Part shown: positions 1 through 64,000 of the stretch, piece after piece | Layout: every line of letters starts with the position of its first letter | Numbering within the stretch: position 1 is the first letter of the stretch | NCBI RefSeq assembly: GCF_004123835.1 | Contig: NZ_MZMU01000024.1 | Location: 1 to 64,000 of the forward strand | Direction of reading: 5' to 3' | From: Rhizobium leguminosarum | GTDB lineage: Bacteria > Pseudomonadota > Alphaproteobacteria > Rhizobiales > Rhizobiaceae | DNA length: 64,000 bases | The notes under the pieces: generated by a model | Database searches by the model: none | Seen by the model: only the letters and a program-made list of their open reading frames with translations | Told to the model about the DNA's origin: nothing | Position numbers and translations under genes: made by a program

Positions 1-2
1 CC

Positions 3-788
3 GCCAAGCTTGCCGGCGTCTCCAAGGTGCTGCTCGCCGAAAGCGACGAACTCGCCAACAATCTGGCCGAACCGCTGGCCGATCTGATCGTCTCGCTCTC
101 CGCCAGCTACGACACGATCATCTCCGCCGCCACCTCGGTCGGCAAAAACGTGCTGCCGCGCGTGGCAGCCCTGCTCGATGTCGCCCAGGTCTCGGAGATC
201 ATCGAGGTGATCTCTGCCGATACCTTCAAGCGGCCCATCTATGCCGGCAATGCCATTCAGACGGTGCAGGCGAGCGATGCGAAAAAGGTGATCACCGTGC
301 GCACCGCTTCCTTTGCCTCCGCACCGGACGGCGGCTCCGCGCCGATCGAGGCGATCCCGGCGGTTTCCGATCCGGGGCTTTCGACCTTCGTCGCCGATGC
401 GCTGTCGGCCTCCGACCGGCCGGAACTGACCTCGGCCAAGATCATCATCTCCGGCGGCCGGGCGCTCGGCTCGGCGGAGAAGTTCCGGGAGGTCATCCTG
501 CCGCTCGCCGACAAGCTCGGCGCTGCCGTCGGCGCCAGCCGTGCTGCCGTCGATGCCGGCTATGCGCCGAACGACTGGCAGGTCGGCCAGACCGGCAAGG
601 TTGTGGCGCCGCAGCTCTACATTGCCTGCGGCATTTCAGGCGCCATCCAGCATCTGGCCGGCATGAAGGATTCGAAGGTCATCGTCGCCATCAACAAGGA
701 CGAGGAGGCGCCGATCTTCCAGGTCGCCGACTACGGACTGGTCGCCGATCTCTTCGACGCCCTGCCGGAATTGCAAAAGGCGCTCTGA
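3..788 (+). CDS. etfA: Electron transfer flavoprotein alpha subunit, 5' truncated by window edge
   Basis: Carries electrons from acyl-CoA and other flavin dehydrogenases to ETF-ubiquinone oxidoreductase, as a heterodimer with EtfB in the cytoplasm. About 261 residues are visible; the family is about 310, so roughly 50 N-terminal residues lie outside the window and the reading frame is open at the edge. The C-terminal FAD-binding domain is clear: [11 protein letters not shown], then [20 protein letters not shown] and the following QHLAGMK and [12 protein letters not shown] segments, which form the ETF-alpha signature. The next gene is a 3-hydroxyacyl-CoA dehydrogenase, which supports a shared role in acyl-CoA oxidation. 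No terminator is visible between them. Confidence 0.96.
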
Positions 789-935
789 CAGCGTCAAATG
801 CTTTTCTTTCGCACGTGCGAATGACTGGAAAATTATCTTTTATCGGGCTACTACTGCTGCCGGGCGATCCTTCGTCCGGCAGTATTGCTAGAAAAATGCG
901 GCGGCGCGGGGGCGAATGCCGTGCGGGGTTTGGAG

Positions 936-1817
936 ATGAATGCGGTGTTGAAGAATATTGGTATTATCGGTGCCGGCCAGATGGGTTGCGGCATCGCGCA
1001 TGTTTCGGCCGCCGCAGGTTACAGGGTTCACATCTACGATCTCTCGCAGGACCGCATCGAATCCGGCCTTGCCACCATCAACGGCAACCTGGCCCGCCTG
1101 GTGACGAACGGCAAGATGACCGAAGAGGAACGCAAGTCGACCTTGTCGCTCATATCAGGCTCGTCCGATGTCAATGACCTCGCCCCCTCCGATCTCGTCA
1201 TCGAGGCCGCGACCGAGGATGAAACGGTCAAGCGCAAGATCTATACCCAGGTCTGTCCGGTCCTGAAGCCGGAAGCGCTGCTTGCCACCAACACGTCTTC
1301 CCTTTCCATCACCCGGCTTGCTGCCGCCACCGACCGCCCCGAACGCTTCATGGGCATACATTTCATGAACCCGGTGCCGGTGATGAAGCTGGTCGAACTG
1401 GTGCGCGGCATCGCGACCGACGAGAAGACCTTTTCCGCCGCCAAGGAATTCGTCGGCACGCTGGAAAAGACCATCACCGTCGCCGAGGATTTCCCGGCCT
1501 TCATCGTCAACCGCATCCTGCTGCCGATGATCAACGAAGCGATCTACACGCTCTATGAAGGCGTCGGCACGGTCGACGCCATCGATACGGCGATGAAGCT
1601 CGGCGCCAATCATCCGATGGGACCGCTGCAGCTTGCCGATTTCATCGGCCTCGACACCTGCCTCTCGATCATGCAGGTGCTGCATGACGGCCTGGCGGAC
1701 TCGAAATACCGCCCCTGCCCGCTGCTGGTAAAATATGTCGAGGCCGGCTGGCTCGGCCGCAAGTCCGGCCGCGGCTTCTATGACTATCGCGGGGAAGTGC
1801 CGGTCCCGACGCGGTAA
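936..1817 (+). CDS. 3-hydroxybutyryl-CoA dehydrogenase
   Basis: Soluble NAD(P)-dependent oxidoreductase converting 3-hydroxybutyryl-CoA and acetoacetyl-CoA; 293 residues, the usual length for the short monofunctional family. The N-terminal Rossmann domain shows GAGQMG at residues 12-17. The catalytic region has [18 protein letters not shown], and the C-terminal helical domain has [12 protein letters not shown] and [15 protein letters not shown]. The ATG at 936 is chosen because TGGAG precedes it and the protein then starts just before the nucleotide-binding strand. An upstream in-frame ATG at 885 would add 17 low-quality residues. It follows etfA by 147 bases on the same strand and is probably co-transcribed. 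Often labelled hbd or hbdA. Confidence 0.95.
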
Positions 1818-1894
1818 GCAGACCATCACCAGAAAGGGCGAATGGACCGAACGCCCGCGAAATGCTTTCCTTGCCGGGAACGGGAGGAAATGCC

Positions 1895-1987
1895 ATGTCG
1901 ACCGAAACACCCATGTTCCTGCTGCAATGCTGCGTCCTTATCGGAATCGCAGGCGTCTTCCTCATGAGAGGAGATGGGGACTCCTGA
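1895..1987 (+). CDS. Possible 30-residue single-span membrane peptide
   Basis: A 31-codon frame preceded by an excellent Shine-Dalgarno (GGGAGGAAATGCC then ATG). The product has a short polar start, one hydrophobic stretch (FLLQCCVLIGIAGVFLM) and a charged tail ending RGDGDS. It lies in the 179-base gap between the dehydrogenase and the 3' end of tlpA. It resembles no family I know. The ribosome site and single clean transmembrane segment argue for a real gene; its length argues for caution. Confidence 0.4.
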   Translation: MSTETPMFLLQCCVLIGIAGVFLMRGDGDS

Positions 1988-1996
1988 TCAACGTCG

Positions 1997-2659
1997 TTAC
2001 GACCCGATCGCACCCTTGATCAACGCCTTGGCGTCTTCGCTATCCCAGGCGGCCGGGCCGTTCATGGCGGAGATCAGGCAGCCCTTGTCGTTGAGCAGTA
2101 GCGTCACCGGAAGGCCGAAGGCAAGGCCTTCCTTCTTCAGGCTGTTGAAGACGCCGATCGTATTGTCGCGGTAAAACTGCAGCGCATCGACGCCGGTCTC
2201 GGCCAGGAAAGTCTTCGGCTTCTCGTCGTCGCCGGTGTCGATATTGACCGGCACGACCTGGAACCGGTCGCTGCCCATCTCCTTCTCGAGCGCGTTCAGC
2301 GCCGGCATCTCCTCGCGGCAGGGGACGCACCATGTCGCCCAGAGATTGAGAAGCACGGTCTTGCCGGCGAAATGATCGAGCGTCAGGGGCTTGCCGTCCG
2401 GCCCGTTGAAGGAAACCGCCGTCAGCTTGCGCGGCTCGGTGGCGGCAACCATGGCGGCCACCTGCCCCTTCATCAGCGGCGCCAGATTGGCAGCACGCTC
2501 CTTCGCCAGCGAGCATTCGGCCGAAGCGCTGCTGCCGATCCCATTGCCAATCCCCGTCTCCTTCACGTATACCGCTGCCGCACCTGCAACGACACCTGCT
2601 ACGGCGGCGATTGCGATCAATTTTCCGGACGGCAGGCCGAAGGGTTTTTTCGTCGTCAT
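1997..2659 (-). CDS. tlpA: Thiol:disulfide interchange protein TlpA
   Basis: Membrane-anchored thioredoxin-like reductant facing the periplasm; in rhizobia TlpA serves copper/cytochrome oxidase maturation. The 220-residue product has an N-terminal transmembrane anchor (about residues 10-30, [20 protein letters not shown]) and a thioredoxin/AhpC-type domain with the active site [12 protein letters not shown]. The start at 2659 has GGAG seven bases upstream. An in-frame ATG at 2686 would overlap the first codon of argH on the other strand. Only 26 bases separate the chosen start from argH, so the two divergent genes must share a very compact control region. Confidence 0.93.
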
Positions 2660-2685
2660 TTCATTCTCCAGGACGGGCATCTTCA

Positions 2686-4089
2686 ATGGCCGAGAACAAC
2701 ACGGACACCAAATCCTCCAACCAAATGTGGGGTGGGCGCTTCGCCTCCGGCCCGGACGCGATCATGGAGGAGATAAATGCCTCGATCGGTTTCGACAAGA
2801 AGCTATTCGCGCAGGATATTCGCGGTTCCATCGCCCATGCGACAATGCTTGCCCATCAGGGGATTATTTCCGCCGAAGATAAGGACAAGATCGTTCACGG
2901 GCTAAACACGATCCTGTCAGAAATCGAAAGTGGCAATTTCGAATTCTCGCGTCAGCTCGAAGACATCCATATGAATGTCGAAGCACGCCTGGCGACGCTG
3001 ATCGGACCGGCGGCCGGCCGCCTGCACACTGCCCGCTCGCGCAACGATCAGGTGGCGCTCGACTTCCGTCTCTGGGTGAAGGAAGAGCTGCAGAAAACCG
3101 AGCGGATGCTGACCGGCCTGATCGCGGCCTTCCTCGATCGCGCCGAAGAACATGCCGAAAGCGTCATGCCGGGCTTCACCCATCTGCAGACCGCCCAGCC
3201 CGTTACCTTCGGCCATCACTGCATGGCCTATGTCGAAATGTTCGGCCGCGATCGCTCGCGCGTGCGCCACGCCATCGAGCATCTGGATGAAAGCCCGATC
3301 GGTGCCGCCGCACTTGCCGGCACCGGCTATCCGATCGACCGCCACATGACGGCCAGGGCCCTCGGTTTCCGCGAGCCGACCCGCAACTCCATCGATACGG
3401 TCTCCGACCGCGATTTCGCCATAGAATTCCTGTCGATCGCAGCAATTGCGGGCATGCACCTGTCGCGTCTGGCGGAAGAGATCGTCATCTGGTCGACCCC
3501 GCAATTCGGTTTCGTGCGCCTTTCCGACGCCTTCTCGACCGGCTCGTCGATCATGCCTCAGAAGAAGAACCCGGATGCCGCCGAACTGGTGCGCGCCAAG
3601 ACCGGCCGGATCAACGGCTCGCTGGTGGCGCTGCTGACGATCATGAAGGGCCTGCCGCTCGCCTATTCCAAGGACATGCAGGAAGACAAGGAACAGGTCT
3701 TCGACGCAGCCGAGAGCCTGGAACTGGCAATTGCCGCCATGACCGGCATGGTGCGCGACATGACCGTCAACACCGCGCGCATGAAGGCGGCGGCCGGCTC
3801 CGGCTATTCGACGGCGACCGATCTTGCCGACTGGCTGGTGCGCGAAGCGGGCCTCCCCTTCCGCGACGCCCATCACGTGACCGGCCGCGCCGTAGCACTC
3901 GCCGAAAGCAAGGGCTGCGACCTTGCCGAACTGCCACTCTCCGAGCTACAGGCGATCCATTCCGACATCACCGACAAGGTCTACGACGTGCTGACGGTCG
4001 AAGCCTCGGTCGCCAGCCGCAAGAGCTTCGGCGGCACGGCACCGTCCGAAGTGCGCAGGCAGATCGCCTTCTGGCGCGCCCGCAACTAA
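2686..4089 (+). CDS. argH: Argininosuccinate lyase
   Basis: Last step of arginine synthesis: argininosuccinate to arginine plus fumarate. The 467 residues match the family. The superfamily signature [12 protein letters not shown], carrying the catalytic serine loop, is intact, as are TARSRNDQ and the [12 protein letters not shown] block. The start MAENNTDT is chosen because homology begins at [13 protein letters not shown] shortly after; a longer frame from 2611 runs through the tlpA start region. It heads a plus-strand series argH-lptM-lysA-DUF4175, an order commonly seen in Rhizobiales. Confidence 0.97.
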
Positions 4090-4243
4090 GAGATACCAGG
4101 CGTGGCGAAAAGCCGCCGCGCCCTTCTGCGGGGTGCGCAAAGACCGCCAACAATCAGGGTGCACAAGGCGGATAAACTTCGCTATGAAGATGTCCATCGT
4201 TCGATATGAATGATGCCATCAAATGCCGCAGAAGAGGATATCC

Positions 4244-4435
4244 ATGAAGAGCTTGCCGCACCTCGTCCGCCTGACGGCGGTTTTCGCCGTCATCGGCCTT
4301 GCCGTTGCCGGATGCGGGCGCAAGGGCGACCTCGATCCGCCGAGCGCTGCGGCAACCAAGGGAGGCGACGTTTCCAAGCCGACGAAACGGCCGGGAACCG
4401 TCGACAAGCCCTTCCTTCTCGATCCCCTTCTTTAA
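4244..4435 (+). CDS. lptM: Small LptM/YifL-type lipoprotein
   Basis: A 63-residue exported lipoprotein. The N-terminal signal ends in the lipobox LAVAGC (cysteine about residue 24), followed by GRKGDLDPP, the conserved start of the LptM (YifL) family. In enterobacteria LptM assists LptD maturation; the role here is inferred from family only. The ATG at 4244 follows GAGGATATCC. It sits directly between argH and lysA, the classical position of this gene, with 11 bases to the lysA start. Confidence 0.85.
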   Translation: MKSLPHLVRLTAVFAVIGLAVAGCGRKGDLDPPSAAATKGGDVSKPTKRPGTVDKPFLLDPLL

Positions 4436-4446
4436 GGCACAAACCC

Positions 4447-5715
4447 GTGAACCATTTCGAATACCGTGACGGTGTCCTTCATGCCGAGAACGTCCCCGTT
4501 CCCGAGATCGCCAAGGCGGTCGGCACGCCGTTCTACGTCTATTCCACCGCAACGCTGGAGCGCCACTACCGCGTCTTTTCGGAAGCTTTCGCCGACATGG
4601 ACTCCATGGTCTGCTATGCGATGAAGGCGAATTCGAACCAGGCGGTGCTGAAGACACTGGGCCGCCTCGGCGCCGGCATCGACGTCGTCTCGGAGGGCGA
4701 GCTGCGCCGCGCGCTTGCCGCCGGCATTCCGCCAAACCGCATCATGTTCTCAGGTGTCGGCAAGACGCCGTCCGAGATGGATTTCGCCCTCGAGGCCGGT
4801 ATCTACTGCTTCAACGTCGAATCCGAGCCCGAGCTTGAGATCCTCAACCAGCGTGCCGTCAGCGCGGGCAAGAAAGCGCCGGTCTCCTTCCGCATCAATC
4901 CTGATGTCGATGCAAAGACGCATTCCAAGATCTCGACCGGCAAGAAGGAAAACAAGTTCGGCATCTCCTGGGAGCGCGCCCGCGCCATCTATGCCCATGC
5001 CGCCAGGCTGCCGGGCATCGAGGTCACCGGCATCGACATGCATATCGGCAGCCAGATCACCGAATTGCAACCCTTCGACGATGCCTTCAAACTGCTGCAC
5101 GATCTTGTGGCGACGCTGCGCGCCGACGGCCACTCCATCCACCACGTCGATATCGGCGGCGGCCTCGGCATTCCCTACAAGGATGACAATAATCCGCCGC
5201 CGCTGCCGGATGCCTATGCGGCAATCGTCAAGAATCAGCTGCGCGGCCTGGACTGCAAGATCATCACCGAACCCGGACGCCTGATCGTCGGCAATGCCGG
5301 CATCCTCGTGACCGAAGTCCTCTATGTGAAGGATGGCGGCGAAAAGACCTTCGTCATCGTCGACGGCGCGATGAACGATCTCATCCGCCCGACGCTCTAC
5401 GAGGCCTTTCACGAGATCCGCCCCGTGACGATTTCGGCGGCAAACGCGCCCCGCATCCGCGCCGACGTGGTCGGTCCCGTCTGCGAGACCGGCGATTATC
5501 TGGCGCTCGACCGCGAGATGGCGATGCCGAAGCCCGGCGACCTGATGGCCGTCAGCACTGCCGGCGCCTACGGCGCGGTCCAGGCCGGCACTTATAACAG
5601 CCGCCTGCTGGTGCCCGAAGTTCTGGTCAGGGGCAGCGATTTTCATACGATTCGCCCGCGCAGAACCTATGCCGAACTGATCAGCCTCGACTCCGTTCCG
5701 GCCTGGCTCGACTGA
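4447..5715 (+). CDS. lysA: Diaminopimelate decarboxylase
   Basis: PLP enzyme catalysing meso-diaminopimelate to lysine plus CO2. 422 residues, alanine-racemase-like barrel then beta domain. The PLP lysine is in VCYAMKANSN, the glycine loop is HHVDIGGGLGIPY, and the C-terminal substrate motif GPVCETGDYLALDR carries the catalytic cysteine. The start is GTG (VNHFEYRDG), 11 bases after the lptM stop; translating further upstream gives an Arg/Pro-rich shadow of lptM. Confidence 0.97.
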   Translation: MNHFEYRDGVLHAENVPVPEIAKAVGTPFYVYSTATLERHYRVFSEAFADMDSMVCYAMKANSNQAVLKTLGRLGAGIDVVSEGELRRALAAGIPPNRIMFSGVGKTPSEMDFALEAGIYCFNVESEPELEILNQRAVSAGKKAPVSFRINPDVDAKTHSKISTGKKENKFGISWERARAIYAHAARLPGIEVTGIDMHIGSQITELQPFDDAFKLLHDLVATLRADGHSIHHVDIGGGLGIPYKDDNNPPPLPDAYAAIVKNQLRGLDCKIITEPGRLIVGNAGILVTEVLYVKDGGEKTFVIVDGAMNDLIRPTLYEAFHEIRPVTISAANAPRIRADVVGPVCETGDYLALDREMAMPKPGDLMAVSTAGAYGAVQAGTYNSRLLVPEVLVRGSDFHTIRPRRTYAELISLDSVPAWLD

Positions 5716-5880
5716 ACAAGCCATCACTTTTTGGCGAATAAACGTGAAAAGCCGGTATTACCGGCCGCTCGCCCTCGCCTTCGCCACAAAGAGTGTTATC
5801 CTTTCGTTCATGAGCGTATTGCCCCGCAATCGCCGGAAGCGCCCTCTGTTCCAGAACGCCAGATCGCGGAGACCGGACCG

Positions 5881-8532
5881 ATGACAAGCCCCTCGCGGCA
5901 GAAGAAAGGTGCATTTGCGTTCCGTCCGTCGCTTGCCCGGCTGGTGACGACGAAACGTCTGTTGGCGCGCATCGTGCTGTTTTTCGAGCAGCTGCTGCCG
6001 CCTTTGATGCCGGTACTGTCCGTCATCGCCTTTTATCTCTGCGCTTCCTGGTTCGGCCTCTTCCGCAGCGTGCCGGACTGGCTGCGCATCCTGCTGCTCA
6101 TCGCCTTTGCTGCCGCTTTTCTCGTCTCGCTCCTCCCCTTCCGCACCCTGCGCTGGCCGAAAGTCGCAGAAGCCGACCGCATGCTGGAAGAGCGCAACGG
6201 CCTGCCGCACCAGCCGGTCACCGTCCAGGAAGACGAGCCGGCCTTCGATACGCCCTTCGGCCGGGCGCTCTGGCGCGAGCACCAGACGCGCATGGCCGAA
6301 AAGATCGCAGCGCTCGATGCCGGACTGCCGCGGCCTGATATTGCCGCGCATGACCGTTTCGCGCTGCGCGCCGTCCCGGCGCTGCTGCTTGTCACTGCCT
6401 TCGGTTATTCGCTGTCGATCAACGGCGGTTCGATCCGCGACGCATTGCAGGCAGCACCCGAGCCGGTGGTCAGCGATCCGGCGGTGCGCATCGACGCCTG
6501 GGTGACGCCGCCTTCCTATACCGGCCGCGCACCGGTTTACCTGACAGCTGACGGCAGCGAGCAGGCGCCGATCGGCATTCCGCAGTTTTCAGGCCTCACT
6601 GTCCGCGTCAGCGGCGGAAAGACGGCCGAAAAGGTCGTGTTCCGCAAGGCGAACGGCGAGGCCCAGGATATTGCCGTGCAGGCGGATACCAAACCGCAGC
6701 AGACGGCGGCATCAGCTAGCGAGCAGCAGACGGCGGCACCGGCCAGCCAGGCTCTCGTCGCGCAGACGCATATGATGAAGCTTCAGGAGAATGGTGCACT
6801 CGAGGTCAACGGCCGCCGCTGGAGCTTCGACGTGCTTCCCGACAAGGCGCCGGAGATTGCCTTTGACGGTTTGCCGAAGCCCAGCGTCAACGGGGCGCTC
6901 GAAATCGGTTTCACCGTCAAGGACGATTACGGCGTCCAGGAGGCGCATGCGGAGATCGTTCCCGTCGAAGCCGACCCGACGGCAACGCCGCTCTATCCGC
7001 TGCCGGAATACCGGCTGGATATCCCCCGCCGCAACGCCCGCGACGCCAAGGGCGTGACCAGCCGGAACCTGACCGAACATCCGCTTGCCGGCAAGCGCGT
7101 GCGCGTCACCCTCGTCGCCAAGGATGCCGCCGGCCAGACCGGACGCAGCCCGCCGCATGAGATGGTGCTGCCGTCGCGGCCCTTCAACGAGCCGCTTGCC
7201 GCGGCCGTCGCCGAGGAGCGGCAGGTCTTCGCGCTCGATACCCGCAAGATGCCGCAGGCAATCGCGCTGAACGAGGCGCTGACCATCCGTCCCGAGGAGA
7301 CGATCCCCAAGCTTACCAACTACCTGCTGCTCGAATCCGCCTTGACGCGCATGAAGCTCGCAAAGGGCGAGGATGCGCTGAAGGATACGGCCCAATATCT
7401 CTGGGAGATCGCCCTCGGCATGGAGGACGGTGATCTCTCGCTGGCCGAGCGCAAGCTGCGCGAAGCCCAGCAGAAGCTTGCCGACGCGTTGGACCGCAAC
7501 GCCCCCGACGCGGAGATCAAGAAGCTGATGGACGAGCTGCGCAAGGCGATGCAGGACTATATGACCGAGCTCGCCCAACGCATGCAGAACGCGCCGATGC
7601 AGCCGAACCAGAATGCGCAGAATATCCTGCGCCAGCAGGATCTGGAACGGATGATGGACCAGATCGAGAATCTCGCCCGCTCCGGCAATCGTGACGCGGC
7701 CCAGCAGATGCTGTCGGAATTGCAGCGGATGATGAACAACCTGCAGGCGGGCCGTCCGCAGCGCGGTCAGCAGGGCCAGGAAAACAGCGAAGCCCGCAAA
7801 CAGATGGACAAGCTCGGCGAGATCCTGCGCGACCAGCAGAAGCTGATGGAACAGACCTTCCGGCTCGATCAGCAGCTCAGGGACCGCATGCAGCGCGGCG
7901 AGCCTGACATGGGCGAGAACGACCCGCTGCTCGACGAGATGAACCCGGGAGAGAATGGCGAGCCCCAGGATCAGCAGCAGGGCCAGCAAGGCAAGGAAGG
8001 TGAGCAGCCCTCCGACCAGATGACGGCCGAGCAGCTGCGCGAGGCGCTGAAACAGCTGCGCGCTCAGCAGGATGCGCTCGGCAAGCAGCTCGGCGAATTG
8101 CAGAAGAGCCTCGGCGAGATGGGCATGAAGCCCGGCCCGGGCTTTGGCCAGGCGCAACGCGAAATGGAAGGTGCCGGCCGTGAACTCGGCCAGGGCCGCG
8201 GCCAACCGGCCGTCGAGGGCCAGGGCCGCGCGCTCGAAGCGCTTCGCCAGGGCGCCCGCGACATGATGAACCAGATGATGCAGGCGCAGCAGGGCCAGCA
8301 GGGTCAAGGTCCAAACGGCCAGGTGGGCCAGGGCGACCAGAACGGCCGCGACCCACTCGGCCGGCCACGCCGGACCCAGGGACCTGATTTCGGCGATGAC
8401 GTGAAGGTGCCTGATGAAATCGACGTTCAGCGGGCACGAGAAATCCTGGACGCGATTCGCGAAAAGCTCGGCAACAATCCGCCGCAGGAAATGGAACGGC
8501 GTTATCTCGAGCGGCTGCTGGACATTCAGTAG
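5881..8532 (+). CDS. DUF4175 / TIGR02302 family large membrane protein
   Basis: An 883-residue envelope protein of unknown function. Two N-terminal hydrophobic segments (about residues 40-85) and a third near 160-180 place it in the membrane. A central region of beta-type domains follows (VRIDAWVTPPSYTGRAPVYL). The C-terminal third is an extended Gln/Gly/Glu-rich, probably coiled-coil and disordered segment with many GQQGQ-type runs and LRAQQDALGKQLGELQ. The last 40 residues are compact again (DEIDVQRAREILDAIREKLG). The start MTSPSRQKKG is preferred; an upstream frame from 5731 adds 50 unconvincing residues. It follows lysA, as in related genomes. Confidence 0.88.
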   Translation: MTSPSRQKKGAFAFRPSLARLVTTKRLLARIVLFFEQLLPPLMPVLSVIAFYLCASWFGLFRSVPDWLRILLLIAFAAAFLVSLLPFRTLRWPKVAEADRMLEERNGLPHQPVTVQEDEPAFDTPFGRALWREHQTRMAEKIAALDAGLPRPDIAAHDRFALRAVPALLLVTAFGYSLSINGGSIRDALQAAPEPVVSDPAVRIDAWVTPPSYTGRAPVYLTADGSEQAPIGIPQFSGLTVRVSGGKTAEKVVFRKANGEAQDIAVQADTKPQQTAASASEQQTAAPASQALVAQTHMMKLQENGALEVNGRRWSFDVLPDKAPEIAFDGLPKPSVNGALEIGFTVKDDYGVQEAHAEIVPVEADPTATPLYPLPEYRLDIPRRNARDAKGVTSRNLTEHPLAGKRVRVTLVAKDAAGQTGRSPPHEMVLPSRPFNEPLAAAVAEERQVFALDTRKMPQAIALNEALTIRPEETIPKLTNYLLLESALTRMKLAKGEDALKDTAQYLWEIALGMEDGDLSLAERKLREAQQKLADALDRNAPDAEIKKLMDELRKAMQDYMTELAQRMQNAPMQPNQNAQNILRQQDLERMMDQIENLARSGNRDAAQQMLSELQRMMNNLQAGRPQRGQQGQENSEARKQMDKLGEILRDQQKLMEQTFRLDQQLRDRMQRGEPDMGENDPLLDEMNPGENGEPQDQQQGQQGKEGEQPSDQMTAEQLREALKQLRAQQDALGKQLGELQKSLGEMGMKPGPGFGQAQREMEGAGRELGQGRGQPAVEGQGRALEALRQGARDMMNQMMQAQQGQQGQGPNGQVGQGDQNGRDPLGRPRRTQGPDFGDDVKVPDEIDVQRAREILDAIREKLGNNPPQEMERRYLERLLDIQ

Positions 8533-8598
8533 GCCATTCACCGCAACGCGATGGACAGCAGGCGCGTCAGAACAAGATCATTCCAGGGCCGAACCGGC

Positions 8599-8714
8599 CT
8601 AGAGCAGTTCCAGGAAAAGTGCATAGCGGTTTTCCGTCCGGAATTGCGTAAAAACAAAAAGCTAGAGCGGTTCTGCGCTTCGATCAAAGCTGAGCCACTC
8701 TAGCATCTGAATCG
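8599..8714 (+). repeat. Rhizobial intergenic palindromic repeat, copy 1
   Basis: Module with AAAAGTGCATAGCGGTTTTCCG then AATTGCGTAAAAACAAAAAGC, followed by AGAGCGGTTC. It belongs to the same family as the copies near 13.3, 15.9, 24.2, 29.7, 36.8 and 44.7 kb. It fills the spacer between the convergent DUF4175 gene and cpdR. Confidence 0.75.
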
Positions 8715-8777
8715 TGATTTCAATCAAAGAAATGGAGCATGATTCGCCCCAAACTACGCTTGTCGGACATCCTTGCT

Positions 8778-9137
8778 CTAAGCGACAAGCGCTCGGGCGA
8801 CTGCCTTGCGGATATCGGGAAGCGCGAATGGCTTGGCGACGACGTCGATGATCTTTTCGGCAAGATCGTCGGCCCGCTCGCGCTGTTCGGCGTAACCGGT
8901 CATCAGCAGGATCTTCAGACCTGGAAAAGCGTCTTTTGCCTGATGGGCGAGTTCAATGCCGTCCATCACGGGCATGCGGATATCTGAAAGCAGCAGATCG
9001 TAGACCCCGTCCTTGAGCTTCTCCAAGCCCTCGGCCCCATCGGCCGCCTCATCGGTCTCGTGGCCATCAAGCCGCAGGGCTCGGGCCACGAAGGACCGCA
9101 GGGAGTCCTCGTCTTCCGTAATCAGAATTCTTGCCAT
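8778..9137 (-). CDS. cpdR: Stand-alone receiver CpdR
   Basis: A single-domain response regulator of 119 residues without an output domain. The acidic pocket (TEDED), phospho-acceptor Asp52 in LLLSDIRMPVMDG, the Thr of LLMTGYAE and the Lys of VAKPF are all present. By family, unphosphorylated CpdR works as a ClpXP adaptor for cell-cycle regulators downstream of the CckA-ChpT relay; in Sinorhizobium it is needed for normal symbiosis. The start MARILITEDE matches orthologues; a longer frame from 9233 adds an unrelated N-terminus. TTAACCAT, resembling a CtrA half-site, lies upstream on the coding strand near 9225-9232. Confidence 0.93.
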   Translation of the reverse strand: MARILITEDEDSLRSFVARALRLDGHETDEAADGAEGLEKLKDGVYDLLLSDIRMPVMDGIELAHQAKDAFPGLKILLMTGYAEQRERADDLAEKIIDVVAKPFALPDIRKAVARALVA

Positions 9138-9253
9138 ATGTGCATCGCTCCGTATCAGCCCCGCGACGGAAATCACCAGACTTTCCTTTTCGATCGGTAA
9201 AGATGACGAAGCGATGGACGAGATGGTTAACAACCCGTCTTGAAGGCAACAGC

Positions 9254-9796
9254 TCAGGCGTCCCCGGTAACCACGCCGACAAAGGGCAGTTCGCGAAAGG
9301 CATAGGCGACATCCATGCCGTAGCCGACGACAAAATAGTCAGGGCATTCGAAGCCGACATAGTCGGCCTCCAGCTTTTCCTTGCGCTTGACGCGCTTGTC
9401 GAGCAGCACGGCGATCGTGACGTTGCGCGCGCCACGTTCGAAGAGCAGTTCCTTGGCAAAGAGCAGCGTCCGGCCGGATTCGAGGATATCGTCGATCAGC
9501 AGGACGTCGCGGCCATGCACGTCGCTGTCGATATCCTTGACGATGCGCACACCCTGCGAAACCGTGCCGATGCCGTAACTCGACAGCGTGATGAACTCGA
9601 CCTCCGGGGCAAGCCCGCTATCATGCAGGGCGCGGATCAGGTCGGCGGCGAAGATGAAGGACCCCTTGAGCACGGCAATGACGAGCAGGTCGTTGGTCGG
9701 GCCGTTGGCGATCTCCCGCGCCATCGAATGATTGCGCTCGGCGATCTGCTCGGCGGTGAAGAGCGGCTCGATGTTTTTTCCGCGCACGACAGGCAT
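9254..9796 (-). CDS. hpt: Hypoxanthine phosphoribosyltransferase
   Basis: Purine salvage: hypoxanthine or guanine plus PRPP to IMP or GMP. 180 residues, family length. The PRPP-binding motif is VLLIDDILESGRTL and the early loop VLKGSFIF is typical. The ATG at 9796 (MPVVRGKN) has GGAG about nine bases upstream. The upstream ATG at 9811 lacks a ribosome site. It lies before cpdR on the same strand with a 116-base spacer. Confidence 0.95.
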   Translation of the reverse strand: MPVVRGKNIEPLFTAEQIAERNHSMAREIANGPTNDLLVIAVLKGSFIFAADLIRALHDSGLAPEVEFITLSSYGIGTVSQGVRIVKDIDSDVHGRDVLLIDDILESGRTLLFAKELLFERGARNVTIAVLLDKRVKRKEKLEADYVGFECPDYFVVGYGMDVAYAFRELPFVGVVTGDA

Positions 9797-9925
9797 AAGG
9801 GCTTGCTCCATGAAAAGAAGGGTAAGCCGTTAGCACATATGCGAGCCTGAAACAGCCTCGCCGGCCATGAAATTAACGGGATTGGCGCGACCGTGGCGCG
9901 AAAGTCGGCCCCATCCCATGTCCTG

Positions 9926-10585
9926 TTACGTCTGTGGCAGGAAGGAAAGACGGACCTCCGGCATTTTTCCGCCGGCATGCTGGACGCGAGCCGAGAAGCC
10001 CCGGCTCTGGCCGCCATAGATCACATCGGCCGGCGGGTTGATGACGATGCTTGCGGTCAGCCGCTCGTCGGTCACGAGATCGGCACGGATCGGATGCACC
10101 GTCTGCGTCGTGCCGCTGTCGTTTTCGATGATGCCGTTGATGACGAGCACGCGCATGCCGTTCGCATCACGCGGCGTCACTGTGACATGGGTGAAATGCA
10201 GCGATGCGCCGGAAGTGGCTCGCTCGCCGGAAAGGCCGGAAAAACCACCCGCAAGCCCGAAGACGAGCACGACGAGCGCCAGCACCAGCGCTGCGAAGCT
10301 CCGCATCGAAGCGCGCTGCAGCCAGGATTCCACGGTCTGCAGAACGGAAGCAGCCATTGCCGGCATGAGCGGCGGCTGTGCGGCGTTTGCGGCAGCCATG
10401 CGCTTGCGGTTGTCGTTATAGGTCCTTGCATTGAATTCCCTGGGCCGAACTTTGCCGAGGGTGACGAATTCGGCGTCGGAGATATCGGCAGGACGCGCCG
10501 AGCGGTACCGACGGTTGGCGGGTTCCGGCGGCAGGAAATCATAGGCCTGGCCCGGCGTCCGGCGACTGAAGGAGGATGCTTCCAT
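9926..10585 (-). CDS. Conserved single-pass membrane protein divergent from ftsE
   Basis: A 219-residue protein. A polar N-terminal half (FLPPEPANRRYRSARPADIS) is followed by one transmembrane helix (about 100-120, SFAALVLALVVLVFGLAGGF). The C-terminal extracytoplasmic domain has a beta pattern (VTPRDANGMRVLVINGIIEN... IRADLVTD) resembling DUF3426/FxLYD domains. The zinc-ribbon found at the N-terminus of many DUF3426 proteins is absent. The start at 10585 follows GAGG. Position next to ftsEX is shared with DUF3426 genes of other alphaproteobacteria; function unknown. Confidence 0.7.
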   Translation of the reverse strand: MEASSFSRRTPGQAYDFLPPEPANRRYRSARPADISDAEFVTLGKVRPREFNARTYNDNRKRMAAANAAQPPLMPAMAASVLQTVESWLQRASMRSFAALVLALVVLVFGLAGGFSGLSGERATSGASLHFTHVTVTPRDANGMRVLVINGIIENDSGTTQTVHPIRADLVTDERLTASIVINPPADVIYGGQSRGFSARVQHAGGKMPEVRLSFLPQT

Positions 10586-10668
10586 GGTGGCTGCCTCGCA
10601 GATGTCCACATGGTTTCGCTGCCAGGGGAAATCTTGGCATTGAAACGAATCCTGCTCAGTCGTAAATT

Positions 10669-10751
10669 TTAATGGTTAATGCTTCGCAAAGATCGCCATC
10701 AAACGGGCGTCTTTCCAGCAAAATTTACCGGCTGTTAACGGTGTTGGTTAA
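10669..10751. promoter_or_regulatory. TTAA-rich control region upstream of ftsE
   Basis: Four TTAA tetrads lie at 10669, 10676, 10735 and 10748 between the divergent membrane-protein gene and ftsE. Two have CtrA-like context (GGTTAATG and TTAACGGTGTTGGTTAAC). The spacings are 3 and 9, not the canonical 7, so CtrA control is only a suggestion. Confidence 0.3.
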
Positions 10752-10791
10752 CAAGTCGTGCGGTGAAACCCACAACAGACTGAGCTGCCCG

Positions 10792-11451
10792 TTGATCCAT
10801 TTCGAGAATGTCGGTTTGCGTTATGGCATGGGCCCGGAAATCCTCCGGGACCTGACCTTCGACATTCCGAAGAAATCCTTTCAGTTCCTGACTGGCCCAT
10901 CGGGCGCCGGCAAGACGTCGCTGCTGCGGATGCTTTTCATGTCGCTGCAGCCGACGCGCGGGTTGATCCGTATGTTCGGGCGCGATATTTCCGAAATTCC
11001 CCGCCCCGAACTGCCGCTTCTGCGCCGCCGCGTCGGCATCGTCTTCCAGGATTTCCGCCTCCTCGACCATCTCACCACCTATGAGAATGTCGCTTTGCCC
11101 TTGCGGGTGCGTGGCAAGGATGAGAGCTCCTACAAGACCGACGTCCTGGAACTTTTGAAATGGGTCGGCCTCGGCGAACGCATCAACGTGCTGCCGCCCG
11201 TACTCTCCGGCGGCGAGAAGCAGCGCGCCGCAATCGCCCGGGCGCTGATGGACCGGCCGGAAGTGCTGCTGGCCGACGAACCGACCGGCAATGTCGACCC
11301 GCCGATGGCCAAGCGCCTGCTCAACCTTTTCCTCGAGCTGAACCGCCTCGGCACGGCGGTCGTGATCGCCACGCATGACTTGGCGTTGATGGAGCAGGTG
11401 GAAGCCCGCCGAATGATCCTCTCAGAGGGGCATCTCGATATCTATGACTGA
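10792..11451 (+). CDS. ftsE: Cell-division ABC ATPase FtsE
   Basis: Cytoplasmic ATPase of the FtsEX complex, which activates peptidoglycan hydrolases through the periplasmic loop of FtsX. Walker A GPSGAGKTS, signature LSGGEKQR, Walker B VLLADEPTG and switch His (ATHD) are intact. I choose TTG at 10792 (LIHFENVGLRYG), giving 219 residues, the usual FtsE length. The ATG at 10672 would add 40 residues of non-homologous sequence reading through the TTAA motifs. It overlaps ftsX by 8 bases. Confidence 0.93.
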   Translation: MIHFENVGLRYGMGPEILRDLTFDIPKKSFQFLTGPSGAGKTSLLRMLFMSLQPTRGLIRMFGRDISEIPRPELPLLRRRVGIVFQDFRLLDHLTTYENVALPLRVRGKDESSYKTDVLELLKWVGLGERINVLPPVLSGGEKQRAAIARALMDRPEVLLADEPTGNVDPPMAKRLLNLFLELNRLGTAVVIATHDLALMEQVEARRMILSEGHLDIYD

Positions 11452-12457
11452 GCCCCCGTCCAGAAACCCCGAGAAGGCGTCTGCCAAGACCCAGCAGAAG
11501 CGGCCGGAATTGCGCGTGCGTCCGACCGCGCCGATCCTGCCGCCTTCCAACATCCAGGGCAGCGCCTTGATGGTGGTGATATCGATCATGGCCTTTCTCG
11601 CCTGCCTGACGCTCGGCGGCGTCAGCATGGTGCGCTCGACGGCGGCAAGCTGGGAGAGCCAGATCTCGCGCGAGATCACCATCCAGATCAAGCCGGACGA
11701 CAATCTCGACATGGAAAAGGCGCTGACGCAGGCGCGCGACCTGGCGTTGACCTTCGTCGGCACCAAGAGCGGCCAGATCGTCGACGAGGCGGCGACCGCA
11801 CGGCTGCTCGAACCGTGGCTCGGCCCCGGTCTCGATCTCAAGGATCTGCCCGTTCCCCGCCTCGTCATCATCACCATCGACGAGAGCAATCCACCGGATT
11901 TCGATTCGATGCGGGCGCTGCTGAAGGACAGCATTCCGCAGGCTACCCTCGACGATCACCGCACCTGGGTCGACCGGCTGGTGTCCATGGCGCGCACGAC
12001 GGTGATGATCGGCACCGGCATCCTGCTCTTGGTTTTCACGGCGATGGTGCTCACCGTCGTCTTCGCCACGCGCGGCGCGTTGTCGGGCAATCGGCACGTC
12101 GTCGAGGTGCTGCATTTCGTCGGCGCCGAAAGCTCCTTCGTCGCCACCGAATTCCAGAAGCATTTCCTGAAGATCAGCCTCAAGGGCTCGGCGATCGGCA
12201 GCGCGCTTGCCGCGCTCTTCTTCGCCACCGCCGGTTTCTGGCAGAGCCGCACCCTCGCCACTCCCGAAACGGACCAGGCGACCGCGCTCTTCGGCACCTT
12301 TTCCGTCGGCGTGCTCGGTTATGCCGGCATCTTCGCGACGATGATCGTCATCGCGCTCCTGACCACTTTCACCGCGCGGCTGACCGTCATGCGGACGATC
12401 TACGAAATCGATACGCTACGCTCGGACCCGACACGCACCGACGGCATCGGAAGTTGA
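11444..12457 (+). CDS. ftsX: Cell-division permease-like protein FtsX
   Basis: Membrane partner of FtsE, 337 residues. A basic, proline-rich cytoplasmic N-terminus (about 40 residues) leads to TM1 (ALMVVISIMAFLACLTLGGV). A large periplasmic loop follows (about 65-180), then three more helices, the last around AGIFATMIVIALLTTF. This is the FtsX layout with a C-terminal FtsX-type permease domain. It starts inside the ftsE end (ATG at 11444), so translation is probably coupled. Confidence 0.93.
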   Translation: MTEPPSRNPEKASAKTQQKRPELRVRPTAPILPPSNIQGSALMVVISIMAFLACLTLGGVSMVRSTAASWESQISREITIQIKPDDNLDMEKALTQARDLALTFVGTKSGQIVDEAATARLLEPWLGPGLDLKDLPVPRLVIITIDESNPPDFDSMRALLKDSIPQATLDDHRTWVDRLVSMARTTVMIGTGILLLVFTAMVLTVVFATRGALSGNRHVVEVLHFVGAESSFVATEFQKHFLKISLKGSAIGSALAALFFATAGFWQSRTLATPETDQATALFGTFSVGVLGYAGIFATMIVIALLTTFTARLTVMRTIYEIDTLRSDPTRTDGIGS

Positions 12458-12524
12458 TTGTGACCGTGCCGTTTTGCCATGAAAGCGTCTGTTCCGCGCC
12501 GCAATCAGCGTATAATCACGATTC

Positions 12525-13241
12525 ATGACGATGGGACATACGACACCCAACCCGATTCATCAGGACCCTGGGCTTGATCGCCCGGCAGGTTTGCCGCCGC
12601 GGCGCGGGCCGATCCGCCGCCTGCTGCGCTGGGGCGGCTTTGCCTGCTTGCTGGCAATCGCCTTGGTGTTCGGCGGTTTTCTGCGTTTCGCCGATTCCGT
12701 GACGACGCTGAAGCCGCCGGCCGAGCCGAAAGCGGATGCGATCGTGGTCCTGACGGGCGGCTACCAGCGCATCGACCAGGCCGTGGAGCTGCTGCAGAAA
12801 GGTGCCGGCAAGCGCTTGCTCATTTCCGGAGTCCACCCGACGACGACACCGGCGCAGATCCGCAAGATGACGCAGGGTTCGGCCGATCTCTTCTCCTGCT
12901 GTGTCGATATCGGCTACGATGCGATCGACACGATCGGCAATGCCGAGGAAGCTTCGAACTGGATCCACGCCAAGGGATACCGCAGCGTTCTTATCGTCAC
13001 CAACAACTACCACATGCCGCGAAGCCTCGCCGAGCTCTCCTATGTCGATCCCGACATCGAGTTCATCGCTTATCCCGTGGTCAACTCGGATTTGAAGAGC
13101 CGCAACTGGTTCACCGATCCGAATGCGATGCGCGTCATGCTGGCCGAATATGTAAAAGTGCTGCTGACCGGCGCCCGCAACATCACCGGCTTCGGCCGCC
13201 ACACCGGGTTGCGCTCGGCAAGTGCGTCCGGCCGAGAATAG
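12525..13241 (+). CDS. YdcF/SanA-type DUF218 membrane protein
   Basis: A 238-residue protein with an N-terminal transmembrane helix (about 38-54, FACLLAIALVFGGFLRFA) and a DUF218 domain. Conserved stretches are AIVVLTGGYQRIDQAVELL, LLISGVHP and the VTNNYHMPRSLAEL block. The family is linked to envelope barrier function and SAM-like nucleotide binding, but its reaction is not settled. It lies 67 bases after ftsX and before a phospholipid acyltransferase, so an envelope role is plausible. Confidence 0.85.
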   Translation: MTMGHTTPNPIHQDPGLDRPAGLPPRRGPIRRLLRWGGFACLLAIALVFGGFLRFADSVTTLKPPAEPKADAIVVLTGGYQRIDQAVELLQKGAGKRLLISGVHPTTTPAQIRKMTQGSADLFSCCVDIGYDAIDTIGNAEEASNWIHAKGYRSVLIVTNNYHMPRSLAELSYVDPDIEFIAYPVVNSDLKSRNWFTDPNAMRVMLAEYVKVLLTGARNITGFGRHTGLRSASASGRE

Positions 13242-13347
13242 AGCACCGCGCGTCCGATAGAACGCGCTACGGACGCTCTATCTTCTTGTTTTGCGCAATT
13301 CCGGACGCAAAACCACTGTGCACTTTTGCTGGAATTGCTCTGGGCTT
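13241..13347 (-). repeat. Rhizobial intergenic palindromic repeat, copy 2 (inverted)
   Basis: Read on the minus strand it gives AGAGCAATTCCAGCAAAAGTGC then GTGGTTTTGCGTCCGGAATT and a second hairpin module with GGACGCGCGG. Same family as copy 1, opposite orientation. Confidence 0.7.
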
Positions 13348-13430
13348 TTACATCAGGGCGTCATCAAACGCTTTTTATGGCGGGCAATATCGTGTAGGCC
13401 GGTCGCGTGAGCATGCCTCGGGAAAGTTTC

Positions 13431-14228
13431 ATGATCGCCCTGCGTTCCGTTCTCTTCAACACGATCTTCTACGCCAACCTCATTATCCGGATGATCGTGC
13501 TCTCGCCCTACTATTTCGTCGTGTCGCGCAAGATCGCCTATGCGATCCCGAAGAACTGGGCGCGCTCCAACCACTGGCTGATGCGGGTCATCGTCGGCAC
13601 CACCTTCGAGATCGAGGGCCTGGAGAACCTGCCTGACGGCAGTTACATCCTGGCGCCGAAGCATCAGTCCTTCTGGGATACCTACGCACTGCTGCCCTGG
13701 CTGAGGGACCCGGTCTACATCCTGAAGCGCGAACTGATGTGGATTCCGCTCTTCGGCTGGTATGCGAAGAAACAGCGCATGATCCCGGTCGATCGCGGCG
13801 CCCGCGGCAAGGTGATGGTGGAAGTGCTGAAACGCACGAAGGAAGAGCTTTCGACCGGCCGCCAGCTCATCATCTATCCCGAGGGCACCCGCCGCCCGCC
13901 GGGCGCGGAGCCGCTCTATAAATACGGCATCGCCCGCATGTACCGCGACCTTGACCTCCCCGTCGTGCCGGTCGCCATGCATCCCGGCCTCTTCTGGCCG
14001 CGGCGGAGCATTCGTCGTTATCCCGGCCATTTCAAGGTGAGGATCCTGCCGCCGATCATGCCGGGAATGGATCCGGACGCCTTTTTCGCCCATCTGATCG
14101 AGGTATCGGAGCGGGCAAGCGACGAGCTTCTGCTCGAAACCGTCGCGCAAAATCCGCATCTGCCGCTCCCGCCGACGGCGGTCGACAGACTGGGCGAGCT
14201 GCGCAAATTGAACGCGGCAACTGGCTGA
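13431..14228 (+). CDS. plsC: 1-acyl-sn-glycerol-3-phosphate acyltransferase, PlsC type
   Basis: Acylates lysophosphatidic acid (or a related lysolipid) at the inner membrane. 265 residues. N-terminal hydrophobic anchor (FNTIFYANLIIRMIVLSPYYF), then the acyltransferase motifs H-x4-D as KHQSFWDT, KRELMWIPLFGW, and YPEGTRR. ATG at 13431 is preceded by CGGGAAAG; an in-frame ATG at 13407 has a poorer site. Rhizobia carry several PlsC paralogues and the acceptor cannot be told from sequence. The stop is 2 bases from the convergent ChaC-like gene. Confidence 0.9.
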   Translation: MIALRSVLFNTIFYANLIIRMIVLSPYYFVVSRKIAYAIPKNWARSNHWLMRVIVGTTFEIEGLENLPDGSYILAPKHQSFWDTYALLPWLRDPVYILKRELMWIPLFGWYAKKQRMIPVDRGARGKVMVEVLKRTKEELSTGRQLIIYPEGTRRPPGAEPLYKYGIARMYRDLDLPVVPVAMHPGLFWPRRSIRRYPGHFKVRILPPIMPGMDPDAFFAHLIEVSERASDELLLETVAQNPHLPLPPTAVDRLGELRKLNAATG

Positions 14229-14230
14229 GA

Positions 14231-14761
14231 TCAGGCGGCGCGCAGCCGCTTCACTTCGTTGACGACCTGCTCCAGCCAATGGTCGCGAATTCCCATCTGC
14301 TTCAGATGCGTAAGTGTGTTGAAGACATAGGCATCATTCGGACCAGACTGGCCTTTTGCTTCGTTCACCACCCGTGCCGCCGCAAGCGCATCGAGCGCGC
14401 CGGCATATTGTTCATGCTCGCGGTCGATGATGTAGGCGACCGCCTCCACCCGGCGCCGGCCGGCCAGCTGCAGCCGCACCCGGCGCTCCAGGTAGACATT
14501 AGTGACCAGTTCGCGGGCGCGGAGATAATCAATCACCTCATCCCATTTTTCCGGCGAAATGCGGAAAGCCATGCCGCGGCAGGCGCCACCCCTGTCGAGG
14601 CCGAGAACCAGGCCCGGATTGTCGTGGGTGCCGCGATGGACAAAGGAGCGGACGCAGAGCGAACGCCTGTAGCCGTAGACCAGGGCCTCCGCCCGCTCCA
14701 AGAACTCGAAGCCCGGATTCCACATCAGCGAACCGTAGCCAAATACCCAAAATTCGTCCAT
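14231..14761 (-). CDS. ChaC-like gamma-glutamylcyclotransferase
   Basis: Predicted glutathione-degrading cyclotransferase releasing 5-oxoproline. 176 residues, near ChaC length. The substrate loop FGYGSLMWNPGF, followed by the GYRRSLCVRS block and RGTHDNPGLVLGLDRGG, is diagnostic; the expected catalytic Glu lies in the later segment. An upstream ATG at 14800 in the same frame would overlap the divergent neighbour, so 14761 (MDEFWVFGYG) is chosen on homology. Confidence 0.88.
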   Translation of the reverse strand: MDEFWVFGYGSLMWNPGFEFLERAEALVYGYRRSLCVRSFVHRGTHDNPGLVLGLDRGGACRGMAFRISPEKWDEVIDYLRARELVTNVYLERRVRLQLAGRRRVEAVAYIIDREHEQYAGALDALAAARVVNEAKGQSGPNDAYVFNTLTHLKQMGIRDHWLEQVVNEVKRLRAA

Positions 14762-14811
14762 ATCGCACGCCAGACCGGAATCACATTTGCGATTCACCAT
14801 TGGAGAACATC

Positions 14812-15828
14812 ATGGCAGCGTCAAGCCAATCCGGCAGCAGCCAATCCGGCAGCGGCAAGAAATTCTGGTTGCTGGGTGGAGGCGTCCTCCTGGTGATCGC
14901 GCTTTATACCGGCGGCTGGTTCTATGCGGCGTCGGCGCTGAAGACCACGGTGCTGAAAGCGATCGCGCCCCGCGACCAGGCAGGCGTCAGCGGCGAATGC
15001 TCCGATATCGAATTCCGCGGCTATCCCTTCCGTATCGGCCTGTTCTGCTCCAAGATCGACGTCGACGACAATGTCAACGGCGTTTCCGCTACCTTCGGCG
15101 CGCTGCGCTCGGCAGCCCAGGTCTATGCACCCGGCGATATTGTCTGGGAACTCGATTCGCCGGCCGAAATCCGCACCAGCAACGGCCTTTCGATCTCGGC
15201 CCAATGGACGAACCTGCAGGCGAGTCTTGCAACCAGGCTGCAGGGCATCGACCGCAGCTCGACCGTCATCGAGGGTCTGAAGGCGATGGCCGTCTCCTCC
15301 TACACCGGCCAGACCATGAGCTTCGATGCCGCTCGCACCGAAATTCATCTGCGCCAGAACGGCGCCGATCTCGACGGCGCGATCTCCGTGCAGGACGCCA
15401 ACACGGCGATCAAGGACTGGCCGCAGATCTTCCCGAAATTGTCTGCCAGCATCGATCTGACCGTCGCCGGCAAGGCCGGCCTGATCGACGGCAGTGATCC
15501 GAACGGCCTCAATGGCGCCACCGGTGAACTCCGCCGCATCGTCGCCGACATCGGCGATGGCAAGGTGATGACGCTGACCGGCCCCTTCTCCTTTGACGAA
15601 CAGGGTCTGCTCTCGGGAAAATTCAAGCTGGAGATCGAACAGCTCGGCCCCTGGGGCGACAGCCTGAAACAGGCCTTTCCGGATATCGCCTCGACCGTCA
15701 ACACGGCAACGAAGCTCTTGAAGTCGCTTGCCGGCGGCGGCGACAAGGTCTCTGTCGATCTCGTCGTCAATCGCGGCAATGCCACCGTTAGCGGTTTCAT
15801 CCCGCTCGGCCGGATTCCGCCGATCTGA
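14812..15828 (+). CDS. DUF2125 family membrane-anchored protein
   Basis: A 338-residue protein of unknown function. A low-complexity N-terminus with a direct SQSGS repeat is followed by one transmembrane helix (about 15-35, FWLLGGGVLLVIALYTGGWFY). The rest is a long beta-rich extracytoplasmic domain (GYPFRIGLFCSKIDV, then VSVDLVVNRGNATVSGFIPLG at the end), typical of DUF2125. The fold resembles AsmA/TamB-like beta proteins. ATG at 14812 has GGAG six bases upstream. Two cysteines (in SGECSDI and GLFCSKI) could form a disulfide. Confidence 0.82.
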   Translation: MAASSQSGSSQSGSGKKFWLLGGGVLLVIALYTGGWFYAASALKTTVLKAIAPRDQAGVSGECSDIEFRGYPFRIGLFCSKIDVDDNVNGVSATFGALRSAAQVYAPGDIVWELDSPAEIRTSNGLSISAQWTNLQASLATRLQGIDRSSTVIEGLKAMAVSSYTGQTMSFDAARTEIHLRQNGADLDGAISVQDANTAIKDWPQIFPKLSASIDLTVAGKAGLIDGSDPNGLNGATGELRRIVADIGDGKVMTLTGPFSFDEQGLLSGKFKLEIEQLGPWGDSLKQAFPDIASTVNTATKLLKSLAGGGDKVSVDLVVNRGNATVSGFIPLGRIPPI

Positions 15829-15831
15829 TGC

Positions 15832-15934
15832 ATCTCGCCCAAAAGTGTCCAGCGGTTTTGGGATAACGGGATGCATAGGAAATAGGAAAAGGGCCTGAAG
15901 CGCCTTGCATGATTCCGGTTCGACGCGATGCGCT
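15832..15934 (+). repeat. Rhizobial intergenic palindromic repeat, copy 3
   Basis: Degenerate copy: CAAAAGTGTCCAGCGGTTTTG then GGATGCATAGG and a terminal GACGCGATGCGCTTTA that touches the stop of the GNAT gene. Plus orientation. Confidence 0.6.
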
Positions 15935-16354
15935 TTAGGCTATGCGCTTGATGAAGAAGACTTCTGGGACCGATTGCAGGCCGGGCAATTCGATCGTGCC
16001 GGTTTCGAAAAATCCATTGCGGCGATGCCAGTCCTGAGGCCGGCTTTCGTCGCATTCGCTCGACGTCATCAGCAGGCGGGCGCCGTCGCCGCGCATGGCG
16101 TCTTCCCAGGCGAGAAACAGCGCCGTTCCAACGCCCGACCGGCGGTGGCCGGGCAGGACGCGGATCATTTCCATATAGGGAACCCTGCCCCAGAAGCGGG
16201 AGAAGCGGAGGAAACCGACAATCTCGCCGGCCTTCCTGGCAACCAGATATTCTCCAAGCGCGACGCAGCGCGATACCCATGCCTCACCGGCGCTGGCATC
16301 CTCGCGCACCAGCCAGTCGATATCCGCCTGGTCGGCGCTTGCCACCTCCACCAT
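15935..16354 (-). CDS. GNAT-family N-acetyltransferase
   Basis: A 139-residue acetyltransferase. The acetyl-CoA pyrophosphate loop is VLPGHRRSGVGTALF (R-x-x-G-x-G/A), preceded by the beta strand YMEMIRV and followed by the C-terminal HRRNGFFETG, typical of GNAT. Substrate cannot be inferred. It is last in a minus-strand run hisC-tyrC-GNAT and starts 8 bases after the tyrC stop, so it is co-transcribed with them. Confidence 0.85.
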   Translation of the reverse strand: MVEVASADQADIDWLVREDASAGEAWVSRCVALGEYLVARKAGEIVGFLRFSRFWGRVPYMEMIRVLPGHRRSGVGTALFLAWEDAMRGDGARLLMTSSECDESRPQDWHRRNGFFETGTIELPGLQSVPEVFFIKRIA

Positions 16355-16362
16355 CGCGGCGG

Positions 16363-17286
16363 TTACTTCTTGTCTAGCGCGTGGCGGCCGAAATCCGGCG
16401 CGTCGACATCCTGGCCGGCCTGGACGATCGAACGGCGGATAGCGCGCGTGCGGGTGAAGAGTTCGAAAATCTTGTCGCCCTCGCCCCAGCGGATCGCGCG
16501 CTGCAGATAGGCGAGATCCTCCGAGAAGCGCGCCAGCATTTCGAGGATCGCATCGCGGTTATGCAGGCAGACGTCGCGCCACATCGTCGGGTCGGAGGCG
16601 GCAAGGCGGGTGAAATCGCGAAAGCCGGAGGCGGAATATTTGATGACTTCCGATTCCGTCACCGTCTCCAGATCGTCGGCCGTGCCGACGATATTGTAGG
16701 CGATGATATGCGGCAGATGCGAGACGATGGCGAGCACCTTGTCGTGATGCTCGGCATCCATCTCGTCGACCTTCGAGCCCAGCGCTTCCCAGAAGCTGCG
16801 CAGCCGCTTCAACGCCACCTCGTCGGTGCCAGCGACCGGCGTGAAGATGCACCAGCGGCCTTCGAAGAGGCCGGGAAAGCCGGCATCCGGGCCGGATTTT
16901 TCGGTGCCGGCCAGCGGATGGCCTGGGATAAAATGCACATTATCAGGCATATGCGGCAGCATCTGCGCAATGACAGAAGCCTTTGTCGAACCGACATCGG
17001 TAACGATCGCCCCGGGCTTCAGGTTTACCGAGATCTCCTTCGCCACACTTTCCGAAGCGCCGACCGGCACCGAGACGATCACCAGATCGGCATCCGTGAC
17101 GGCATCCTGCGACGATGTCGTGTAGCGGTCGCCGAGACCGAGCTCTTCCGCGCGCTTCAGCGTATCGGGGCTGCGTGTGGCGACGACGATCTCCCTCGCA
17201 AGGCCAAGCCGCCTGATGTCATAGGCGAGCGAAGAGCCGATCAGGCCGATGCCGATCAGCGCGATGCGATCGAACTGCACGCTCAT
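16363..17286 (-). CDS. tyrC: Prephenate/arogenate dehydrogenase
   Basis: NAD(P)-dependent oxidative decarboxylation in tyrosine synthesis. 307 residues. Rossmann motif [15 protein letters not shown] at about residues 12-26; the [10 protein letters not shown] and [16 protein letters not shown] blocks are the TyrA core, with the catalytic His in the latter. There is no fused chorismate mutase or ACT domain. Its ATG overlaps the hisC stop by 4 bases (ATGA type), a classic hisC-tyrA pairing in alphaproteobacteria. Confidence 0.95.
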
Positions 17287-18392
17287 GGCTGATGACCCAT
17301 GAATTCGGTGAGCGCGGCAATCACGCCGCGATTGGCCTCCTCGGGGCCAATGCTCATGCGCAGCGCATTGGCGAAGCCATAACCGCGCACGGCGCGCAGG
17401 ATGTAACCGCGGCTCGTCAGCAAATCGTCGGCATCCGCGGCGCGCTTACCGTCGATCTCGGGGAAATGGATGAGGACGAAATTGGCGACGGACGGCGTCA
17501 CCTTCAGCCCGATCGCTTCGAGCGCCTGGGTAAGCGTCTCCACCCACATCTGGTTGAAGGAGACGGCCTGCTGGATGAAGGCCTGATCGCGGATGGCAGC
17601 GGCGGCGGCGGCGATTGCCGGTGCGTTCAAGTTGAACGGCGCGCGCACACGGTTCAGCGCGTTGACGATCTCGGCGGGCGCATACATCCAACCGACGCGC
17701 AGCGCCGCAAGACCATAGGCCTTCGAGAAGGTGCGGGTCATCACCACGTTGGCATTGGAGGATACGACCTCGATGCCGGCTTCATAATCGTTGCGGCGCA
17801 CATATTCGGCGTAAGCCGCATCGAGCACCAGGACGACATGTTTCGGCAGTCCGGCCTGCAGGCGGCGGATCTCGCTAACGGAAACATAGGTGCCGGTCGG
17901 ATTGCCGGGATTGGCGATGAAGACGATCTTCGTCTTCTCCGTCACCGCGGCAAGGATCGCATCGACATCGACGGTATAGTCCTTCTCCTTGACGACGACA
18001 GGCGTGGCGCCTGCGCCCAGGATCTGGATCTTGTAGACGAGGAAGCCGTGCTCGGTGATGATGCCCTCGTCGCCGGCGCCGAGATAGACATGGCAGAGCA
18101 GGCCGAGCAGCTCGTCCGAACCGTTGCCGCAGAGGATGTTTGCCGGATTGAGACCGTGCACGGCGGCGATCGCCTCGCGCAGTTCGATCGCCTGCCCGTC
18201 GGGATAACGCCCCAGATTGTCGGCAACCGTCTTGAAGGCCTCGATTGCCTTCGGGCTGGCGCCGAGCGGCGTTTCGTTGGACGAGAGCTTGTAGACACGG
18301 GCAACACCCGGCGCATGTTCCTTGCCCGGCACATAGGCTGCGATATCGAGAATACCGGGACGCGGAACGGGCTTGCTCATCTCAACGCTCAT
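17283..18392 (-). CDS. hisC: Histidinol-phosphate aminotransferase
   Basis: PLP aminotransferase acting in histidine synthesis; next to tyrC it may also transaminate aromatic intermediates. 369 residues. Typical blocks: [35 protein letters not shown], and the PLP-lysine loop [17 protein letters not shown]. The start at 18392 ([13 protein letters not shown]) has AAGG nine bases upstream. A start at 18380 is also possible; a longer frame from 18488 adds unrelated residues. Confidence 0.95.
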
Positions 18393-18515
18393 GGGTTCGA
18401 CCTTGGAATTGCCGGAAATCCGGGCTGAAAAACACCAAGTGGCATTAAAGCGGAATGCGATTGTTGTCGAGAGCCATGGGCGTGACACAAGCAGTTGGAG
18501 ACCGCCGGCTCGGCA

Positions 18516-19256
18516 TCAGCTGTTGCGTGTGGTCGGCACGCCATGAGGTGCGAGAACCGGCACGAAGACGCGGCGGGAGGCCCGCGCCGCAACCGGCAGC
18601 CCTTGATAGAGCCGCTTCTGCGCTTCGACGATGATGACGCCCGAGAAGGCCGGCCACAGCGTTCGGCCGATCCGCTCGAAGGCGCGCCGCAGGCGCAGGA
18701 TGGTTCTGAGCTTCGAGGGCGGGAAGAACAGCGCTTCAGCCGTCGCGCCCGGCGTGAAATTCGTCTCGCGCAGCAGATTTGTCAACTGACCGCGGGAATA
18801 GGGCCGGCCCGAACCGAAGGGCGTATGCTCCATACGTGCCCAGACGCCGCGCCGGTTCGGCACGACGATGACCAGCCGTCCGCCCGGCGCCAGCACCCGC
18901 CAGAGCTCCTTCAGCGTCTCGCGCGGGCTTTCGGCGAATTCCAGCGAATGCACCATCAGCACACGGTCAATCGAGGAATCCGGCAGCGGCAGTTCCTCGT
19001 CGAAAATCAGCGCCGTCGTCGAGAGCGAGCCCATCGGCCAGTTCACCGCGCCCTGCCCGGCCGGCATGAAGGCGAAGGTGCGCTCGGTATCGGCCTGGAA
19101 GCGGTCGAGGAAGGGCACGGCATAACCGAGACCGACCAGACGCTCCTGCGGCAGCCGCACCCAGAGCGAGGACAGCGCCATGGCGATCGACTGCTCGGCA
19201 AGACGTCCGAGCTCGGAATGATAGAACTGGCGTAAGTCGACGATATCGGCGTGCAT
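18516..19256 (-). CDS. SAM-dependent methyltransferase, class I
   Basis: 246 residues. A Methyltransf_11-type core is recognisable: LPDSSIDRVLMVHSLEF (post-II acidic motif) and LWRVLAPGGRLVIVVPNRRG (motif III region). The N-terminal motif I is unusually weak, so the SAM pocket may be divergent. The C-terminus is basic and hydrophobic. Start MHADIVDLRQFYHSEL follows a run of non-homologous residues in the longer frame. It is divergent from gloB with 89 bases between, an arrangement common in rhizobia. Substrate unknown. Confidence 0.82.
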   Translation of the reverse strand: MHADIVDLRQFYHSELGRLAEQSIAMALSSLWVRLPQERLVGLGYAVPFLDRFQADTERTFAFMPAGQGAVNWPMGSLSTTALIFDEELPLPDSSIDRVLMVHSLEFAESPRETLKELWRVLAPGGRLVIVVPNRRGVWARMEHTPFGSGRPYSRGQLTNLLRETNFTPGATAEALFFPPSKLRTILRLRRAFERIGRTLWPAFSGVIIVEAQKRLYQGLPVAARASRRVFVPVLAPHGVPTTRNS

Positions 19257-19345
19257 TGCGACAAATGTTATCAGCGGGCGGTTGGACTTCAAGGCCGGAA
19301 CCTCTACATTTCCGCGAGACTCCTGGGATAAGGGATTATTGAACG

Positions 19346-20116
19346 ATGAAACCTTTGGAATTAGACGTTTTTCTCTGCCGCACCGACAATTTCGGCGTTC
19401 TCGTGCACGATCCGGAGACAGGCTTTACCGCGGCGATCGATGCGCCGGAGGAGGCGCCGATCCTGGAAGCGGCGACACGTCGCGGCTGGAAAATCACCCA
19501 TATCTTCACCACTCATCATCACACCGACCATGTCACTGCCAACCTGGCGCTGAAGGAACAGTTCGGCTGCGAGATCATCGGCCCGATCAACGAGGCCATT
19601 GCCATTCCCGGCCTCGATCGGACGATGGCCGATGGCGACAGCTTCCTTTTCGGCGATCACACGGTCAACGTCATCGAGACGCCCGGCCACACCGCCGGCC
19701 ACATCTGCTATCACTTCGTCGATGACAAGCTGCTCTTTGCCGCCGACACGCTGTTTGCGCTCGGCTGCGGCCGGTTGTTCGAACGACCGGCCGCCGATAT
19801 GTGGCACTCCCTGCAGAAACTCGCCGTGCTGCCCGATGAGACCGCCATCTATTTCGGCCATGAATACACATTGTCCAATGCCCGCTTCGCGCTGACCGTC
19901 GATCCCGACAATGAGCGACTGAAGAACCGCGCCGCCGAGATCGAGGCCTTGCGCGCCGACGGCAAATTCACCATCCCGACGACGCTGGGGCTGGAAAAGG
20001 AAACCAACCCGTTTCTGCGCGCCGCCGATCCGGCGATCCGCCGCAATCTGCTGATGGAAGGCAAGACCAACGAGGAAGTCTTTGCAGAGATCCGCAAGCG
20101 CAAGGACCATTTCTGA
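19346..20116 (+). CDS. gloB: Hydroxyacylglutathione hydrolase (glyoxalase II)
   Basis: Hydrolyses S-D-lactoylglutathione to lactate and glutathione in methylglyoxal detoxification. 256 residues, metallo-beta-lactamase fold with the binuclear metal motif THHHTDH. Further ligands are in [13 protein letters not shown] and [11 protein letters not shown], and the C-terminal helical domain carries the glutathione-binding KETNPFLR. Its stop shares one base with the next start. Confidence 0.95.
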
Positions 20117-20538
20117 TGTCGCCTGAGGACATCATCCGCGAACTCGGCATGCAGCCGCATCCCGAAGGTGGCTGGTACGTGCAGACATTCCGCGATACGG
20201 CGGGCGGAGAACGCGGCCATTCGACGGCGATCTATTATCTGCTGGCCAGTGGGCAACGTTCGCACTGGCATCGTGTCCATGACGCGGCCGAGGTCTGGCA
20301 TTATTATGCCGGCGCGCCGCTTTCGCTGCACCGGTCGGAAGACGGAACGGCAAGCGAGACCCTGACGCTCGGAACGAATCTTCCTGCCGGCGAGCGGCCG
20401 CAAGCACTCATTCCCGCCAATTGGTGGCAATCGGCCGAAACCCTCGGCGATTTCACTTTGGTCGGCTGCACCGTCTCACCCGGCTTCGAATTCTCGAGCT
20501 TCGAGATAGCCCCACCCGGTTGGAAACCCAGCAGCTGA
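20116..20538 (+). CDS. Cupin_5 / DUF985 protein
   Basis: A 140-residue single-domain cupin. Conserved DUF985 elements: LGMQPHPEGGWYVQTF, STAIYYLLASGQRSHWHRV, EVWHYYAGAPL and WWQSAETLGDFTLVGCTVSPGFEF. Histidines in the two cupin motifs could bind a metal. The function of the family is unknown. Translation is probably coupled to gloB (stop-start overlap TGATG), hinting at a role in electrophile or sugar-phosphate chemistry, but this is only context. Confidence 0.85.
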   Translation: MSPEDIIRELGMQPHPEGGWYVQTFRDTAGGERGHSTAIYYLLASGQRSHWHRVHDAAEVWHYYAGAPLSLHRSEDGTASETLTLGTNLPAGERPQALIPANWWQSAETLGDFTLVGCTVSPGFEFSSFEIAPPGWKPSS

Positions 20539-20540
20539 GG

Positions 20541-21431
20541 CTATTCTGCCGCCGCGGACTGCGCCGGAACTTTGCGGCGGAACATCTCTTGGGCAGCCAG
20601 CACCGCCCCGCCGGTGACGAGTAGGCAGGCGAGAGCAATGCGCCAGCTCGGCTCGGCAAATCCGAACAGCACCAGAATAAGCGTCGAAAGCAGAGGTGCT
20701 GCATAACTTGCCGCGCCGAGAATCTGGATATCGCCGTTCTTGACGCCGTAATCCCACGCGTAGAAGGCGGCACCGACCGGAAAGAGCCCGAGCCCGGCGA
20801 CGGCGACCCATTCGAAAACCGTTTCCGGCCAGACGGTCGTCTCAAGGCCGAGATGGCAGAAGAGCGACAGGATGGAGGTCGCAAGGCAGAAGCCGGTGAC
20901 GACATCCGTGGAGACGGCGTCGAAACGCCGCGTCACCAGCGAATAGCCGGACCATGTGAAGGCGCAGAGAAAGGCAGCGCCGTAACCAATGGCATAGGCG
21001 CCGTCGAAATCTATGCCGTTGCGGCTAACGATCAGGAAGGTGCCGCAAAGACCGGCAAGCGCACCTGCCACATGATACCAGCGCAGCCGTTCGCCCGGCA
21101 GCAGCGCCGAACCGACGACGATCAGCAGTGGCCAGAGATAGGCGATCAGCCCCGCCTCCACTGCCGGCGCGTTCCGGAGCGCGGTAAAATAAAGGAAGTG
21201 ATAGCCGAACAGTCCTGAAATACCCGTTATCCAGACCTTGGCCGGCTGCTTCAGCAGCGCCAGCCGCGAGGGATTGAGGGTAAGCACGACGAGGCCGGGA
21301 ATGCTGCCGATCGCAAAGCAGACGGCCGAAAGCTGGAACGGCGGCATCTTGCCGGAGGCGGCCGTGAACAACGCCAGGAACGACCACATCAGAATGGCCG
21401 TAAAGCCGATCAACGTCGCGCGAAGCTTCAC
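20541..21431 (-). CDS. EamA/DMT-family exporter, YddG-like
   Basis: An inner-membrane transporter of 296 residues with about ten hydrophobic helices arranged as two EamA repeats. The N-terminus (LIGFTAILMWSFLALFTA) and the overall composition resemble YddG-type aromatic amino acid exporters, but substrate assignment is tentative. It ends 2 bases from the convergent cupin gene. Confidence 0.85.
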   Translation of the reverse strand: MKLRATLIGFTAILMWSFLALFTAASGKMPPFQLSAVCFAIGSIPGLVVLTLNPSRLALLKQPAKVWITGISGLFGYHFLYFTALRNAPAVEAGLIAYLWPLLIVVGSALLPGERLRWYHVAGALAGLCGTFLIVSRNGIDFDGAYAIGYGAAFLCAFTWSGYSLVTRRFDAVSTDVVTGFCLATSILSLFCHLGLETTVWPETVFEWVAVAGLGLFPVGAAFYAWDYGVKNGDIQILGAASYAAPLLSTLILVLFGFAEPSWRIALACLLVTGGAVLAAQEMFRRKVPAQSAAAE

Positions 21432-21461
21432 CTGTCCCCCTTCACGGAGGCAGAAGCCCCG

Positions 21462-22244
21462 TCAGCTGTTGCTGCCGTATTTGACGGCAGTGATCGTCAC
21501 CATTCCATATTCGGTTGGAATGCGCACATAGACAGGAGCGTATACATTTGCCGCGTCCGACTTGGCAAACCAGATTTCCATGCGGTTGCTCTTGCTGAGA
21601 TAGTCAATATCCTTGCGGCCCTTCTTGTAGCCCGAGCGCGGCACGAAGCGCACGCCGCAGACAATAGCCTTGCCTTTGAAGCCATTAGTCGAAAAATCCT
21701 CGTCGCCCTTCGGCGACAGCACCAGATCCATGCGCGTCTCGCCGTCGAAGATCGGCAGCGTCTGCGAGCAGACCTTGGTATCGCCGGTGAACACTAGGCC
21801 GGAGATCGGATCGAGCACCGAGCGCATGTCGCGCGGCGTGACGTCGATCCAGTTCTTCGGACGCTTCGGCATCGGTGTCGTCGTCGCCGAGATGATGTTG
21901 CCGTTGCGGTAGCTGACCTCGTAGACGCGGGCCTTCCTCTTGCCGCTCTTGTAGTAGAGCGAATATTTCAAGGCCTGCAGCCTGTTCTTGCGCACGACGC
22001 CGGTGACGCTGGTCCTGGCCGAAATCGTCGTGACGAGATCGGCAAGACCGGCGGAATTGATGTCGCCGGCGATCTTGTAGCTGTGATCGTCCTCGATCTG
22101 CGTCAGGAACGCGGCGCGCGCGATCGGCAGCCCGGCGAGCGCCACCCGGTATTCCGTCCGATGCTGGATTTCGGCGGCCGATGCCGGTATGGCAAGAAGT
22201 GCGGCGATGGCCGAAATGAAAATCCGTCTGCCCGAATGAGCCAT
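21462..22244 (-). CDS. DUF3108 periplasmic protein
   Basis: A 260-residue exported protein. A signal peptide is visible (MAHSGRRIFISAIAALLAIPASAAE) with cleavage after ASA. The mature part is beta-rich with DUF3108 features: YRVALAGLPIARA, YSLYYKSGKRKARVYEV and the C-terminal PVYVRIPTEYGMVTI. ATG at 22244 is chosen because it begins a proper signal peptide; the frame stays open far upstream. It is divergent from rpmB. Function not known. Confidence 0.85.
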   Translation of the reverse strand: MAHSGRRIFISAIAALLAIPASAAEIQHRTEYRVALAGLPIARAAFLTQIEDDHSYKIAGDINSAGLADLVTTISARTSVTGVVRKNRLQALKYSLYYKSGKRKARVYEVSYRNGNIISATTTPMPKRPKNWIDVTPRDMRSVLDPISGLVFTGDTKVCSQTLPIFDGETRMDLVLSPKGDEDFSTNGFKGKAIVCGVRFVPRSGYKKGRKDIDYLSKSNRMEIWFAKSDAANVYAPVYVRIPTEYGMVTITAVKYGSNS

Positions 22245-22364
22245 GGAAAAAAGCCTTGTCTTGCTGCGCGCTGGCAGGCCCTTGCTGAGCGCTCTATACT
22301 CCTGCCGTGAAGGGAAGAAAACAGCAGCTTTTTGACAGAATTGCGGGAAAGGCCAAGGTTTGGC

Positions 22365-22392
22365 TTGACGCGAGCAGCCTGTCTGACTATAG
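22365..22392 (+). promoter_or_regulatory. Probable housekeeping promoter of rpmB
   Basis: TTGACG at 22365-22370 and CTATAG at 22387-22392 with a 16-base spacer match the alphaproteobacterial sigma-70 pattern (CTTGAC and CTATAT). Its position, about 95 bases before a ribosomal protein start, fits. Confidence 0.6.
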
Positions 22393-22487
22393 AACCGCAA
22401 CTTTCCAATCATGCCCGTTGGATTGCGCGCCTGGCTTTGCCGGGAATAGCAATTCGATGGCCCGAGAAAAACAAGAATAGGTGTTCC

Positions 22488-22784
22488 ATGTCCCGCGTGT
22501 GCGAATTGACCGGCAAGGCCGTCCTGACTGGTAACAATGTCAGCCATGCCAACAACAAGACCAAGCGCCGGTTCCTGCCGAACCTGTGCCAGGTAACGCT
22601 GATTTCCGACGCTCTCAACCAGCGTTATCGTCTTCGCGTTTCGGCTGCCGCTCTTCGCTCCGTCGAGCATCGTGGCGGCCTCGATGCCTTCCTGCTGAAG
22701 GCCAGCGAAAACGAACTGTCGATGCGCGCGCGCCTGCTGCGCCGTCAGATCGCCAAGAAGACCGCTGAAGCCGCTGCTGCGTAA
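22488..22784 (+). CDS. rpmB: 50S ribosomal protein L28
   Basis: A 98-residue basic ribosomal protein of the large subunit. Diagnostic L28 sequence: [35 protein letters not shown] and the [15 protein letters not shown] block. The start at 22488 immediately precedes SRVCELTGK. Monocistronic in appearance: its own promoter upstream and a hairpin with a T-rich tail downstream. Confidence 0.97.
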
Positions 22785-22811
22785 GCTTCTGCCCTTCTTT
22801 CATACGGCTTC

Positions 22812-22847
22812 AAAAGGCTTGAACGGATAATACCGGACAAGCCTTTT
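22812..22847 (+). terminator. Rho-independent terminator after rpmB
   Basis: A ten-base stem AAAAGGCTTG / CAAGCCTTTT with a 16-base loop, 28 bases after the rpmB stop, the 3' arm ending in TTTT. It separates rpmB from the queuosine transporter leader. Confidence 0.65.
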
Positions 22848-22870
22848 GCTTTGCCGGTTTGCTCCTCCAA

Positions 22871-22901
22871 CTGGTGGCATCACCCAGGATAAAAAAATGC
22901 T
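22871..22901 (+). ncRNA. Candidate preQ1-I riboswitch covering the start codon of the queuosine-precursor transporter
   Basis: The leader can fold as a preQ1-I H-type pseudoknot. P1 is CUGG (22871-22874) with CCAG (22884-22887). Loop bases GGCAU (22876-22880) can pair with AUGCU (22897-22901). The A-rich connecting strand GAUAAAAAA matches the L3 of known preQ1-I aptamers. The AUCAC-CC stretch before the P1 3' arm resembles the conserved L2, with C22883 as the expected ligand-contacting base. The Shine-Dalgarno AGGA (22886-22889) overlaps P1 and the AUG lies inside P2, so ligand binding would block initiation. Found by eye; no covariance model was run. Confidence 0.55.
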
Positions 22902-23532
22902 GAAGACCCGCTATACCATCGCCTATGTCGCGCTGATGACGCTCGTCGTCGTCGCCTCCAACTTCCTCGTCCAGTTTCCGCTGAACGCCGAAGTCGCCGG
23001 CATCAACCTTGCCGACATCCTGACCTGGGGCGCTTTCTCCTATCCGATCGCCTTCCTGATCACCGATCTGACCAACCGCCAGTTCGGCCCGCAGGCAGCC
23101 CGCAAGGTCGTCTTTGCCGGCTTCGTCGTCGGCGTGACGCTCTCCTTCTTCACCTCGGTGCCGCGCATCGCCATCGCCTCCGGCTCGGCCTATCTCGCCG
23201 GCCAACTGCTCGATATCGCCGTCTTCAACCGCCTTCGCCGCCAGGCCTGGTGGCGCGCGCCGCTGGTCGGCTCGCTGATCGGCTCGGCGCTCGATACGGT
23301 GATGTTCTTCTCGCTGTCCTTCGCCGCATTCTTCGTCTTCCTCGGCCCGAACGATCCCTTCGCGCTGGAAGCAGCCCCCGTCCTCGGCGTCTTGGCCACC
23401 GAGGCTCCGCGCTGGATTTCCTGGGCGATCGGCGATTTCGCCGTGAAGATGATCGTCGGCCTCGTCATGCTGCTGCCTTATGGCGCGCTGATGAGTGTGC
23501 TGCGGCCGATGCAGGCTGCTCGCGCCAGCTAA
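22897..23532 (+). CDS. yhhQ: Queuosine precursor transporter, YhhQ/VUT family
   Basis: Inner-membrane importer of queuosine precursors (preQ0/preQ1 in characterised members) for tRNA queuosine. 211 residues with about six hydrophobic helices. Family blocks: NFLVQFPL, LTWGAFSYPIAFLITDLTNR (the conserved DxTNR motif) and the PLVGSLIGSALDTVMFF segment. The start at 22897 has AGGA seven bases upstream, embedded in a preQ1-I-like fold. That regulatory element independently supports the substrate. Confidence 0.88.
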   Translation: MLKTRYTIAYVALMTLVVVASNFLVQFPLNAEVAGINLADILTWGAFSYPIAFLITDLTNRQFGPQAARKVVFAGFVVGVTLSFFTSVPRIAIASGSAYLAGQLLDIAVFNRLRRQAWWRAPLVGSLIGSALDTVMFFSLSFAAFFVFLGPNDPFALEAAPVLGVLATEAPRWISWAIGDFAVKMIVGLVMLLPYGALMSVLRPMQAARAS

Positions 23533-23538
23533 TTGAAG

Positions 23539-24105
23539 TTACAGACGCCGCCGGACCGCGCCGGCGGCGATGGCCGGATGCAGCAGCATCTCTGCCGTCA
23601 GATCGTCGATACCTAGCGATGAATCGAGCCGCAGCACCGGCGCTGTCTGTGTTTCCAGCCATTGCTCATGTGCCGCAAGGCTGCGGCGTTCGGGACCGGC
23701 CGTATCGTAGCTGGCCGCCCATTCCAGGAATTCCCCGCTTTTAACTTCCATGTCGCCGCCGGGCCCGATCCTGTTTCCGTATCGGGCAATCTCCCGCGCA
23801 AGGATGCGCGCCATTCGAAGTTCCGGGTCGATCCTGAGGAACACGATCAGATCGTAGAGCGGCTCAATCGGCCTTCCCCATTTGAGCGCCGATCCGGAGA
23901 GAATCTAGCCTTCGTGCCGCGCCACCTCATCGAGGAGCAGCCCAATGCGCTCGTCGGCATCCCTCGGCATCGTGAACGGCGGATCGGTCGGCAACCAGAA
24001 GAAATCGTCGGTGTCGAGATGGGCGATATCGAGCTTTTCGGCAAGCGCACGGCCGAGCGATGTCGTGCCGGAACCGGACGCGCCCATGACATGGATATGC
24101 ACCAT
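23539..24105 (-). pseudogene. P-loop nucleoside-kinase-like ATPase interrupted by an in-frame amber codon
   Basis: The gene starts well: GGAGGG then ATG at 24105, and MVHIHVMGASGSGTTSLG carries a Walker A, followed by LDTDDFFWLPTDPPF. After RHEG a single TAG at 23905-23907 stops translation at 66 residues. The same frame then continues with ILSGSALKWG, DLIVFLRIDPELRMARIL and on to 23539. Related P-loop kinases have Trp at this place (GWVLSGS type), so one TGG-to-TAG change explains the stop. No frameshift is needed. Total intact length would be 188 residues. Options are a recent pseudogene, a sequencing error, or amber readthrough. Confidence 0.75.
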
Positions 24106-24176
24106 GAATTTCCCTCCGAAGGCTGCTTTCCCGATGCCGCGGGGGATAGCCGAGGCATATGACATCAGTCTGACGC

Positions 24177-24384
24177 CTAGAGCATGTCGCGCAAAAGTGT
24201 GCAGCGGTTTTGCGACAACGACATGCGTAAAAACAAAGACCTAGGGCGCGACAAGCGAATCTGAAAGATCGCGACGCGCTTTAGAGCGCCGTGCGTCCTT
24301 TCGGACGCACAAAGGACGCTCTAACATTTTGAATCTAGGCATCGTGCTTTCCGAAAATCGATTCCGATTTTCGGGCCGATGGCT
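24177..24384 (+). repeat. Rhizobial intergenic palindromic repeat, copy 4 (longest, two modules)
   Basis: Module 1: GCGCAAAAGTGTGCAGCGG, TTTTGCGACAACGACATGCG, then GCGAATCTGAAAGATCGCG. Module 2: GTGCGTCCTTTCGGACGCAC hairpin, then GGACGCTCTAACATTTTGAA. A further hairpin CGAAAATCGATTCCGATTTTCG follows at the end. It occupies the whole spacer between the broken kinase and the esterase gene. Confidence 0.8.
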
Positions 24385-24388
24385 AGAA

Positions 24389-25426
24389 TCAATTCCGCTT
24401 CCGGGAATTCGGCGCTGACCACGCGGCCTCTTCCGAAAGCCGAAATTCCAGCATCAGATTGCGCTGCAGGATCGAATGATTGTCGTCCGACACCAGAATG
24501 ATATGGGTCGTGCCGTCGGCGGCTTGGAAAGCATCGAGCCCTTCCATATTGTCGATCTGCGAGTTGAAATTACCTTCCAGCAGCAATTCGCCGTCAACGA
24601 CGGCGCCGGGCCTGATGTCGGCGCCCTTGATGCGCCGAAGACGCATACCGATGCCTTCGGCCATGTTGAAGCGGCGCTCCAGCAGCAGCAGGTCGCCGTT
24701 CGGCAGGAAGGCACCGTCGGTGATGTCGAAGCTGCCGTCCCGCTTAACCGAGAAACGGCCTTTCAGCGGCCCGCTGAGAATGGCTGCCAACCGATTGCCG
24801 TCACTGTCGAGACCGCGTTCGGAGACGATGACCACGCCGCCCCGCAGCGGGCTGGATGCCGGCGCCACGGTGATGGTTTCGATGCCGCGGTTGTCGTCCA
24901 GCATCTTTCGCGGGATGAGGATCGGCAGGGCGGCGATCGCTCCCGAGCCGGCAAAGCCAGGATCGGGATAGACATCGACGCGATGAGCCTGCTCGAAGGA
25001 GACCAGGATCCGGTCGCCATCGAGCGCCAGGCCCTCGGCATCCATATGTCCCTTGCCTTCGAAGCTCACCCCGGCACCGTTCTTCATCGGCGTGATCTCG
25101 ACATCCGAAAGGCCGGAAAGCCTGCCCTTGACGTCGCGCTCGATGCTGCCGGTCAGCCACTGGCCGGTATCGAGCACGACGACGAAATGTTTTTGGTCCG
25201 GCCGGAAACGGATGGAGGAGAGCGAGCCGAATAGCGCTCTGCTGGAGACCATTTCCAGCCCGCCGAGAAATTCCAGCGAACCGAATTGCGTCTCCGAAGA
25301 GCCACTCCTGAAATCGGAGATTTGCCGGCTAATGACCAGCACGTCGTCGCCGGCCCATGACGAGGAAGCGCCGGCTGCGATGCAGAGAGCGATCGACGCC
25401 GCACGGCAGAGGCGCTTGACCATCAT
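24389..25426 (-). CDS. Esterase-like activity of phytase family protein (exported)
   Basis: A 345-residue secreted protein. The signal peptide is about 28 residues (VKRLCRAASIALCIAAGASSSWAG). The mature domain has the repeated beta-blade pattern of the phytase-like esterase family (DUF: esterase-like activity of phytase): FGSLSSIRFRPDQKHFVVVLDTGQW, DAEGLALDGDRILVSFE, RGIETITVAP and NMEGLDAF. The two adjacent ATG codons at 25426 and 25423 are both usable, with GGAAG just upstream. It begins 13 bases after cobT ends, so it is probably read from the cobS-cobT operon. Substrate unknown. Confidence 0.85.
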   Translation of the reverse strand: MMVKRLCRAASIALCIAAGASSSWAGDDVLVISRQISDFRSGSSETQFGSLEFLGGLEMVSSRALFGSLSSIRFRPDQKHFVVVLDTGQWLTGSIERDVKGRLSGLSDVEITPMKNGAGVSFEGKGHMDAEGLALDGDRILVSFEQAHRVDVYPDPGFAGSGAIAALPILIPRKMLDDNRGIETITVAPASSPLRGGVVIVSERGLDSDGNRLAAILSGPLKGRFSVKRDGSFDITDGAFLPNGDLLLLERRFNMAEGIGMRLRRIKGADIRPGAVVDGELLLEGNFNSQIDNMEGLDAFQAADGTTHIILVSDDNHSILQRNLMLEFRLSEEAAWSAPNSRKRN

Positions 25427-25439
25427 TCTTCCAGCGGCG

Positions 25440-27341
25440 TCAGCCGGCACGGCGTATCCGGCCGCCGCGCGGCTGGACGGATTGGTCTTCGAACAACGAG
25501 GCAAGCTGCTCGGTCATCGCACCGGCAAGCTCGTCCGCATCGACGATCGTCACGGCGCGGCGATAGTAGCGCGTCACGTCGTGGCCGATGCCGATCGCCA
25601 GCAGTTCGACAGGCGAGCGCGTCTCGATCTGTTCGATGACGGCGCGCAGGTGCCGCTCGAGATAATTGCCCGGATTGACCGACAGCGTCGAATCGTCCAC
25701 CGGCGCGCCGTCCGAGATCATCATCAGGATGCGGCGCTGCTCGCGGCGCGCGAGCAGGCGATTATGCGCCCAGATCAGCGCCTCGCCGTCGATATTTTCC
25801 TTGAGCAGGCCCTCGCGCATCATCAGCCCGAGATTGGCGCGCGCGCGCCGCCACGGCGCGTCGGCCGACTTGTAGATGATGTGACGCAGGTCGTTGAGGC
25901 GGCCTGGCGTCTGCGGCTTGCCGCCGGCAAGCCAGCTTTCGCGTGCCTGCCCGCCCTTCCAGGCTTTGGTCGTAAAGCCCAGGATCTCGACCTTGACGCC
26001 GCAGCGCTCCAGCGTGCGGGCGAGAATGTCGGCGCAGGTGGCGGCAACCGTGATCGGCCGGCCGCGCATCGAGCCGGAATTGTCGATGAGCAGGGTGACG
26101 ACGGTATCGCGGAACTGGGTGTCGCGCTCCATCTTGAAGGAGAGCGCCTGCATCGGATCGATGATGATACGCTGCAGCCGGGCCGGATCGAGATAGCCCT
26201 CTTCCAGGTCGAAATCCCAGGAGCGGTTCTGCTGCGCCATCAGCCGGCGCTGCAGCCGGTTGGCGAGACGACCGACCGCACCTTGCAGATGCGCCAGCTG
26301 CTTGTCGAGGAAGGCGCGCAGGCGCTCCAGTTCGGCGGTGTCGCAAAGCTCCTCGGCGGTGATGATCTCGTCGAACTCTTCGGTAAAGACGTGATAATCG
26401 ACCTTTTCGTTGAAATCGGCGAAAGGCGTATTCGGCCGGCGGGTCTCGCCCGGCGTTTCCGAATCGTCCTCACCCTCTTCCATCATGTCGTCGTCGGAGA
26501 TTTCGGCGCCTTCGGTCTCGCCTTCCTCCATCTGCTCGTCGGCGACTTCACTGTCCTCGACGGGGGCGGCATCGGTGCCGGCATCCTCGTCGACCTCGTC
26601 CTGGTCCTGTTCGTCGCCGCTTGGCTGGTCTTCCTGCTCCGACTGGTCGTCATTGTCGGCGTCGCTGTCGTCGTCGCCGTACTCCTCGGCCATTTCCATG
26701 GCCGACAGCATGTTGCGGATGACCTTGGCGAAGGCCTGCTGGTCGTTGATCGCGTTCGACAGGTTGTCGAGTTCAGGCCCTGCCTTGTCCTCGATGAAGC
26801 CGCGCCAGAGATCAAGCACCTTGCCGGCAGAGGCCGGCGGGCGGTGGCCGGTCAGCTTTTCGCGCACCATCATCGCAACCGCTTCGCCGACCGGTGCGTC
26901 TTCCTGGCGCTCGATGCCGGTGAAATTCGCCTTGGAATATTTCTCTTCCGTCATGGAGCGCAGGTTCGACGCCATGCCCTCCATGCGCAGCGCGCCGATC
27001 GATTCGACGCGCGCCTGCTCGACCACGTCGAAGATCGCCCGGGCGTCCGAGCCCTGCGGCGCCATCGTCGCATGCACCTTCTCGTCATGGCAGGCGAGCC
27101 GCAGCGCCATCGAATCGCCGAGACCACGGGTGACCGCCAGCTCATGCGCTGTCGGCCGCTTGGAAAGTTCCGGCAGCCGAATGCGCTCGCCGGTCATCCC
27201 CGGCCGTTCATTGGCGAAGGTCACCTCGACATCGCCGTCGCCGGCGATCGAGCGCACGCAGCCGGTTATGGCCCGGCGCAATGGCTCGACGTCGACAGGC
27301 GCGCCGGGCTTTGCTTTCGAATTGTCACCGCGAGCTGCCAT
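25440..27341 (-). CDS. cobT: Aerobic cobaltochelatase subunit CobT
   Basis: With CobN and CobS, inserts cobalt into hydrogenobyrinic acid a,c-diamide in the aerobic cobalamin pathway. 633 residues, usual CobT length. N-terminal alpha domain, then a long acidic linker (about 210-310) full of DDD/EEE runs, then a VWA domain with the MIDAS motif DNSGSM and a later ISDGAPVDD. The chaperone-like CobS (AAA+) is 12 bases upstream. CobN is not in the window. Confidence 0.96.
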
Positions 27342-27353
27342 GATCGGTCGGTC

Positions 27354-28346
27354 TCAAGCCCCGAGAACGATGTTGGCGGCACTTTCCTTCAGCTCGACGC
27401 CGAAGGCGCGCTGATAGTGCTCAGCGACCAACGGGCGTTCCAACTCATCGCACTTGTTGAGGAAGGTGACGCGGAAGGCGAAGGCGAGATCGCCGAAGAT
27501 CTCAGCGTTTTCGGCCCAGGTGATGACCGTGCGCGGGCTCATGACGGTCGAGAGATCACCGTTCATGAAAGCAGCGCGCGTCAGGTCGGCGACGCGCACC
27601 ATCTTCGAAACCGTCTCGCGGCCGTTCTTGTCATTGCCGAAGCTCTTCACCTTGGCGGCGACGATATTCACTTCGTGATCATGCGGCAGGTAGTTCAGCG
27701 TGGTGACGATCGACCAGCGGTCCATCTGCGCCTGGTTGATCTGCTGCGTGCCGTGATAGAGGCCGGTCGTGTCACCGAGGCCGATCGTGTTCGCAGTCGC
27801 AAACAGGCGGAAGGCCGGGTGCGGCCGAATGACGCGGCTCTGGTCGAGCAACGTCAGGCGGCCGGAGGATTCGAGCACGCGCTGGATGACGAACATCACA
27901 TCGGGGCGACCGGCATCATATTCGTCGAAAACCAGCGCGACATTGTGCTGGTAGGCCCAGGGCAGGATGCCGTCCTTGAACTCGGTGATCTGCAGCCCGT
28001 CCTTGACGACGATCGCATCCTTGCCGACGAGATCGATACGGCTGACATGGCTGTCGAGGTTGATGCGCACGCAAGGCCAGTTGAGCCGCGCCGCCACCTG
28101 CTCGATATGCGAGGACTTGCCCGTGCCGTGATAACCGGAAATCATCACGCGGCGGTTATGGGCGAAGCCTGCGAGAATGGCGAGCGTCGTGTCGCGGTCG
28201 AACAGGTAGTCGGTATCGAGGTCCGGCACATAGGCGTCGCCCTTGCTGTAGGCGGGAACGCGGATGTCGGAATCGATGCCGAAGGCCTCGCGAACCGAAA
28301 CGGTGGTATCGGGCAGTTCGGAAATATCAAGGTCGATCTTGCTCAT
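27354..28346 (-). CDS. cobS: Aerobic cobaltochelatase subunit CobS
   Basis: AAA+ ATPase that drives cobalt chelation together with CobT. 330 residues. Walker [11 protein letters not shown], Walker [14 protein letters not shown], sensor region [20 protein letters not shown]. The second of two adjacent ATGs (28346) is favoured, as GGAG lies five bases upstream of it; 28349 is equally in frame. A longer frame to 28580 reads through the promoter spacer. It is first gene of cobS-cobT-esterase. Confidence 0.96.
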
Positions 28347-28657
28347 CATGTCTCCAAGGCGGGTGATGCCACCCGGCCATACTGTCTCAGGCCATGTCGC
28401 AACCGTGACGCCGCGTTTTTTTATTCCGCGCCCGTCCAGGTCGGAACGTCGGCGATGCTTCTCCGGGACTGAAACGAAACCTCGGCGGGATAATGACCGC
28501 GTGCGAGCATTCTTGAAAGAGTCCCGGACAAGAAACGCCGCGTCCGGAAGGTCGGCGGAGGCGATGTCGGGAAAACGCACAAATATGAGCCGCGTTTGCC
28601 TGCGGCCTCAGCCGATTTGGACCATACCCGATTGAAGCCCAAGAGCAAGGACGGGAA
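28347..28657. other. 311-base spacer upstream of cobS
   Basis: Holds the presumed cobS promoter and the 3' end of the J-domain gene transcript. A small hairpin GGGTG-ATGC-CACCC is visible next to the ribosome site. I find no cobalamin riboswitch signature (no B12-box-like sequence) on the minus strand. Confidence 0.4.
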
Positions 28658-29275
28658 TTAACAAAAACCGTTCTGCTTCAACAATTGATAGGCCTGGATG
28701 ACGGCGCGGAAACGCTCCTCCGAGCCGCGGTCGCCGCCATTGGCATCCGGATGGTGTTTCTTCACCAGTTCCTTGTAGCGGCTCTTGATCTCCGCCGACG
28801 TCGCATTGGCGTCGAGGCCCATCGTTTCGAAGGCCTTGGTTTCGAGCGATTTCAGCTTGCGCGCCTGCGGAAAACGCGGCCCGCTGCCCTTGCCGCCTTC
28901 CTTGACGAAGCCGAAGGGATCGCGAACACGCGTATAGGCGCCGGAGCGGATCTCCGAATGCAGCGGACTGTCTTTTGCCGCCTTGTTGACGCCGACCGTC
29001 CATGTCGGCCGGTGACCGGTGATCGCCTCTTTCTGGTAACGCGCGATCTCGCCGTCCGAAAGACCGGAGAAATAATTGTAGCCCTTGTTGTATTCCTTGA
29101 CGTGCTCGAAGCAGAACAAAAAGAACTGGCCTTCCGCATTGCGGCCGACGGGAGCGCGATGCGCCCCCTTCTTGTCGCACCCGTCCCACTGACAGGTAGG
29201 CGGCGCCTGCTCTGTCTCTGGCTCGCGTTTGCGGCGTGTTCGGATGCGATCGAAATATTTGGAATCAAGTCTCAT
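28658..29275 (-). CDS. C-terminal J-domain protein with a Cys/His cluster
   Basis: A DnaJ-like co-chaperone of 205 residues. The J domain is at the C-terminus (about 140-200: AFETMGLDANATSAEIKSRY, HPD in KKHHPDANGG). This is unlike DnaJ itself, which has it at the N-terminus. The N-terminal half has C28, C33, H39, C55 and H58 in a spacing that suggests a structural zinc site. The middle region has EYNKGYNYFSGL. Orthologues are common in Rhizobiales next to bolA and cobS. Start MRLDSKYFDR lies just downstream of the divergent bolA promoter region. Confidence 0.88.
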   Translation of the reverse strand: MRLDSKYFDRIRTRRKREPETEQAPPTCQWDGCDKKGAHRAPVGRNAEGQFFLFCFEHVKEYNKGYNYFSGLSDGEIARYQKEAITGHRPTWTVGVNKAAKDSPLHSEIRSGAYTRVRDPFGFVKEGGKGSGPRFPQARKLKSLETKAFETMGLDANATSAEIKSRYKELVKKHHPDANGGDRGSEERFRAVIQAYQLLKQNGFC

Positions 29276-29377
29276 GACGGCGCTAATTATGGGGCTGTCG
29301 CGAAGCGACAACAAGAATTGACAAACAGGAATGTTGCTGGCTTGGTAGGTACCCTTTTCGCGAACCAGCAAGACCGG

Positions 29378-29662
29378 ATGATGACCCTGCGAACCCGCAT
29401 CGAAGAAAAACTTGTCGAAGCCTTCGCGCCCGAACGCGTAAGCGTCATCGACGAAAGCCATCTGCATGCCGGCCACCAGCCTGATATCACCGGCACCGGC
29501 GAAACCCATATGCGAGTGAGGATCGTTTCCGGAAAATTCTCCGGCATGTCGCGGCTGGCGCGCCACCGGGCGATCACCGACCTGTTGAAACCGGAGCTCG
29601 ATGCCGGCCTGCATGCGCTGGCGGTCGAACCGGCAGCACCCGGCGAACCGACCCGCTGGTAG
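29378..29662 (+). CDS. bolA: BolA-family protein
   Basis: A 94-residue BolA-like protein, of the family that partners monothiol glutaredoxins in iron-sulfur cluster handling and also affects envelope morphology. Class-II KH-like fold: IEEKLVEAFAPERVSVIDES, THMRVRIVSGKFSGMSRLAR and HRAITDLLKPEL with the invariant His. Two adjacent ATGs (29378, 29381) are possible. It is divergent from the J-domain gene, with about 100 bases between starts. Confidence 0.92.
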   Translation: MMTLRTRIEEKLVEAFAPERVSVIDESHLHAGHQPDITGTGETHMRVRIVSGKFSGMSRLARHRAITDLLKPELDAGLHALAVEPAAPGEPTRW

Positions 29663-29699
29663 CGGCACCAAAGCCTATATAGGCATTGGCGGCCCGCAA

Positions 29700-29757
29700 T
29701 CCTACAGCGCCGCGCGTCTTTTCAGACGCGCAAAAGGACGCTGTAACAATTTGAATG
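29700..29757 (+). repeat. Rhizobial intergenic repeat, module 2 only (copy 5)
   Basis: Consists of CGCGCGTCTTTTCAGACGCG, then AAAAGGACGCTGTAACAATTT. This equals the second module of the 24.2 kb copy, found here without module 1. Confidence 0.65.
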
Positions 29758-29764
29758 ACTGGAA

Positions 29765-31075
29765 TCAGCTGGGCTTTGCGCCGTCTTCCCCGGCCGGGCG
29801 GATGCGCAGCTTGGTGATGCGGTTCTTCTCCCGCTTCATGACGACGAAACGCTTGCCGTAGAAAGTGAAGGCCTGACGCTCTTCCGGGATGGTCATCGAT
29901 TCATGGATGACGAGGCCGGCGATCGTCGTCGCCTCCTCGTCGGGCAGGTTCCAGTCGAGCGCCCGGTTCAGGTCGCGGATCGGCACGCCGCCGTCGACGA
30001 CGACGGAACCGTCGGCCTCCTGACGCACGCCCTGTATCTCGATATCGTGCTCGTCGGAAATGTCGCCGACGATTTCCTCGAGAATATCCTCCAGCGTGAC
30101 GATGCCCTGCACCTCGCCATATTCGTCGACGACGACGGCGAAATGCTGCTTGCGCCGCAGGAAGGCGTTGAGCTGGTCCTCGAGGTTGGTGCTGTCGGGT
30201 ACGAACCACGGCTTCTGCGCGATCTTCCCGATATCGAGGTACTGCGGCTCCATGTTCGGCTCGGCAAGCGCCCGCAGCAGATCCTTGGCGTGGACGACGC
30301 CGATGATGTTGTCGATCGTGCCGCGCCACAACGGCATGCGCGTATAGGGGCTTTCAAGGATGACGCGCACCACCGCTTCCGGCGGATCGTCGGCGTTGAT
30401 CGCCCGCATCGCGGTGCGGTGGACCATGATGTCGGACAATTCCAGCTCGCTGAGATCGAGCACGCCGCCGAGCCGGTCGCGGTCGGCCTTCACCACCGAT
30501 CCCTCGCGGTGCAGCAGATCGACGGCGCCGCGCAGCTCCTCATGCGCCGTCAGCATCGATGTCTCTCGTGAGAGATTGATGCCGAACAGTGAAAGAATCT
30601 GCCGCACGATCGCATTGACGAAGGAGGAAACCGGGCCGACGACGGCAACGAAGAGCTTGGCCGGCAGCGCGATGGTGAGTGCGAAGCGCTCAGGCGCCGA
30701 AATCGCCCAGCTTTTCGGCAGCACTTCCGCGAAGATGACCAGTATGACGGTCATTGCAAGCGTCGCAAGCGCCACGCCGGAACTGCCGAACAGCCCGAGG
30801 AAGAGGCTGGTGGCGATCGAGGAGGACAGGATGTTAGCGAGATTGTTGCCGATGAGCAGCGCGCCGATCAGTCGGTCGCGCCGCTCGATCAGCTGCCGGA
30901 CGAGGCCGGCGCGTTCGTCGCCGTTGACCTCGAGCGTATGGACACGGCTGCGCGAAACGGCGGTCAACGCAGTTTCGGAGCCGGAAAAGAAGGCGGACAT
31001 GAGCACCAGCGCCGTGATCGAAAGGATCTCCGGCCAGTATGTCGCAAGAAATGCCAGAGCGCCTTCGACCGACAT
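29765..31075 (-). CDS. HlyC/CorC-family membrane protein with DUF21 and CBS domains
   Basis: A 436-residue CorC/CNNM-type transporter-like protein. DUF21 membrane domain with three to four helices (about 10-150, includes FFSGSETALTAVSRSR). Paired CBS domains follow (about 205-330: DIMVHRTAMRAI, VDEYGEVQGIVTLEDILEEIVGD). A C-terminal CorC_HlyC domain ends it (RDLNRALDWNLP, TIAGLVIHE). Related proteins affect magnesium/cobalt efflux. Its ATG shares one base with the aroB stop, so it is third gene of aroK-aroB-corC. Confidence 0.92.
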   Translation of the reverse strand: MSVEGALAFLATYWPEILSITALVLMSAFFSGSETALTAVSRSRVHTLEVNGDERAGLVRQLIERRDRLIGALLIGNNLANILSSSIATSLFLGLFGSSGVALATLAMTVILVIFAEVLPKSWAISAPERFALTIALPAKLFVAVVGPVSSFVNAIVRQILSLFGINLSRETSMLTAHEELRGAVDLLHREGSVVKADRDRLGGVLDLSELELSDIMVHRTAMRAINADDPPEAVVRVILESPYTRMPLWRGTIDNIIGVVHAKDLLRALAEPNMEPQYLDIGKIAQKPWFVPDSTNLEDQLNAFLRRKQHFAVVVDEYGEVQGIVTLEDILEEIVGDISDEHDIEIQGVRQEADGSVVVDGGVPIRDLNRALDWNLPDEEATTIAGLVIHESMTIPEERQAFTFYGKRFVVMKREKNRITKLRIRPAGEDGAKPS

Positions 31076-32205
31076 CAGGCGTGTTTTTCCCGGAGAAAGC
31101 TGATCACTTCGGACGCCGGAACGTCGTCGGCGACGAAGGACTGGCCGATGCCGCGCGTCAGGATGAAGGTGAGCTTGCCGCTCTTGACCTTCTTGTCCTG
31201 GGCGATCGCGTCCATCAGCGTTTCGGCTGGGGGCAGTTCGCCCGGAATGTCGGACATGCGGGTCGGCAGGCCGACCTCCTTCAGATGCCGCTCGACGCGG
31301 CGCGCATCGTCGGGGCTTGCAAGGTTCATCCGTGCGGAGAATTCATGCGCCAGCACCATGCCGATCGAAACGCCCTCGCCATGCACGAGGCGGGAGCTGT
31401 CATAGGCGGTCGCCGCTTCCAGCGCATGACCGAAGGTATGGCCGAGATTGAGCAGCGCCCGCTGACCGTTCTCGCGCTCGTCGGCAACGACGACATCGGC
31501 CTTCGCCTGGCAGCTCGCAGCAATCGCCTCGATGCGCGCGGAGCCGCCGGTAAAAACCGCCTTCCAGTTCGCTTCCAGCCAGGCAAAGAAATCCGGCTTG
31601 TCGATCAGCCCGTATTTCGCGACCTCGGCGTACCCTGCGCGGAATTCGCGCGCGCTCAGCGAATTCAGCACGTCCGTATCGGCCAGAACCAGATCCGGCT
31701 GATGGAAGACGCCGATCAGATTCTTGCCGTGGCGGGAATTGATGCCGGTCTTGCCGCCGACGGAGGAATCGACCTGCGACAGAAGCGAGGTCGGCACCTG
31801 GACGAAGCGCACGCCGCGGCGGACGATGCCGGCCGCAAATCCCGAAAGATCGCCGATGACGCCGCCACCGAGCGCGATGACGTAATCGTTGCGCTCGACG
31901 CGGGCTTCGAGCACCTTGTCGCAGGCCGTCATCAGATGTTCGAAGCTCTTGGTCTTCTCGCCGGCCGGCAGGACGACCTCAGCCGAAACGATACCCGCTT
32001 CATCCAGACTTGCGACGAGCGCCTTGAGATAGAGCGGAGCGACATTTTCGTCGGTGACAACAGCCGCCTTGCGGCCCTTGAGCCGGGAGGCGATCTCGGC
32101 GCCGGCCTGCGCAATCAACCCCGGCCCGATCAGGATGTCGTAGGCGCGCTCGCCGAGCGGCACATGCACCGTTCGGATGGCGGAGGCGGAGGTTATCGCA
32201 TTCAT
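31075..32205 (-). CDS. aroB: 3-dehydroquinate synthase
   Basis: Shikimate pathway, DAHP to 3-dehydroquinate, NAD- and zinc-dependent. 376 residues. Core motifs GGGVIGDLSGFAAGIVRRGV, QVPTSLLSQVDSSVGGKTGIN and NLGHTFGHALEAAT with zinc ligands. The ATG at 32205 overlaps the aroK stop by four bases (ATGA). The longer frame from 32409 is a shadow of aroK. Confidence 0.96.
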   Translation of the reverse strand: MNAITSASAIRTVHVPLGERAYDILIGPGLIAQAGAEIASRLKGRKAAVVTDENVAPLYLKALVASLDEAGIVSAEVVLPAGEKTKSFEHLMTACDKVLEARVERNDYVIALGGGVIGDLSGFAAGIVRRGVRFVQVPTSLLSQVDSSVGGKTGINSRHGKNLIGVFHQPDLVLADTDVLNSLSAREFRAGYAEVAKYGLIDKPDFFAWLEANWKAVFTGGSARIEAIAASCQAKADVVVADERENGQRALLNLGHTFGHALEAATAYDSSRLVHGEGVSIGMVLAHEFSARMNLASPDDARRVERHLKEVGLPTRMSDIPGELPPAETLMDAIAQDKKVKSGKLTFILTRGIGQSFVADDVPASEVISFLREKHA

Positions 32206-32792
32206 GACGCTGCACTTTCCTTCTGAGCTTCGATCACGGCCTTTAAGACCTCGTCGGCCATGATTTCCTTGCGCACGTCGCGCGAAAGCACGGTGAGATC
32301 GGCCTGCGCGTAGATCGGATAACGCGCATTCATCAGGCCCTCGAGCGTCTGCTTCGGATTTTCGGTCTTGAGCAGCGGCCGCGTGTCGCGCTTGGCGACC
32401 CGGTCCCACAGCACGTCGAGATCGGCCTTCAGCCAGACGGAAAGGCCGCCCTTCTTGATATGCTTGCGCGTCCGGTCGTTGATGAAGGCGCCGCCTCCGG
32501 TGGAGACGACACGCGGCCCGCTCTTCAGCAGCCGCTTGATCACCCGCGCTTCCAGCGCCCGGAACTCCTGCTCGCCATAGGCGGCGAAAAGCTCGGCGAT
32601 CGTCATGCGCGACACCCGCTCGATCTCGAGATCACTGTCGATGAAGGGAATGGCGAGCTGGCTGGCGACGATGCGCCCGACAGAGGATTTGCCGGCGCCC
32701 ATCAGGCCGACAAGGATGAGATTGCGTGAACCGAGCGCGGCGCGAGCTCTGTCTTTCAAGCTGTCAGCAACGGTCAGCAGTGGTTCACTCAT
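32202..32792 (-). CDS. aroK: Shikimate kinase
   Basis: Phosphorylates shikimate using ATP. 196 residues. Walker A GLMGAGKSSVGR, shikimate-binding DSDLEIE, EFRALEARV and VVSTGGGAF. The chosen start MSEPLLTVAD has GGA nearby; an in-frame ATG at 32804 would add four residues. First gene of aroK-aroB-corC. It is divergent from the small membrane protein/xerD pair with a 147-base promoter spacer. Confidence 0.95.
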   Translation of the reverse strand: MSEPLLTVADSLKDRARAALGSRNLILVGLMGAGKSSVGRIVASQLAIPFIDSDLEIERVSRMTIAELFAAYGEQEFRALEARVIKRLLKSGPRVVSTGGGAFINDRTRKHIKKGGLSVWLKADLDVLWDRVAKRDTRPLLKTENPKQTLEGLMNARYPIYAQADLTVLSRDVRKEIMADEVLKAVIEAQKESAAS

Positions 32793-32939
32793 CGGTCCAT
32801 TCACACTTTGTTTGCAAACCGTATCGACAAATGCAGGTGTAGCGTCAAGTCGCAGGCAAGGGAATCATGGCTTGAATACCGCTTCTTGCACTTGCAGATA
32901 GGCTTCTTATAACAGAAGCGAGCATGAAGGAGTTACCTG

Positions 32940-33116
32940 ATGCCGACCCTGTTCCGTTTCCTGTTCGTCTGCGCGATCCTCGCCGGGACGGTCTACGGAG
33001 CGATGCTGGCGCTTGTGACCTTCGTGGAGCCGCAGCAGCGCGACGTCACGATCCGCATTCCGTCCGAGCGGGTCAATCCGCCCGCGACGGGCACGATCGA
33101 CACGACCAGGAAGTGA
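32940..33116 (+). CDS. Small single-span membrane protein upstream of xerD
   Basis: A 58-residue peptide. One transmembrane helix (about 4-27, [20 protein letters not shown]) is followed by a short soluble tail ([19 protein letters not shown]). AAGGAG precedes the ATG. Stop TGA is 5 bases before the xerD start, so the two are co-transcribed. Such a protein is regularly found ahead of xerD in rhizobia; function unknown. Confidence 0.75.
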
Positions 33117-33121
33117 CCGGC

Positions 33122-34075
33122 ATGGTGGATCTCGGCCGCGTCCATGTGGAATCCTTCCTGGAGATGATGAGCGCCGAACGGGGTGCTGCCGCCAATACGC
33201 TGCAATCCTATGAGCGCGATCTCGACGACGTCCGCTCCTTCCTGACGGAGCGCAGCATACGGCTCACCGAAGCCGCCTCCGCCGATCTCGCCGCCTATCT
33301 CTCCTCGCTCGCCCGAAAGGGCTTCAAACCCTCGTCCCAGGCGCGCCGGCTTGCCGCCATGCGGCAGTTCTACAAGTTCCTCTATGCCGAGGGCCTGAGG
33401 ACCGACGACCCCACAGGCATACTCGACGCGCCGAAGAAGGGCCGTCCGCTGCCGAAGACGATGGGCGTCGAAGAGGTCGGCAGGCTGCTTTCGCAAGCGG
33501 AGGCCGAGGCAGAGGATGCGGCTCCAGGCCAGCTGCAGCGCCTGCGCATGCTGGCGCTGCTGGAACTGCTCTATGCCACCGGAATGCGTGTCAGCGAACT
33601 CGTTTCGCTTCCCGCCCGCGTGCTCGATCAGGAGGGCCGTTTCCTGATGATCCGCGGCAAGGGCAACAAGGAGCGGCTGGTGCCGCTGTCGCAATCGGCG
33701 ATATCAGCCCTGAAATCCTACGGGCGCCTGCTGGCGGCCGAAAATGCAGCGGCGAAGGAACCGCAGGAAAGCCCCTGGCTGTTTCCCGCCGCCTCGAAGG
33801 AGGGATACCTGCCGCGCCAGGTTTTCGCCCGCGACCTCAAGAACCTGGCGATCCGCGCCGGCCTGACGCCGTCGCTGATCTCGCCGCATGTCATGCGTCA
33901 CGCCTTTGCCAGCCACCTGCTGGCCAACGGCGCCGATCTGCGTGTCGTGCAGGAACTCCTCGGCCATTCGGACATTTCGACCACGCAGATCTACACACAT
34001 GTCCTCGAAGAGAGGCTGCAGCAGCTTGTCCAGACGCATCACCCCCTTGCCAAACAGGCGAAAAAGCACGAATAG
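33122..34075 (+). CDS. xerD: Site-specific tyrosine recombinase XerD
   Basis: Chromosome dimer resolution at dif with XerC. 317 residues. SAM-like N-terminal domain ([22 protein letters not shown]), then the catalytic domain with R (GMRVSELV), K ([12 protein letters not shown]), H-x-x-R ([11 protein letters not shown]), H ([10 protein letters not shown]) and nucleophile Y in IYTHV. All catalytic residues are intact. Being in a housekeeping operon and of XerD length, it is not an element integrase. Confidence 0.94.
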
Positions 34076-34137
34076 GACCGGCGACATGGGGCGGAGCCAG
34101 GAAAACGCCCCGGGCACAAGGAACGGAAACGCACCTC

Positions 34138-35091
34138 ATGCACAATTATCTCGACTTCGAAAAGCCGATCTCCGACCTCGAAGGCAAGATCATCGAGCTG
34201 AAGAAGCTCGCAACGGAAGACGAGAGCATCGACACTACCGATGAGATCGGCCGGCTGGAGGTTCGCGTCCGCGAGGCGATCGTCGAAATCTATTCCAAGC
34301 TCAATCCCTGGCAGAAGACGCAGGTCGCCCGCCATCCGCAGCGCCCGCATTTCGTCGATTACGCCAAGACGCTGTTCCAGGAATTCACGCTGCTCGCCGG
34401 CGACCGCAAATTTTCCGAGGATGCCGCGATCCAGGCGGGCCTTGCCCGTTTCCGCGGCCAGCCGGTCGCCGTCATCGGCCAGGAAAAGGGCAACGACACC
34501 AAGAGCCGCCTGAAGCACAATTTCGGCAGCCCGCGCCCGGAAGGCTACCGCAAGGCGATCCGCATTCTTGAAATGGCCGATCGTTTCGGCCTGCCGGTGA
34601 TTTCGCTGGTGGATACGGCAGGCGCCTATCCCGGCGTCGGCGCCGAAGAGCGCGGCCAGGCCGAGGCGATCGCCCGCTCGACGGAAATGTGTCTCGGCGT
34701 CAAGGTTCCGCTGGTCTCCGTCGTCATCGGCGAAGGCGGCTCGGGCGGCGCCATCGCCATCGCCACCGGCAATAAGGTCTACATGCTCGAGCATTCGATC
34801 TACAGCGTCATCTCACCGGAAGGGGCCGCCTCCATCCTCTGGCGCGATTCCACCCGCGCCCGGGAAGCGGCGACCAACATGAAGATCACCGCCGAGGACC
34901 TGAAAACGCTCGGCGTCATCGACGGCATCATTTCCGAGCCGCTCGGCGGCGCGCATCGCGATCCCGACAGCGTGATAGCCGCAACCGGTGACGTGATCGC
35001 CAATGCTCTGGCCGAAATGGCATCCCGCTCCGGCGAGCAGCTGCGCAACGACCGCCGCCAGAAATTCCTCGCCATGGGCCGCAATCTCTAA
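34138..35091 (+). CDS. accA: Acetyl-CoA carboxylase carboxyltransferase subunit alpha
   Basis: Transfers carboxyl from biotin to acetyl-CoA, the first step in fatty acid synthesis, together with AccD. 317 residues, family size. Signature blocks: [55 protein letters not shown] and [16 protein letters not shown]. It follows xerD by 62 bases. Confidence 0.96.
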
Positions 35092-35117
35092 CGGACATTC
35101 GGCTCTTCGCCGATTGG

Positions 35118-35252
35118 GGCCAAATCTTGGCCACATTGATGTTATCTGTAGCATTCGCGCTTGCGGGGATATTCCAGGCACGTCATAGGCTGGTAAGGAT
35201 TTATAAAGTATAAGCCGCCTATGATTCCTTCTGATGCCCGGATTCCATAGGC
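35118..35252 (+). promoter_or_regulatory. Spacer with several inverted repeats between accA and the L,D-transpeptidase gene
   Basis: GGCCAAATCTTGGCC (35118-35132) is a compact hairpin without a T tract. CATAGGC at 35184-35190 can pair with GCCTATG at 35217-35223, which in turn can pair with CATAGGC at 35246-35252. The two pairings are mutually exclusive. They lie in the leader of the downstream gene. Confidence 0.3.
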
Positions 35253-35287
35253 GGACCGGGTCGCATTATCTTTATGGGCTAGTTTGG

Positions 35288-36514
35288 ATGCGCATACGTC
35301 ATTTTGCCTATATTTCCCTCATGGCGCTGGCTCTGTCCGGCTGCAATGACGCGTTGGAAACCGCGCAGGTCGATCTTTCCAAGGTCAAGAACAAGGTCGA
35401 GCAGCCGCTTCCCAGCCATATCCTCGCGCAGATGTCCGCCAAGGGCATGGACCGCAATTCGCCGATCATGATCCGCATCTTCAAGGAAGAAGGTGCCATG
35501 GAGATCTGGAAGGCGAAGACCGACAACCGTTTCGACAAGATCGCCGATTACAAAATCTGCGCCTGGTCCGGCCGTCTCGGTCCGAAGGTAAAGACCGGCG
35601 ACCGGCAGGCGCCGGAAGGTTTCTACGACCTGACGCGCGCCAACCTGAACCCCAATTCCAAATATTATCTGGCGATCAACACCGGCTTCCCGAACCGCTA
35701 CGACGCGGCGAACGGCCGCACCGGTTCCGATCTGATGATCCACGGCGCCTGCTCGTCCTCCGGCTGCTATTCGATGACCGACCAGCAGGTGCTGGAGATC
35801 TACGCGTTTGCCCGCGACGCTTTCAAGGGCGGCCAGGCGACGGTGCAGCTGCAGGCTTTCCCATTCCGTATGACGGCGGAAAACATGGTCAAGCATCGCC
35901 TCGACAGCAGTTACGACTTCTGGAAGATGCTGAAGGTCGGCTACGACAATTTCGAAGTGACGAAGCGCCCGCCTGAGGTGAATGTCTGCGAGAAGAAATA
36001 CGTCTTCAATCAGCAGGCAACCGACGGCGGCACCTTCAACGCCGCCGGCAAGTGCCCTGCTATGTCGACGCCGCCGGCACTGACGGCCGCCCTCGCCTCC
36101 TACGGCAAGAGCTACGATACCGATTATGCCAAGGCGATGAGCAAATTTGACGGCATGGCCTGGTACGATCCCACGGAAGCCGAGCGCAAGGCCGTGGTCG
36201 CCAAGCTGCGCAAGGGCCGCGAACTTGCTTACGCCCCGACCGGCACCTCGCTGGAAGCCGGCCGCATGGTCAAGGTCGCCGAACTCGAAGACATGATGGC
36301 CAAGCGCACCGCGCAGGGCCTCGCCGCCAAGTCCGCGCCGGGCGCCACGCCTGCAGCACCTACCCAGCCGCCGGCAATGGCAGTCGCGGCCGCGACACCT
36401 GCGGTCGTGCCGGTGCCGATGCAGAACCCGCTGGCCTTTGCGGCGCCCGAACCGCAGGAAACGGCGGAAGCCACGGCAAAGAAGCCGTTCTGGAAATTCT
36501 GGGCGAGGAACTGA
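35288..36514 (+). CDS. L,D-transpeptidase (YkuD/YafK-like) lipoprotein
   Basis: A 408-residue periplasmic, probably lipid-anchored enzyme of peptidoglycan cross-linking or lipoprotein/porin attachment to peptidoglycan. The signal peptide ends in lipobox ALSGC (cysteine near residue 18). The YkuD catalytic motif is MIHGACSSSGCYSMTDQQ, with His and nucleophile Cys present. The C-terminus is a long Ala/Pro-rich segment ending KKPFWKFWARN. The ATG at 35288 places the lipobox correctly; the frame open from 35234 would bury it. Confidence 0.88.
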   Translation: MRIRHFAYISLMALALSGCNDALETAQVDLSKVKNKVEQPLPSHILAQMSAKGMDRNSPIMIRIFKEEGAMEIWKAKTDNRFDKIADYKICAWSGRLGPKVKTGDRQAPEGFYDLTRANLNPNSKYYLAINTGFPNRYDAANGRTGSDLMIHGACSSSGCYSMTDQQVLEIYAFARDAFKGGQATVQLQAFPFRMTAENMVKHRLDSSYDFWKMLKVGYDNFEVTKRPPEVNVCEKKYVFNQQATDGGTFNAAGKCPAMSTPPALTAALASYGKSYDTDYAKAMSKFDGMAWYDPTEAERKAVVAKLRKGRELAYAPTGTSLEAGRMVKVAELEDMMAKRTAQGLAAKSAPGATPAAPTQPPAMAVAAATPAVVPVPMQNPLAFAAPEPQETAEATAKKPFWKFWARN

Positions 36515-36519
36515 ACGGC

Positions 36520-36744
36520 TTGAACCCCGTTCTCTACGATCTTCGCGGCCTGAAATGCCCATTCCCCGTGATCAAGACACGCAAGAAGCTCGCCGCCATG
36601 GCGAGCGGCACGCTCATTCGCGTCGACACCACCGATCCGCTGGCCGTGATCGATATGCCGCATTTCTGCAATGAGGACGGCCACGAACTGGTCGAGACGG
36701 AAAAGACCGAAAGCGGCCACCGCTTCCTGATCCGCAAGCGCTGA
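36520..36744 (+). CDS. tusA: TusA-family sulfurtransferase
   Basis: A 74-residue TusA/SirA-like sulfur carrier. The key motif LRGLKCPFPVIKTRKKL has the active Cys-Pro (CPxP). The central AVIDMPHFC contains a second cysteine where TusA proteins vary. The start is TTG at 36520, 5 bases after the transpeptidase stop, with GAGGA further upstream. No ATG precedes the conserved core, so the TTG start is well supported. In bacteria TusA relays sulfur in tRNA thiolation or cofactor synthesis; the exact role here is not visible. Confidence 0.88.
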   Translation: MNPVLYDLRGLKCPFPVIKTRKKLAAMASGTLIRVDTTDPLAVIDMPHFCNEDGHELVETEKTESGHRFLIRKR

Positions 36745-36834
36745 AGCGCGTCGCGCAAAACTGATGACGAGATGCGTAAAAACATAGACCTGAAACGCGA
36801 TGAGCAAATCTGAAAGATCGCGATACGCTTAGGT
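36744..36834 (+). repeat. Rhizobial intergenic palindromic repeat, copy 6
   Basis: GCGCGTCGCGCAAAACTGATG, GAGATGCGTAAAAACATAGAC, then GAGCAAATCTGAAAGATCGC. Module 1 type, directly after tusA. Confidence 0.65.
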
Positions 36835-37312
36835 ATCCGACCCTAGATTTTTGCGGTGCACATCTCTGCCAACCCAAGGCATGGGACTAGCGATCCGCCG
36901 AGCACGTCAGTGTAAATAGACCAAGCCACCGCGAAAAATTCATCATACAACTACACAGCTTTTGTATGTTGACATTATACTTTACAGGTTCTAGCCATAG
37001 TGAGCCGGTCGGAGGAACGGCAAGACTAGAGGAGGCTATCGATCCAAGTCTTCTGTTTCCACGAGAAGAGCGACAGTGTTCGCGTGTAGAGGTAAGCAGC
37101 TGCTCCATCGGACCCGATGGGCACGCTGAGCCATGTTGGTATGTCTCGATGAGCCTCTTCCAACTCGCGCAGCCTTTCGTGCCGGACCATCAGTGCCCGG
37201 TTGTGGAAATGTCGCTGGAAGGAGGCGAAGCGTGCAGAGGACCTTCCTCTAAGTCGCAAAGCCGGGGATACCGACTCTGAGAATTAATCGTCATGCAAAA
37301 CGGGAGGAGAGC
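36835..37312. other. Anomalous spacer upstream of the TRAP operon
   Basis: About 480 bases with lower GC than the surroundings and no gene I can support. An AT-rich block around 36961-36990 contains TTGACA (36969-36974) inside GTATGTTGACATTATAC, an imperfect GTAT/ATAC inverted repeat. It may be promoter and GntR operator for the TRAP genes. Short open frames on both strands (for example 37026-37259 minus) show no family features and may be relics of a lost gene. Confidence 0.4.
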
Positions 37313-38290
37313 ATGAAAAATTTCGTTAGACTTGCGGCCGGGCTTATGGTTGCCGCCTCATTCATGAGCGGCGCGGCCACCGCTCAAACGGTGCTGAAAT
37401 CGTCCGATACTCATCCGGACGGCTATCCCACAGTCGAGGGCGTCAAATATTTCGGCGAGCTGTTGAAGGAGCGCACGCAGGGCCGCTATTCCCTCGAAGT
37501 GTATCATTCCGCCCAGCTCGGCGAGGAGAAAGACACGATCGAGCAGGTGCGCTCCGGCGTAATCGAGCTGAATCGTGTGTCAATGGCGCCCTTCAACGGC
37601 ACTGTGAAGGAATCGATCGTTCCGGCTCTGCCCTATATCTTCCGTTCGGAAGAGCACATGCACAAGGTCATGGACGGCGCCATCGGCGAGCAGATCAAGA
37701 AGGCGTTCGAACCGGCCGGTCTGGTGGTGCTTGCCTTCTACGATGCCGGCGCGCGCTCGTTCTACAACAAAACGAAGCCGATCAATTCAGTTGCCGATAT
37801 GAAAGGTCTGAAGTTCCGCGTTATCCAGTCCGATATCTTCGTCGACATGGTGGCGGCCCTCGGCGCCAATGCCACGCCGATGCCCTATGGAGAAGTCTAC
37901 TCGGGGATCGAAACGGGCGTTATCGACGGCGCGGAAAACAACTTCCCGAGCTACGACACCGCCAAGCACGCCGAAGTGGCAAAGAACTACTCGCTGGACG
38001 AGCATACGATCCTGCCGGAGGTGTTCGTCATGAACAAGGCGGCGTTCGACAAGCTGACGCCGGAGGATCAGGCGGTCTTCAAACAGGCAGCCAAGGACAG
38101 CGTCGCCAAGCAGCGCGAGCTGTGGTCAGCCAAGGTCACTGAATCGCGCACCAATGTCGAAAAGCTCGGCGCCCAGATCACCATGCCGGACAAGCAGGGG
38201 TTCATCGACGCCATGGCCCCGGTTTATGAAAAGCACGTGAAAGACGACGTGCTGAAGAAGATGGTCGAGGATGTAAAGGCTGTGCAATAG
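37313..38290 (+). CDS. dctP: TRAP transporter substrate-binding protein, DctP type
   Basis: Periplasmic receptor for an organic acid. 325 residues. Signal peptide MKNFVRLAAGLMVAASFMSG ending ATAQ. DctP-family landmarks: GYPTVEGVKYFGELLKERTQG, LGEEKDTIEQVRSG, LKFRVIQSDIFVDMVAALGA (the substrate carboxylate Arg in KFRV) and GVIDGAENNFPSY. GGGAGGAG precedes the ATG. Whether the ligand is a C4-dicarboxylate or a sugar acid cannot be told; the DGAENN pattern is common in sugar-acid and dicarboxylate receptors alike. Confidence 0.93.
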   Translation: MKNFVRLAAGLMVAASFMSGAATAQTVLKSSDTHPDGYPTVEGVKYFGELLKERTQGRYSLEVYHSAQLGEEKDTIEQVRSGVIELNRVSMAPFNGTVKESIVPALPYIFRSEEHMHKVMDGAIGEQIKKAFEPAGLVVLAFYDAGARSFYNKTKPINSVADMKGLKFRVIQSDIFVDMVAALGANATPMPYGEVYSGIETGVIDGAENNFPSYDTAKHAEVAKNYSLDEHTILPEVFVMNKAAFDKLTPEDQAVFKQAAKDSVAKQRELWSAKVTESRTNVEKLGAQITMPDKQGFIDAMAPVYEKHVKDDVLKKMVEDVKAVQ

Positions 38291-38438
38291 CCACAGCTTG
38301 CCTTCCTTTTTGCGGAAAGCGGCGTCGGTTATCGGGGTGGACAGGTATCGCCACCCCGGTTCACCCGCCGCTTCGTGCACATCTTTCTCGTTTCCTCCCG
38401 CCAAGGGAGAGTGAGCGCCCAATTTCGACGAGGCCCTT

Positions 38439-39017
38439 ATGTCGAACAACCTGACACCCGTCGTCAATTTTCTGACACGCCTGAGCAACGCCGCCCTTTG
38501 GCTCGCGGGCGCCGGCTTGGTGCTGATGACGGTCTTTGTCGCCTGGCAGGTATTTTGCCGCTATGTGCTGAACGACTCGCCGAGTTGGACGGAGCCGGGC
38601 TCGGTCATGCTGATGAGCTGGTTCATCTTCCTCGGCGCCGCCGTCGGCATCCGGGAGAATAATCATCTTGGTTTCGACGTGCTGCTTTATGTCCTGCCGA
38701 AATCCGGCAAGCGCGTCCTGCGCATGATCTCGGACGTCGTCATTCTCGCCTTCGGCGCCGGCATGATCTGGTACGGCGGCGCGCTCATGAGCCTGACCTG
38801 GAACACCACCTTGCCGTCGCTGGGTATTTCCGGCGCGTTTGACTATCTGCCGCTCGCAGGCGGCGGCGTGCTTGCCGTGATCTTCTCGCTGGAGCGCATC
38901 GTGCTCCGCCTCGCCGGCGAACCGATTGACGATGCGCTGGATGAGATTCTGCCGGCGGAAATCGCCGTCGAGATCGAAAACATCAATGCCGATCCGAACG
39001 TCAAATTGAAGGTCTAG
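38439..39017 (+). CDS. dctQ: TRAP transporter small permease, DctQ type
   Basis: 192 residues with four hydrophobic helices (ALWLAGAGLVLMTVFVAWQVFCRYV, LMSWFIFLGAAVGI, VVILAFGAGMIWYGG, LPLAGGGVLAVIFSLERI). Conserved DctQ elements: WQVFCRYV, SPSWTEPGSVMLMSWFIFLG and NNHLGFDVL. It has a longer than usual C-terminal acidic tail (about 25 residues). The gene is 4 bases before dctM. Confidence 0.92.
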   Translation: MSNNLTPVVNFLTRLSNAALWLAGAGLVLMTVFVAWQVFCRYVLNDSPSWTEPGSVMLMSWFIFLGAAVGIRENNHLGFDVLLYVLPKSGKRVLRMISDVVILAFGAGMIWYGGALMSLTWNTTLPSLGISGAFDYLPLAGGGVLAVIFSLERIVLRLAGEPIDDALDEILPAEIAVEIENINADPNVKLKV

Positions 39018-39021
39018 CGCG

Positions 39022-40302
39022 ATGGAACTCTGGATCCTGTTCGGTGTTTTCACCACCCTGATGCTGATAGGCACGCCGATCGCCTTCTGCCTCGGCGTCG
39101 CCAGCTTCGCCACGGTGCTCTACATGGGCCTGCCGCCGCTGGTCATCTTCCAGCGGCTGAATTCCGGCATGAGCGTATTTTCGCTCCTCGCCATCCCCTT
39201 CTTCATCTACGCCGGCGATCTGATGGTGCGCGGCGGCATCGCCAGCCGCATCGTCGCCTTCGCCGCATCACTGGTCGGCCACGTGCGCGGCGGCCTCGGC
39301 CAGGTCAACATCGTCACAGCCACGCTGTTCGGCGGCATCTCCGGTTCGGCGGTGGCAGAAGCCGCAGCCGTCGGCGGCCTGATGATCCCGCAGATGAAGC
39401 AGCGCGGCTATGGCGCCGATTATGCGGTGAACGTCACTTCGATGGCAGCGCTGATCGCGCTGCTCCTGCCGCCCTCCCACAACATGATCATCTATTCGAT
39501 CTCTGCCGGCGGCAAGATATCCATCGCCGACCTGTTCACCGCCGGCGTGTTACCCGGACTATTGCTCGCGGTCGCGCTCATGGTGACCGCCTACATCGTT
39601 GCGCGCTCGCGCGGCTATCCGACGGAGCCCTTTCCCGGCTTCGTCATGGTGGCTCATTTGCTCGCCGTCGCACTCCCCGGGCTTCTGCTGATCGCCATCA
39701 TCTTCGGCGGGGTGAGGTCCGGCATCTTCACTGCGACGGAAAGCTCTTGCATCGCGGTGCTCTACGCGCTGCTGATAACTCTCCTGGTCTACCGGCAGAT
39801 GAGCTGGAGAGACTTCGTTCACGCCACGCAGGGCGCCGTGCGCACGACGGCAATGGTGCTTTTGATTATCGGCACAGCCGCCGCCTTCTCCTGGTTGATG
39901 GCCTTCCTCAAGGTGCCTGCCTCGCTGGTGATCTGGATGAAGAGCGTCGCCGACGATCCGCTGACGGTGCTGCTCCTGCTCAATGTCCTCATGCTTGTGC
40001 TCGGCACGTTTATGGACATGGGGCCGACCATCATTATCTGCACGCCGATCTTCCTGCCGGTTGCGCAGGCTTACGGTGTCGACCCGGTGCATTTCGGCGT
40101 GATCATGATCCTGAATTTCGGCATCGGGCTGAACACGCCTCCAGTCGGCGCGGTGCAATTCGTGGCTTGTGCAGTCGGCAAGATCACTGTCTGGGAGGCC
40201 ATGCGCTCGATCTGGCCGTTCTACGGTGCGGGCATTGTGGTGCTCGGGCTGGTCACTTACATCCCGGCGATTTCGCTGTGGCTGCCGAGCGTGTTCAAAT
40301 AG
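39022..40302 (+). CDS. dctM: TRAP transporter large permease, DctM type
   Basis: 426 residues, about 12 helices, the ion-coupled transport subunit. Motifs ALLAIPFFIYAGDLM-like (SLLAIPFFIYAGDLMVRGGI), ATLFGGISGSAVAEAAAVG (conserved SGSAVA loop), LLPPSHNMIIYSI and GLNTPPVGAVQF near the end. Next gene, a GntR regulator, begins 9 bases after its stop, so it belongs to the same operon. Confidence 0.94.
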   Translation: MELWILFGVFTTLMLIGTPIAFCLGVASFATVLYMGLPPLVIFQRLNSGMSVFSLLAIPFFIYAGDLMVRGGIASRIVAFAASLVGHVRGGLGQVNIVTATLFGGISGSAVAEAAAVGGLMIPQMKQRGYGADYAVNVTSMAALIALLLPPSHNMIIYSISAGGKISIADLFTAGVLPGLLLAVALMVTAYIVARSRGYPTEPFPGFVMVAHLLAVALPGLLLIAIIFGGVRSGIFTATESSCIAVLYALLITLLVYRQMSWRDFVHATQGAVRTTAMVLLIIGTAAAFSWLMAFLKVPASLVIWMKSVADDPLTVLLLLNVLMLVLGTFMDMGPTIIICTPIFLPVAQAYGVDPVHFGVIMILNFGIGLNTPPVGAVQFVACAVGKITVWEAMRSIWPFYGAGIVVLGLVTYIPAISLWLPSVFK

Positions 40303-40311
40303 GAGTGCGAG

Positions 40312-41085
40312 ATGGCGACCGACACAGCCGTAGACTTCAGGGTCGAGCGAAGGCCTAAACTTTCCGAAGGCGTCGTTTCGGCCATCCGCGCTCAGGTCGT
40401 GTCCGGAGTGTACGCGCCCGGCCAAAAGCTGCCGACGGAGACCCGGATGGGCGAACTCTTCGGCGTCAGCCGCACCGTTGTCCGTGAGGCGATTGCAACC
40501 CTTGCCGCCGACGGCCTCGTCGAGGCGCGGCAAGGCGCCGGCGTCTTCGTCAAGAACCATCCGACGATTGCCTTCGGTTCGATCAGCGCCGATGTCGGCA
40601 ACAAGGTTTCCCATGCACTCAACATAATCGAGGTGCGCATGGGGCTGGAAATCGAGAGCGCAGGGCTTGCTGCGCTACGGCGCAATGCGGCTCAGGAAGC
40701 GCAGATTCAGGAAGCATTCTTCGAATTCGACCGGCTGCTCGAGCGCGGCGAAGCAACCGGCAAGAGCGACTTCGCCTTCCACCGGGAAATCGCGGCTGCC
40801 ACCAATAATTCATATTATGTCGAAGTTCTCGATGCGCTTGGCATGCGGGCCATCCCCTGCGACGTCGCCTCGCCTTGGGGTACAGATAGCACGCTGTCGC
40901 GTGACTATCAGGAAGGCCTGCAGCGCGAGCATTTGGCGATTTTGAAGGCGATTTCTGCCGGGGACCCGGAAGCCGCCCGCGCCGCCATGCGCGCCCATCT
41001 GGCGGCAAGCCAGGAGCGCTATCGCAGCCTTCTCAGCGGCCAGCAGGCCAAGTGGCTTTCAAGTATCCTTAAACGCAAGACCTGA
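40312..41085 (+). CDS. FadR-subfamily GntR regulator of the TRAP operon
   Basis: 257 residues. N-terminal winged HTH (about 20-85: LPTETRMGELFGVSRTVVREAI, then LVEARQGAGVFV). C-terminal FCD ligand domain with the metal-site residues in EVRMGLEIESAGLAA, FHREIAAATNNSYYVEVL and the REHLAILKAISAGDPEAARAAM block. AGGAG precedes the ATG. As last gene of dctPQM it is likely the ligand-sensing repressor of that operon. Confidence 0.92.
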   Translation: MATDTAVDFRVERRPKLSEGVVSAIRAQVVSGVYAPGQKLPTETRMGELFGVSRTVVREAIATLAADGLVEARQGAGVFVKNHPTIAFGSISADVGNKVSHALNIIEVRMGLEIESAGLAALRRNAAQEAQIQEAFFEFDRLLERGEATGKSDFAFHREIAAATNNSYYVEVLDALGMRAIPCDVASPWGTDSTLSRDYQEGLQREHLAILKAISAGDPEAARAAMRAHLAASQERYRSLLSGQQAKWLSSILKRKT

Positions 41086-41116
41086 AGAAGATCGCGCCAC
41101 AACAAAAATCAACGGT

Positions 41117-42229
41117 TTAAATCCGCATGCCGGGGATGGCGAGCGGATTGTCCGACAGCGCCGCACGATCGGGCATATCGATGCGCGGCTTGCCGAGGAA
41201 GGCATCGAAGAGATCCTTCACGAAGGCTTCCGGCAGATCCCGGGTGATCAGCACCATGCGCGTGCGCCGGTCTTCCCCCGGCCAGGCGGGAAGCCGCACC
41301 GGCGGATGGAAAATGCTCTGCACCCCATGCAGCACCAGCGGTCGATCCGGCCGGTCGGAAACGGACACGATCGCCTTCATCCTCAACAGCTTCTCGCCAT
41401 GGGCCGAACGCAGAAGATCGATGAACATCTCGAGCGCCATCGGATCGATCGGCTTTTCCTCGATGATCGAGAAAGAGCGGATCGAGGCATCGTGACGATT
41501 GACGTCATGCGGGTCCTGATCCGCATGACCATGATGATCATGATGGTGGTGACCATGTGCATCCTCGTCCTGCAGCCAGCGGCCGACATCGGCGATCTTC
41601 GTCGCCGGATCGTAGAGCCCGTTGACCAGCACCGCGGCGCTGCCCGCCTCGGCGCTGTCGGCATCCATCATCACGGCACGCGGATTGAGCGCCCGCAGCC
41701 GCTTTTCCAGCCCATCCGTCGCCTCGGCCATCGCCTTTTTCGAGACGATCAACCGGTCGGCGACTGCCGCCTGCTTGCGCGCTTCCTCGTGATTGTCGAG
41801 CGTCTGCAGCCCATTCACCGCGTCCACGACGGTGACGACGCCGTCAAGCTCGAAATTCGTGGCGATGACGGGATTTCCCATGATCGCCTGCATGACCGGT
41901 GAAGGATTGGCAAGGCCCGTCGTCTCGATGACGACGCGCTTGACCGGCTTGACGCGGCCCGTCTGCACCGCGTCCATCAGGTTCGCCAGCGTATCGACAA
42001 GCTCACCGCGCACGGTGCAGCAGAGGCAGCCATCGGACAGCTCGATGATCGAGTCGCCGGAACTTTCGACCAGCAGGTGGTCGATGCCGACATCGCCGAA
42101 TTCGTTGATGATGACGGCCGCATCCTTCATCACCGGATCTTTGAGGACGCGGTTGAGCAGCGTCGATTTGCCGGCGCCGAGAAAGCCGGTCAGGATGGTG
42201 ACCGGAATCCTGTCGTTGAGCGCGCTCAT
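41117..42229 (-). CDS. COG0523 GTPase (CobW/ZigA-like metallochaperone)
   Basis: G3E-family GTPase of 370 residues. Walker A GFLGAGKSTLL; metal motif CLCC in LSDGCLCCTVRGE; Walker B-type VVIETTGLANP. A His/Asp-rich linker (about 230-260, HGHHHHDHHGHADQDPHD) and a CobW C-terminal domain follow. These features fit metal (zinc or cobalt) delivery. It is not beside cobalamin genes, and no Zur-box-like palindrome is evident upstream. It follows the carboxypeptidase gene by 18 bases on the same strand. Confidence 0.9.
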   Translation of the reverse strand: MSALNDRIPVTILTGFLGAGKSTLLNRVLKDPVMKDAAVIINEFGDVGIDHLLVESSGDSIIELSDGCLCCTVRGELVDTLANLMDAVQTGRVKPVKRVVIETTGLANPSPVMQAIMGNPVIATNFELDGVVTVVDAVNGLQTLDNHEEARKQAAVADRLIVSKKAMAEATDGLEKRLRALNPRAVMMDADSAEAGSAAVLVNGLYDPATKIADVGRWLQDEDAHGHHHHDHHGHADQDPHDVNRHDASIRSFSIIEEKPIDPMALEMFIDLLRSAHGEKLLRMKAIVSVSDRPDRPLVLHGVQSIFHPPVRLPAWPGEDRRTRMVLITRDLPEAFVKDLFDAFLGKPRIDMPDRAALSDNPLAIPGMRI

Positions 42230-42247
42230 GTCTTTTTACCTTAAAGC

Positions 42248-43381
42248 TTAGAAGGATGTTGGGCGCGGCATCGGCACCGGCACATTGGCGATCGCTCCAG
42301 CGGTATCGCCCCGCGCCATTTTTTCCGGCTGCGCGGCCGGCTGCGGATCCTGGCCCGGAATGAGGCCGGCAAAGACGAATTGCGGATCGTGGTCCATCGG
42401 CTGGATATAGGGTGACTGCACCTTCATGCGGCCGACTTCGTCGCGCGTTTCGCTGCGCACCTTGGCGCCCTTGGCGCTGCAGATATCGGCACTGATGTCG
42501 GTCACCTGGTCCTGTCCCGACCCATAGGGTCTCAGCGAACCCAATGTGTCGTTGCTGGCAGGCTGGGTGGTGAAGCCCTTCTGCAAAAGATTCGCCGTCG
42601 CATCGGCGCGGGCTGCAAGGCTGTCGGTGCCGAGCACGACGGAGACCAGCGTGCGGCCGTTGCGCGTCGCCGAACCGATCTGGTTGAAGCCCGAGGCACA
42701 GATGAAGCCGGTCTTCATGCCGTCCGCGCCGGCAAAACGGCCGATCAGCATGTTGAGGTTCGGCACGTTCTGCTGGCCATTGGTGAACCCTTCCAGCGAG
42801 AAATAGCCGGAATATTGCGGAAAATCGCGGCGCAGCGCCACCGTCAGCACCGCAAGGTCGCGTGCCGTCGTATACTGGCCCTTGCCGGGCAAGCCGTTCG
42901 GATTGACGAAGTGCGAATCCGTCATGCCGAGCTTCAGTGCCTCGCCGTTCATCCGCGTCACGAAGCCTTCCTGCGTGCCGCCGATGGCTTCGGCGACCGC
43001 GACCGCCACGTCGTTGGCCGACTTCACCAGCAGGATCTTCAATGCGCTGTCGAGCGTCAGTTTCTGGCCCGGCTTGAAATACATCTTGGCGGCCGGCTGC
43101 GCGGCGGCGCGTTTGCTGATGACGACCGGCGTATCGAGGCTGATCTGACCGGCGCGGATCGCGTCGAACACGGTATAGACGGTCATCAGTTTGGTCAGCG
43201 AGGCCGGATACCATTTGCGGAAGGCTTCTTCATGCTCGAGCACGCGGCCGGTCTGTACATCGACGAGAATGTGCGGATTGGCCTGGGCCAGCGGAACGGA
43301 GGCCAGAAAAACGGCAGTCGCCGCTGACACGAAAGAAAGCGGCCGCAAGGCAGCAAACAAACGGAAGTGGCTCGTCGGCAC
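42248..43381 (-). CDS. D-alanyl-D-alanine carboxypeptidase, DacF/PBP5-like
   Basis: Trims peptidoglycan pentapeptides in the periplasm. 377 residues. Signal peptide (about 34 residues, ending LAQA). Peptidase S11 motifs all present: SxxK as ASLTKLM, SxN as SAND, KTG as MKTGF. The C-terminal part is a variable proline-rich extension (PQPAAQPEKM), without a clear PBP5 C-terminal amphipathic anchor. It precedes the COG0523 GTPase, probably in one transcript. Confidence 0.93.
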   Translation of the reverse strand: MPTSHFRLFAALRPLSFVSAATAVFLASVPLAQANPHILVDVQTGRVLEHEEAFRKWYPASLTKLMTVYTVFDAIRAGQISLDTPVVISKRAAAQPAAKMYFKPGQKLTLDSALKILLVKSANDVAVAVAEAIGGTQEGFVTRMNGEALKLGMTDSHFVNPNGLPGKGQYTTARDLAVLTVALRRDFPQYSGYFSLEGFTNGQQNVPNLNMLIGRFAGADGMKTGFICASGFNQIGSATRNGRTLVSVVLGTDSLAARADATANLLQKGFTTQPASNDTLGSLRPYGSGQDQVTDISADICSAKGAKVRSETRDEVGRMKVQSPYIQPMDHDPQFVFAGLIPGQDPQPAAQPEKMARGDTAGAIANVPVPMPRPTSF

Positions 43382-43427
43382 GGTTCGTCCTTCAGATATC
43401 AGGAAAATCTCGAAATCTTCCCCTATT

Positions 43428-43442
43428 TAGCCTATATGGCTA
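43428..43442. promoter_or_regulatory. Palindrome between divergent carboxypeptidase and amidohydrolase genes
   Basis: TAGCCTATATGGCTA: five-base arms around TATAT. ATGAC-N9-GTCAT follows at once (43442-43460). Both lie in the shared divergent promoter spacer, where operators would be expected. Confidence 0.3.
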
Positions 43443-43539
43443 TGACATGGCAAAGGTCATTGACTAAGTAATTTCCGTGAGCCTCACACCCTTGTGATGC
43501 GATGAAAGATTGTCGAGATTTCATAACAGGAACGCCGAT

Positions 43540-44703
43540 ATGCCGATTTTGAACAGAGCCGCGGAGTTGCAGGACGAGGTCGCCGAATGGCGCCGCCACA
43601 TCCACGCCCGGCCCGAACTCCTCTTCGCGGTGGAAAACACGGCCGCCTTCGTCGCCGAAAAACTCAAGGAATTCGGCGTCGACGAGATCGTCACCGGCAT
43701 CGGCCGCACCGGTGTCGTCGGCCTGATCAAGGGCAAGGGCGAAGACTCCCGCACGGTCGGCCTGCGCGCCGACATGGACGCCCTGCCGCTCACCGAAATC
43801 ACCGGGAAGCCCTGGGCTTCGAAGACGCCGGGCAAGATGCATGCCTGCGGCCATGACGGCCACACCGCCATGCTGCTCGGCGCCGCGAAATATCTGGCCG
43901 AGACCCGCAACTTCAACGGCAATGTCGCCGTCATCTTCCAGCCCGCCGAAGAAGGCGGCGGCGGCGGCAATCTGATGGTCAAGGACGGCATGATGGAGCG
44001 CTTCGATATCGAAGAGGTCTACGGCATGCACAACCTGCCGGGCCTGCCGGTCGGCCAGTTCGCCACCCGCAAGGGCGCCATCATGGCGGCGACCGATGAA
44101 TTCACCGTCACCGTCAAGGGCCGCGGCGGCCACGCCGCCCAGCCGCATCGGACGATCGACCCGATCGCCATCGGCGCCCAGATCGTCGCCAATCTGCAGA
44201 TGATCGCTTCGCGCAGCGCCGATCCACTACGCTCGCTCGTCGTCTCGGTGACCAAGTTCAATGCCGGTTTTGCCCATAACGTCATTCCGAACGATGCGAC
44301 CTTCGCCGGTACGGTCCGTACCCTCGACCCCGAGGTGCGCACGCTCGCCGAGACGCGGTTCCGGCAGATCATCGAGGGCCTGGTCGCAGCCCACGGCGCC
44401 GAGGCTGAAATCAGCTTCCACCGCAACTATCCCGTCACCGTCAACCACCCGGATGAGACCGAGCACGCGGTCGCCACCGCCAGCGCCATCGCCGGCGAGG
44501 CGAACGTCAACGCCGAGATCGACCCGATGATGGGCGGCGAGGATTTCTCCTACATGCTGAACGCCCGTCCCGGCGCCTTCATCTTCATCGGCAACGGCGA
44601 CAGCGCCGGCCTCCACAACCCCGCCTACGACTTCAACGACGAAGCCATCGCTCACGGCATCTCCTACTGGGTCCGCCTTGCCGAACAACGCCTCGGTCTC
44701 TAA
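43540..44703 (+). CDS. M20D amidohydrolase (hippurate hydrolase / N-acyl amino acid deacylase type)
   Basis: A zinc peptidase-like amidohydrolase, 387 residues. Metal and catalytic motifs: GLRADMDALPLTE, GKMHACGHDGHTAMLLGAAK, FQPAEEGGGGG, YGMHNLPGLP and MGGEDFSYML at the end. The dimerisation domain sits in the middle (GRGGHAAQPHRTIDPI). Family members cleave hippurate, N-acetyl or indole-3-acetyl amino acids; substrate unknown. AGGA precedes the ATG at 43540. Confidence 0.9.
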   Translation: MPILNRAAELQDEVAEWRRHIHARPELLFAVENTAAFVAEKLKEFGVDEIVTGIGRTGVVGLIKGKGEDSRTVGLRADMDALPLTEITGKPWASKTPGKMHACGHDGHTAMLLGAAKYLAETRNFNGNVAVIFQPAEEGGGGGNLMVKDGMMERFDIEEVYGMHNLPGLPVGQFATRKGAIMAATDEFTVTVKGRGGHAAQPHRTIDPIAIGAQIVANLQMIASRSADPLRSLVVSVTKFNAGFAHNVIPNDATFAGTVRTLDPEVRTLAETRFRQIIEGLVAAHGAEAEISFHRNYPVTVNHPDETEHAVATASAIAGEANVNAEIDPMMGGEDFSYMLNARPGAFIFIGNGDSAGLHNPAYDFNDEAIAHGISYWVRLAEQRLGL

Positions 44704-44806
44704 AGCGCGTCGCGATCTTTCAGATTCGCTTGCCGCACTTTGGGTCTTTGTTTTCCGCATGTCCTTGGCGCAAAACCGCTGCACACTTTTGCGCGACATG
44801 CTCTAG
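44703..44806 (-). repeat. Rhizobial intergenic palindromic repeat, copy 7 (inverted)
   Basis: Read on the minus strand: GAGCATGTCGCGCAAAAGTG, TGCAGCGGTTTTGCG, then GCGAATCTGAAAGATCGCGA. Almost the same as module 1 at 24.2 kb, in opposite orientation. Confidence 0.75.
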
Positions 44807-44814
44807 CAACAATT

Positions 44815-44842
44815 AAGGCTTGGCTTCGCGCCAAGCCTTTTG
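44815..44842 (+). terminator. Rho-independent terminator after the amidohydrolase
   Basis: A perfect ten-base stem AAGGCTTGGC / GCCAAGCCTT with a five-base loop TTCGC and a TTTT run. It lies just upstream of the tRNA gene and insulates it. Confidence 0.75.
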
Positions 44843-44860
44843 TATGCATGGCACTCCAGT

Positions 44861-44937
44861 GGTCCCGTAGCTCAGCAGGATAGAGCACCAGATTCCTAAT
44901 CTGGGGGTCGCGCGTTCGAATCGCGCCGGGATCACCA
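44861..44937 (+). tRNA. tRNA-Arg (anticodon CCT)
   Basis: A full cloverleaf: acceptor GGTCCCG / CGGGATC (one G-T wobble), D arm with TAGCTCAGCAGGATAGAGC, anticodon stem CCAGA/TCTGG around loop TTCCTAA (anticodon CCT). The T arm holds GTTCGAATC and the CCA end is encoded. tRNA 3' ends are common integration sites; the DNA that follows is the most gene-poor of the window, but I find no duplicate of the tRNA end. Confidence 0.95.
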
Positions 44938-45366
44938 GTCTTTTCAATCACGCAGATCTATAATTGCCTGCCTCCGTGTCGCACTCGTGTTGCATTGGGA
45001 TTCCCTGCATTTGCCGGTGTTCCCCTGAGGACACGGCTAATCCGTGTAACATGCCATGCAACATGTTGCTTGTTTTCATAAGAGCAGCATCATCGAACTC
45101 CGGCTTCCTCAGTCCCAGGTCGGAAAGGAATTGCCCTTCCCATCGCCTTGTTTCAGGGAAGCGTTTGGCTATCTTACGGTTAGGTCGCGACGTTTCGGAC
45201 GTACGCCCAAGGACTGCGAAAGCAGGGCACGAGGCAGCGACCATTCCCCTACTTCCCCGATAAGGCTTAAAGCCTCCTCGATGACCGCGCCATTCGAGAA
45301 GATCATGGGCGGGTTCGAAGCGGATGCCGGTGTCTTCGATCATGTCGTCACGCGGCAGGGGTCGGA
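44938..45366. other. Poorly coding stretch after tRNA-Arg
   Basis: About 430 bases without a supported gene. A minus-strand frame (44948-45412) gives a fragment containing MIEDTGIRFEPAHDLLEW, which reminds me weakly of the start of phage-type putative metallopeptidases. The rest of the domain, including any HExxH, is missing. Probably decayed DNA. Confidence 0.35.
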
Positions 45367-45450
45367 TCACGGCCAGAACATCCATATCAGCGCGAGTACA
45401 ACGCAGACGCAAATGACCAGCAGCGTGCCGCGCTCGATCTTCCCGCTCAT
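45367..45450 (-). CDS. Possible 27-residue membrane peptide
   Basis: Starts MSGKIERG, then one hydrophobic span (TLLVICVCVVLALIWMFW). Its ATG overlaps the TGA of the preceding frame (ATGA), the pattern of translational coupling. A second ATG 12 bases upstream (45462) is in frame. No family recognised. Confidence 0.35.
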   Translation of the reverse strand: MSGKIERGTLLVICVCVVLALIWMFWP

Positions 45451-45650
45451 AACGGCCACCATCCTGGTAGAGATGCCAGACCGAACGTCAGCGCCACCAG
45501 AGCGAGATAGACGCACCATGCGAGAGCGTTGCGAACAAGACGAGGTAGGCGAGCCAGATGGCCTTGCAGATGATGTGCAAGGCCTGGTCTTGGGCGAAAG
45601 TCGTCTTCCCCCTCACCTTCGCCTCGTCGATCATCGTCTGTGCCAGCCAT
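45447..45650 (-). CDS. Possible small membrane protein, part of a decayed region
   Basis: A 67-residue frame (start MAGTDDDRRG) with a polar N-terminal half and a C-terminal hydrophobic helix (ALAWCVYLALVALTFGLA). The frame is open to 45851 upstream. A different frame over the same bases also gives a plausible peptide (LHIICKAIWLAYLVLFATL), so a frameshift in an older gene is possible. Low confidence. Confidence 0.3.
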   Translation of the reverse strand: MAGTDDDRRGEGEGEDDFRPRPGLAHHLQGHLARLPRLVRNALAWCVYLALVALTFGLASLPGWWPL

Positions 45651-45890
45651 TCGAGCAGACCCTAGCCACATATCACCCGTGACCACTGCGACGCCGGCGC
45701 CTTGAATGCCGGAGTGAGCGATCAAGTGGTAAACGCGCTGCGGACCGGATTGTTTGACATCGAAGAGGAACTGGCCCTGCAGCGGATAATCGAGAGGCCA
45801 GTGGCGGCGAGGAGCATTAGCGTGGTGGACCGCAGCGTTTTTGCCGGTCACGAGCCGTCGCTTTGGCCATCAGACTGTGCTGAATTGCGA

Positions 45891-46118
45891 CTAGTAAGTG
45901 ATCATGTCCGAGTAGTCGACGTAGATCTCTCCGATCTGGTTGCCGTTCTCGTCGTTGATCTCTTCAAATCCGTCCTGGAGGTCATCCTTTTCAAGCCGGT
46001 CAGCCACGGATCGGAGCAGAGCAGCCGCCTGCTTGTTCACCAAGGCCTGCATTGGGCCGGTCAAGTTCAGTTCGATATCGAGCTTAAGAACCGTTACCGC
46101 TTCTTCATTGTCGTTCAT
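45891..46118 (-). CDS. Small acidic hypothetical protein
   Basis: 75 residues, acidic, no signal or membrane segment. Sequence features: ELNLTGPMQALVNKQ, LLRSVADRLEKDDLQDGFEE and a terminal IGEIYVDYSDMITY. GAGGGC six bases upstream of the ATG supports translation. I do not recognise the family. Confidence 0.6.
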   Translation of the reverse strand: MNDNEEAVTVLKLDIELNLTGPMQALVNKQAAALLRSVADRLEKDDLQDGFEEINDENGNQIGEIYVDYSDMITY

Positions 46119-46227
46119 TAGATGCCCTCTGTTCGCTCTTCGGGAGCATATAAGAGGCGCAACCGCGTGAGGACAAGCGAGGCGAGATAGAAAACCCCGC
46201 CGACCGGTTAAGGTGACGGGTTGTAGT

Positions 46228-46304
46228 TGGTTGCGGAGGGACGATTTGAACCTTAGGCCTCTTGGCTACGAGCCAAGCGAGCTACCGGGCTGCTCTACTC
46301 CGAC
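46228..46304 (-). pseudogene. Degenerate initiator-tRNA-like sequence with anticodon CGT
   Basis: On the minus strand, GAGCAGCCCGGTAGCTCG (D arm), loop CTCGTAG and GGTTCAAATC (T loop) with the CCGCAACCA end follow alphaproteobacterial initiator tRNA-fMet closely. The anticodon reads CGT instead of CAT. The T stem has several mismatches, and the outer acceptor pairs do not match (GTCGGAG against CTCCGCA). D and anticodon stems remain perfect. Most likely a decayed copy; function as a tRNA is doubtful. Confidence 0.6.
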
Positions 46305-46373
46305 TTCAATTGCTGGCCCTCGCCATCTCCTGGTGACGATCAATATATGGTTCGGTTCCCTGAGGGGATCGAT

Positions 46374-46400
46374 GACCCCCGCCGAAGTTTGGCGGGGGTC
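46374..46400. terminator. Strong hairpin, possible bidirectional terminator
   Basis: GACCCCCGCC-GAAGTTT-GGCGGGGGTC: a ten-base perfect stem with seven-base loop, followed by ATTTC. It lies downstream of the minus-strand DUF2937 gene, whose transcript would end here. Confidence 0.55.
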
Positions 46401-46468
46401 ATTTCAGCGCAAAGCTTGGCTGATATCATTACGTTCCGGGGCCGGTGCCACGTTCGCCACCGATTGGT

Positions 46469-46987
46469 TCACCGCACCTGACGATGGACTCGCCGCGTCC
46501 TCGTGACCCGCCACGCACCCAATCCCAGCAGTGCAGCCACGACCCAGCCGCCGAGAAATCCAATCGCGCCCCAGACGAGACCGGCAAAGCTGACGGGCAC
46601 GCCGGGTACGAAGTCGCGCCAGGTATTGGCGAAAACGACGTCATCGGCATTCCGCATCAGAACGAAGGGCTTGGCGACGGGTGCGGCGGTGCCGAGGTGG
46701 AGCTGCTGCGAGAGCAGCGTTTCGTAGCGCGTGATCGTGCTCTGCATCGAAACGCCGCGGTCGCGCAGGAAATCGTCGGATGATTGCGCGTAGGTGTTCA
46801 GCGCCTGCTGGCGATCGAGATGGTGCTCGGCGGCTTGGCGGTTGAAATCCTCGACGATGACGCGCAATTCGTCGATCGCCCCGCCGATCCGCTGGCGATA
46901 TTGCTGCGCAAATTCCGGCGCCTGCGAAAACACCGTGCCGGCGGCAAGCCCGGCGACGATGGTGATGATCCTTGCAATCGGTCCCAT
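46469..46987 (-). CDS. DUF2937 family membrane protein
   Basis: 172 residues. N-terminal hydrophobic segment (ARIITIVAGLAAGTVFS) followed at once by the conserved QAPEFAQQYRQRIGGAIDEL, the hallmark of DUF2937. A helical middle is followed by a C-terminal transmembrane helix (FAGLVWGAIGFLGGWVVAALL). Function unknown. Confidence 0.82.
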   Translation of the reverse strand: MGPIARIITIVAGLAAGTVFSQAPEFAQQYRQRIGGAIDELRVIVEDFNRQAAEHHLDRQQALNTYAQSSDDFLRDRGVSMQSTITRYETLLSQQLHLGTAAPVAKPFVLMRNADDVVFANTWRDFVPGVPVSFAGLVWGAIGFLGGWVVAALLGLGAWRVTRTRRVHRQVR

Positions 46988-47107
46988 GATCGATGCCTCC
47001 GGCTATCCCCCAGCGCTAACGATCCGCGGCCGGAAAGGTTTCTGCCGTCGACACAATCGGTAACTCTATGTGATTGAACCGACGGCGCTTCCGGTGAGTT
47101 GATGCCC

Positions 47108-47149
47108 TGACCAACCCAGAATGACCAACCCAGAATGACCAACTCAGAA
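47108..47149 (+). repeat. Three tandem 14-base repeats
   Basis: TGACCAACCCAGAA three times in a row (third copy has CTC for CCC). They lie directly upstream of the ribosome site of the small secreted protein gene at 47163. Confidence 0.85.
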
Positions 47150-47162
47150 AGAGAGGCTCGTC

Positions 47163-47405
47163 ATGAAACAGATTATCCTTGCCTGCACGCTCACTGCTGC
47201 GTCCATCTTTTCCGCAATGCCGTCCCAGGCGGCAAGTGTGACGATCACCACGGATGACGCGCGCCCCAATTACCGCCACGCGGAACGGCCCTATTACCGC
47301 CATCACACGAGGCCGCGCCACGTCTCCCAGGATTGCTTCACCAAGACGGAAAAAATCCGCCGTCACGGCCATACGGTCGTCAAGGAAACCCGAATCTGCC
47401 GCTAA
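47163..47405 (+). CDS. Small secreted basic/His-rich protein
   Basis: 80 residues. Clear signal peptide (about 23 residues, ending SQAAS). The mature part is rich in Arg, His and Tyr (YRHAERPYYRHHTRPRH) and ends with KTEKIRRHGHTVVKETRICR containing two cysteines overall (CFTK and ICR), possibly a disulfide pair. AGAGAGG precedes the ATG. Small exported proteins of this style are frequent in rhizobia; function unknown. Confidence 0.75.
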   Translation: MKQIILACTLTAASIFSAMPSQAASVTITTDDARPNYRHAERPYYRHHTRPRHVSQDCFTKTEKIRRHGHTVVKETRICR

Positions 47406-47420
47406 GGCACCTTATGCAGG

Positions 47421-47453
47421 AAAGCCCGGCTGATCCTATCGGCCGGGCTTTTT
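47421..47453 (+). terminator. Rho-independent terminator
   Basis: Perfect ten-base stem AAAGCCCGGC / GCCGGGCTTT with an 11-base loop and TTTTT tail, 16 bases after the stop of the small secreted protein. Confidence 0.88.
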
Positions 47454-47533
47454 CCATTTGATCTCGCCCAGATCTCGCAGATGAGGAACTTGGCAATATC
47501 AGCCGCGTTTAGTGTGGAACAGGAGTATTCATC

Positions 47534-47686
47534 ATGCGTATCAAGATGACTCTTTTGGCCATCGCCTATGTCGCCGTCAGCGCCGTGCTGCTTGCCATCG
47601 CCTACCAGCCGCAGGGGTCGGTCGCCGCGCAGAAAACGGATCGTCTGGCCGGCTCGTCCTTCCTCGTCGAACGCTTCGCCGGTTGA
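47534..47686 (+). CDS. Small membrane-anchored or secreted peptide, 50 residues
   Basis: ATG at 47534 has AGGAG eight bases upstream. Residues 1-24 are a signal-anchor (KMTLLAIAYVAVSAVLLAIA), followed by a short polar tail (QPQGSVAAQKTDRLAGSSF). It lies between the terminator at 47.4 kb and the convergent BON gene. No family recognised. Confidence 0.55.
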   Translation: MRIKMTLLAIAYVAVSAVLLAIAYQPQGSVAAQKTDRLAGSSFLVERFAG

Positions 47687-47691
47687 TCGGC

Positions 47692-48042
47692 TTATCGGCG
47701 ACGATGTGGAAATAGTCCTCGCCCGGTAGAGCTCGGAGCGGCCCCGTTGATTAACGTGGGGCCGTCGAGCGACGATCCCCCAAGCAGGATCCGGTTCTGC
47801 ACCGTGTCCACGCCCTCGACCGCCTTGGCGACCGCGGTTGCCCGTTCAATTTCGCCCACCGTGCCAACCGTGCCGCTCAGCACGATCTGATCGTTCTCCA
47901 TCGTCACCTCGACATCCGACGCATCGATGCCGCCGGCAATCGCCAGCGCATTGGCGACAGCCGATTCGACCGCCGCACGATTGGCGATCTCCATTTCCAT
48001 CTCGGGTTCGAGCCCGTGAAATGTCTGCTCCTTGAAAACCAT
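47692..48042 (-). CDS. BON-domain protein
   Basis: A 116-residue protein with one BON domain (about 20-90): AAVESAVANALAIAGGIDASD, VEVTMENDQIVLSGTVGTVG and AVAKAVEGVDTVQNRI, including the conserved glycine. No signal peptide is visible, so it is probably cytoplasmic. BON proteins such as OsmY bind membranes or help stress responses. Its neighbours are small envelope proteins. Confidence 0.87.
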   Translation of the reverse strand: MVFKEQTFHGLEPEMEMEIANRAAVESAVANALAIAGGIDASDVEVTMENDQIVLSGTVGTVGEIERATAVAKAVEGVDTVQNRILLGGSSLDGPTLINGAAPSSTGRGLFPHRRR

Positions 48043-48105
48043 GATCCGTTCCTCCGTGAAAGCTTCGTAGGAAACGCTGATCGGCGGAGTTTGGTTCAGC
48101 CCCCG

Positions 48106-48756
48106 CTACCAGTTGACGCGATAGCGGAGATTGACGCTGCCCGCCTCACCTCCCGAAAATGGATTGCTGACCGAGGCATCGAGATTGAGGTTCGGCAGAA
48201 TGGTCTGGCTGACCCCCACCGTGCTCGAGAAGTCGCCGCTGGCATTGCTGACGCCTGTCCCTGCCGAAAGCGCGGTTCCCGTCCAGGGATGAACCAGCTT
48301 CAGCGCCTGCGTTGCCGTTACCGACGCCTGCCGGGCCTCGACCGCGTCATATTGCACGCTGATGGATCGGCTCGATTGCATGTCGAGCGAATCGGACAGG
48401 ATCCAGCTGCGCGAGCGGCTGAGGGTCAGCGCGCCGCTGCCGCGCAGCGTATCGACGCTGACGCTGGCACCCCGCTGTGACCGGCCTGCCGGGGTAACAC
48501 TCGTCCTGGTGATCCTGCCCCAAAGCATTGCCTGTTCGGAATCGGGCAGGAGCGCTCCGCCTTTGGTCGAGGCCAGCGCGATGTCAGCGCCAGCGCTCGT
48601 TTCCCATTCCGCCGGCAGGCGGAAACCCACCGTCGCCTTATAGGACCGGTCCGAAAGCTTGGCCGGCGACCAGATCAGCAGGTCGTCCGCCCGCGCTGCG
48701 GCGGTGAGCGAGGGCAGGATGGCGAAAAGGATGCATGCTAATTTGAATGTCGTCAT
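48106..48756 (-). CDS. Exported beta-rich orphan protein
   Basis: 216 residues. Signal peptide (MTTFKLACILFAILPSLTAA then ARA). The mature chain alternates polar and hydrophobic residues in long strands (LTLSRSRSWILSDSLD, SISVQYDAVEARQASV, GSVNLRYRVNW) and ends in W after an amphipathic strand, as outer-membrane barrels do. I do not recognise the family; a small barrel or barrel-like autotransport-independent protein is possible. Confidence 0.6.
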   Translation of the reverse strand: MTTFKLACILFAILPSLTAAARADDLLIWSPAKLSDRSYKATVGFRLPAEWETSAGADIALASTKGGALLPDSEQAMLWGRITRTSVTPAGRSQRGASVSVDTLRGSGALTLSRSRSWILSDSLDMQSSRSISVQYDAVEARQASVTATQALKLVHPWTGTALSAGTGVSNASGDFSSTVGVSQTILPNLNLDASVSNPFSGGEAGSVNLRYRVNW

Positions 48757-49136
48757 GAAGGTAAAAACGTTTTGACCTGCCACAGGGATGCTGCGCGGAA
48801 GTCGGCAGCAGCGCATATGAAAGCGTTCTCAACGAACGCGACGAGGGATCACGGCCAAGCCGCCCATCCCGGTTTCATCCTCGATTTAATGTATGGCCGA
48901 AAGGCCGGCGGCACTGAGTGCCTGTTCTTCGATGGACGCCGCAGCGCCCCGACTTGCCATGCGGCCATCACCGGCCGCGGCGGAACCGAATCCGCCAGCA
49001 ATGTTATAAGGATCACATCCGGCCGCTGCTCTGTAAACCCCTCAGGGGTTGAAATCTGCTGCACCGCACACTTGCCGCCCCCTCCAAAGCCTAGTAGAGC
49101 CTGAGCCTACGAGAGAAATTTTGCGCGAAATTCCAT
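48757..49136. other. 380-base spacer upstream of dxr
   Basis: No supported gene; short frames on both strands lack family features. It holds AACCCCTCAGGGGTT (49036-49050), a perfect seven-base inverted repeat, and the presumed dxr promoter. It marks the return from accessory to core sequence. Confidence 0.4.
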
Positions 49137-50327
49137 ATGATGACCGGCAAAAGCGCGCCGCGGCGCCTCAGCATCTTCGGTTCGACCGGTTCGATCGGCC
49201 AGAATACACTCAATGTCGTCGATCACCTGGGCGGACGGGAGAACTTCGAAATCTCCGTGCTGACCGGCAGCGGCAACGTCGAATTGCTGGCCCGGCAAGC
49301 GAAATTATCAGGCGCGCGGCTGGCGGTGACGGCAAACGACCGCCATTACGAATCACTGAAGAGCGAACTTTCCGGCACCGGCATCGCGGTCGCTTCGGGA
49401 AAATCCGGGCTGATGGAAGCCGCGGACCGGGAAGTTGACTGGGTGATGGCGGCAATCGTCGGCACTGCAGGCCTGGCGCCGACCCTTGCCGCGGCCCGCC
49501 GCGGCGCCGATATCGCCCTTGCCAACAAGGAATGCCTGGTATCGGCCGGCGATCTCTTTATCGCAGCGATCCGGGCGGGCGGCGGCAGGCTGCTTCCGGT
49601 CGACAGTGAGCACAACGCGATTTTCCAGGTTCTGGAAGAGAACCAGCGCCACGCCGTCGAGCGGGTTATCCTGACGGCGTCGGGTGGCCCCTTCCGAACT
49701 GTCTCGCTGCGTGACATGGCGGATGTGACGGTGGAAACCGCCCGCGCCCATCCGAACTGGTCGATGGGATTGAAGATCTCCATCGACAGTGCCTCGATGT
49801 TCAACAAGGCGCTGGAGATGATCGAAGCCCGGCACCTTTTCAGCCTCAGACCCGAACAGATCGAGGTCATCTTCCATCCGCAATCGATCATCCACTCCAT
49901 GGTCGGCTATTCCGATGGGTCGGTGCTGGCGCAGCTCGGCGCGCCCGACATGCGCACCGCCATCGGTTATGCCCTGTCCTTTCCGCGCCGGCCGAACCTG
50001 CCGGTCGAGCGGCTGGATTTCGCCAAGCTCGCCAGGCTGGATTTCGAGGCGCCGGATGAGGTGCGGTTTCCAGCACTGCGGCTCGCGCGCCTGGCGATGA
50101 CGCGCGGCGGTGTTCAGGGCGCGGTGCTGAACGGCGCCAAGGAAGTGGCGCTCGAAGCCTTCATCGAAGGGCAGCTCTCCTTCCTCGCCATGGCCGAGGT
50201 CACCGAGAGGGTCATGGACGATCTGGCCGGCCTGCCGCCGGCTTCCGGCATGGACGATGTCTTCGCCGCCGACAGGGAAGCCCGGCAAAGGGCGGCGGAG
50301 CTCATGACACTAGCGATTGCCGAGTGA
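49137..50327 (+). CDS. dxr: 1-deoxy-D-xylulose 5-phosphate reductoisomerase
   Basis: NADPH-dependent second step of the MEP isoprenoid pathway. 396 residues. NADPH loop GSTGSIGQNTL at about 14-24, catalytic segment ALANKECLVSAGD, metal ligands in PVDSEHNAIFQ, the flexible loop ASGGPFR, and NWSMGLKISIDSASMFNKALEMIEA. All key residues are intact. The start is at or next to two ATGs (49137, 49140). The stop is 56 bases from the convergent sugar ATPase gene. Confidence 0.96.
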   Translation: MMTGKSAPRRLSIFGSTGSIGQNTLNVVDHLGGRENFEISVLTGSGNVELLARQAKLSGARLAVTANDRHYESLKSELSGTGIAVASGKSGLMEAADREVDWVMAAIVGTAGLAPTLAAARRGADIALANKECLVSAGDLFIAAIRAGGGRLLPVDSEHNAIFQVLEENQRHAVERVILTASGGPFRTVSLRDMADVTVETARAHPNWSMGLKISIDSASMFNKALEMIEARHLFSLRPEQIEVIFHPQSIIHSMVGYSDGSVLAQLGAPDMRTAIGYALSFPRRPNLPVERLDFAKLARLDFEAPDEVRFPALRLARLAMTRGGVQGAVLNGAKEVALEAFIEGQLSFLAMAEVTERVMDDLAGLPPASGMDDVFAADREARQRAAELMTLAIAE

Positions 50328-50383
50328 GGTTCCAACGGGGCGATCGCCGAGTGGTCGCCCGTCTGTGATCCTGGCGGTCGCGA

Positions 50384-51469
50384 TTAGCGCAACCGGTTCC
50401 CACCCTCGTCGAACAATCTGCAATCCGACGGTTCAAACAGCAGGCTCACTTGCTCGCCCGCCGCGATACTGACCGGTGACCGATGCTCGACGGTGAGTGA
50501 CTGGCCATCGGCAAGCTGGCAATAGAGGTATTGCGTTCCCCCGAGATATTCCGAAAAATCGACCCTGGCCGTCAGGCTGCCCGATAGATCGGAGGCCACC
50601 TTCAGATGCTCCGGCCGCAGGCCGAGCGTCACTGCGCCACCAACCGGCCTGTCCGCCGGCGGCAGGCCGCTTTCGATCTGCCGGCCGGCGACTTCGACCA
50701 GGCCGCCCTCACCCCAACGGGCATTGAGCAGGTTCATCCTCGGCGAGCCGATGAAGCCCGCCACGAAGGTATTGGAGGGATTCTCGTAGATTTCCCGTGG
50801 CGTTCCCGCCTGTTCGACGCGGCCGTCGCGTAGCACGACGATCTTGTCGGCAAGCGTCATCGCTTCCGTCTGGTCGTGCGTGACATAGATCATCGTGTTG
50901 CCGAGTTCGCGATGGAGGCGGGCGATCTCGATGCGCATGGAAACGCGCAGTTCGGCATCGAGATTGGACAGCGGCTCATCGAACAGGAAGACGTCGGGCT
51001 TGCGCACGATCGCCCGGCCGATCGCCACACGCTGCCGCTGGCCGCCGGAAAGCTGTCCCGGCCGCCGGTCGAGAAGATGGTCGATTTTCAGGATCGCGGA
51101 AGCGGCCTTGACGCGGGTCTCTATCTCCGCAGCATTCGTGCGCGCCATCTTCAACCCGAAGGCCAGATTGTCGCGCACGCTCATATGCGGATAGAGCGCG
51201 TAGGACTGAAACACCATGGCGATGCCGCGTTCGGATGGATCGAGATCGGTGACGATACGTCCCTTGATCTCGACCTCCCCGTCGGTCACGTCCTCCAGGC
51301 CGGCAATCATGCGAAGAAGCGTCGATTTCCCGCAGCCGGAAGGGCCGACGAAGACGACGAATTCGCCCTCTGCGATCGTCAGGTCGATCCCGTGAACCAC
51401 CTGCAGATTGCCATAGCTTTTTCGCACGTCCTGGAGCACGACGCTCTTGTTACCCATACCGTTGGTCAT
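50384..51469 (-). CDS. Sugar ABC transporter ATPase, UgpC/MsmK type
   Basis: 361 residues, CUT1-type ATPase. Walker A GPSGCGKST, signature LSGGQRQR, Walker B VFLFDEPLSNLD, H-loop YVTHDQTEAM. A C-terminal TOBE/MalK regulatory domain (GLRPEHLKV) follows. ATG at 51469 is chosen; another ATG at 51457 is in frame. It is the last gene of the arabinoside operon and starts 12 bases after the glycosidase stop. Confidence 0.93.
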   Translation of the reverse strand: MTNGMGNKSVVLQDVRKSYGNLQVVHGIDLTIAEGEFVVFVGPSGCGKSTLLRMIAGLEDVTDGEVEIKGRIVTDLDPSERGIAMVFQSYALYPHMSVRDNLAFGLKMARTNAAEIETRVKAASAILKIDHLLDRRPGQLSGGQRQRVAIGRAIVRKPDVFLFDEPLSNLDAELRVSMRIEIARLHRELGNTMIYVTHDQTEAMTLADKIVVLRDGRVEQAGTPREIYENPSNTFVAGFIGSPRMNLLNARWGEGGLVEVAGRQIESGLPPADRPVGGAVTLGLRPEHLKVASDLSGSLTARVDFSEYLGGTQYLYCQLADGQSLTVEHRSPVSIAAGEQVSLLFEPSDCRLFDEGGNRLR

Positions 51470-51481
51470 CCCCAAAAAGAC

Positions 51482-53404
51482 CTATCTGTCCGACTGGACC
51501 CAGACGAGCATCTCTCCGGGCGCGCGGTTGTCCCAGAGATGATAGGGCACGAAACGCGCGGTGGCGACCTGCCTTTCGGCCGGCGCCTTGCGGTAGAGCG
51601 CTGTTCCCCAGCTCGATGTTTCCTCGCGCTCGACCTTGAGATCGATGGCGACGGCATCGTTGAGATCCTTCAGCACGACGGTTTCGGCTGTGGAGAGCTC
51701 ACGCGGCAGGACGATGGCGTTGAGGTCTTCGCCATTGTCCGTGGTTTCGACGCAATAGACCAACGGGCCGCGCATCAATGCGACGCGGCCGGCATCCTGG
51801 CGCACCTTCGGGTTGGCATATTGCGGCCGAAGCGCCAGCGGCAGGTAGAGGGCGACACGATCGCCCGCGGCCCACTCACGATCGATCCTGGCATATCCGT
51901 CGCGCATATTGGCGTTGAGATCGAGCATTTCTCCATTGACGCTGAGAGTTGCGCCTTCGGCCCAGTCCGGAATGCGCAGCGACAGAGCAAACCGCGCCGG
52001 TTTTTCCAGCCTGGTTGTAAAGACGACCGCGCCCTCCCACGGATAGTTGGTGGTCTGCTCGAGTTCCGCCTCGGCGCCGTTGGCCAGCTTCAGCCGCGCG
52101 GTGCTTTCGCCATAGAGGTGCACGGCGATCTCATTATCCGAAACGGCGTACATGTAGGAGCCGATCGAGGTCACCAGCCGGGCGATGTTCGGCGGGCAGC
52201 AGGGGCAATGGTGCCACTTCCACCGGTGGTGCTTGCCGGCACTTTCGAGCGGATTGTCATAGAAGAACGTCTTGCCGTCCGTCGAAAGCCCCGGCAGTGC
52301 ACCGTTGTAAAGCGCCTGCTCCATGATGTCGGCATAGCGCCGATCCGGACCGCGGCCGAGCATGCGGCTCGCCCAGAATACCAAGCCTACCGAGGCACAG
52401 GTCTCCGCATAAGCGGTATCGTTCGGCAGATCGAAGTAATCGGTAAAGCCTTCGTTGGAGGCAGCCGGCCCGATGCCGCCGGTGATATACATCTGCTTGG
52501 TCGTCAGATCGTCCCAGAGCGTTTCCAGCGCTGCCGTCAGGCTATCGTCCTTGTATTCGGTGGCGATGTCGGCCATGCCCGAATAGAGGTACATGGCGCG
52601 CACCGCGTGGCCGACGACCTTTGTCTGCGCGCGCACCGGCTGGTGCGCCTGCGCGTATTCATAGGTTTTCTGGTGGTACTCAGAGACATCGCGGCCATCG
52701 CGGCTTGCCTCGGCGGTGAAGAAATGCGGTTCGGTGCCGCGTTCGTCGATGAAGTATTTCGATAGCTCTAGATATTTCTTCTCTCCGGTCACGCGGGCGA
52801 GCTTGACCAGCGCGAGCTCGACTTCCTCGTGGCCACAATAGCCTGATATCTGGCCTTCGCCATGGCCGAAAATCTTGATCATGTAATCGGCATAGCGGCA
52901 CATGATGTCGAGCAGCTTGCGTTTGCCGGTCGCCTGATAATAGGCAACCGCAGCTTCCATGAGATGGCCGGCGCAATAGAGCTCATGATGGTCGCGCAGA
53001 TTGGTCCAGCGGCGGTTCGGCTCGACGCGCTGGAACCAGGCGTTCAGATAGCCGTCCTCGTCCTGCAGCTTCTCATACATGTCGATGATCTCGTCGGCGC
53101 GCGCCTCGAGCTTCGGGTTCGGTCGGCGATAGAGCGAATAGGCGATCGTTTCGATCGACTTGCCGAGGTCGGAATCCCAGAACATCTGCGTCGTCCCGCC
53201 CCATGGCTGAATGGGAATGACGACCCCCGGGCTCGGCTGGCTGACGTCGATCGCCTTGAGCATACCGGCCTCGACGCAGCGGTCGAGCAGGGTCTCGGCA
53301 GTGGAATTGCAGACGGCGTCCTGCCATTTGCCCCAGAAGCCGCCGAGTTCCACATTGGGAACGGCGACGGGACGAAACTGGCGGTCATTGCTTGGCTTGG
53401 TCAT
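51482..53404 (-). CDS. GH127 beta-L-arabinofuranosidase
   Basis: 640 residues. Glycoside hydrolase family 127 uses a cysteine nucleophile with zinc. The matching residues are visible: AETC (Glu334, Cys336) and HCPCCPPN (Cys400, Cys402, Cys403), as in the HypBA1 zinc/cysteine centre. An (alpha/alpha)6 domain (MYEKLQDEDGYLNAW, YCAGHLMEAAVAYY) is followed by C-terminal beta domains (LMRGPLVYCVE). There is no signal peptide, so it acts in the cytoplasm on sugars imported by the adjacent ABC transporter. Likely substrates are beta-L-arabinofuranosides of plant hydroxyproline-rich glycoproteins; exact linkage is inferred from the family. Confidence 0.92.
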   Translation of the reverse strand: MTKPSNDRQFRPVAVPNVELGGFWGKWQDAVCNSTAETLLDRCVEAGMLKAIDVSQPSPGVVIPIQPWGGTTQMFWDSDLGKSIETIAYSLYRRPNPKLEARADEIIDMYEKLQDEDGYLNAWFQRVEPNRRWTNLRDHHELYCAGHLMEAAVAYYQATGKRKLLDIMCRYADYMIKIFGHGEGQISGYCGHEEVELALVKLARVTGEKKYLELSKYFIDERGTEPHFFTAEASRDGRDVSEYHQKTYEYAQAHQPVRAQTKVVGHAVRAMYLYSGMADIATEYKDDSLTAALETLWDDLTTKQMYITGGIGPAASNEGFTDYFDLPNDTAYAETCASVGLVFWASRMLGRGPDRRYADIMEQALYNGALPGLSTDGKTFFYDNPLESAGKHHRWKWHHCPCCPPNIARLVTSIGSYMYAVSDNEIAVHLYGESTARLKLANGAEAELEQTTNYPWEGAVVFTTRLEKPARFALSLRIPDWAEGATLSVNGEMLDLNANMRDGYARIDREWAAGDRVALYLPLALRPQYANPKVRQDAGRVALMRGPLVYCVETTDNGEDLNAIVLPRELSTAETVVLKDLNDAVAIDLKVEREETSSWGTALYRKAPAERQVATARFVPYHLWDNRAPGEMLVWVQSDR

Positions 53405-53424
53405 GGGCTCCACTTTCTCTAAGA

Positions 53425-54288
53425 TCATTTCACCGCGCCGGCCATCAGCCCGCGCATGTAGTAGCGTTGCAGGAGCAGGAAGACGATCAGGCAGGGGATC
53501 GTCATGACGACGACACCGGCCTGGACCGCTCCCCAATTGATGGCGCCGAGCCGTCCGGCGCGAACCGCCGTCATCAGCACCGGCAGGGTGTATTTCTCAT
53601 TGCTGGAGAGCAGCACGAGTGCGGCGAGAAACTCGTTCCAGGCATTGAGGAAGGCAAAGATCGCGACCGTCGCGACGCCGGGAAGCACCAGCGGCAGAAG
53701 AACCCGGACCAAGAGCCTGAGGTCGCGCGCGCCGTCGATGCGCGCGGCCTCTTCGATCTCCTTCGGCACGGCATCGAAGGCGTTGCGCATCATGAACACC
53801 GAGAAGGGCAGTTGCAGCGTCACATAGACCAGCGTCAGCCCAAGCAGCGAATTGTTGAGGCCGAGCTTTGCAAGGATGATGAAGAGCGGCGTCAGGATCG
53901 ACTGGAACGGGATCATCAGTGTCGCGATGATCAGCACGAAAAGCGCATTCTTCATCGGGAACCGGTAGCGCGAGAAGCCGTAGCCGGCGAGCAGACTGAC
54001 GGCGACGGTCAGCACCACGGTGGCGACCGAAACGAACAGCGAATTGATCATGTGCCGCCAGATGCCGGCACCGAACGTATCGAGCAGCGCGTAGGAATCA
54101 ATGCTGACGCCGGAGGTCGGCCATGGCGGCAGGGGCGGCAGGCTGGCCTCCGTGCCATGCCGGAAGGACGACAACAGCGTGATCACGAAGGGGGCGAGAA
54201 AGAAGATCGAGATAGCGATGCCGGTCAGATGATAGGCCGACTTCGTCCGGATGGCCTTGCGCGCGCGGCGTTCCCTTGAGGTGGTCAT
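53425..54288 (-). CDS. Sugar ABC transporter permease, MalG type
   Basis: 287 residues with six predicted helices. The ATPase-contact EAA loop is EEAARIDGARDLRLLVRVLLP. It begins with GGAGG then ATG at 54288, overlapping the stop of the MalF-type gene by four bases. CUT1 family; imports oligosaccharides or sugars. Confidence 0.93.
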   Translation of the reverse strand: MTTSRERRARKAIRTKSAYHLTGIAISIFFLAPFVITLLSSFRHGTEASLPPLPPWPTSGVSIDSYALLDTFGAGIWRHMINSLFVSVATVVLTVAVSLLAGYGFSRYRFPMKNALFVLIIATLMIPFQSILTPLFIILAKLGLNNSLLGLTLVYVTLQLPFSVFMMRNAFDAVPKEIEEAARIDGARDLRLLVRVLLPLVLPGVATVAIFAFLNAWNEFLAALVLLSSNEKYTLPVLMTAVRAGRLGAINWGAVQAGVVVMTIPCLIVFLLLQRYYMRGLMAGAVK

Positions 54289-55202
54289 GGACGCTCCTCC
54301 CCGACGCGAAGCAGCCAGAGCTGCACGATGCTGATCGCCATCAGGATGGCGAGAAGCACGATCGAGAGTGCTGCGCCATAACCGAGATTGAACGACACGA
54401 AGGACTGATTGAAGATGTAGTAGACCACCGAGATCATCTTGTTCTGCGGTCCGCCTGACGTCATGATGTAGAACTGGTCGAAAGCGAGGATCGAACCGGT
54501 GACGGAGACGATCAGCGCCAGCGCAATCGTCTTGCGCATCAGCGGCAGCGTCAGATGCCGGAAACGCTGCCAGCGGCCGGCGCCGTCGATGCGGGCAGCC
54601 TCCGTCAGCTCGGACGGAATGGCCTGAAGCCCGGTCAAAAGAATGATCATGGTGAAGCCTGCGATCTTCCAGACGACCATCACCACGATCGTCAGAAAGG
54701 CGGTGTCGAAGGTCGCAAGCAGGTTGGGACTCTTTTCGACCAGGCCGAGCGCCTTCAAGGCCGGGCCGATGAAGCCGCTATCGACATTGGCGAGCCAGAC
54801 CCACAGCAGCGAGGCGGTCGCAAGGCCGACCACGACGGGCAGGAAGATGATCGTCCGGTAGGCGCCGACGAACTGCCGTTCCTTTTCGACGAAGATTGCC
54901 AGCGGAAAGGCGATCGCAAAGATCGCGATGGTGACGATCACGGTGTAATAGGCCGTGAAATTCAGTGCCGTCATGAAACGGGTATCGTTGGCCATGCGGA
55001 AATAATTGTTGAAGCCGATCCAGCGGGACGCTCCCATCAGCGGCCAGTTGTGCAGGCTCATCCATCCGGTGAAGAGAACCGGCATGATAAAGAAGACGAT
55101 GACCAGCGCCATGGCCGGCGCGATGTAGACGAGGCCACGCCAGTTCGATCTGCGCCGTCGCCTGCGCCGAGGCAATAGAATCTCTGAACCGGAACCGGTC
55201 AT
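54285..55202 (-). CDS. Sugar ABC transporter permease, MalF/UgpA type
   Basis: 305 residues with six helices; the N-terminal basic patch is LLPRRRRRRRSNWRG. EAA loop: ELTEAARIDGAGRWQRFRHLTLP. ATG at 55202 has GGAG eight bases upstream; an in-frame ATG at 55217 lacks one. It is followed by the MalG-type permease with a stop-start overlap. Confidence 0.93.
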   Translation of the reverse strand: MTGSGSEILLPRRRRRRRSNWRGLVYIAPAMALVIVFFIMPVLFTGWMSLHNWPLMGASRWIGFNNYFRMANDTRFMTALNFTAYYTVIVTIAIFAIAFPLAIFVEKERQFVGAYRTIIFLPVVVGLATASLLWVWLANVDSGFIGPALKALGLVEKSPNLLATFDTAFLTIVVMVVWKIAGFTMIILLTGLQAIPSELTEAARIDGAGRWQRFRHLTLPLMRKTIALALIVSVTGSILAFDQFYIMTSGGPQNKMISVVYYIFNQSFVSFNLGYGAALSIVLLAILMAISIVQLWLLRVGEERP

Positions 55203-55277
55203 CAAAACGCTCCGCATCTGTCGAGTGAGATTGGCCGGGAAGCTGCCACCGCTCCCCGGCCGCGGCCGGGGGAGAGT

Positions 55278-56516
55278 CTACTGGCCGCTATCGATGATCG
55301 ATTGCATTTCCGATTGGGCGCTCGAAAACGCGCCGTCGACGTCTTCGCCGAAGATCGCGGCGTTGGTGAAGCTTGCCCATGGCCCGTTGGCGCTGTTGAT
55401 CAGGTCGTTGAACTGCAGCGTATAGGGGGTCTTGGCCACACCGATCGCCTTCAGGCCGACCTGCATGCGCGGATCGAGGCCTTCAAGCACCTTGTCGGCG
55501 ATATCGCCGCGCGTCGGCAGGCTGCCATACTTCGCCATGATCTTCTGGCCATCCATCGAATAAACATATTCGAGGAACTCCTTCACCGCGTCGATCTTCT
55601 TCGTGCCCTTGGTGATCACGAAGTTGTCGCCGCCGGCAAAGGACGAAGGCTTCCCGTCGACGCCAGGAATGAGGGTTACGCCGAAGTTGATATCGGGATG
55701 CTCGGTCACCAGCGTGCCGATGGCAAAGGCGCCGAGGCTTTGCTGGCCGATCTTGCCGCTGGTGAAGGTCAGGAAGTTCGCGCCGTTGTCGCTGGCGGCT
55801 CCCGCCGGCACGAGGTCCTTCTTGACCATGTTGCGGTAGACATCGACGGCCTTGCGCATCTGAGGCGTATCGAGCGTTGCCGTCTTGCTGTCGGCCGACA
55901 GGATATCGACGCCGGCACCCCAGACCAGCGGCGTGAATGTGAAGATCATGCAGCCGCCGCAGCCGCCGCCGGAGAAATAGAAGCCGTAGGTATCGTCACC
56001 CAGCGCCCGGATCTTCTCGGCATTGGCGGTAATTTCGTCCCAGTTCGCCGGTGCCTTTTCCGGGTCGAGACCGGCCTTCTTGTAGAGATCCTTGTTCCAG
56101 GCAAAGACGGAGGTCTCGACCGAAAGCGGCAGGCCGTAGATCCGGTCCTGATAGGTGCCGAGGCGAACATGCGATGGCGAAAGCGAGTTGAAATAGGGCA
56201 GGGATTTTGCCCAGTCCGTCAGGTCTTCGAGCTGGCCGGCCGCGGCAAAGGCCGGGTTATAGATCAGATCCATCGACAGGGCGTCCGGCGCCTGTCCGCC
56301 GGCGATCGCCGTCGCATATTTCTGCACGAGTTCGGAGAACGGCACCTCGGTCATCACGACCTTGTTCTCGTGACCGGAATTATAGGCTTCGACGACCTTC
56401 TTGAAGGCGTCGCCGATCCCCGTACGAACCCACATTTCGACATTCTCGGCGGCTGACGCGGCCGAAAACAGGCACAAGGTAGCGATGCTGGTCGCCGCCA
56501 ATAGACGCTTGATCAT
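55278..56516 (-). CDS. Extracellular sugar-binding protein of CUT1 transporter
   Basis: 412 residues. Signal peptide IKRLLAATSIATLCLFSAAS ending ASAAE. Solute-binding family 1 landmarks: VVEAYNSGHENKVVMTEVPF, LSMDLIYNPAFAAAGQLEDL, YGLPLSVETSVFAWNKDLYK with the conserved NKDLYKKAGLDPEK. A cluster of cysteines in GGGCGGCM is unusual. GGAGG lies upstream of the ATG. First structural gene after lacI. Confidence 0.93.
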   Translation of the reverse strand: MIKRLLAATSIATLCLFSAASAAENVEMWVRTGIGDAFKKVVEAYNSGHENKVVMTEVPFSELVQKYATAIAGGQAPDALSMDLIYNPAFAAAGQLEDLTDWAKSLPYFNSLSPSHVRLGTYQDRIYGLPLSVETSVFAWNKDLYKKAGLDPEKAPANWDEITANAEKIRALGDDTYGFYFSGGGCGGCMIFTFTPLVWGAGVDILSADSKTATLDTPQMRKAVDVYRNMVKKDLVPAGAASDNGANFLTFTSGKIGQQSLGAFAIGTLVTEHPDINFGVTLIPGVDGKPSSFAGGDNFVITKGTKKIDAVKEFLEYVYSMDGQKIMAKYGSLPTRGDIADKVLEGLDPRMQVGLKAIGVAKTPYTLQFNDLINSANGPWASFTNAAIFGEDVDGAFSSAQSEMQSIIDSGQ

Positions 56517-56570
56517 GACACTCCTCCCGATATGGCGCATCTCCTCGCGCCTTTGCTCATTCTCGTGTTC

Positions 56571-57593
56571 TCATTCCCGGGGGGCTTTACCCCCGCATGA
56601 CTGCCGAACGATCAGCCGGCACGGCAATTTCCTCACTCCCGGGTCGACAGGCCGTCCTTCCGCAAGCGCAAGCACCGTCAATCCAGCTTGCCGCCCGAGC
56701 TCCTTCAGTTCCATGTCCACCGTCGTCAGCGGCGGCCGCGTCTGGGCCGCGACAATCTCCCAATTGTCGAAGCCGATGACCGAGACGTCCTGCGGCACCT
56801 TGACGCCGCGCTCGCGCAACGCATCCACAGCACCTCGGGCGATCTGGTCATTGCCGCAGAAGAGTGCATCCGGTTTTTCTCCCGACCTCTTCCAAAGCTG
56901 CTCGACCGCGTCATGCCCCCAGCTTTCCGACCAGACGCCGTAGAGCACCGGCTCGCGGTGACCTGCCACCTCGTGATAGGCGCCGGCACGCTCCCGCACC
57001 GAGAAGAACTCCTGCGGCCCGGTGACATGCGCGACCCGCCGGCGGCCGATCTTCATCAGCCATTCCACAGCCAGTCTCGCACCCTGTTCGTCGTCCGAAC
57101 GGAAGGTGACACTGTTCTGCGTCCCCTCCGTGAATGCGTAGACGACAGGCACATGCAAATTCGAAAGATCGACGGGCAGGCGCCGATCCAGGCGTTTTCC
57201 CGTCGCGATAATGCCGTCGACCTGTTTGTCCAGCATTGCGTCGACATGGATCTGGGCGAGCGCCGGATCGTCTTCGATGGCGCACAGGAAGACCGAAACG
57301 CCGTGGTCGACGAGAGCGTCCGAGATACCCGCCATAACCGGCAGCGTGAAACGGCCGTAGGTATCGTTCGTCAGCAGCCCGATGGTGAAGCTGCGTTTGC
57401 TGAGAAGACCTCTCGCCAGCGCATTCGGCCGGTATCCGATTTCGGCGGCGATCCGTTTCACCCGTTCGCGCGTTTCCGACCCCATCCGGCCGGTATCGTT
57501 GAGAGCTTTTGACGCCGTCGAGATGCTCACCGCAGCAGCAGCCGCCACCTCGTGGATGGTGATCCTGCCTCTTTTTCCTCCCGATATGTTCAG
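56571..57593 (-). CDS. LacI-family regulator of the arabinoside operon
   Basis: N-terminal HTH (RITIHEVAAAAAVSISTASK) and hinge with LARGLLSKRS, then a periplasmic-binding-like effector domain (DGIIATGKRLDR, PDALFCGNDQIARGAVDAL, VSVIGFDNWEI). No ATG lies before the HTH. AAGGAGG is followed after five bases by CTG at 57593 (340 residues), which I prefer. An in-frame TTG at 57635 has no ribosome site and lies in the promoter/operator zone. Being first gene of the operon, it probably represses its own transcription. Confidence 0.9.
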   Translation of the reverse strand: MNISGGKRGRITIHEVAAAAAVSISTASKALNDTGRMGSETRERVKRIAAEIGYRPNALARGLLSKRSFTIGLLTNDTYGRFTLPVMAGISDALVDHGVSVFLCAIEDDPALAQIHVDAMLDKQVDGIIATGKRLDRRLPVDLSNLHVPVVYAFTEGTQNSVTFRSDDEQGARLAVEWLMKIGRRRVAHVTGPQEFFSVRERAGAYHEVAGHREPVLYGVWSESWGHDAVEQLWKRSGEKPDALFCGNDQIARGAVDALRERGVKVPQDVSVIGFDNWEIVAAQTRPPLTTVDMELKELGRQAGLTVLALAEGRPVDPGVRKLPCRLIVRQSCGGKAPRE

Positions 57594-57616
57594 AACGTCC
57601 TCCTTCTGAAGTGATC

Positions 57617-57634
57617 TGAGAAAAGCTTTTACCA
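57617..57634. promoter_or_regulatory. Operator-like palindrome O2 of the LacI regulator
   Basis: TGAGAAAAGCTTTTACCA: inner AAAAGCTTTT is perfect. It closely resembles the site 14 bases upstream, suggesting two operators for one regulator. Confidence 0.5.
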
Positions 57635-57647
57635 ACCATCATGTCAA

Positions 57648-57667
57648 GTGAGAAAAGGTTTTCTCAC
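57648..57667. promoter_or_regulatory. Operator-like palindrome O1 of the LacI regulator
   Basis: GTGAGAAAAGGTTTTCTCAC: nine-base perfect arms around GG. It abuts TTGACA on the minus strand (57641-57646), a candidate -35 box. LacI-type operators are palindromes of this size. Confidence 0.6.
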
Positions 57668-57901
57668 CTAAGCTCGGATTGGCAACGCAGTTGCGGCAGG
57701 AGACAACCACAGGGAAAGATCCATACGCATCGGTCAGGCCGATTGCGATGTGTCGCCGGTGCTAAGGCCAAGCGCAGAGCGGATGATCTTGAACGGGCAA
57801 AGGGAGGTTGTTGCAGCGTCTTGCGGGAGCAAGACCGATCGCTGTCAGAGCCTCCGGTGGAGGCCCTGAACTACGGTTCGAACCGCGCGATCATCGAAAA
57901 A
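57668..57901. other. Spacer between the arabinoside operon and hemA 3' end
   Basis: About 230 bases with no supported gene. The plus-strand reading that runs through here into hemA is an antisense shadow. No terminator hairpin is obvious for hemA. Confidence 0.4.
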
Positions 57902-59116
57902 TCAGGCGACGTGTCTTGCGAGCGCGCAACGCGACCAGAGCGAATGCAGCGCCTCGACCAGATGGGCGATATCGGCGTCGGAATGCAGCGGCGTTGGCGT
58001 GATGCGCAGACGCTCGGTCTTCTTCGGCACTGTGGGATAGTTGATCGGCTGGACATAGACGCCGCAATTGTCGAGCAGCAGATCGGAGATCCACTTGCAC
58101 TTGGCCGCATCGCCGACCAACACCGGCACGATATGGCTCGGATTGGGCATATGGGGAATGCCGCGCTGGTCGAGCAGCGCTCTCAGCTTGCGGACACGAT
58201 CCTGATGGCGGGCGCGTTCGAACTGGCTGACCTTCAGGTGCTGGATCGAGGCGACGGCGCCGGCGGCAAGCGCCGGCGGCAGCGCCGTGGTGAAGATGAA
58301 GCCGGAGGCAAACGAGCGGATGAAATCGCAAAGTGCCGTGGAAGCGGCGATATAGCCGCCCATCACCCCGAAAGCCTTGCCGAGCGTGCCCTCGATCACC
58401 GTCAGCCGGTCCATCAGCCCTTCGCGCTCGGCGATGCCGCCGCCGCGCGGGCCATACATGCCGACGCCATGCACTTCATCGAGATAGGTCATCGCGCCAT
58501 ATTTGTCGGCGAGATCGCAAATCTCCTTGATCGGAGCGATATCGCCATCCATCGAATAAACACTCTCGAAGGCGATCAGCTTCGGCGCCTTCGGATCGGC
58601 GGCCTTGAGCTTGGCTTCGAGATCGGCGACGTCATTGTGCTTCCAGATCACCTTTTCGCACTTGGCATAGCGGATGCCTTCGATCATCGAGGCATGGTTC
58701 AGCGCGTCGGAGAAGATAATGAGGCCGGGGATCTTGGCGCCGAGCGTGCCAAGCGCCGCCCAGTTGGAGACATAGCCCGACGTAAAGATCAGCGCTGCTT
58801 CCTTGCCGTGCAGATCGGCGAGCTCACGCTCGAGCATGACGTGATGGTGGTTGGTGCCAGAAATATTCCGGGTGCCTCCCGCACCCGCGCCACAGTGGTC
58901 GATGGCGTTCTTCATTGCCTCGATCACCTTCGGATGCTGGCCCATGCCGAGATAGTCGTTGGAGCACCAGACCGTGACTTCCTTTTGGCCATCCGCGGTG
59001 TAACGCGTCGCGCGGGGAAAATTGCCGCGGTGACGCTCGAGATCGGCAAAAACGCGGTAACGGCCCTCGGTATGAAGCCCGTCCAGTTCGTTTTTGAAAA
59101 ACGCTTCGAAATCCAT
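57902..59116 (-). CDS. hemA: 5-aminolevulinate synthase
   Basis: PLP-dependent condensation of succinyl-CoA and glycine, first step of haem/corrin synthesis by the C4 (Shemin) pathway of alphaproteobacteria. 404 residues. Key blocks: [54 protein letters not shown] and the PLP lysine loop [17 protein letters not shown] at 59116 ([11 protein letters not shown]) has GGAG six bases upstream. It supplies the tetrapyrrole precursor for the cobalamin route whose genes lie at 25-28 kb. Confidence 0.97.
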
Positions 59117-59441
59117 CATATGCTCCAGTATCGCGCGGATGTTCTTGATGACTGGACGTCCGCGCGTCAATGCTTACCCTTTGCTTTAACATCAACTGCG
59201 GCAAAAGGCCCAGATTTTTGAATGATTCCAGATAAAAAATATGCCAGCCGCGATCATTCAAATTGATCCGGCAGAAAGCAGCGAAGTTTGCGGGCCGTGC
59301 AAAAGGCTACAACAGCCGTATCGCAAAAAAATCAGCGCAGCGGTGGACAACCCTTTCTTCCGACATAGTTTTCGGTCTAGCCTGACAAAAAATAAAAAGG
59401 GACGGCCTTTGCCCGCTGGGCAACAACCTCGGAGAGAAAAG

Positions 59442-59699
59442 ATGAAGAAAGCTGTCATACTCGCATTGATCGGCCTGTCGATCGCAAGCTGCACGCCGAC
59501 GCAGCAGGGCGCCGGCATCGGCGCTGCATCAGGTGCCGTTATCGGTGGCGCAGTCACCGGCAATGTTCGCGGCGCGGCAGTCGGCGCTGCTATCGGCGGC
59601 GTGTCCGGCGCCCTCATCGGCAGCGTCGCCGAGCAGCCCGGCCAGTGCTACTATCGCGACCGCTACGGCCGCCGCTACATCGATAGTTGCCCGCGCTGA
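59442..59699 (+). CDS. Glycine-zipper lipoprotein
   Basis: 85 residues. Signal peptide with lipobox SIASC (cysteine near residue 17). Three glycine-zipper segments follow (GAGIGAASGAVIGG, VRGAAVGAAIGGVSGALIG), typical of OmpA-like/Rick_17kDa glycine-zipper membrane domains, and a short C-terminus CYYRDRYGRRYIDSCPR with two cysteines. GGAGAG precedes the ATG. Outer-membrane location is likely. Confidence 0.85.
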   Translation: MKKAVILALIGLSIASCTPTQQGAGIGAASGAVIGGAVTGNVRGAAVGAAIGGVSGALIGSVAEQPGQCYYRDRYGRRYIDSCPR

Positions 59700-59726
59700 G
59701 AGCACTCTAAACCGGCAAATTCAGGA

Positions 59727-59755
59727 AATCCCGGACACAGGTCCGGGATTTTTTG
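59727..59755 (+). terminator. Rho-independent terminator
   Basis: Ten-base perfect stem AATCCCGGAC / GTCCGGGATT, loop ACAG, then TTTTT. It is 27 bases after the lipoprotein gene stop and upstream of tamA. Confidence 0.9.
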
Positions 59756-59867
59756 TGCTAAATTAGCGCGTTGGCAATTTAAAATGGTACACCCCGCGCG
59801 ATTTTGTCGCTAAGCTGTTCATGGCTGGGCAACGAAGCTTCAATGTAGACATAACCAAAAGCGGCGG

Positions 59868-61796
59868 ATGCGGATCAGAGGGACAGGCCCGAAAACAGGT
59901 AATGCGTATCGGCGAACAGGCACCATGATGGTGGTCGCAGCGGCAGCTGCGTTCTCACCGGTGCTGATCGGCGACGCTTACGCCTTCAAGCTTTTCGGCA
60001 TCACCATTTTCGGCAAAGAGGAAGACGAAGGCGAACAGGTGCCCGATCCGGTGCGCTACCAGGTCGACCTCAAAGCCGATACCGCCGATCCCGACCTGAA
60101 AGAAGCGCTGGAAAACAGTTCCCGTCTCGTCAGCGACCAGAAGCTGCCGGTTTCCGGCGATCTTGGCATCGTCGTCAAGGCGCGCGACGACCGGGAACGG
60201 CTGATCGCCACTCTGTATGAAAAGGCCCGTTATGGCGGCCTGGTGACGATCACCATCGACGGCAAGAATATTGACGACTTGCCGCCCAATCCGACATTCG
60301 ACCGGTCCGGGCCGATCCCCGTCACTGTCGCCATTGCTCCCGGCCCCGTTTTCAAGGTCAGGGAGGTCCAGTTCGGCGGCGATGCCGCAAACCATAATCC
60401 CGCTGATTACGATCTCGCCCCGGGCGCGCAGGCCGGCTCGCTCGCCATCATCAGAGCCGGCGACAAGATCGTCGAACAATTGAAGAGCGAAGGCCGACCC
60501 TTCGCCAAGTTGACCGAACGCAAGGTCGTCGCCGATCATAACAGCGATACCGTCGATATCGTCCTTGCTGCCGAGGGAGGCCCCATCGCTCCGATCGGCG
60601 ATGTCGGCGTCACCGGCGAGAAGACTGTCAAGCCAGCTTTCATCCAGCGTTATTCCCGGCTGAACAAGGGCGAAGCCTATTCCCCGGAAACGCTGAAGAA
60701 AGCCGGCGAGCGCCTTCGCGCCCTCGGTGTCTTTTCGAGCGTCACCATTCACCAAGGAGACGCATTGGCATCGGACGGCACCTTGCCGATGACGATCGAG
60801 GTTTCCGAGGGCAAGAGGCGCTACTTCGGCGTCGGCGCGCAATATTCCACCACCGACGGCTTCGGTGTTCAGGGCTATTGGGGCCACCGCAACCTTTTTG
60901 GCGAAGCCGAAACGCTGAGGATCGAGGGAGCGGTCTCGCGGCTTGGCGAAACGACTGATGTCGGCAGCCTCGACTATTCCGCCGGCATCCTCTTCACCAA
61001 ACCCGGCGCCTTCTTTCCCGCCGCCACGCTGAAGGCCGGCATCGTCGCCAAGACCGAAAATCCGGATGCCTATAACGCCACGCTCGTCACCGCCTCGCTC
61101 GGCCTTTCCTACGAACTGACCGACCAGGACACCGTCTCGGCGAGCGGCGAGGTCAGCTGGGAGCGCGACGACGACGCCTTCGGCACGAACGACTATCTGA
61201 CCTTCACCTTGCCGATCCAATATGATCGCGACGCACGTGACGACAAGTTCAACCCGACGGAGGGTTATCGCGCGACGCTCTCGGCTAAGCCCGGCTACGA
61301 GATCTTCAACGCCACGCCCTATGCAGCATTCGAGGGCTCGATCTCCGGCTATCTGCCGTTCGGACAGGAAGACGGCGTGGTGCTTGCCGGCAAGGTTGCC
61401 GCCGGCGTCCTGATCGGCGGCGATAGCATTGGGGATATTCCCGCCACGCAGCGCTTCTTTGCCGGCGGCGGCGGCTCCGTGCGCGGATACAGCTATCAGG
61501 AAATCTCGCCCTATAACGACGATGGCGATCCCACCGGCGGCCGTTCCTATGTGACCGGTTCGCTGGAGGCCCGCATCAAGATCACCGATACGATCGGCAT
61601 CGTGCCCTTCATCGATGTCGGCACCGTATCGGACAGCACCTTTCCGGGTTTTTCCGATATCCGCGCCGGCGCCGGCGCCGGAATACGATATGCAACGCCT
61701 TTCGGCCCGCTGCGGCTTGATTTTGCCATGCCGCTGAACAAGTACGAAGATGGCACAGATTACGGAATCTACGCCGGTATCGGCCAATCCTTCTAG
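59868..61796 (+). CDS. tamA: Translocation and assembly module subunit TamA
   Basis: Outer-membrane Omp85 protein that works with TamB in outer-membrane protein or lipid transport. 642 residues. Signal peptide (about 40 residues, ending DAYA). POTRA domains follow (about 60-330, VREVQFGG, PIGDVGVTGEKTV), then a barrel (about 340-642) with the Omp85 motif FFAGGGGSVRGYSYQEISP and the C-terminal beta signal GIYAGIGQSF ending in Phe. It is followed by tamB. Confidence 0.94.
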   Translation: MRIRGTGPKTGNAYRRTGTMMVVAAAAAFSPVLIGDAYAFKLFGITIFGKEEDEGEQVPDPVRYQVDLKADTADPDLKEALENSSRLVSDQKLPVSGDLGIVVKARDDRERLIATLYEKARYGGLVTITIDGKNIDDLPPNPTFDRSGPIPVTVAIAPGPVFKVREVQFGGDAANHNPADYDLAPGAQAGSLAIIRAGDKIVEQLKSEGRPFAKLTERKVVADHNSDTVDIVLAAEGGPIAPIGDVGVTGEKTVKPAFIQRYSRLNKGEAYSPETLKKAGERLRALGVFSSVTIHQGDALASDGTLPMTIEVSEGKRRYFGVGAQYSTTDGFGVQGYWGHRNLFGEAETLRIEGAVSRLGETTDVGSLDYSAGILFTKPGAFFPAATLKAGIVAKTENPDAYNATLVTASLGLSYELTDQDTVSASGEVSWERDDDAFGTNDYLTFTLPIQYDRDARDDKFNPTEGYRATLSAKPGYEIFNATPYAAFEGSISGYLPFGQEDGVVLAGKVAAGVLIGGDSIGDIPATQRFFAGGGGSVRGYSYQEISPYNDDGDPTGGRSYVTGSLEARIKITDTIGIVPFIDVGTVSDSTFPGFSDIRAGAGAGIRYATPFGPLRLDFAMPLNKYEDGTDYGIYAGIGQSF

Positions 61797-61863
61797 GATT
61801 GCCGATTCCGCTCGTGTTTTCCGATCTGTGGGCCGTCATGAAAACGGGGTAGTGTCCGCGCCG

Positions 61864-64000
61864 ATGCAAACGCTGACAAAAATCGTCAACTGGATCGTAC
61901 GGCTCACCGGCTATGTCGTCGGCGCCACCTTTATTCTCGCGGTCGTGGCACTGGCGATCTTCGGCTTCACCAGTTTTGGCGCCCGCATCGTCACCGAAAA
62001 GATAGCCTCCACGCTGTCCAATCGCGACATGACGATCGAGGTTCGCGAACCGCAAGGCCTTTTGACCGGCGGGCTTCGCGCCGCCGAGATCTCCATTTCC
62101 GACACCAGGGGCGTCTTTGCGGAAATTCACGGCGTCGCGATCGACTGGAATCCGCTTGCGCTGCTGACCGGAACCTTGCATGCCAAACGCTTCGAGATCG
62201 AAGCGATCAACGTGCTGCGCAAGCCGGTGCGCACCCTGCCCTCACGGCCCGAGGCCGAAAATTCCGGCGGATTCAGCCTTCCGATCAAGGTCGATATAGA
62301 CCGCGTCGCGCTGCCCGATATCAAACTTGCCGCACCGCTTGCCGGCCGCGCCTTTGCGCTCGCCGCCGAAGGCAGCCTTTCGGCGAACGGCGATGGCGGC
62401 GAGGCCGTCGTCAATGTCAGCCGTCACGCGGTTCCGGATGCGCGGCTTGCCGCCGATATCGCTTTTGCGCCAGCCGAAAACCGGCTGCGGCTGAAGGCAC
62501 AGCTGTCCGAGCCGAAGGGCGGACTGCTGGCAGGCTTTCTCGGCCTGCCGGACAGCCCGGCCGTCAACATCGATCTCGATGGCCAGGGGCCGATATCCGA
62601 TTGGAAAGGCAAATTGCAGGCTGCCCTCGACGGGCAGCAGCGCGCCGCAATCGAAGCCCGGCATCAGATTACGGAAGACGGGCTGCACCACCTCGACCTC
62701 AAGGGTGGCGGTGACCTGGGCTCCCTGCTTCCATCGGCATTCCGGCCGCTTTTTGCCGGCCAGACCAATATCGATCTTGCCACCACCTTCGACAATCACG
62801 GCAAGATCGATATCCAGACCGGCAATATCGCCACCGGCAGCGTCGTAATCGCCGCCTCGGGCACCCTCGATCCGGCCGGCAACAACAGCCTGAACGCCAA
62901 TCTGCTCGGCACGTCGGGGCCTGTCGATTTCCGCTGGCCGCTCGCCGAAGGCGAAGCGCGCTTCCTTATATCAGGCCTCAACCTGGCACTAACAGGCGAT
63001 GCGCAAGCCGCCCGACTGAACGTCAGCGGCTCGCTCGACACCGCAACCCTGCCGCAGGCCGATATCGGCAACGTCAAGCTGACGGCCAAGAGCGACGCCT
63101 TCAATCTCGCCGCCCGTTCCGGCAGCGTCCAGCTGCGCCTTGTTGCCGGCGACGCGACCTTTGCCGAGCCGAACCTCAATCGTGCGGTCCAAGGCCCGAT
63201 CACCATCGCCTCGCCGCTGCAGATCTCGCCCAGTGGTATCGGCTTCAACGGCACCACCGTCGAGAGCGCCAATATCAACGGCGGCCTCAACGGCTCCTAT
63301 CGGCTGACGGACCAGGCCCTGACCGGCAACCTCAAGCTCACCATCGAGCCGGCAGCCCTGCCGGCTGCGGCAACAGACAGGTTCGACGGGCCGATCTCGC
63401 TCGAGAGCCAGGTGGTCGGCACCATCCCGTCAAAATTCGCGCTATCCAACCTCGTCCTGAAGTCCGGCACGCTCGAAGCCGCCGGCAACGTCGCGCTCGA
63501 CGGCGGGATGTTGAACGCCGATCTCTCCGGCCGGCTGCCTGATATCGGCAAGCTCATCCCCGGCGCCAGCGGTGGGGCGGGCTATGCATTGAGAGTGGGA
63601 GGTGAACTCCCGGCAATTTCCGTGACGGCCAATCTCAAGGCGCCCAGCCTTGAAATGGCCGACCGCGTGCTCGGCAACCTCAATATCGACCTGTCGGGTC
63701 TCGCCGATCCCAAGGCCCCGCAGGGCAGGATCGCCGCCACCGGCACGATCGACGGCCAGCCGATCGGCATCAACGGGGACATCCGCTCGCAGGACGGCAA
63801 GACGAGCATTCCGGCGTTGACCGCCGATATCGGCGGCAACCGGCTGACCGGCAACGTTGAATTCTCGCCCTCCCTGGAGCCGACAGGCGCACTGACCTTC
63901 GATTTCCCCAATGTCGGCCTGCTCGCCGCACTCGGCGGACAGAAGGCCGAAGGCGATCTCAAGGGGTCGCTCGGCGTCAGCAGCGACAGCGGCAGGATTG
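61864..64000 (+). CDS. tamB: Translocation and assembly module subunit TamB (DUF490), 3' truncated by window edge
   Basis: The frame is open from 61864 to the window edge (712 residues seen; complete TamB proteins exceed 1,200). N-terminal transmembrane anchor (about 10-35, LTGYVVGATFILAVVALAIF). Then beta-helix repeats with AsmA/DUF490 character: VREPQGLLTGGLRAAEISIS, LTGTLHAKRFEIEAINVL, and repeated blocks of the form GNxxxxGTLxxxG. ATG at 61864 is chosen; a GTG at 61852 is in frame. It is 67 bases after tamA. Confidence 0.92.
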   Translation, partial: MQTLTKIVNWIVRLTGYVVGATFILAVVALAIFGFTSFGARIVTEKIASTLSNRDMTIEVREPQGLLTGGLRAAEISISDTRGVFAEIHGVAIDWNPLALLTGTLHAKRFEIEAINVLRKPVRTLPSRPEAENSGGFSLPIKVDIDRVALPDIKLAAPLAGRAFALAAEGSLSANGDGGEAVVNVSRHAVPDARLAADIAFAPAENRLRLKAQLSEPKGGLLAGFLGLPDSPAVNIDLDGQGPISDWKGKLQAALDGQQRAAIEARHQITEDGLHHLDLKGGGDLGSLLPSAFRPLFAGQTNIDLATTFDNHGKIDIQTGNIATGSVVIAASGTLDPAGNNSLNANLLGTSGPVDFRWPLAEGEARFLISGLNLALTGDAQAARLNVSGSLDTATLPQADIGNVKLTAKSDAFNLAARSGSVQLRLVAGDATFAEPNLNRAVQGPITIASPLQISPSGIGFNGTTVESANINGGLNGSYRLTDQALTGNLKLTIEPAALPAAATDRFDGPISLESQVVGTIPSKFALSNLVLKSGTLEAAGNVALDGGMLNADLSGRLPDIGKLIPGASGGAGYALRVGGELPAISVTANLKAPSLEMADRVLGNLNIDLSGLADPKAPQGRIAATGTIDGQPIGINGDIRSQDGKTSIPALTADIGGNRLTGNVEFSPSLEPTGALTFDFPNVGLLAALGGQKAEGDLKGSLGVSSDSGRI

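Follow-up and report, generated by a model that had tools for sequence, protein, structure and literature searches.

The start codon of the queuosine-precursor transporter gene yhhQ in the window (the whole 64,000-nucleotide stretch of Rhizobium leguminosarum DNA analyzed here) lies within a 30-nt element that is very probably a translational OFF preQ1 class I riboswitch, a start-codon-sequestering relative of type III; preQ1 as the ligand, its binding, and the direction of control are what we infer from the sequence. The element spans positions 22871-22900 and reads CUGG-U-G-GCAU-CA-C-CCAG-GAUAAAAAA-AUGC, with 26 bases before the AUG and, at its 3' end, the yhhQ AUG followed by one base of codon 2. 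The loop between the two P1 strands is UGGCAUCAC. In the numbering used here, position n of the crystallized Escherichia coli construct corresponds to window position 22869+n, and positions 7-9 are the first G and then the GC of GCAU. The features are as follows.

22871-22874, forward strand: P1 5' strand CUGG, positions 2-5; identical in 80/80 loci (best 80 of 347 relatives) and in 90/90 elements of the family.
22875-22876, forward strand: L1, comprising U6, which every counted element has, and position 7, which is G or U according to loop class and G in the window.
22877-22880, forward strand: P2 5' strand GCAU, positions 8-11, which can pair with AUGC; position 8 covaries with position 31.
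22881-22883, forward strand: L2, comprising two variable bases (12-13) and C14 (22883), the putative ligand-pairing specificity base, constant in the best 80 of 347 relatives.
22884-22887, forward strand: P1 3' strand CCAG, whose AG is shared with the Shine-Dalgarno sequence AGGA at 22886-22889.
22888-22896, forward strand: L3, the A-rich linker GAUAAAAAA; A27 (22896) is a putative ligand contact, a role taken from the sections of PMC10622847 available.
22897-22900, forward strand: P2 3' strand AUGC, the yhhQ start codon and base 1 of codon 2; in frame in 80/80 loci (best 80 of 347) and in 84/87 family leaders.
22897-23532, forward strand: yhhQ, queuosine-precursor transporter of 211 amino acids, the putative controlled gene (PF02592, TIGR00697).

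According to the proposed mechanism, plentiful preQ1 would sit between P1 and P2, forming a pair with C14 and being recognized by U6 and A27. The bound ligand would stabilize an H-type pseudoknot whose P2 has AUG plus the next base as its 3' strand and whose P1 takes part of the Shine-Dalgarno sequence for its own 3' strand. Initiation of yhhQ by 30S subunits would then be blocked, and the import of queuosine precursors would drop when preQ1 suffices. An earlier note on this DNA had proposed a preQ1-I-like pseudoknot enclosing the start codon, and its coordinates and main pairing were right by sequence: P1, the loop cytosine offered as ligand base (constant in 80/80 of the best 80 of 347 relatives), the A-rich linker, the AGGA that overlaps P1 and the start codon inside P2 are all where it had placed them. 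The proposal itself appears well founded in view of family conservation, covariation in P2, two-sided changes relative to E. coli and the retained pocket bases, each presented below.

The product of yhhQ is a Vut_1/YhhQ protein, in agreement with the transporter named in the note; it scored above the cut-offs of Pfam PF02592 and TIGR00697 and below the curated cut-off of NCBIfam NF008406. The same genome contains queF and tgt. The upstream neighbor is rpmB (22488-22784), which was located within 1.5 kb of yhhQ in 80/80 loci (best 80 of 347), in 10/10 UUC loci (loop classes are defined below) and in 25/28 loci of a further set (L084-L111, 27 of 28 from other families), and in 0/19 E. coli-type loci. 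Scans of 22400-23000 for sigma-70 promoters and terminators found none. An inverted repeat, AAAAGGCTTG...CAAGCCTTTT, with inner CGG/CCG, lies between rpmB and yhhQ at 22812-22847 and looks terminator-like by eye; it was absent from the output of the terminator scan, which had a loop limit of 8.

To assess conservation, we compared the loci coding for YhhQ relatives (best 80 of 347). The element was present in 80/80 of these loci, in frame with yhhQ in each, and its columns were constant save for the two variable L2 bases and three single-base indels. From 10 to 30 bases upstream of it, information content stayed below 1.1 bits in every column but one, at 1.29. The hexamer CTCCAA, directly 5' of the element (22865-22870), was kept in 65-78/80 sequences per column within the Rhizobium clade (best 80 of 347) and was not conserved among UUC leaders; without ligand, the RNA could fold so that this hexamer pairs with the Shine-Dalgarno GGA. 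Of the 2050 ATGs that the window has on its two strands, a strict descriptor (4-pair P1, U6, CAU/AUG P2, C14, and AAA preceding the AUG) matched a single one, that of yhhQ; it matched none of 14688 ATGs in 468 kb from 140 other loci, the yhhQ start region being set aside. The R. leguminosarum genome itself contains a single copy of the element pattern at up to 3 mismatches and no match to the reversed pattern. The laboratory strain Rhizobium johnstonii 3841 shares this element (L002). These data confirm that the element is real, beyond chance.

The element was found throughout the Rhizobiaceae. A yhhQ gene was present in 189/199 genomes of the family, and the element pattern, at up to 2 mismatches, in 341/394; the reversed pattern gave 0 among the matches listed, and one genome (G1023) carried two copies of the element. 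The 53 pattern-negative genomes include two with indel-bearing elements (G190 and G191, leaders L173 and L181) and two that had no yhhQ match either (G193 and G220). For a family-wide sample, 89 leaders, mostly one per genus, were drawn from the matches listed and supplemented with L105, L114 and L115; the element was present in 90 of these 92 leaders and absent from L183 and L224. The element was not found outside the family, either in leaders of the order, in a model search of Alphaproteobacteria or in a pattern search of Pseudomonadota. The order-wide set comprised 86 genomes with a yhhQ match, of which 70 leaders were read and 16 left out. No match to the element model was obtained in 65 of the 70, among them the leader of a 1.5-Mb Rhizobiaceae genome (G148), and the other five were element-bearing Rhizobiaceae. 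Model R1 returned only noise across 288 other Alphaproteobacteria (289 with the source genome). Its matches in 31 other genomes (E<=0.01) reached at best 26 bits versus 52 for the window; in the 29 of these genomes that were inspected, none had yhhQ inside the 1.5-kb flanks, and two matches have CUGGUGGCAUUACCCAG but lack the A-run and AUG. Seven CAU-type pattern matches outside the Rhizobiaceae lack an AUG at the A-run. An open pattern matched 68 of 398 Pseudomonadota genomes; the 19 matches beyond the class that were inspected all continue with AAAAAGG and lie directly 5' of a yhhQ sharing 56-92% identity with the E. coli one. These 19 loci should be gammaproteobacterial, following PMC10622847.

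On sequence, the nearest relative of the element is preQ1 class I type III, a type reportedly defined by McCown et al. in 2014. PMC10622847 describes the riboswitch of E. coli yhhQ as a crystallized preQ1-I type III RNA and states that the type occurs almost exclusively in gammaproteobacteria. The E. coli leader, UUGGG-UUC-CCU-CA-C-CCCAA-...-AAAAAGG, precedes the same gene, and its 30-nt crystal construct aligned with the rhizobial element with zero insertions. Both share the order and length of P1 (2-5/15-18), L1, P2 (9-11/28-30), L2 (12-14) and L3, and in both the 3' strand of P2 lies inside the initiation region. The pocket bases U6 (the ligand-contacting U of the E. coli structure as given in PMC10622847), G5-C15, C14 and A25-A27 are kept in Rhizobium, as is G4-C16; at the ceiling base, A13 in E. 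coli, part of the UGG leaders have C or U instead. Within P2 9-11/28-30 the sole difference is the middle pair, C10-G29 in E. coli and A10-U29 here, by which the AAGG of the Shine-Dalgarno sequence becomes the AAUG of the start codon. Thus, P2 is CAU/AUG in Rhizobium and ties up the start codon, whereas CCU/AGG in E. coli ties up the Shine-Dalgarno sequence. Furthermore, the loop is UGG here, with a fourth P2 pair to codon 2, versus UUC in E. coli; P1, as CUGG/CCAG, extends into the Shine-Dalgarno sequence; and the linker is shorter than the natural E. coli linker.

As for class membership, the element has the two broad marks of class I, namely, an H-type pseudoknot in which the P1 loop pairs past an A-rich linker, and a U after the P1 5' strand with a C before the P1 3' strand (80/80, best 80 of 347). 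Of the marks of type III, it has the position 5' of yhhQ and the AC before the P1 3' strand (A22882 C22883; CC or UC in some relatives), while AAUG at 22896-22899 stands in place of the AAGG of the P2 3' strand and UG in place of UU after the P1 5' strand (UU occurs in 44/90 family elements). Because AAGG and UU are lacking, we did not class it as type III; it would work like type III, and the most fitting name for it is a class I variant of the start-codon kind.

When 13 E. coli-type sequences were aligned with 11 rhizobial ones, all selected by hand, 99.4% of the structure cells were paired, compared with at most 58.3% for slid structures. Two-sided changes occurred at pairs 2-18, 3-17 and 10-29, and the number of two-sided cells was 30, versus 12.5 in shuffled alignments, of which 0/500 reached it; the number of pairs with a two-sided change showed no excess over shuffles (490/500). 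Since the changes at 3-17 and 10-29 split only the two groups, each may be a single event. The pocket bases bear on whether the same pseudoknot is tuned to another 7-deazaguanine, such as preQ0, instead of preQ1, which we consider unlikely. The available text of PMC10622847 reports that the pockets of E. coli and T. tengcongensis bind preQ0 as well, more weakly, and that the E. coli YhhQ transporter prefers preQ0; the pocket could also be changed by G7, in the loop classes that have it, and by base 13, which varies. Against this, the E. coli type III RNA prefers preQ1 ~138-fold (PMC10622847, same sections), and the pocket contacts named above are kept in Rhizobium.

Within the family, P1 and P2 9-11 are invariant, so no covariation could come from P1 and the within-family test depends on positions 8 and 31. 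The constancy of CAU among the 90 elements is by construction because CAU belongs to the family scan pattern, although the 89 leaders had been fetched without a CAU criterion. The loop at positions 6-8 falls into classes, and these were associated with base 31 (90 elements; Fisher p 7e-11 and 5e-7, kinship ignored): base 31 was C in 41/41 UGG leaders, G in 5/5 UGC leaders, and A, C, T and G in 20, 17, 7 and 0 of the 44 UUC leaders. Codon 2 of the 41 UGG leaders encodes Leu (19), Gln (11), Arg (8) or Pro (3), and base 32 is T, A, G or C in the same numbers; in this class base 31 is conserved and the codon-2 residue is not. The five-pair P2 of the earlier note thus held for four pairs, which are conserved in the UGG class, and lost the fifth, G22876-U22901, which is not kept as base 32 varies. 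The covariation that the note had sought in aligned leaders was likewise seen at P2 8-31 and not in the invariant P1. Base 13 was A in 43/44 UUC leaders, the remaining one having a longer L2, and U13 was present in one UUC element (G993); C8 of UUC leaders may act as in E. coli, on the U11-A28 pair.

Kinship was taken into account with a tree of 59 YhhQ proteins lacking the six N-terminal residues (L307 and 58 proteins of scan-positive loci), in which 22/56 inner branches were well supported. Loop class changed at least 7 times on this tree. Base 31 changed 0 times in the 27 UGG rows versus 9 times in the 27 UUC rows, and the codon-2 residue changed at least 13 times among UGG rows. A test on independent pairs yielded 4 pairs and was not significant alone, and 15/500 column shuffles reached the observed within-family covariation score, which is weak alone. 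A ligand-free explanation, in which the region is a conserved protein-binding site, a small-RNA target or a plain ribosome-binding region, would suit an element that spans the Shine-Dalgarno sequence and start codon, the usual place of such sites, and the conserved CTCCAA adjoining it in the Rhizobium clade (best 80 of 347). We nevertheless judge it very unlikely, given that CUGG/CCAG and CAU are not required for translation alone, base 31 tracks base 8 and not the amino acid, and the element resembles, position for position, a metabolite-binding RNA of known structure that precedes the same gene.

Three leaders differ in their layout. The P2 AUG was the best start in the yhhQ frame in 84/87 leaders, in five of them narrowly, and was out of frame in L203, L236 and L241 (whole genes L304, L307 and L308), where the yhhQ-frame AUG lies 13 nt downstream; for this reason, base 31 is outside codon 2 in 3/5 UGC leaders. 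In these three, the P2 strand AUGGA places GGA at Shine-Dalgarno distance from the downstream AUG, and P1 lacks its usual AGGA, having CCAGCC or CCAGCG instead. The shifted layout corresponds to one change on the 59-row tree (fork support 96/57). The out-of-frame P2 AUG could be a short upstream start or merely part of the Shine-Dalgarno sequence. The CCAGCC form was also seen in related genomes, e.g., G981, G1027 and G1095.

Considering the whole family, we think it likely that these RNAs represent a fourth, Rhizobiaceae-wide subtype of class I, in which the initiation codon senses the ligand, the base before AUG contacting preQ1 and the A of AUG serving as the ceiling. In this subtype UGG-type pairing would dictate the first base of codon 2, the start-codon version would differ from the Shine-Dalgarno version by one compensatory pair, and a 13-nt start shift would have returned one lineage to the Shine-Dalgarno layout.

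In searches with Rfam, nothing in the window reached the gathering score for preQ1, and the check proposed in the note, a search of the leader with RF00522, produced no match at E<=10. RF00522 also failed on the crystallized E. coli type III RNA and on three further E. coli-type sequences; as the E. coli riboswitch is missed too, its negative result does not discriminate. The one RF00522 match elsewhere in the R. leguminosarum genome (14.5 bits, E 9.3) was rejected, all 14 control genomes having matches at that level. Energy folding, which cannot show pseudoknots, gave no signal in the leader, with energies like those of shuffled sequences (z 0.10 and -0.17). Alternatively, the leader would be a thermometer or a constant brake formed by a simple hairpin, either CAG-AU/AU-CUG, which covers the Shine-Dalgarno sequence, or GGUG-GCAU-CACC; both appear in minimum-energy folds of the longer window leader. 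This explanation is extremely improbable in view of the shuffle-like energies and of the family leaders: the first hairpin requires CUG as codon 2, which varies (L, Q, R, P), and the second requires G7 and CA at 12-13 and is broken in UUC leaders and in the AC and CT variants.

The start-codon pseudoknot can also be set beside other riboswitches. It shares with preQ1-I types I and II the H-type pseudoknot, the specificity C before the P1 3' strand and the A-rich L3; those types have larger loops, and their P2 uses the first Shine-Dalgarno bases or acts on transcription, unlike the Rhizobium element (PMC11625349, available part). In riboswitches such as Vibrio vulnificus add and the ileS T-box, the start codon is likewise hidden in the OFF state, there by a sequester hairpin that covers the ribosome-binding site and AUG in a separate expression platform (PMC10907184, available part), whereas in Rhizobium the AUG would form a strand of the aptamer core. 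Titles and abstract openings of the literature on preQ1, yhhQ, rhizobia and start-codon-sequestering riboswitches held no description of such an element. For translational control by preQ1, the accessible part of PMC11625349 lists burial of the Shine-Dalgarno sequence, in part or in whole, and indirect occlusion, and notes that switches lacking this sequence can escape searches that depend on it, naming the discovery of such switches as a challenge. In the Rhizobiaceae, a family of mostly soil- and plant-associated bacteria, P2 takes up the start codon in place of the Shine-Dalgarno sequence, and the metabolite could close yhhQ at its first codon. The exchange of a single base pair can turn a switch from the ribosome-binding site to the start codon, and the UGG leaders show that the identity of a codon base can be set by an RNA fold.

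Sinorhizobium needs queuosine genes for symbiosis, and the HeLa-cell effect of its queC and queF mutants was restored by added preQ1 (PMC3568095, in the portion available, where a term search found neither yhhQ nor riboswitch). The response of these mutants indicates that such bacteria take up preQ1, and with the need for queuosine in symbiosis, it gives the control of precursor uptake a testable setting. Elsewhere in the window, ARAGORN placed a tRNA-Thr(CGT) at 46228-46304 on the minus strand, which is weak, at 30.6 bits versus the Rfam cut-off of 29.
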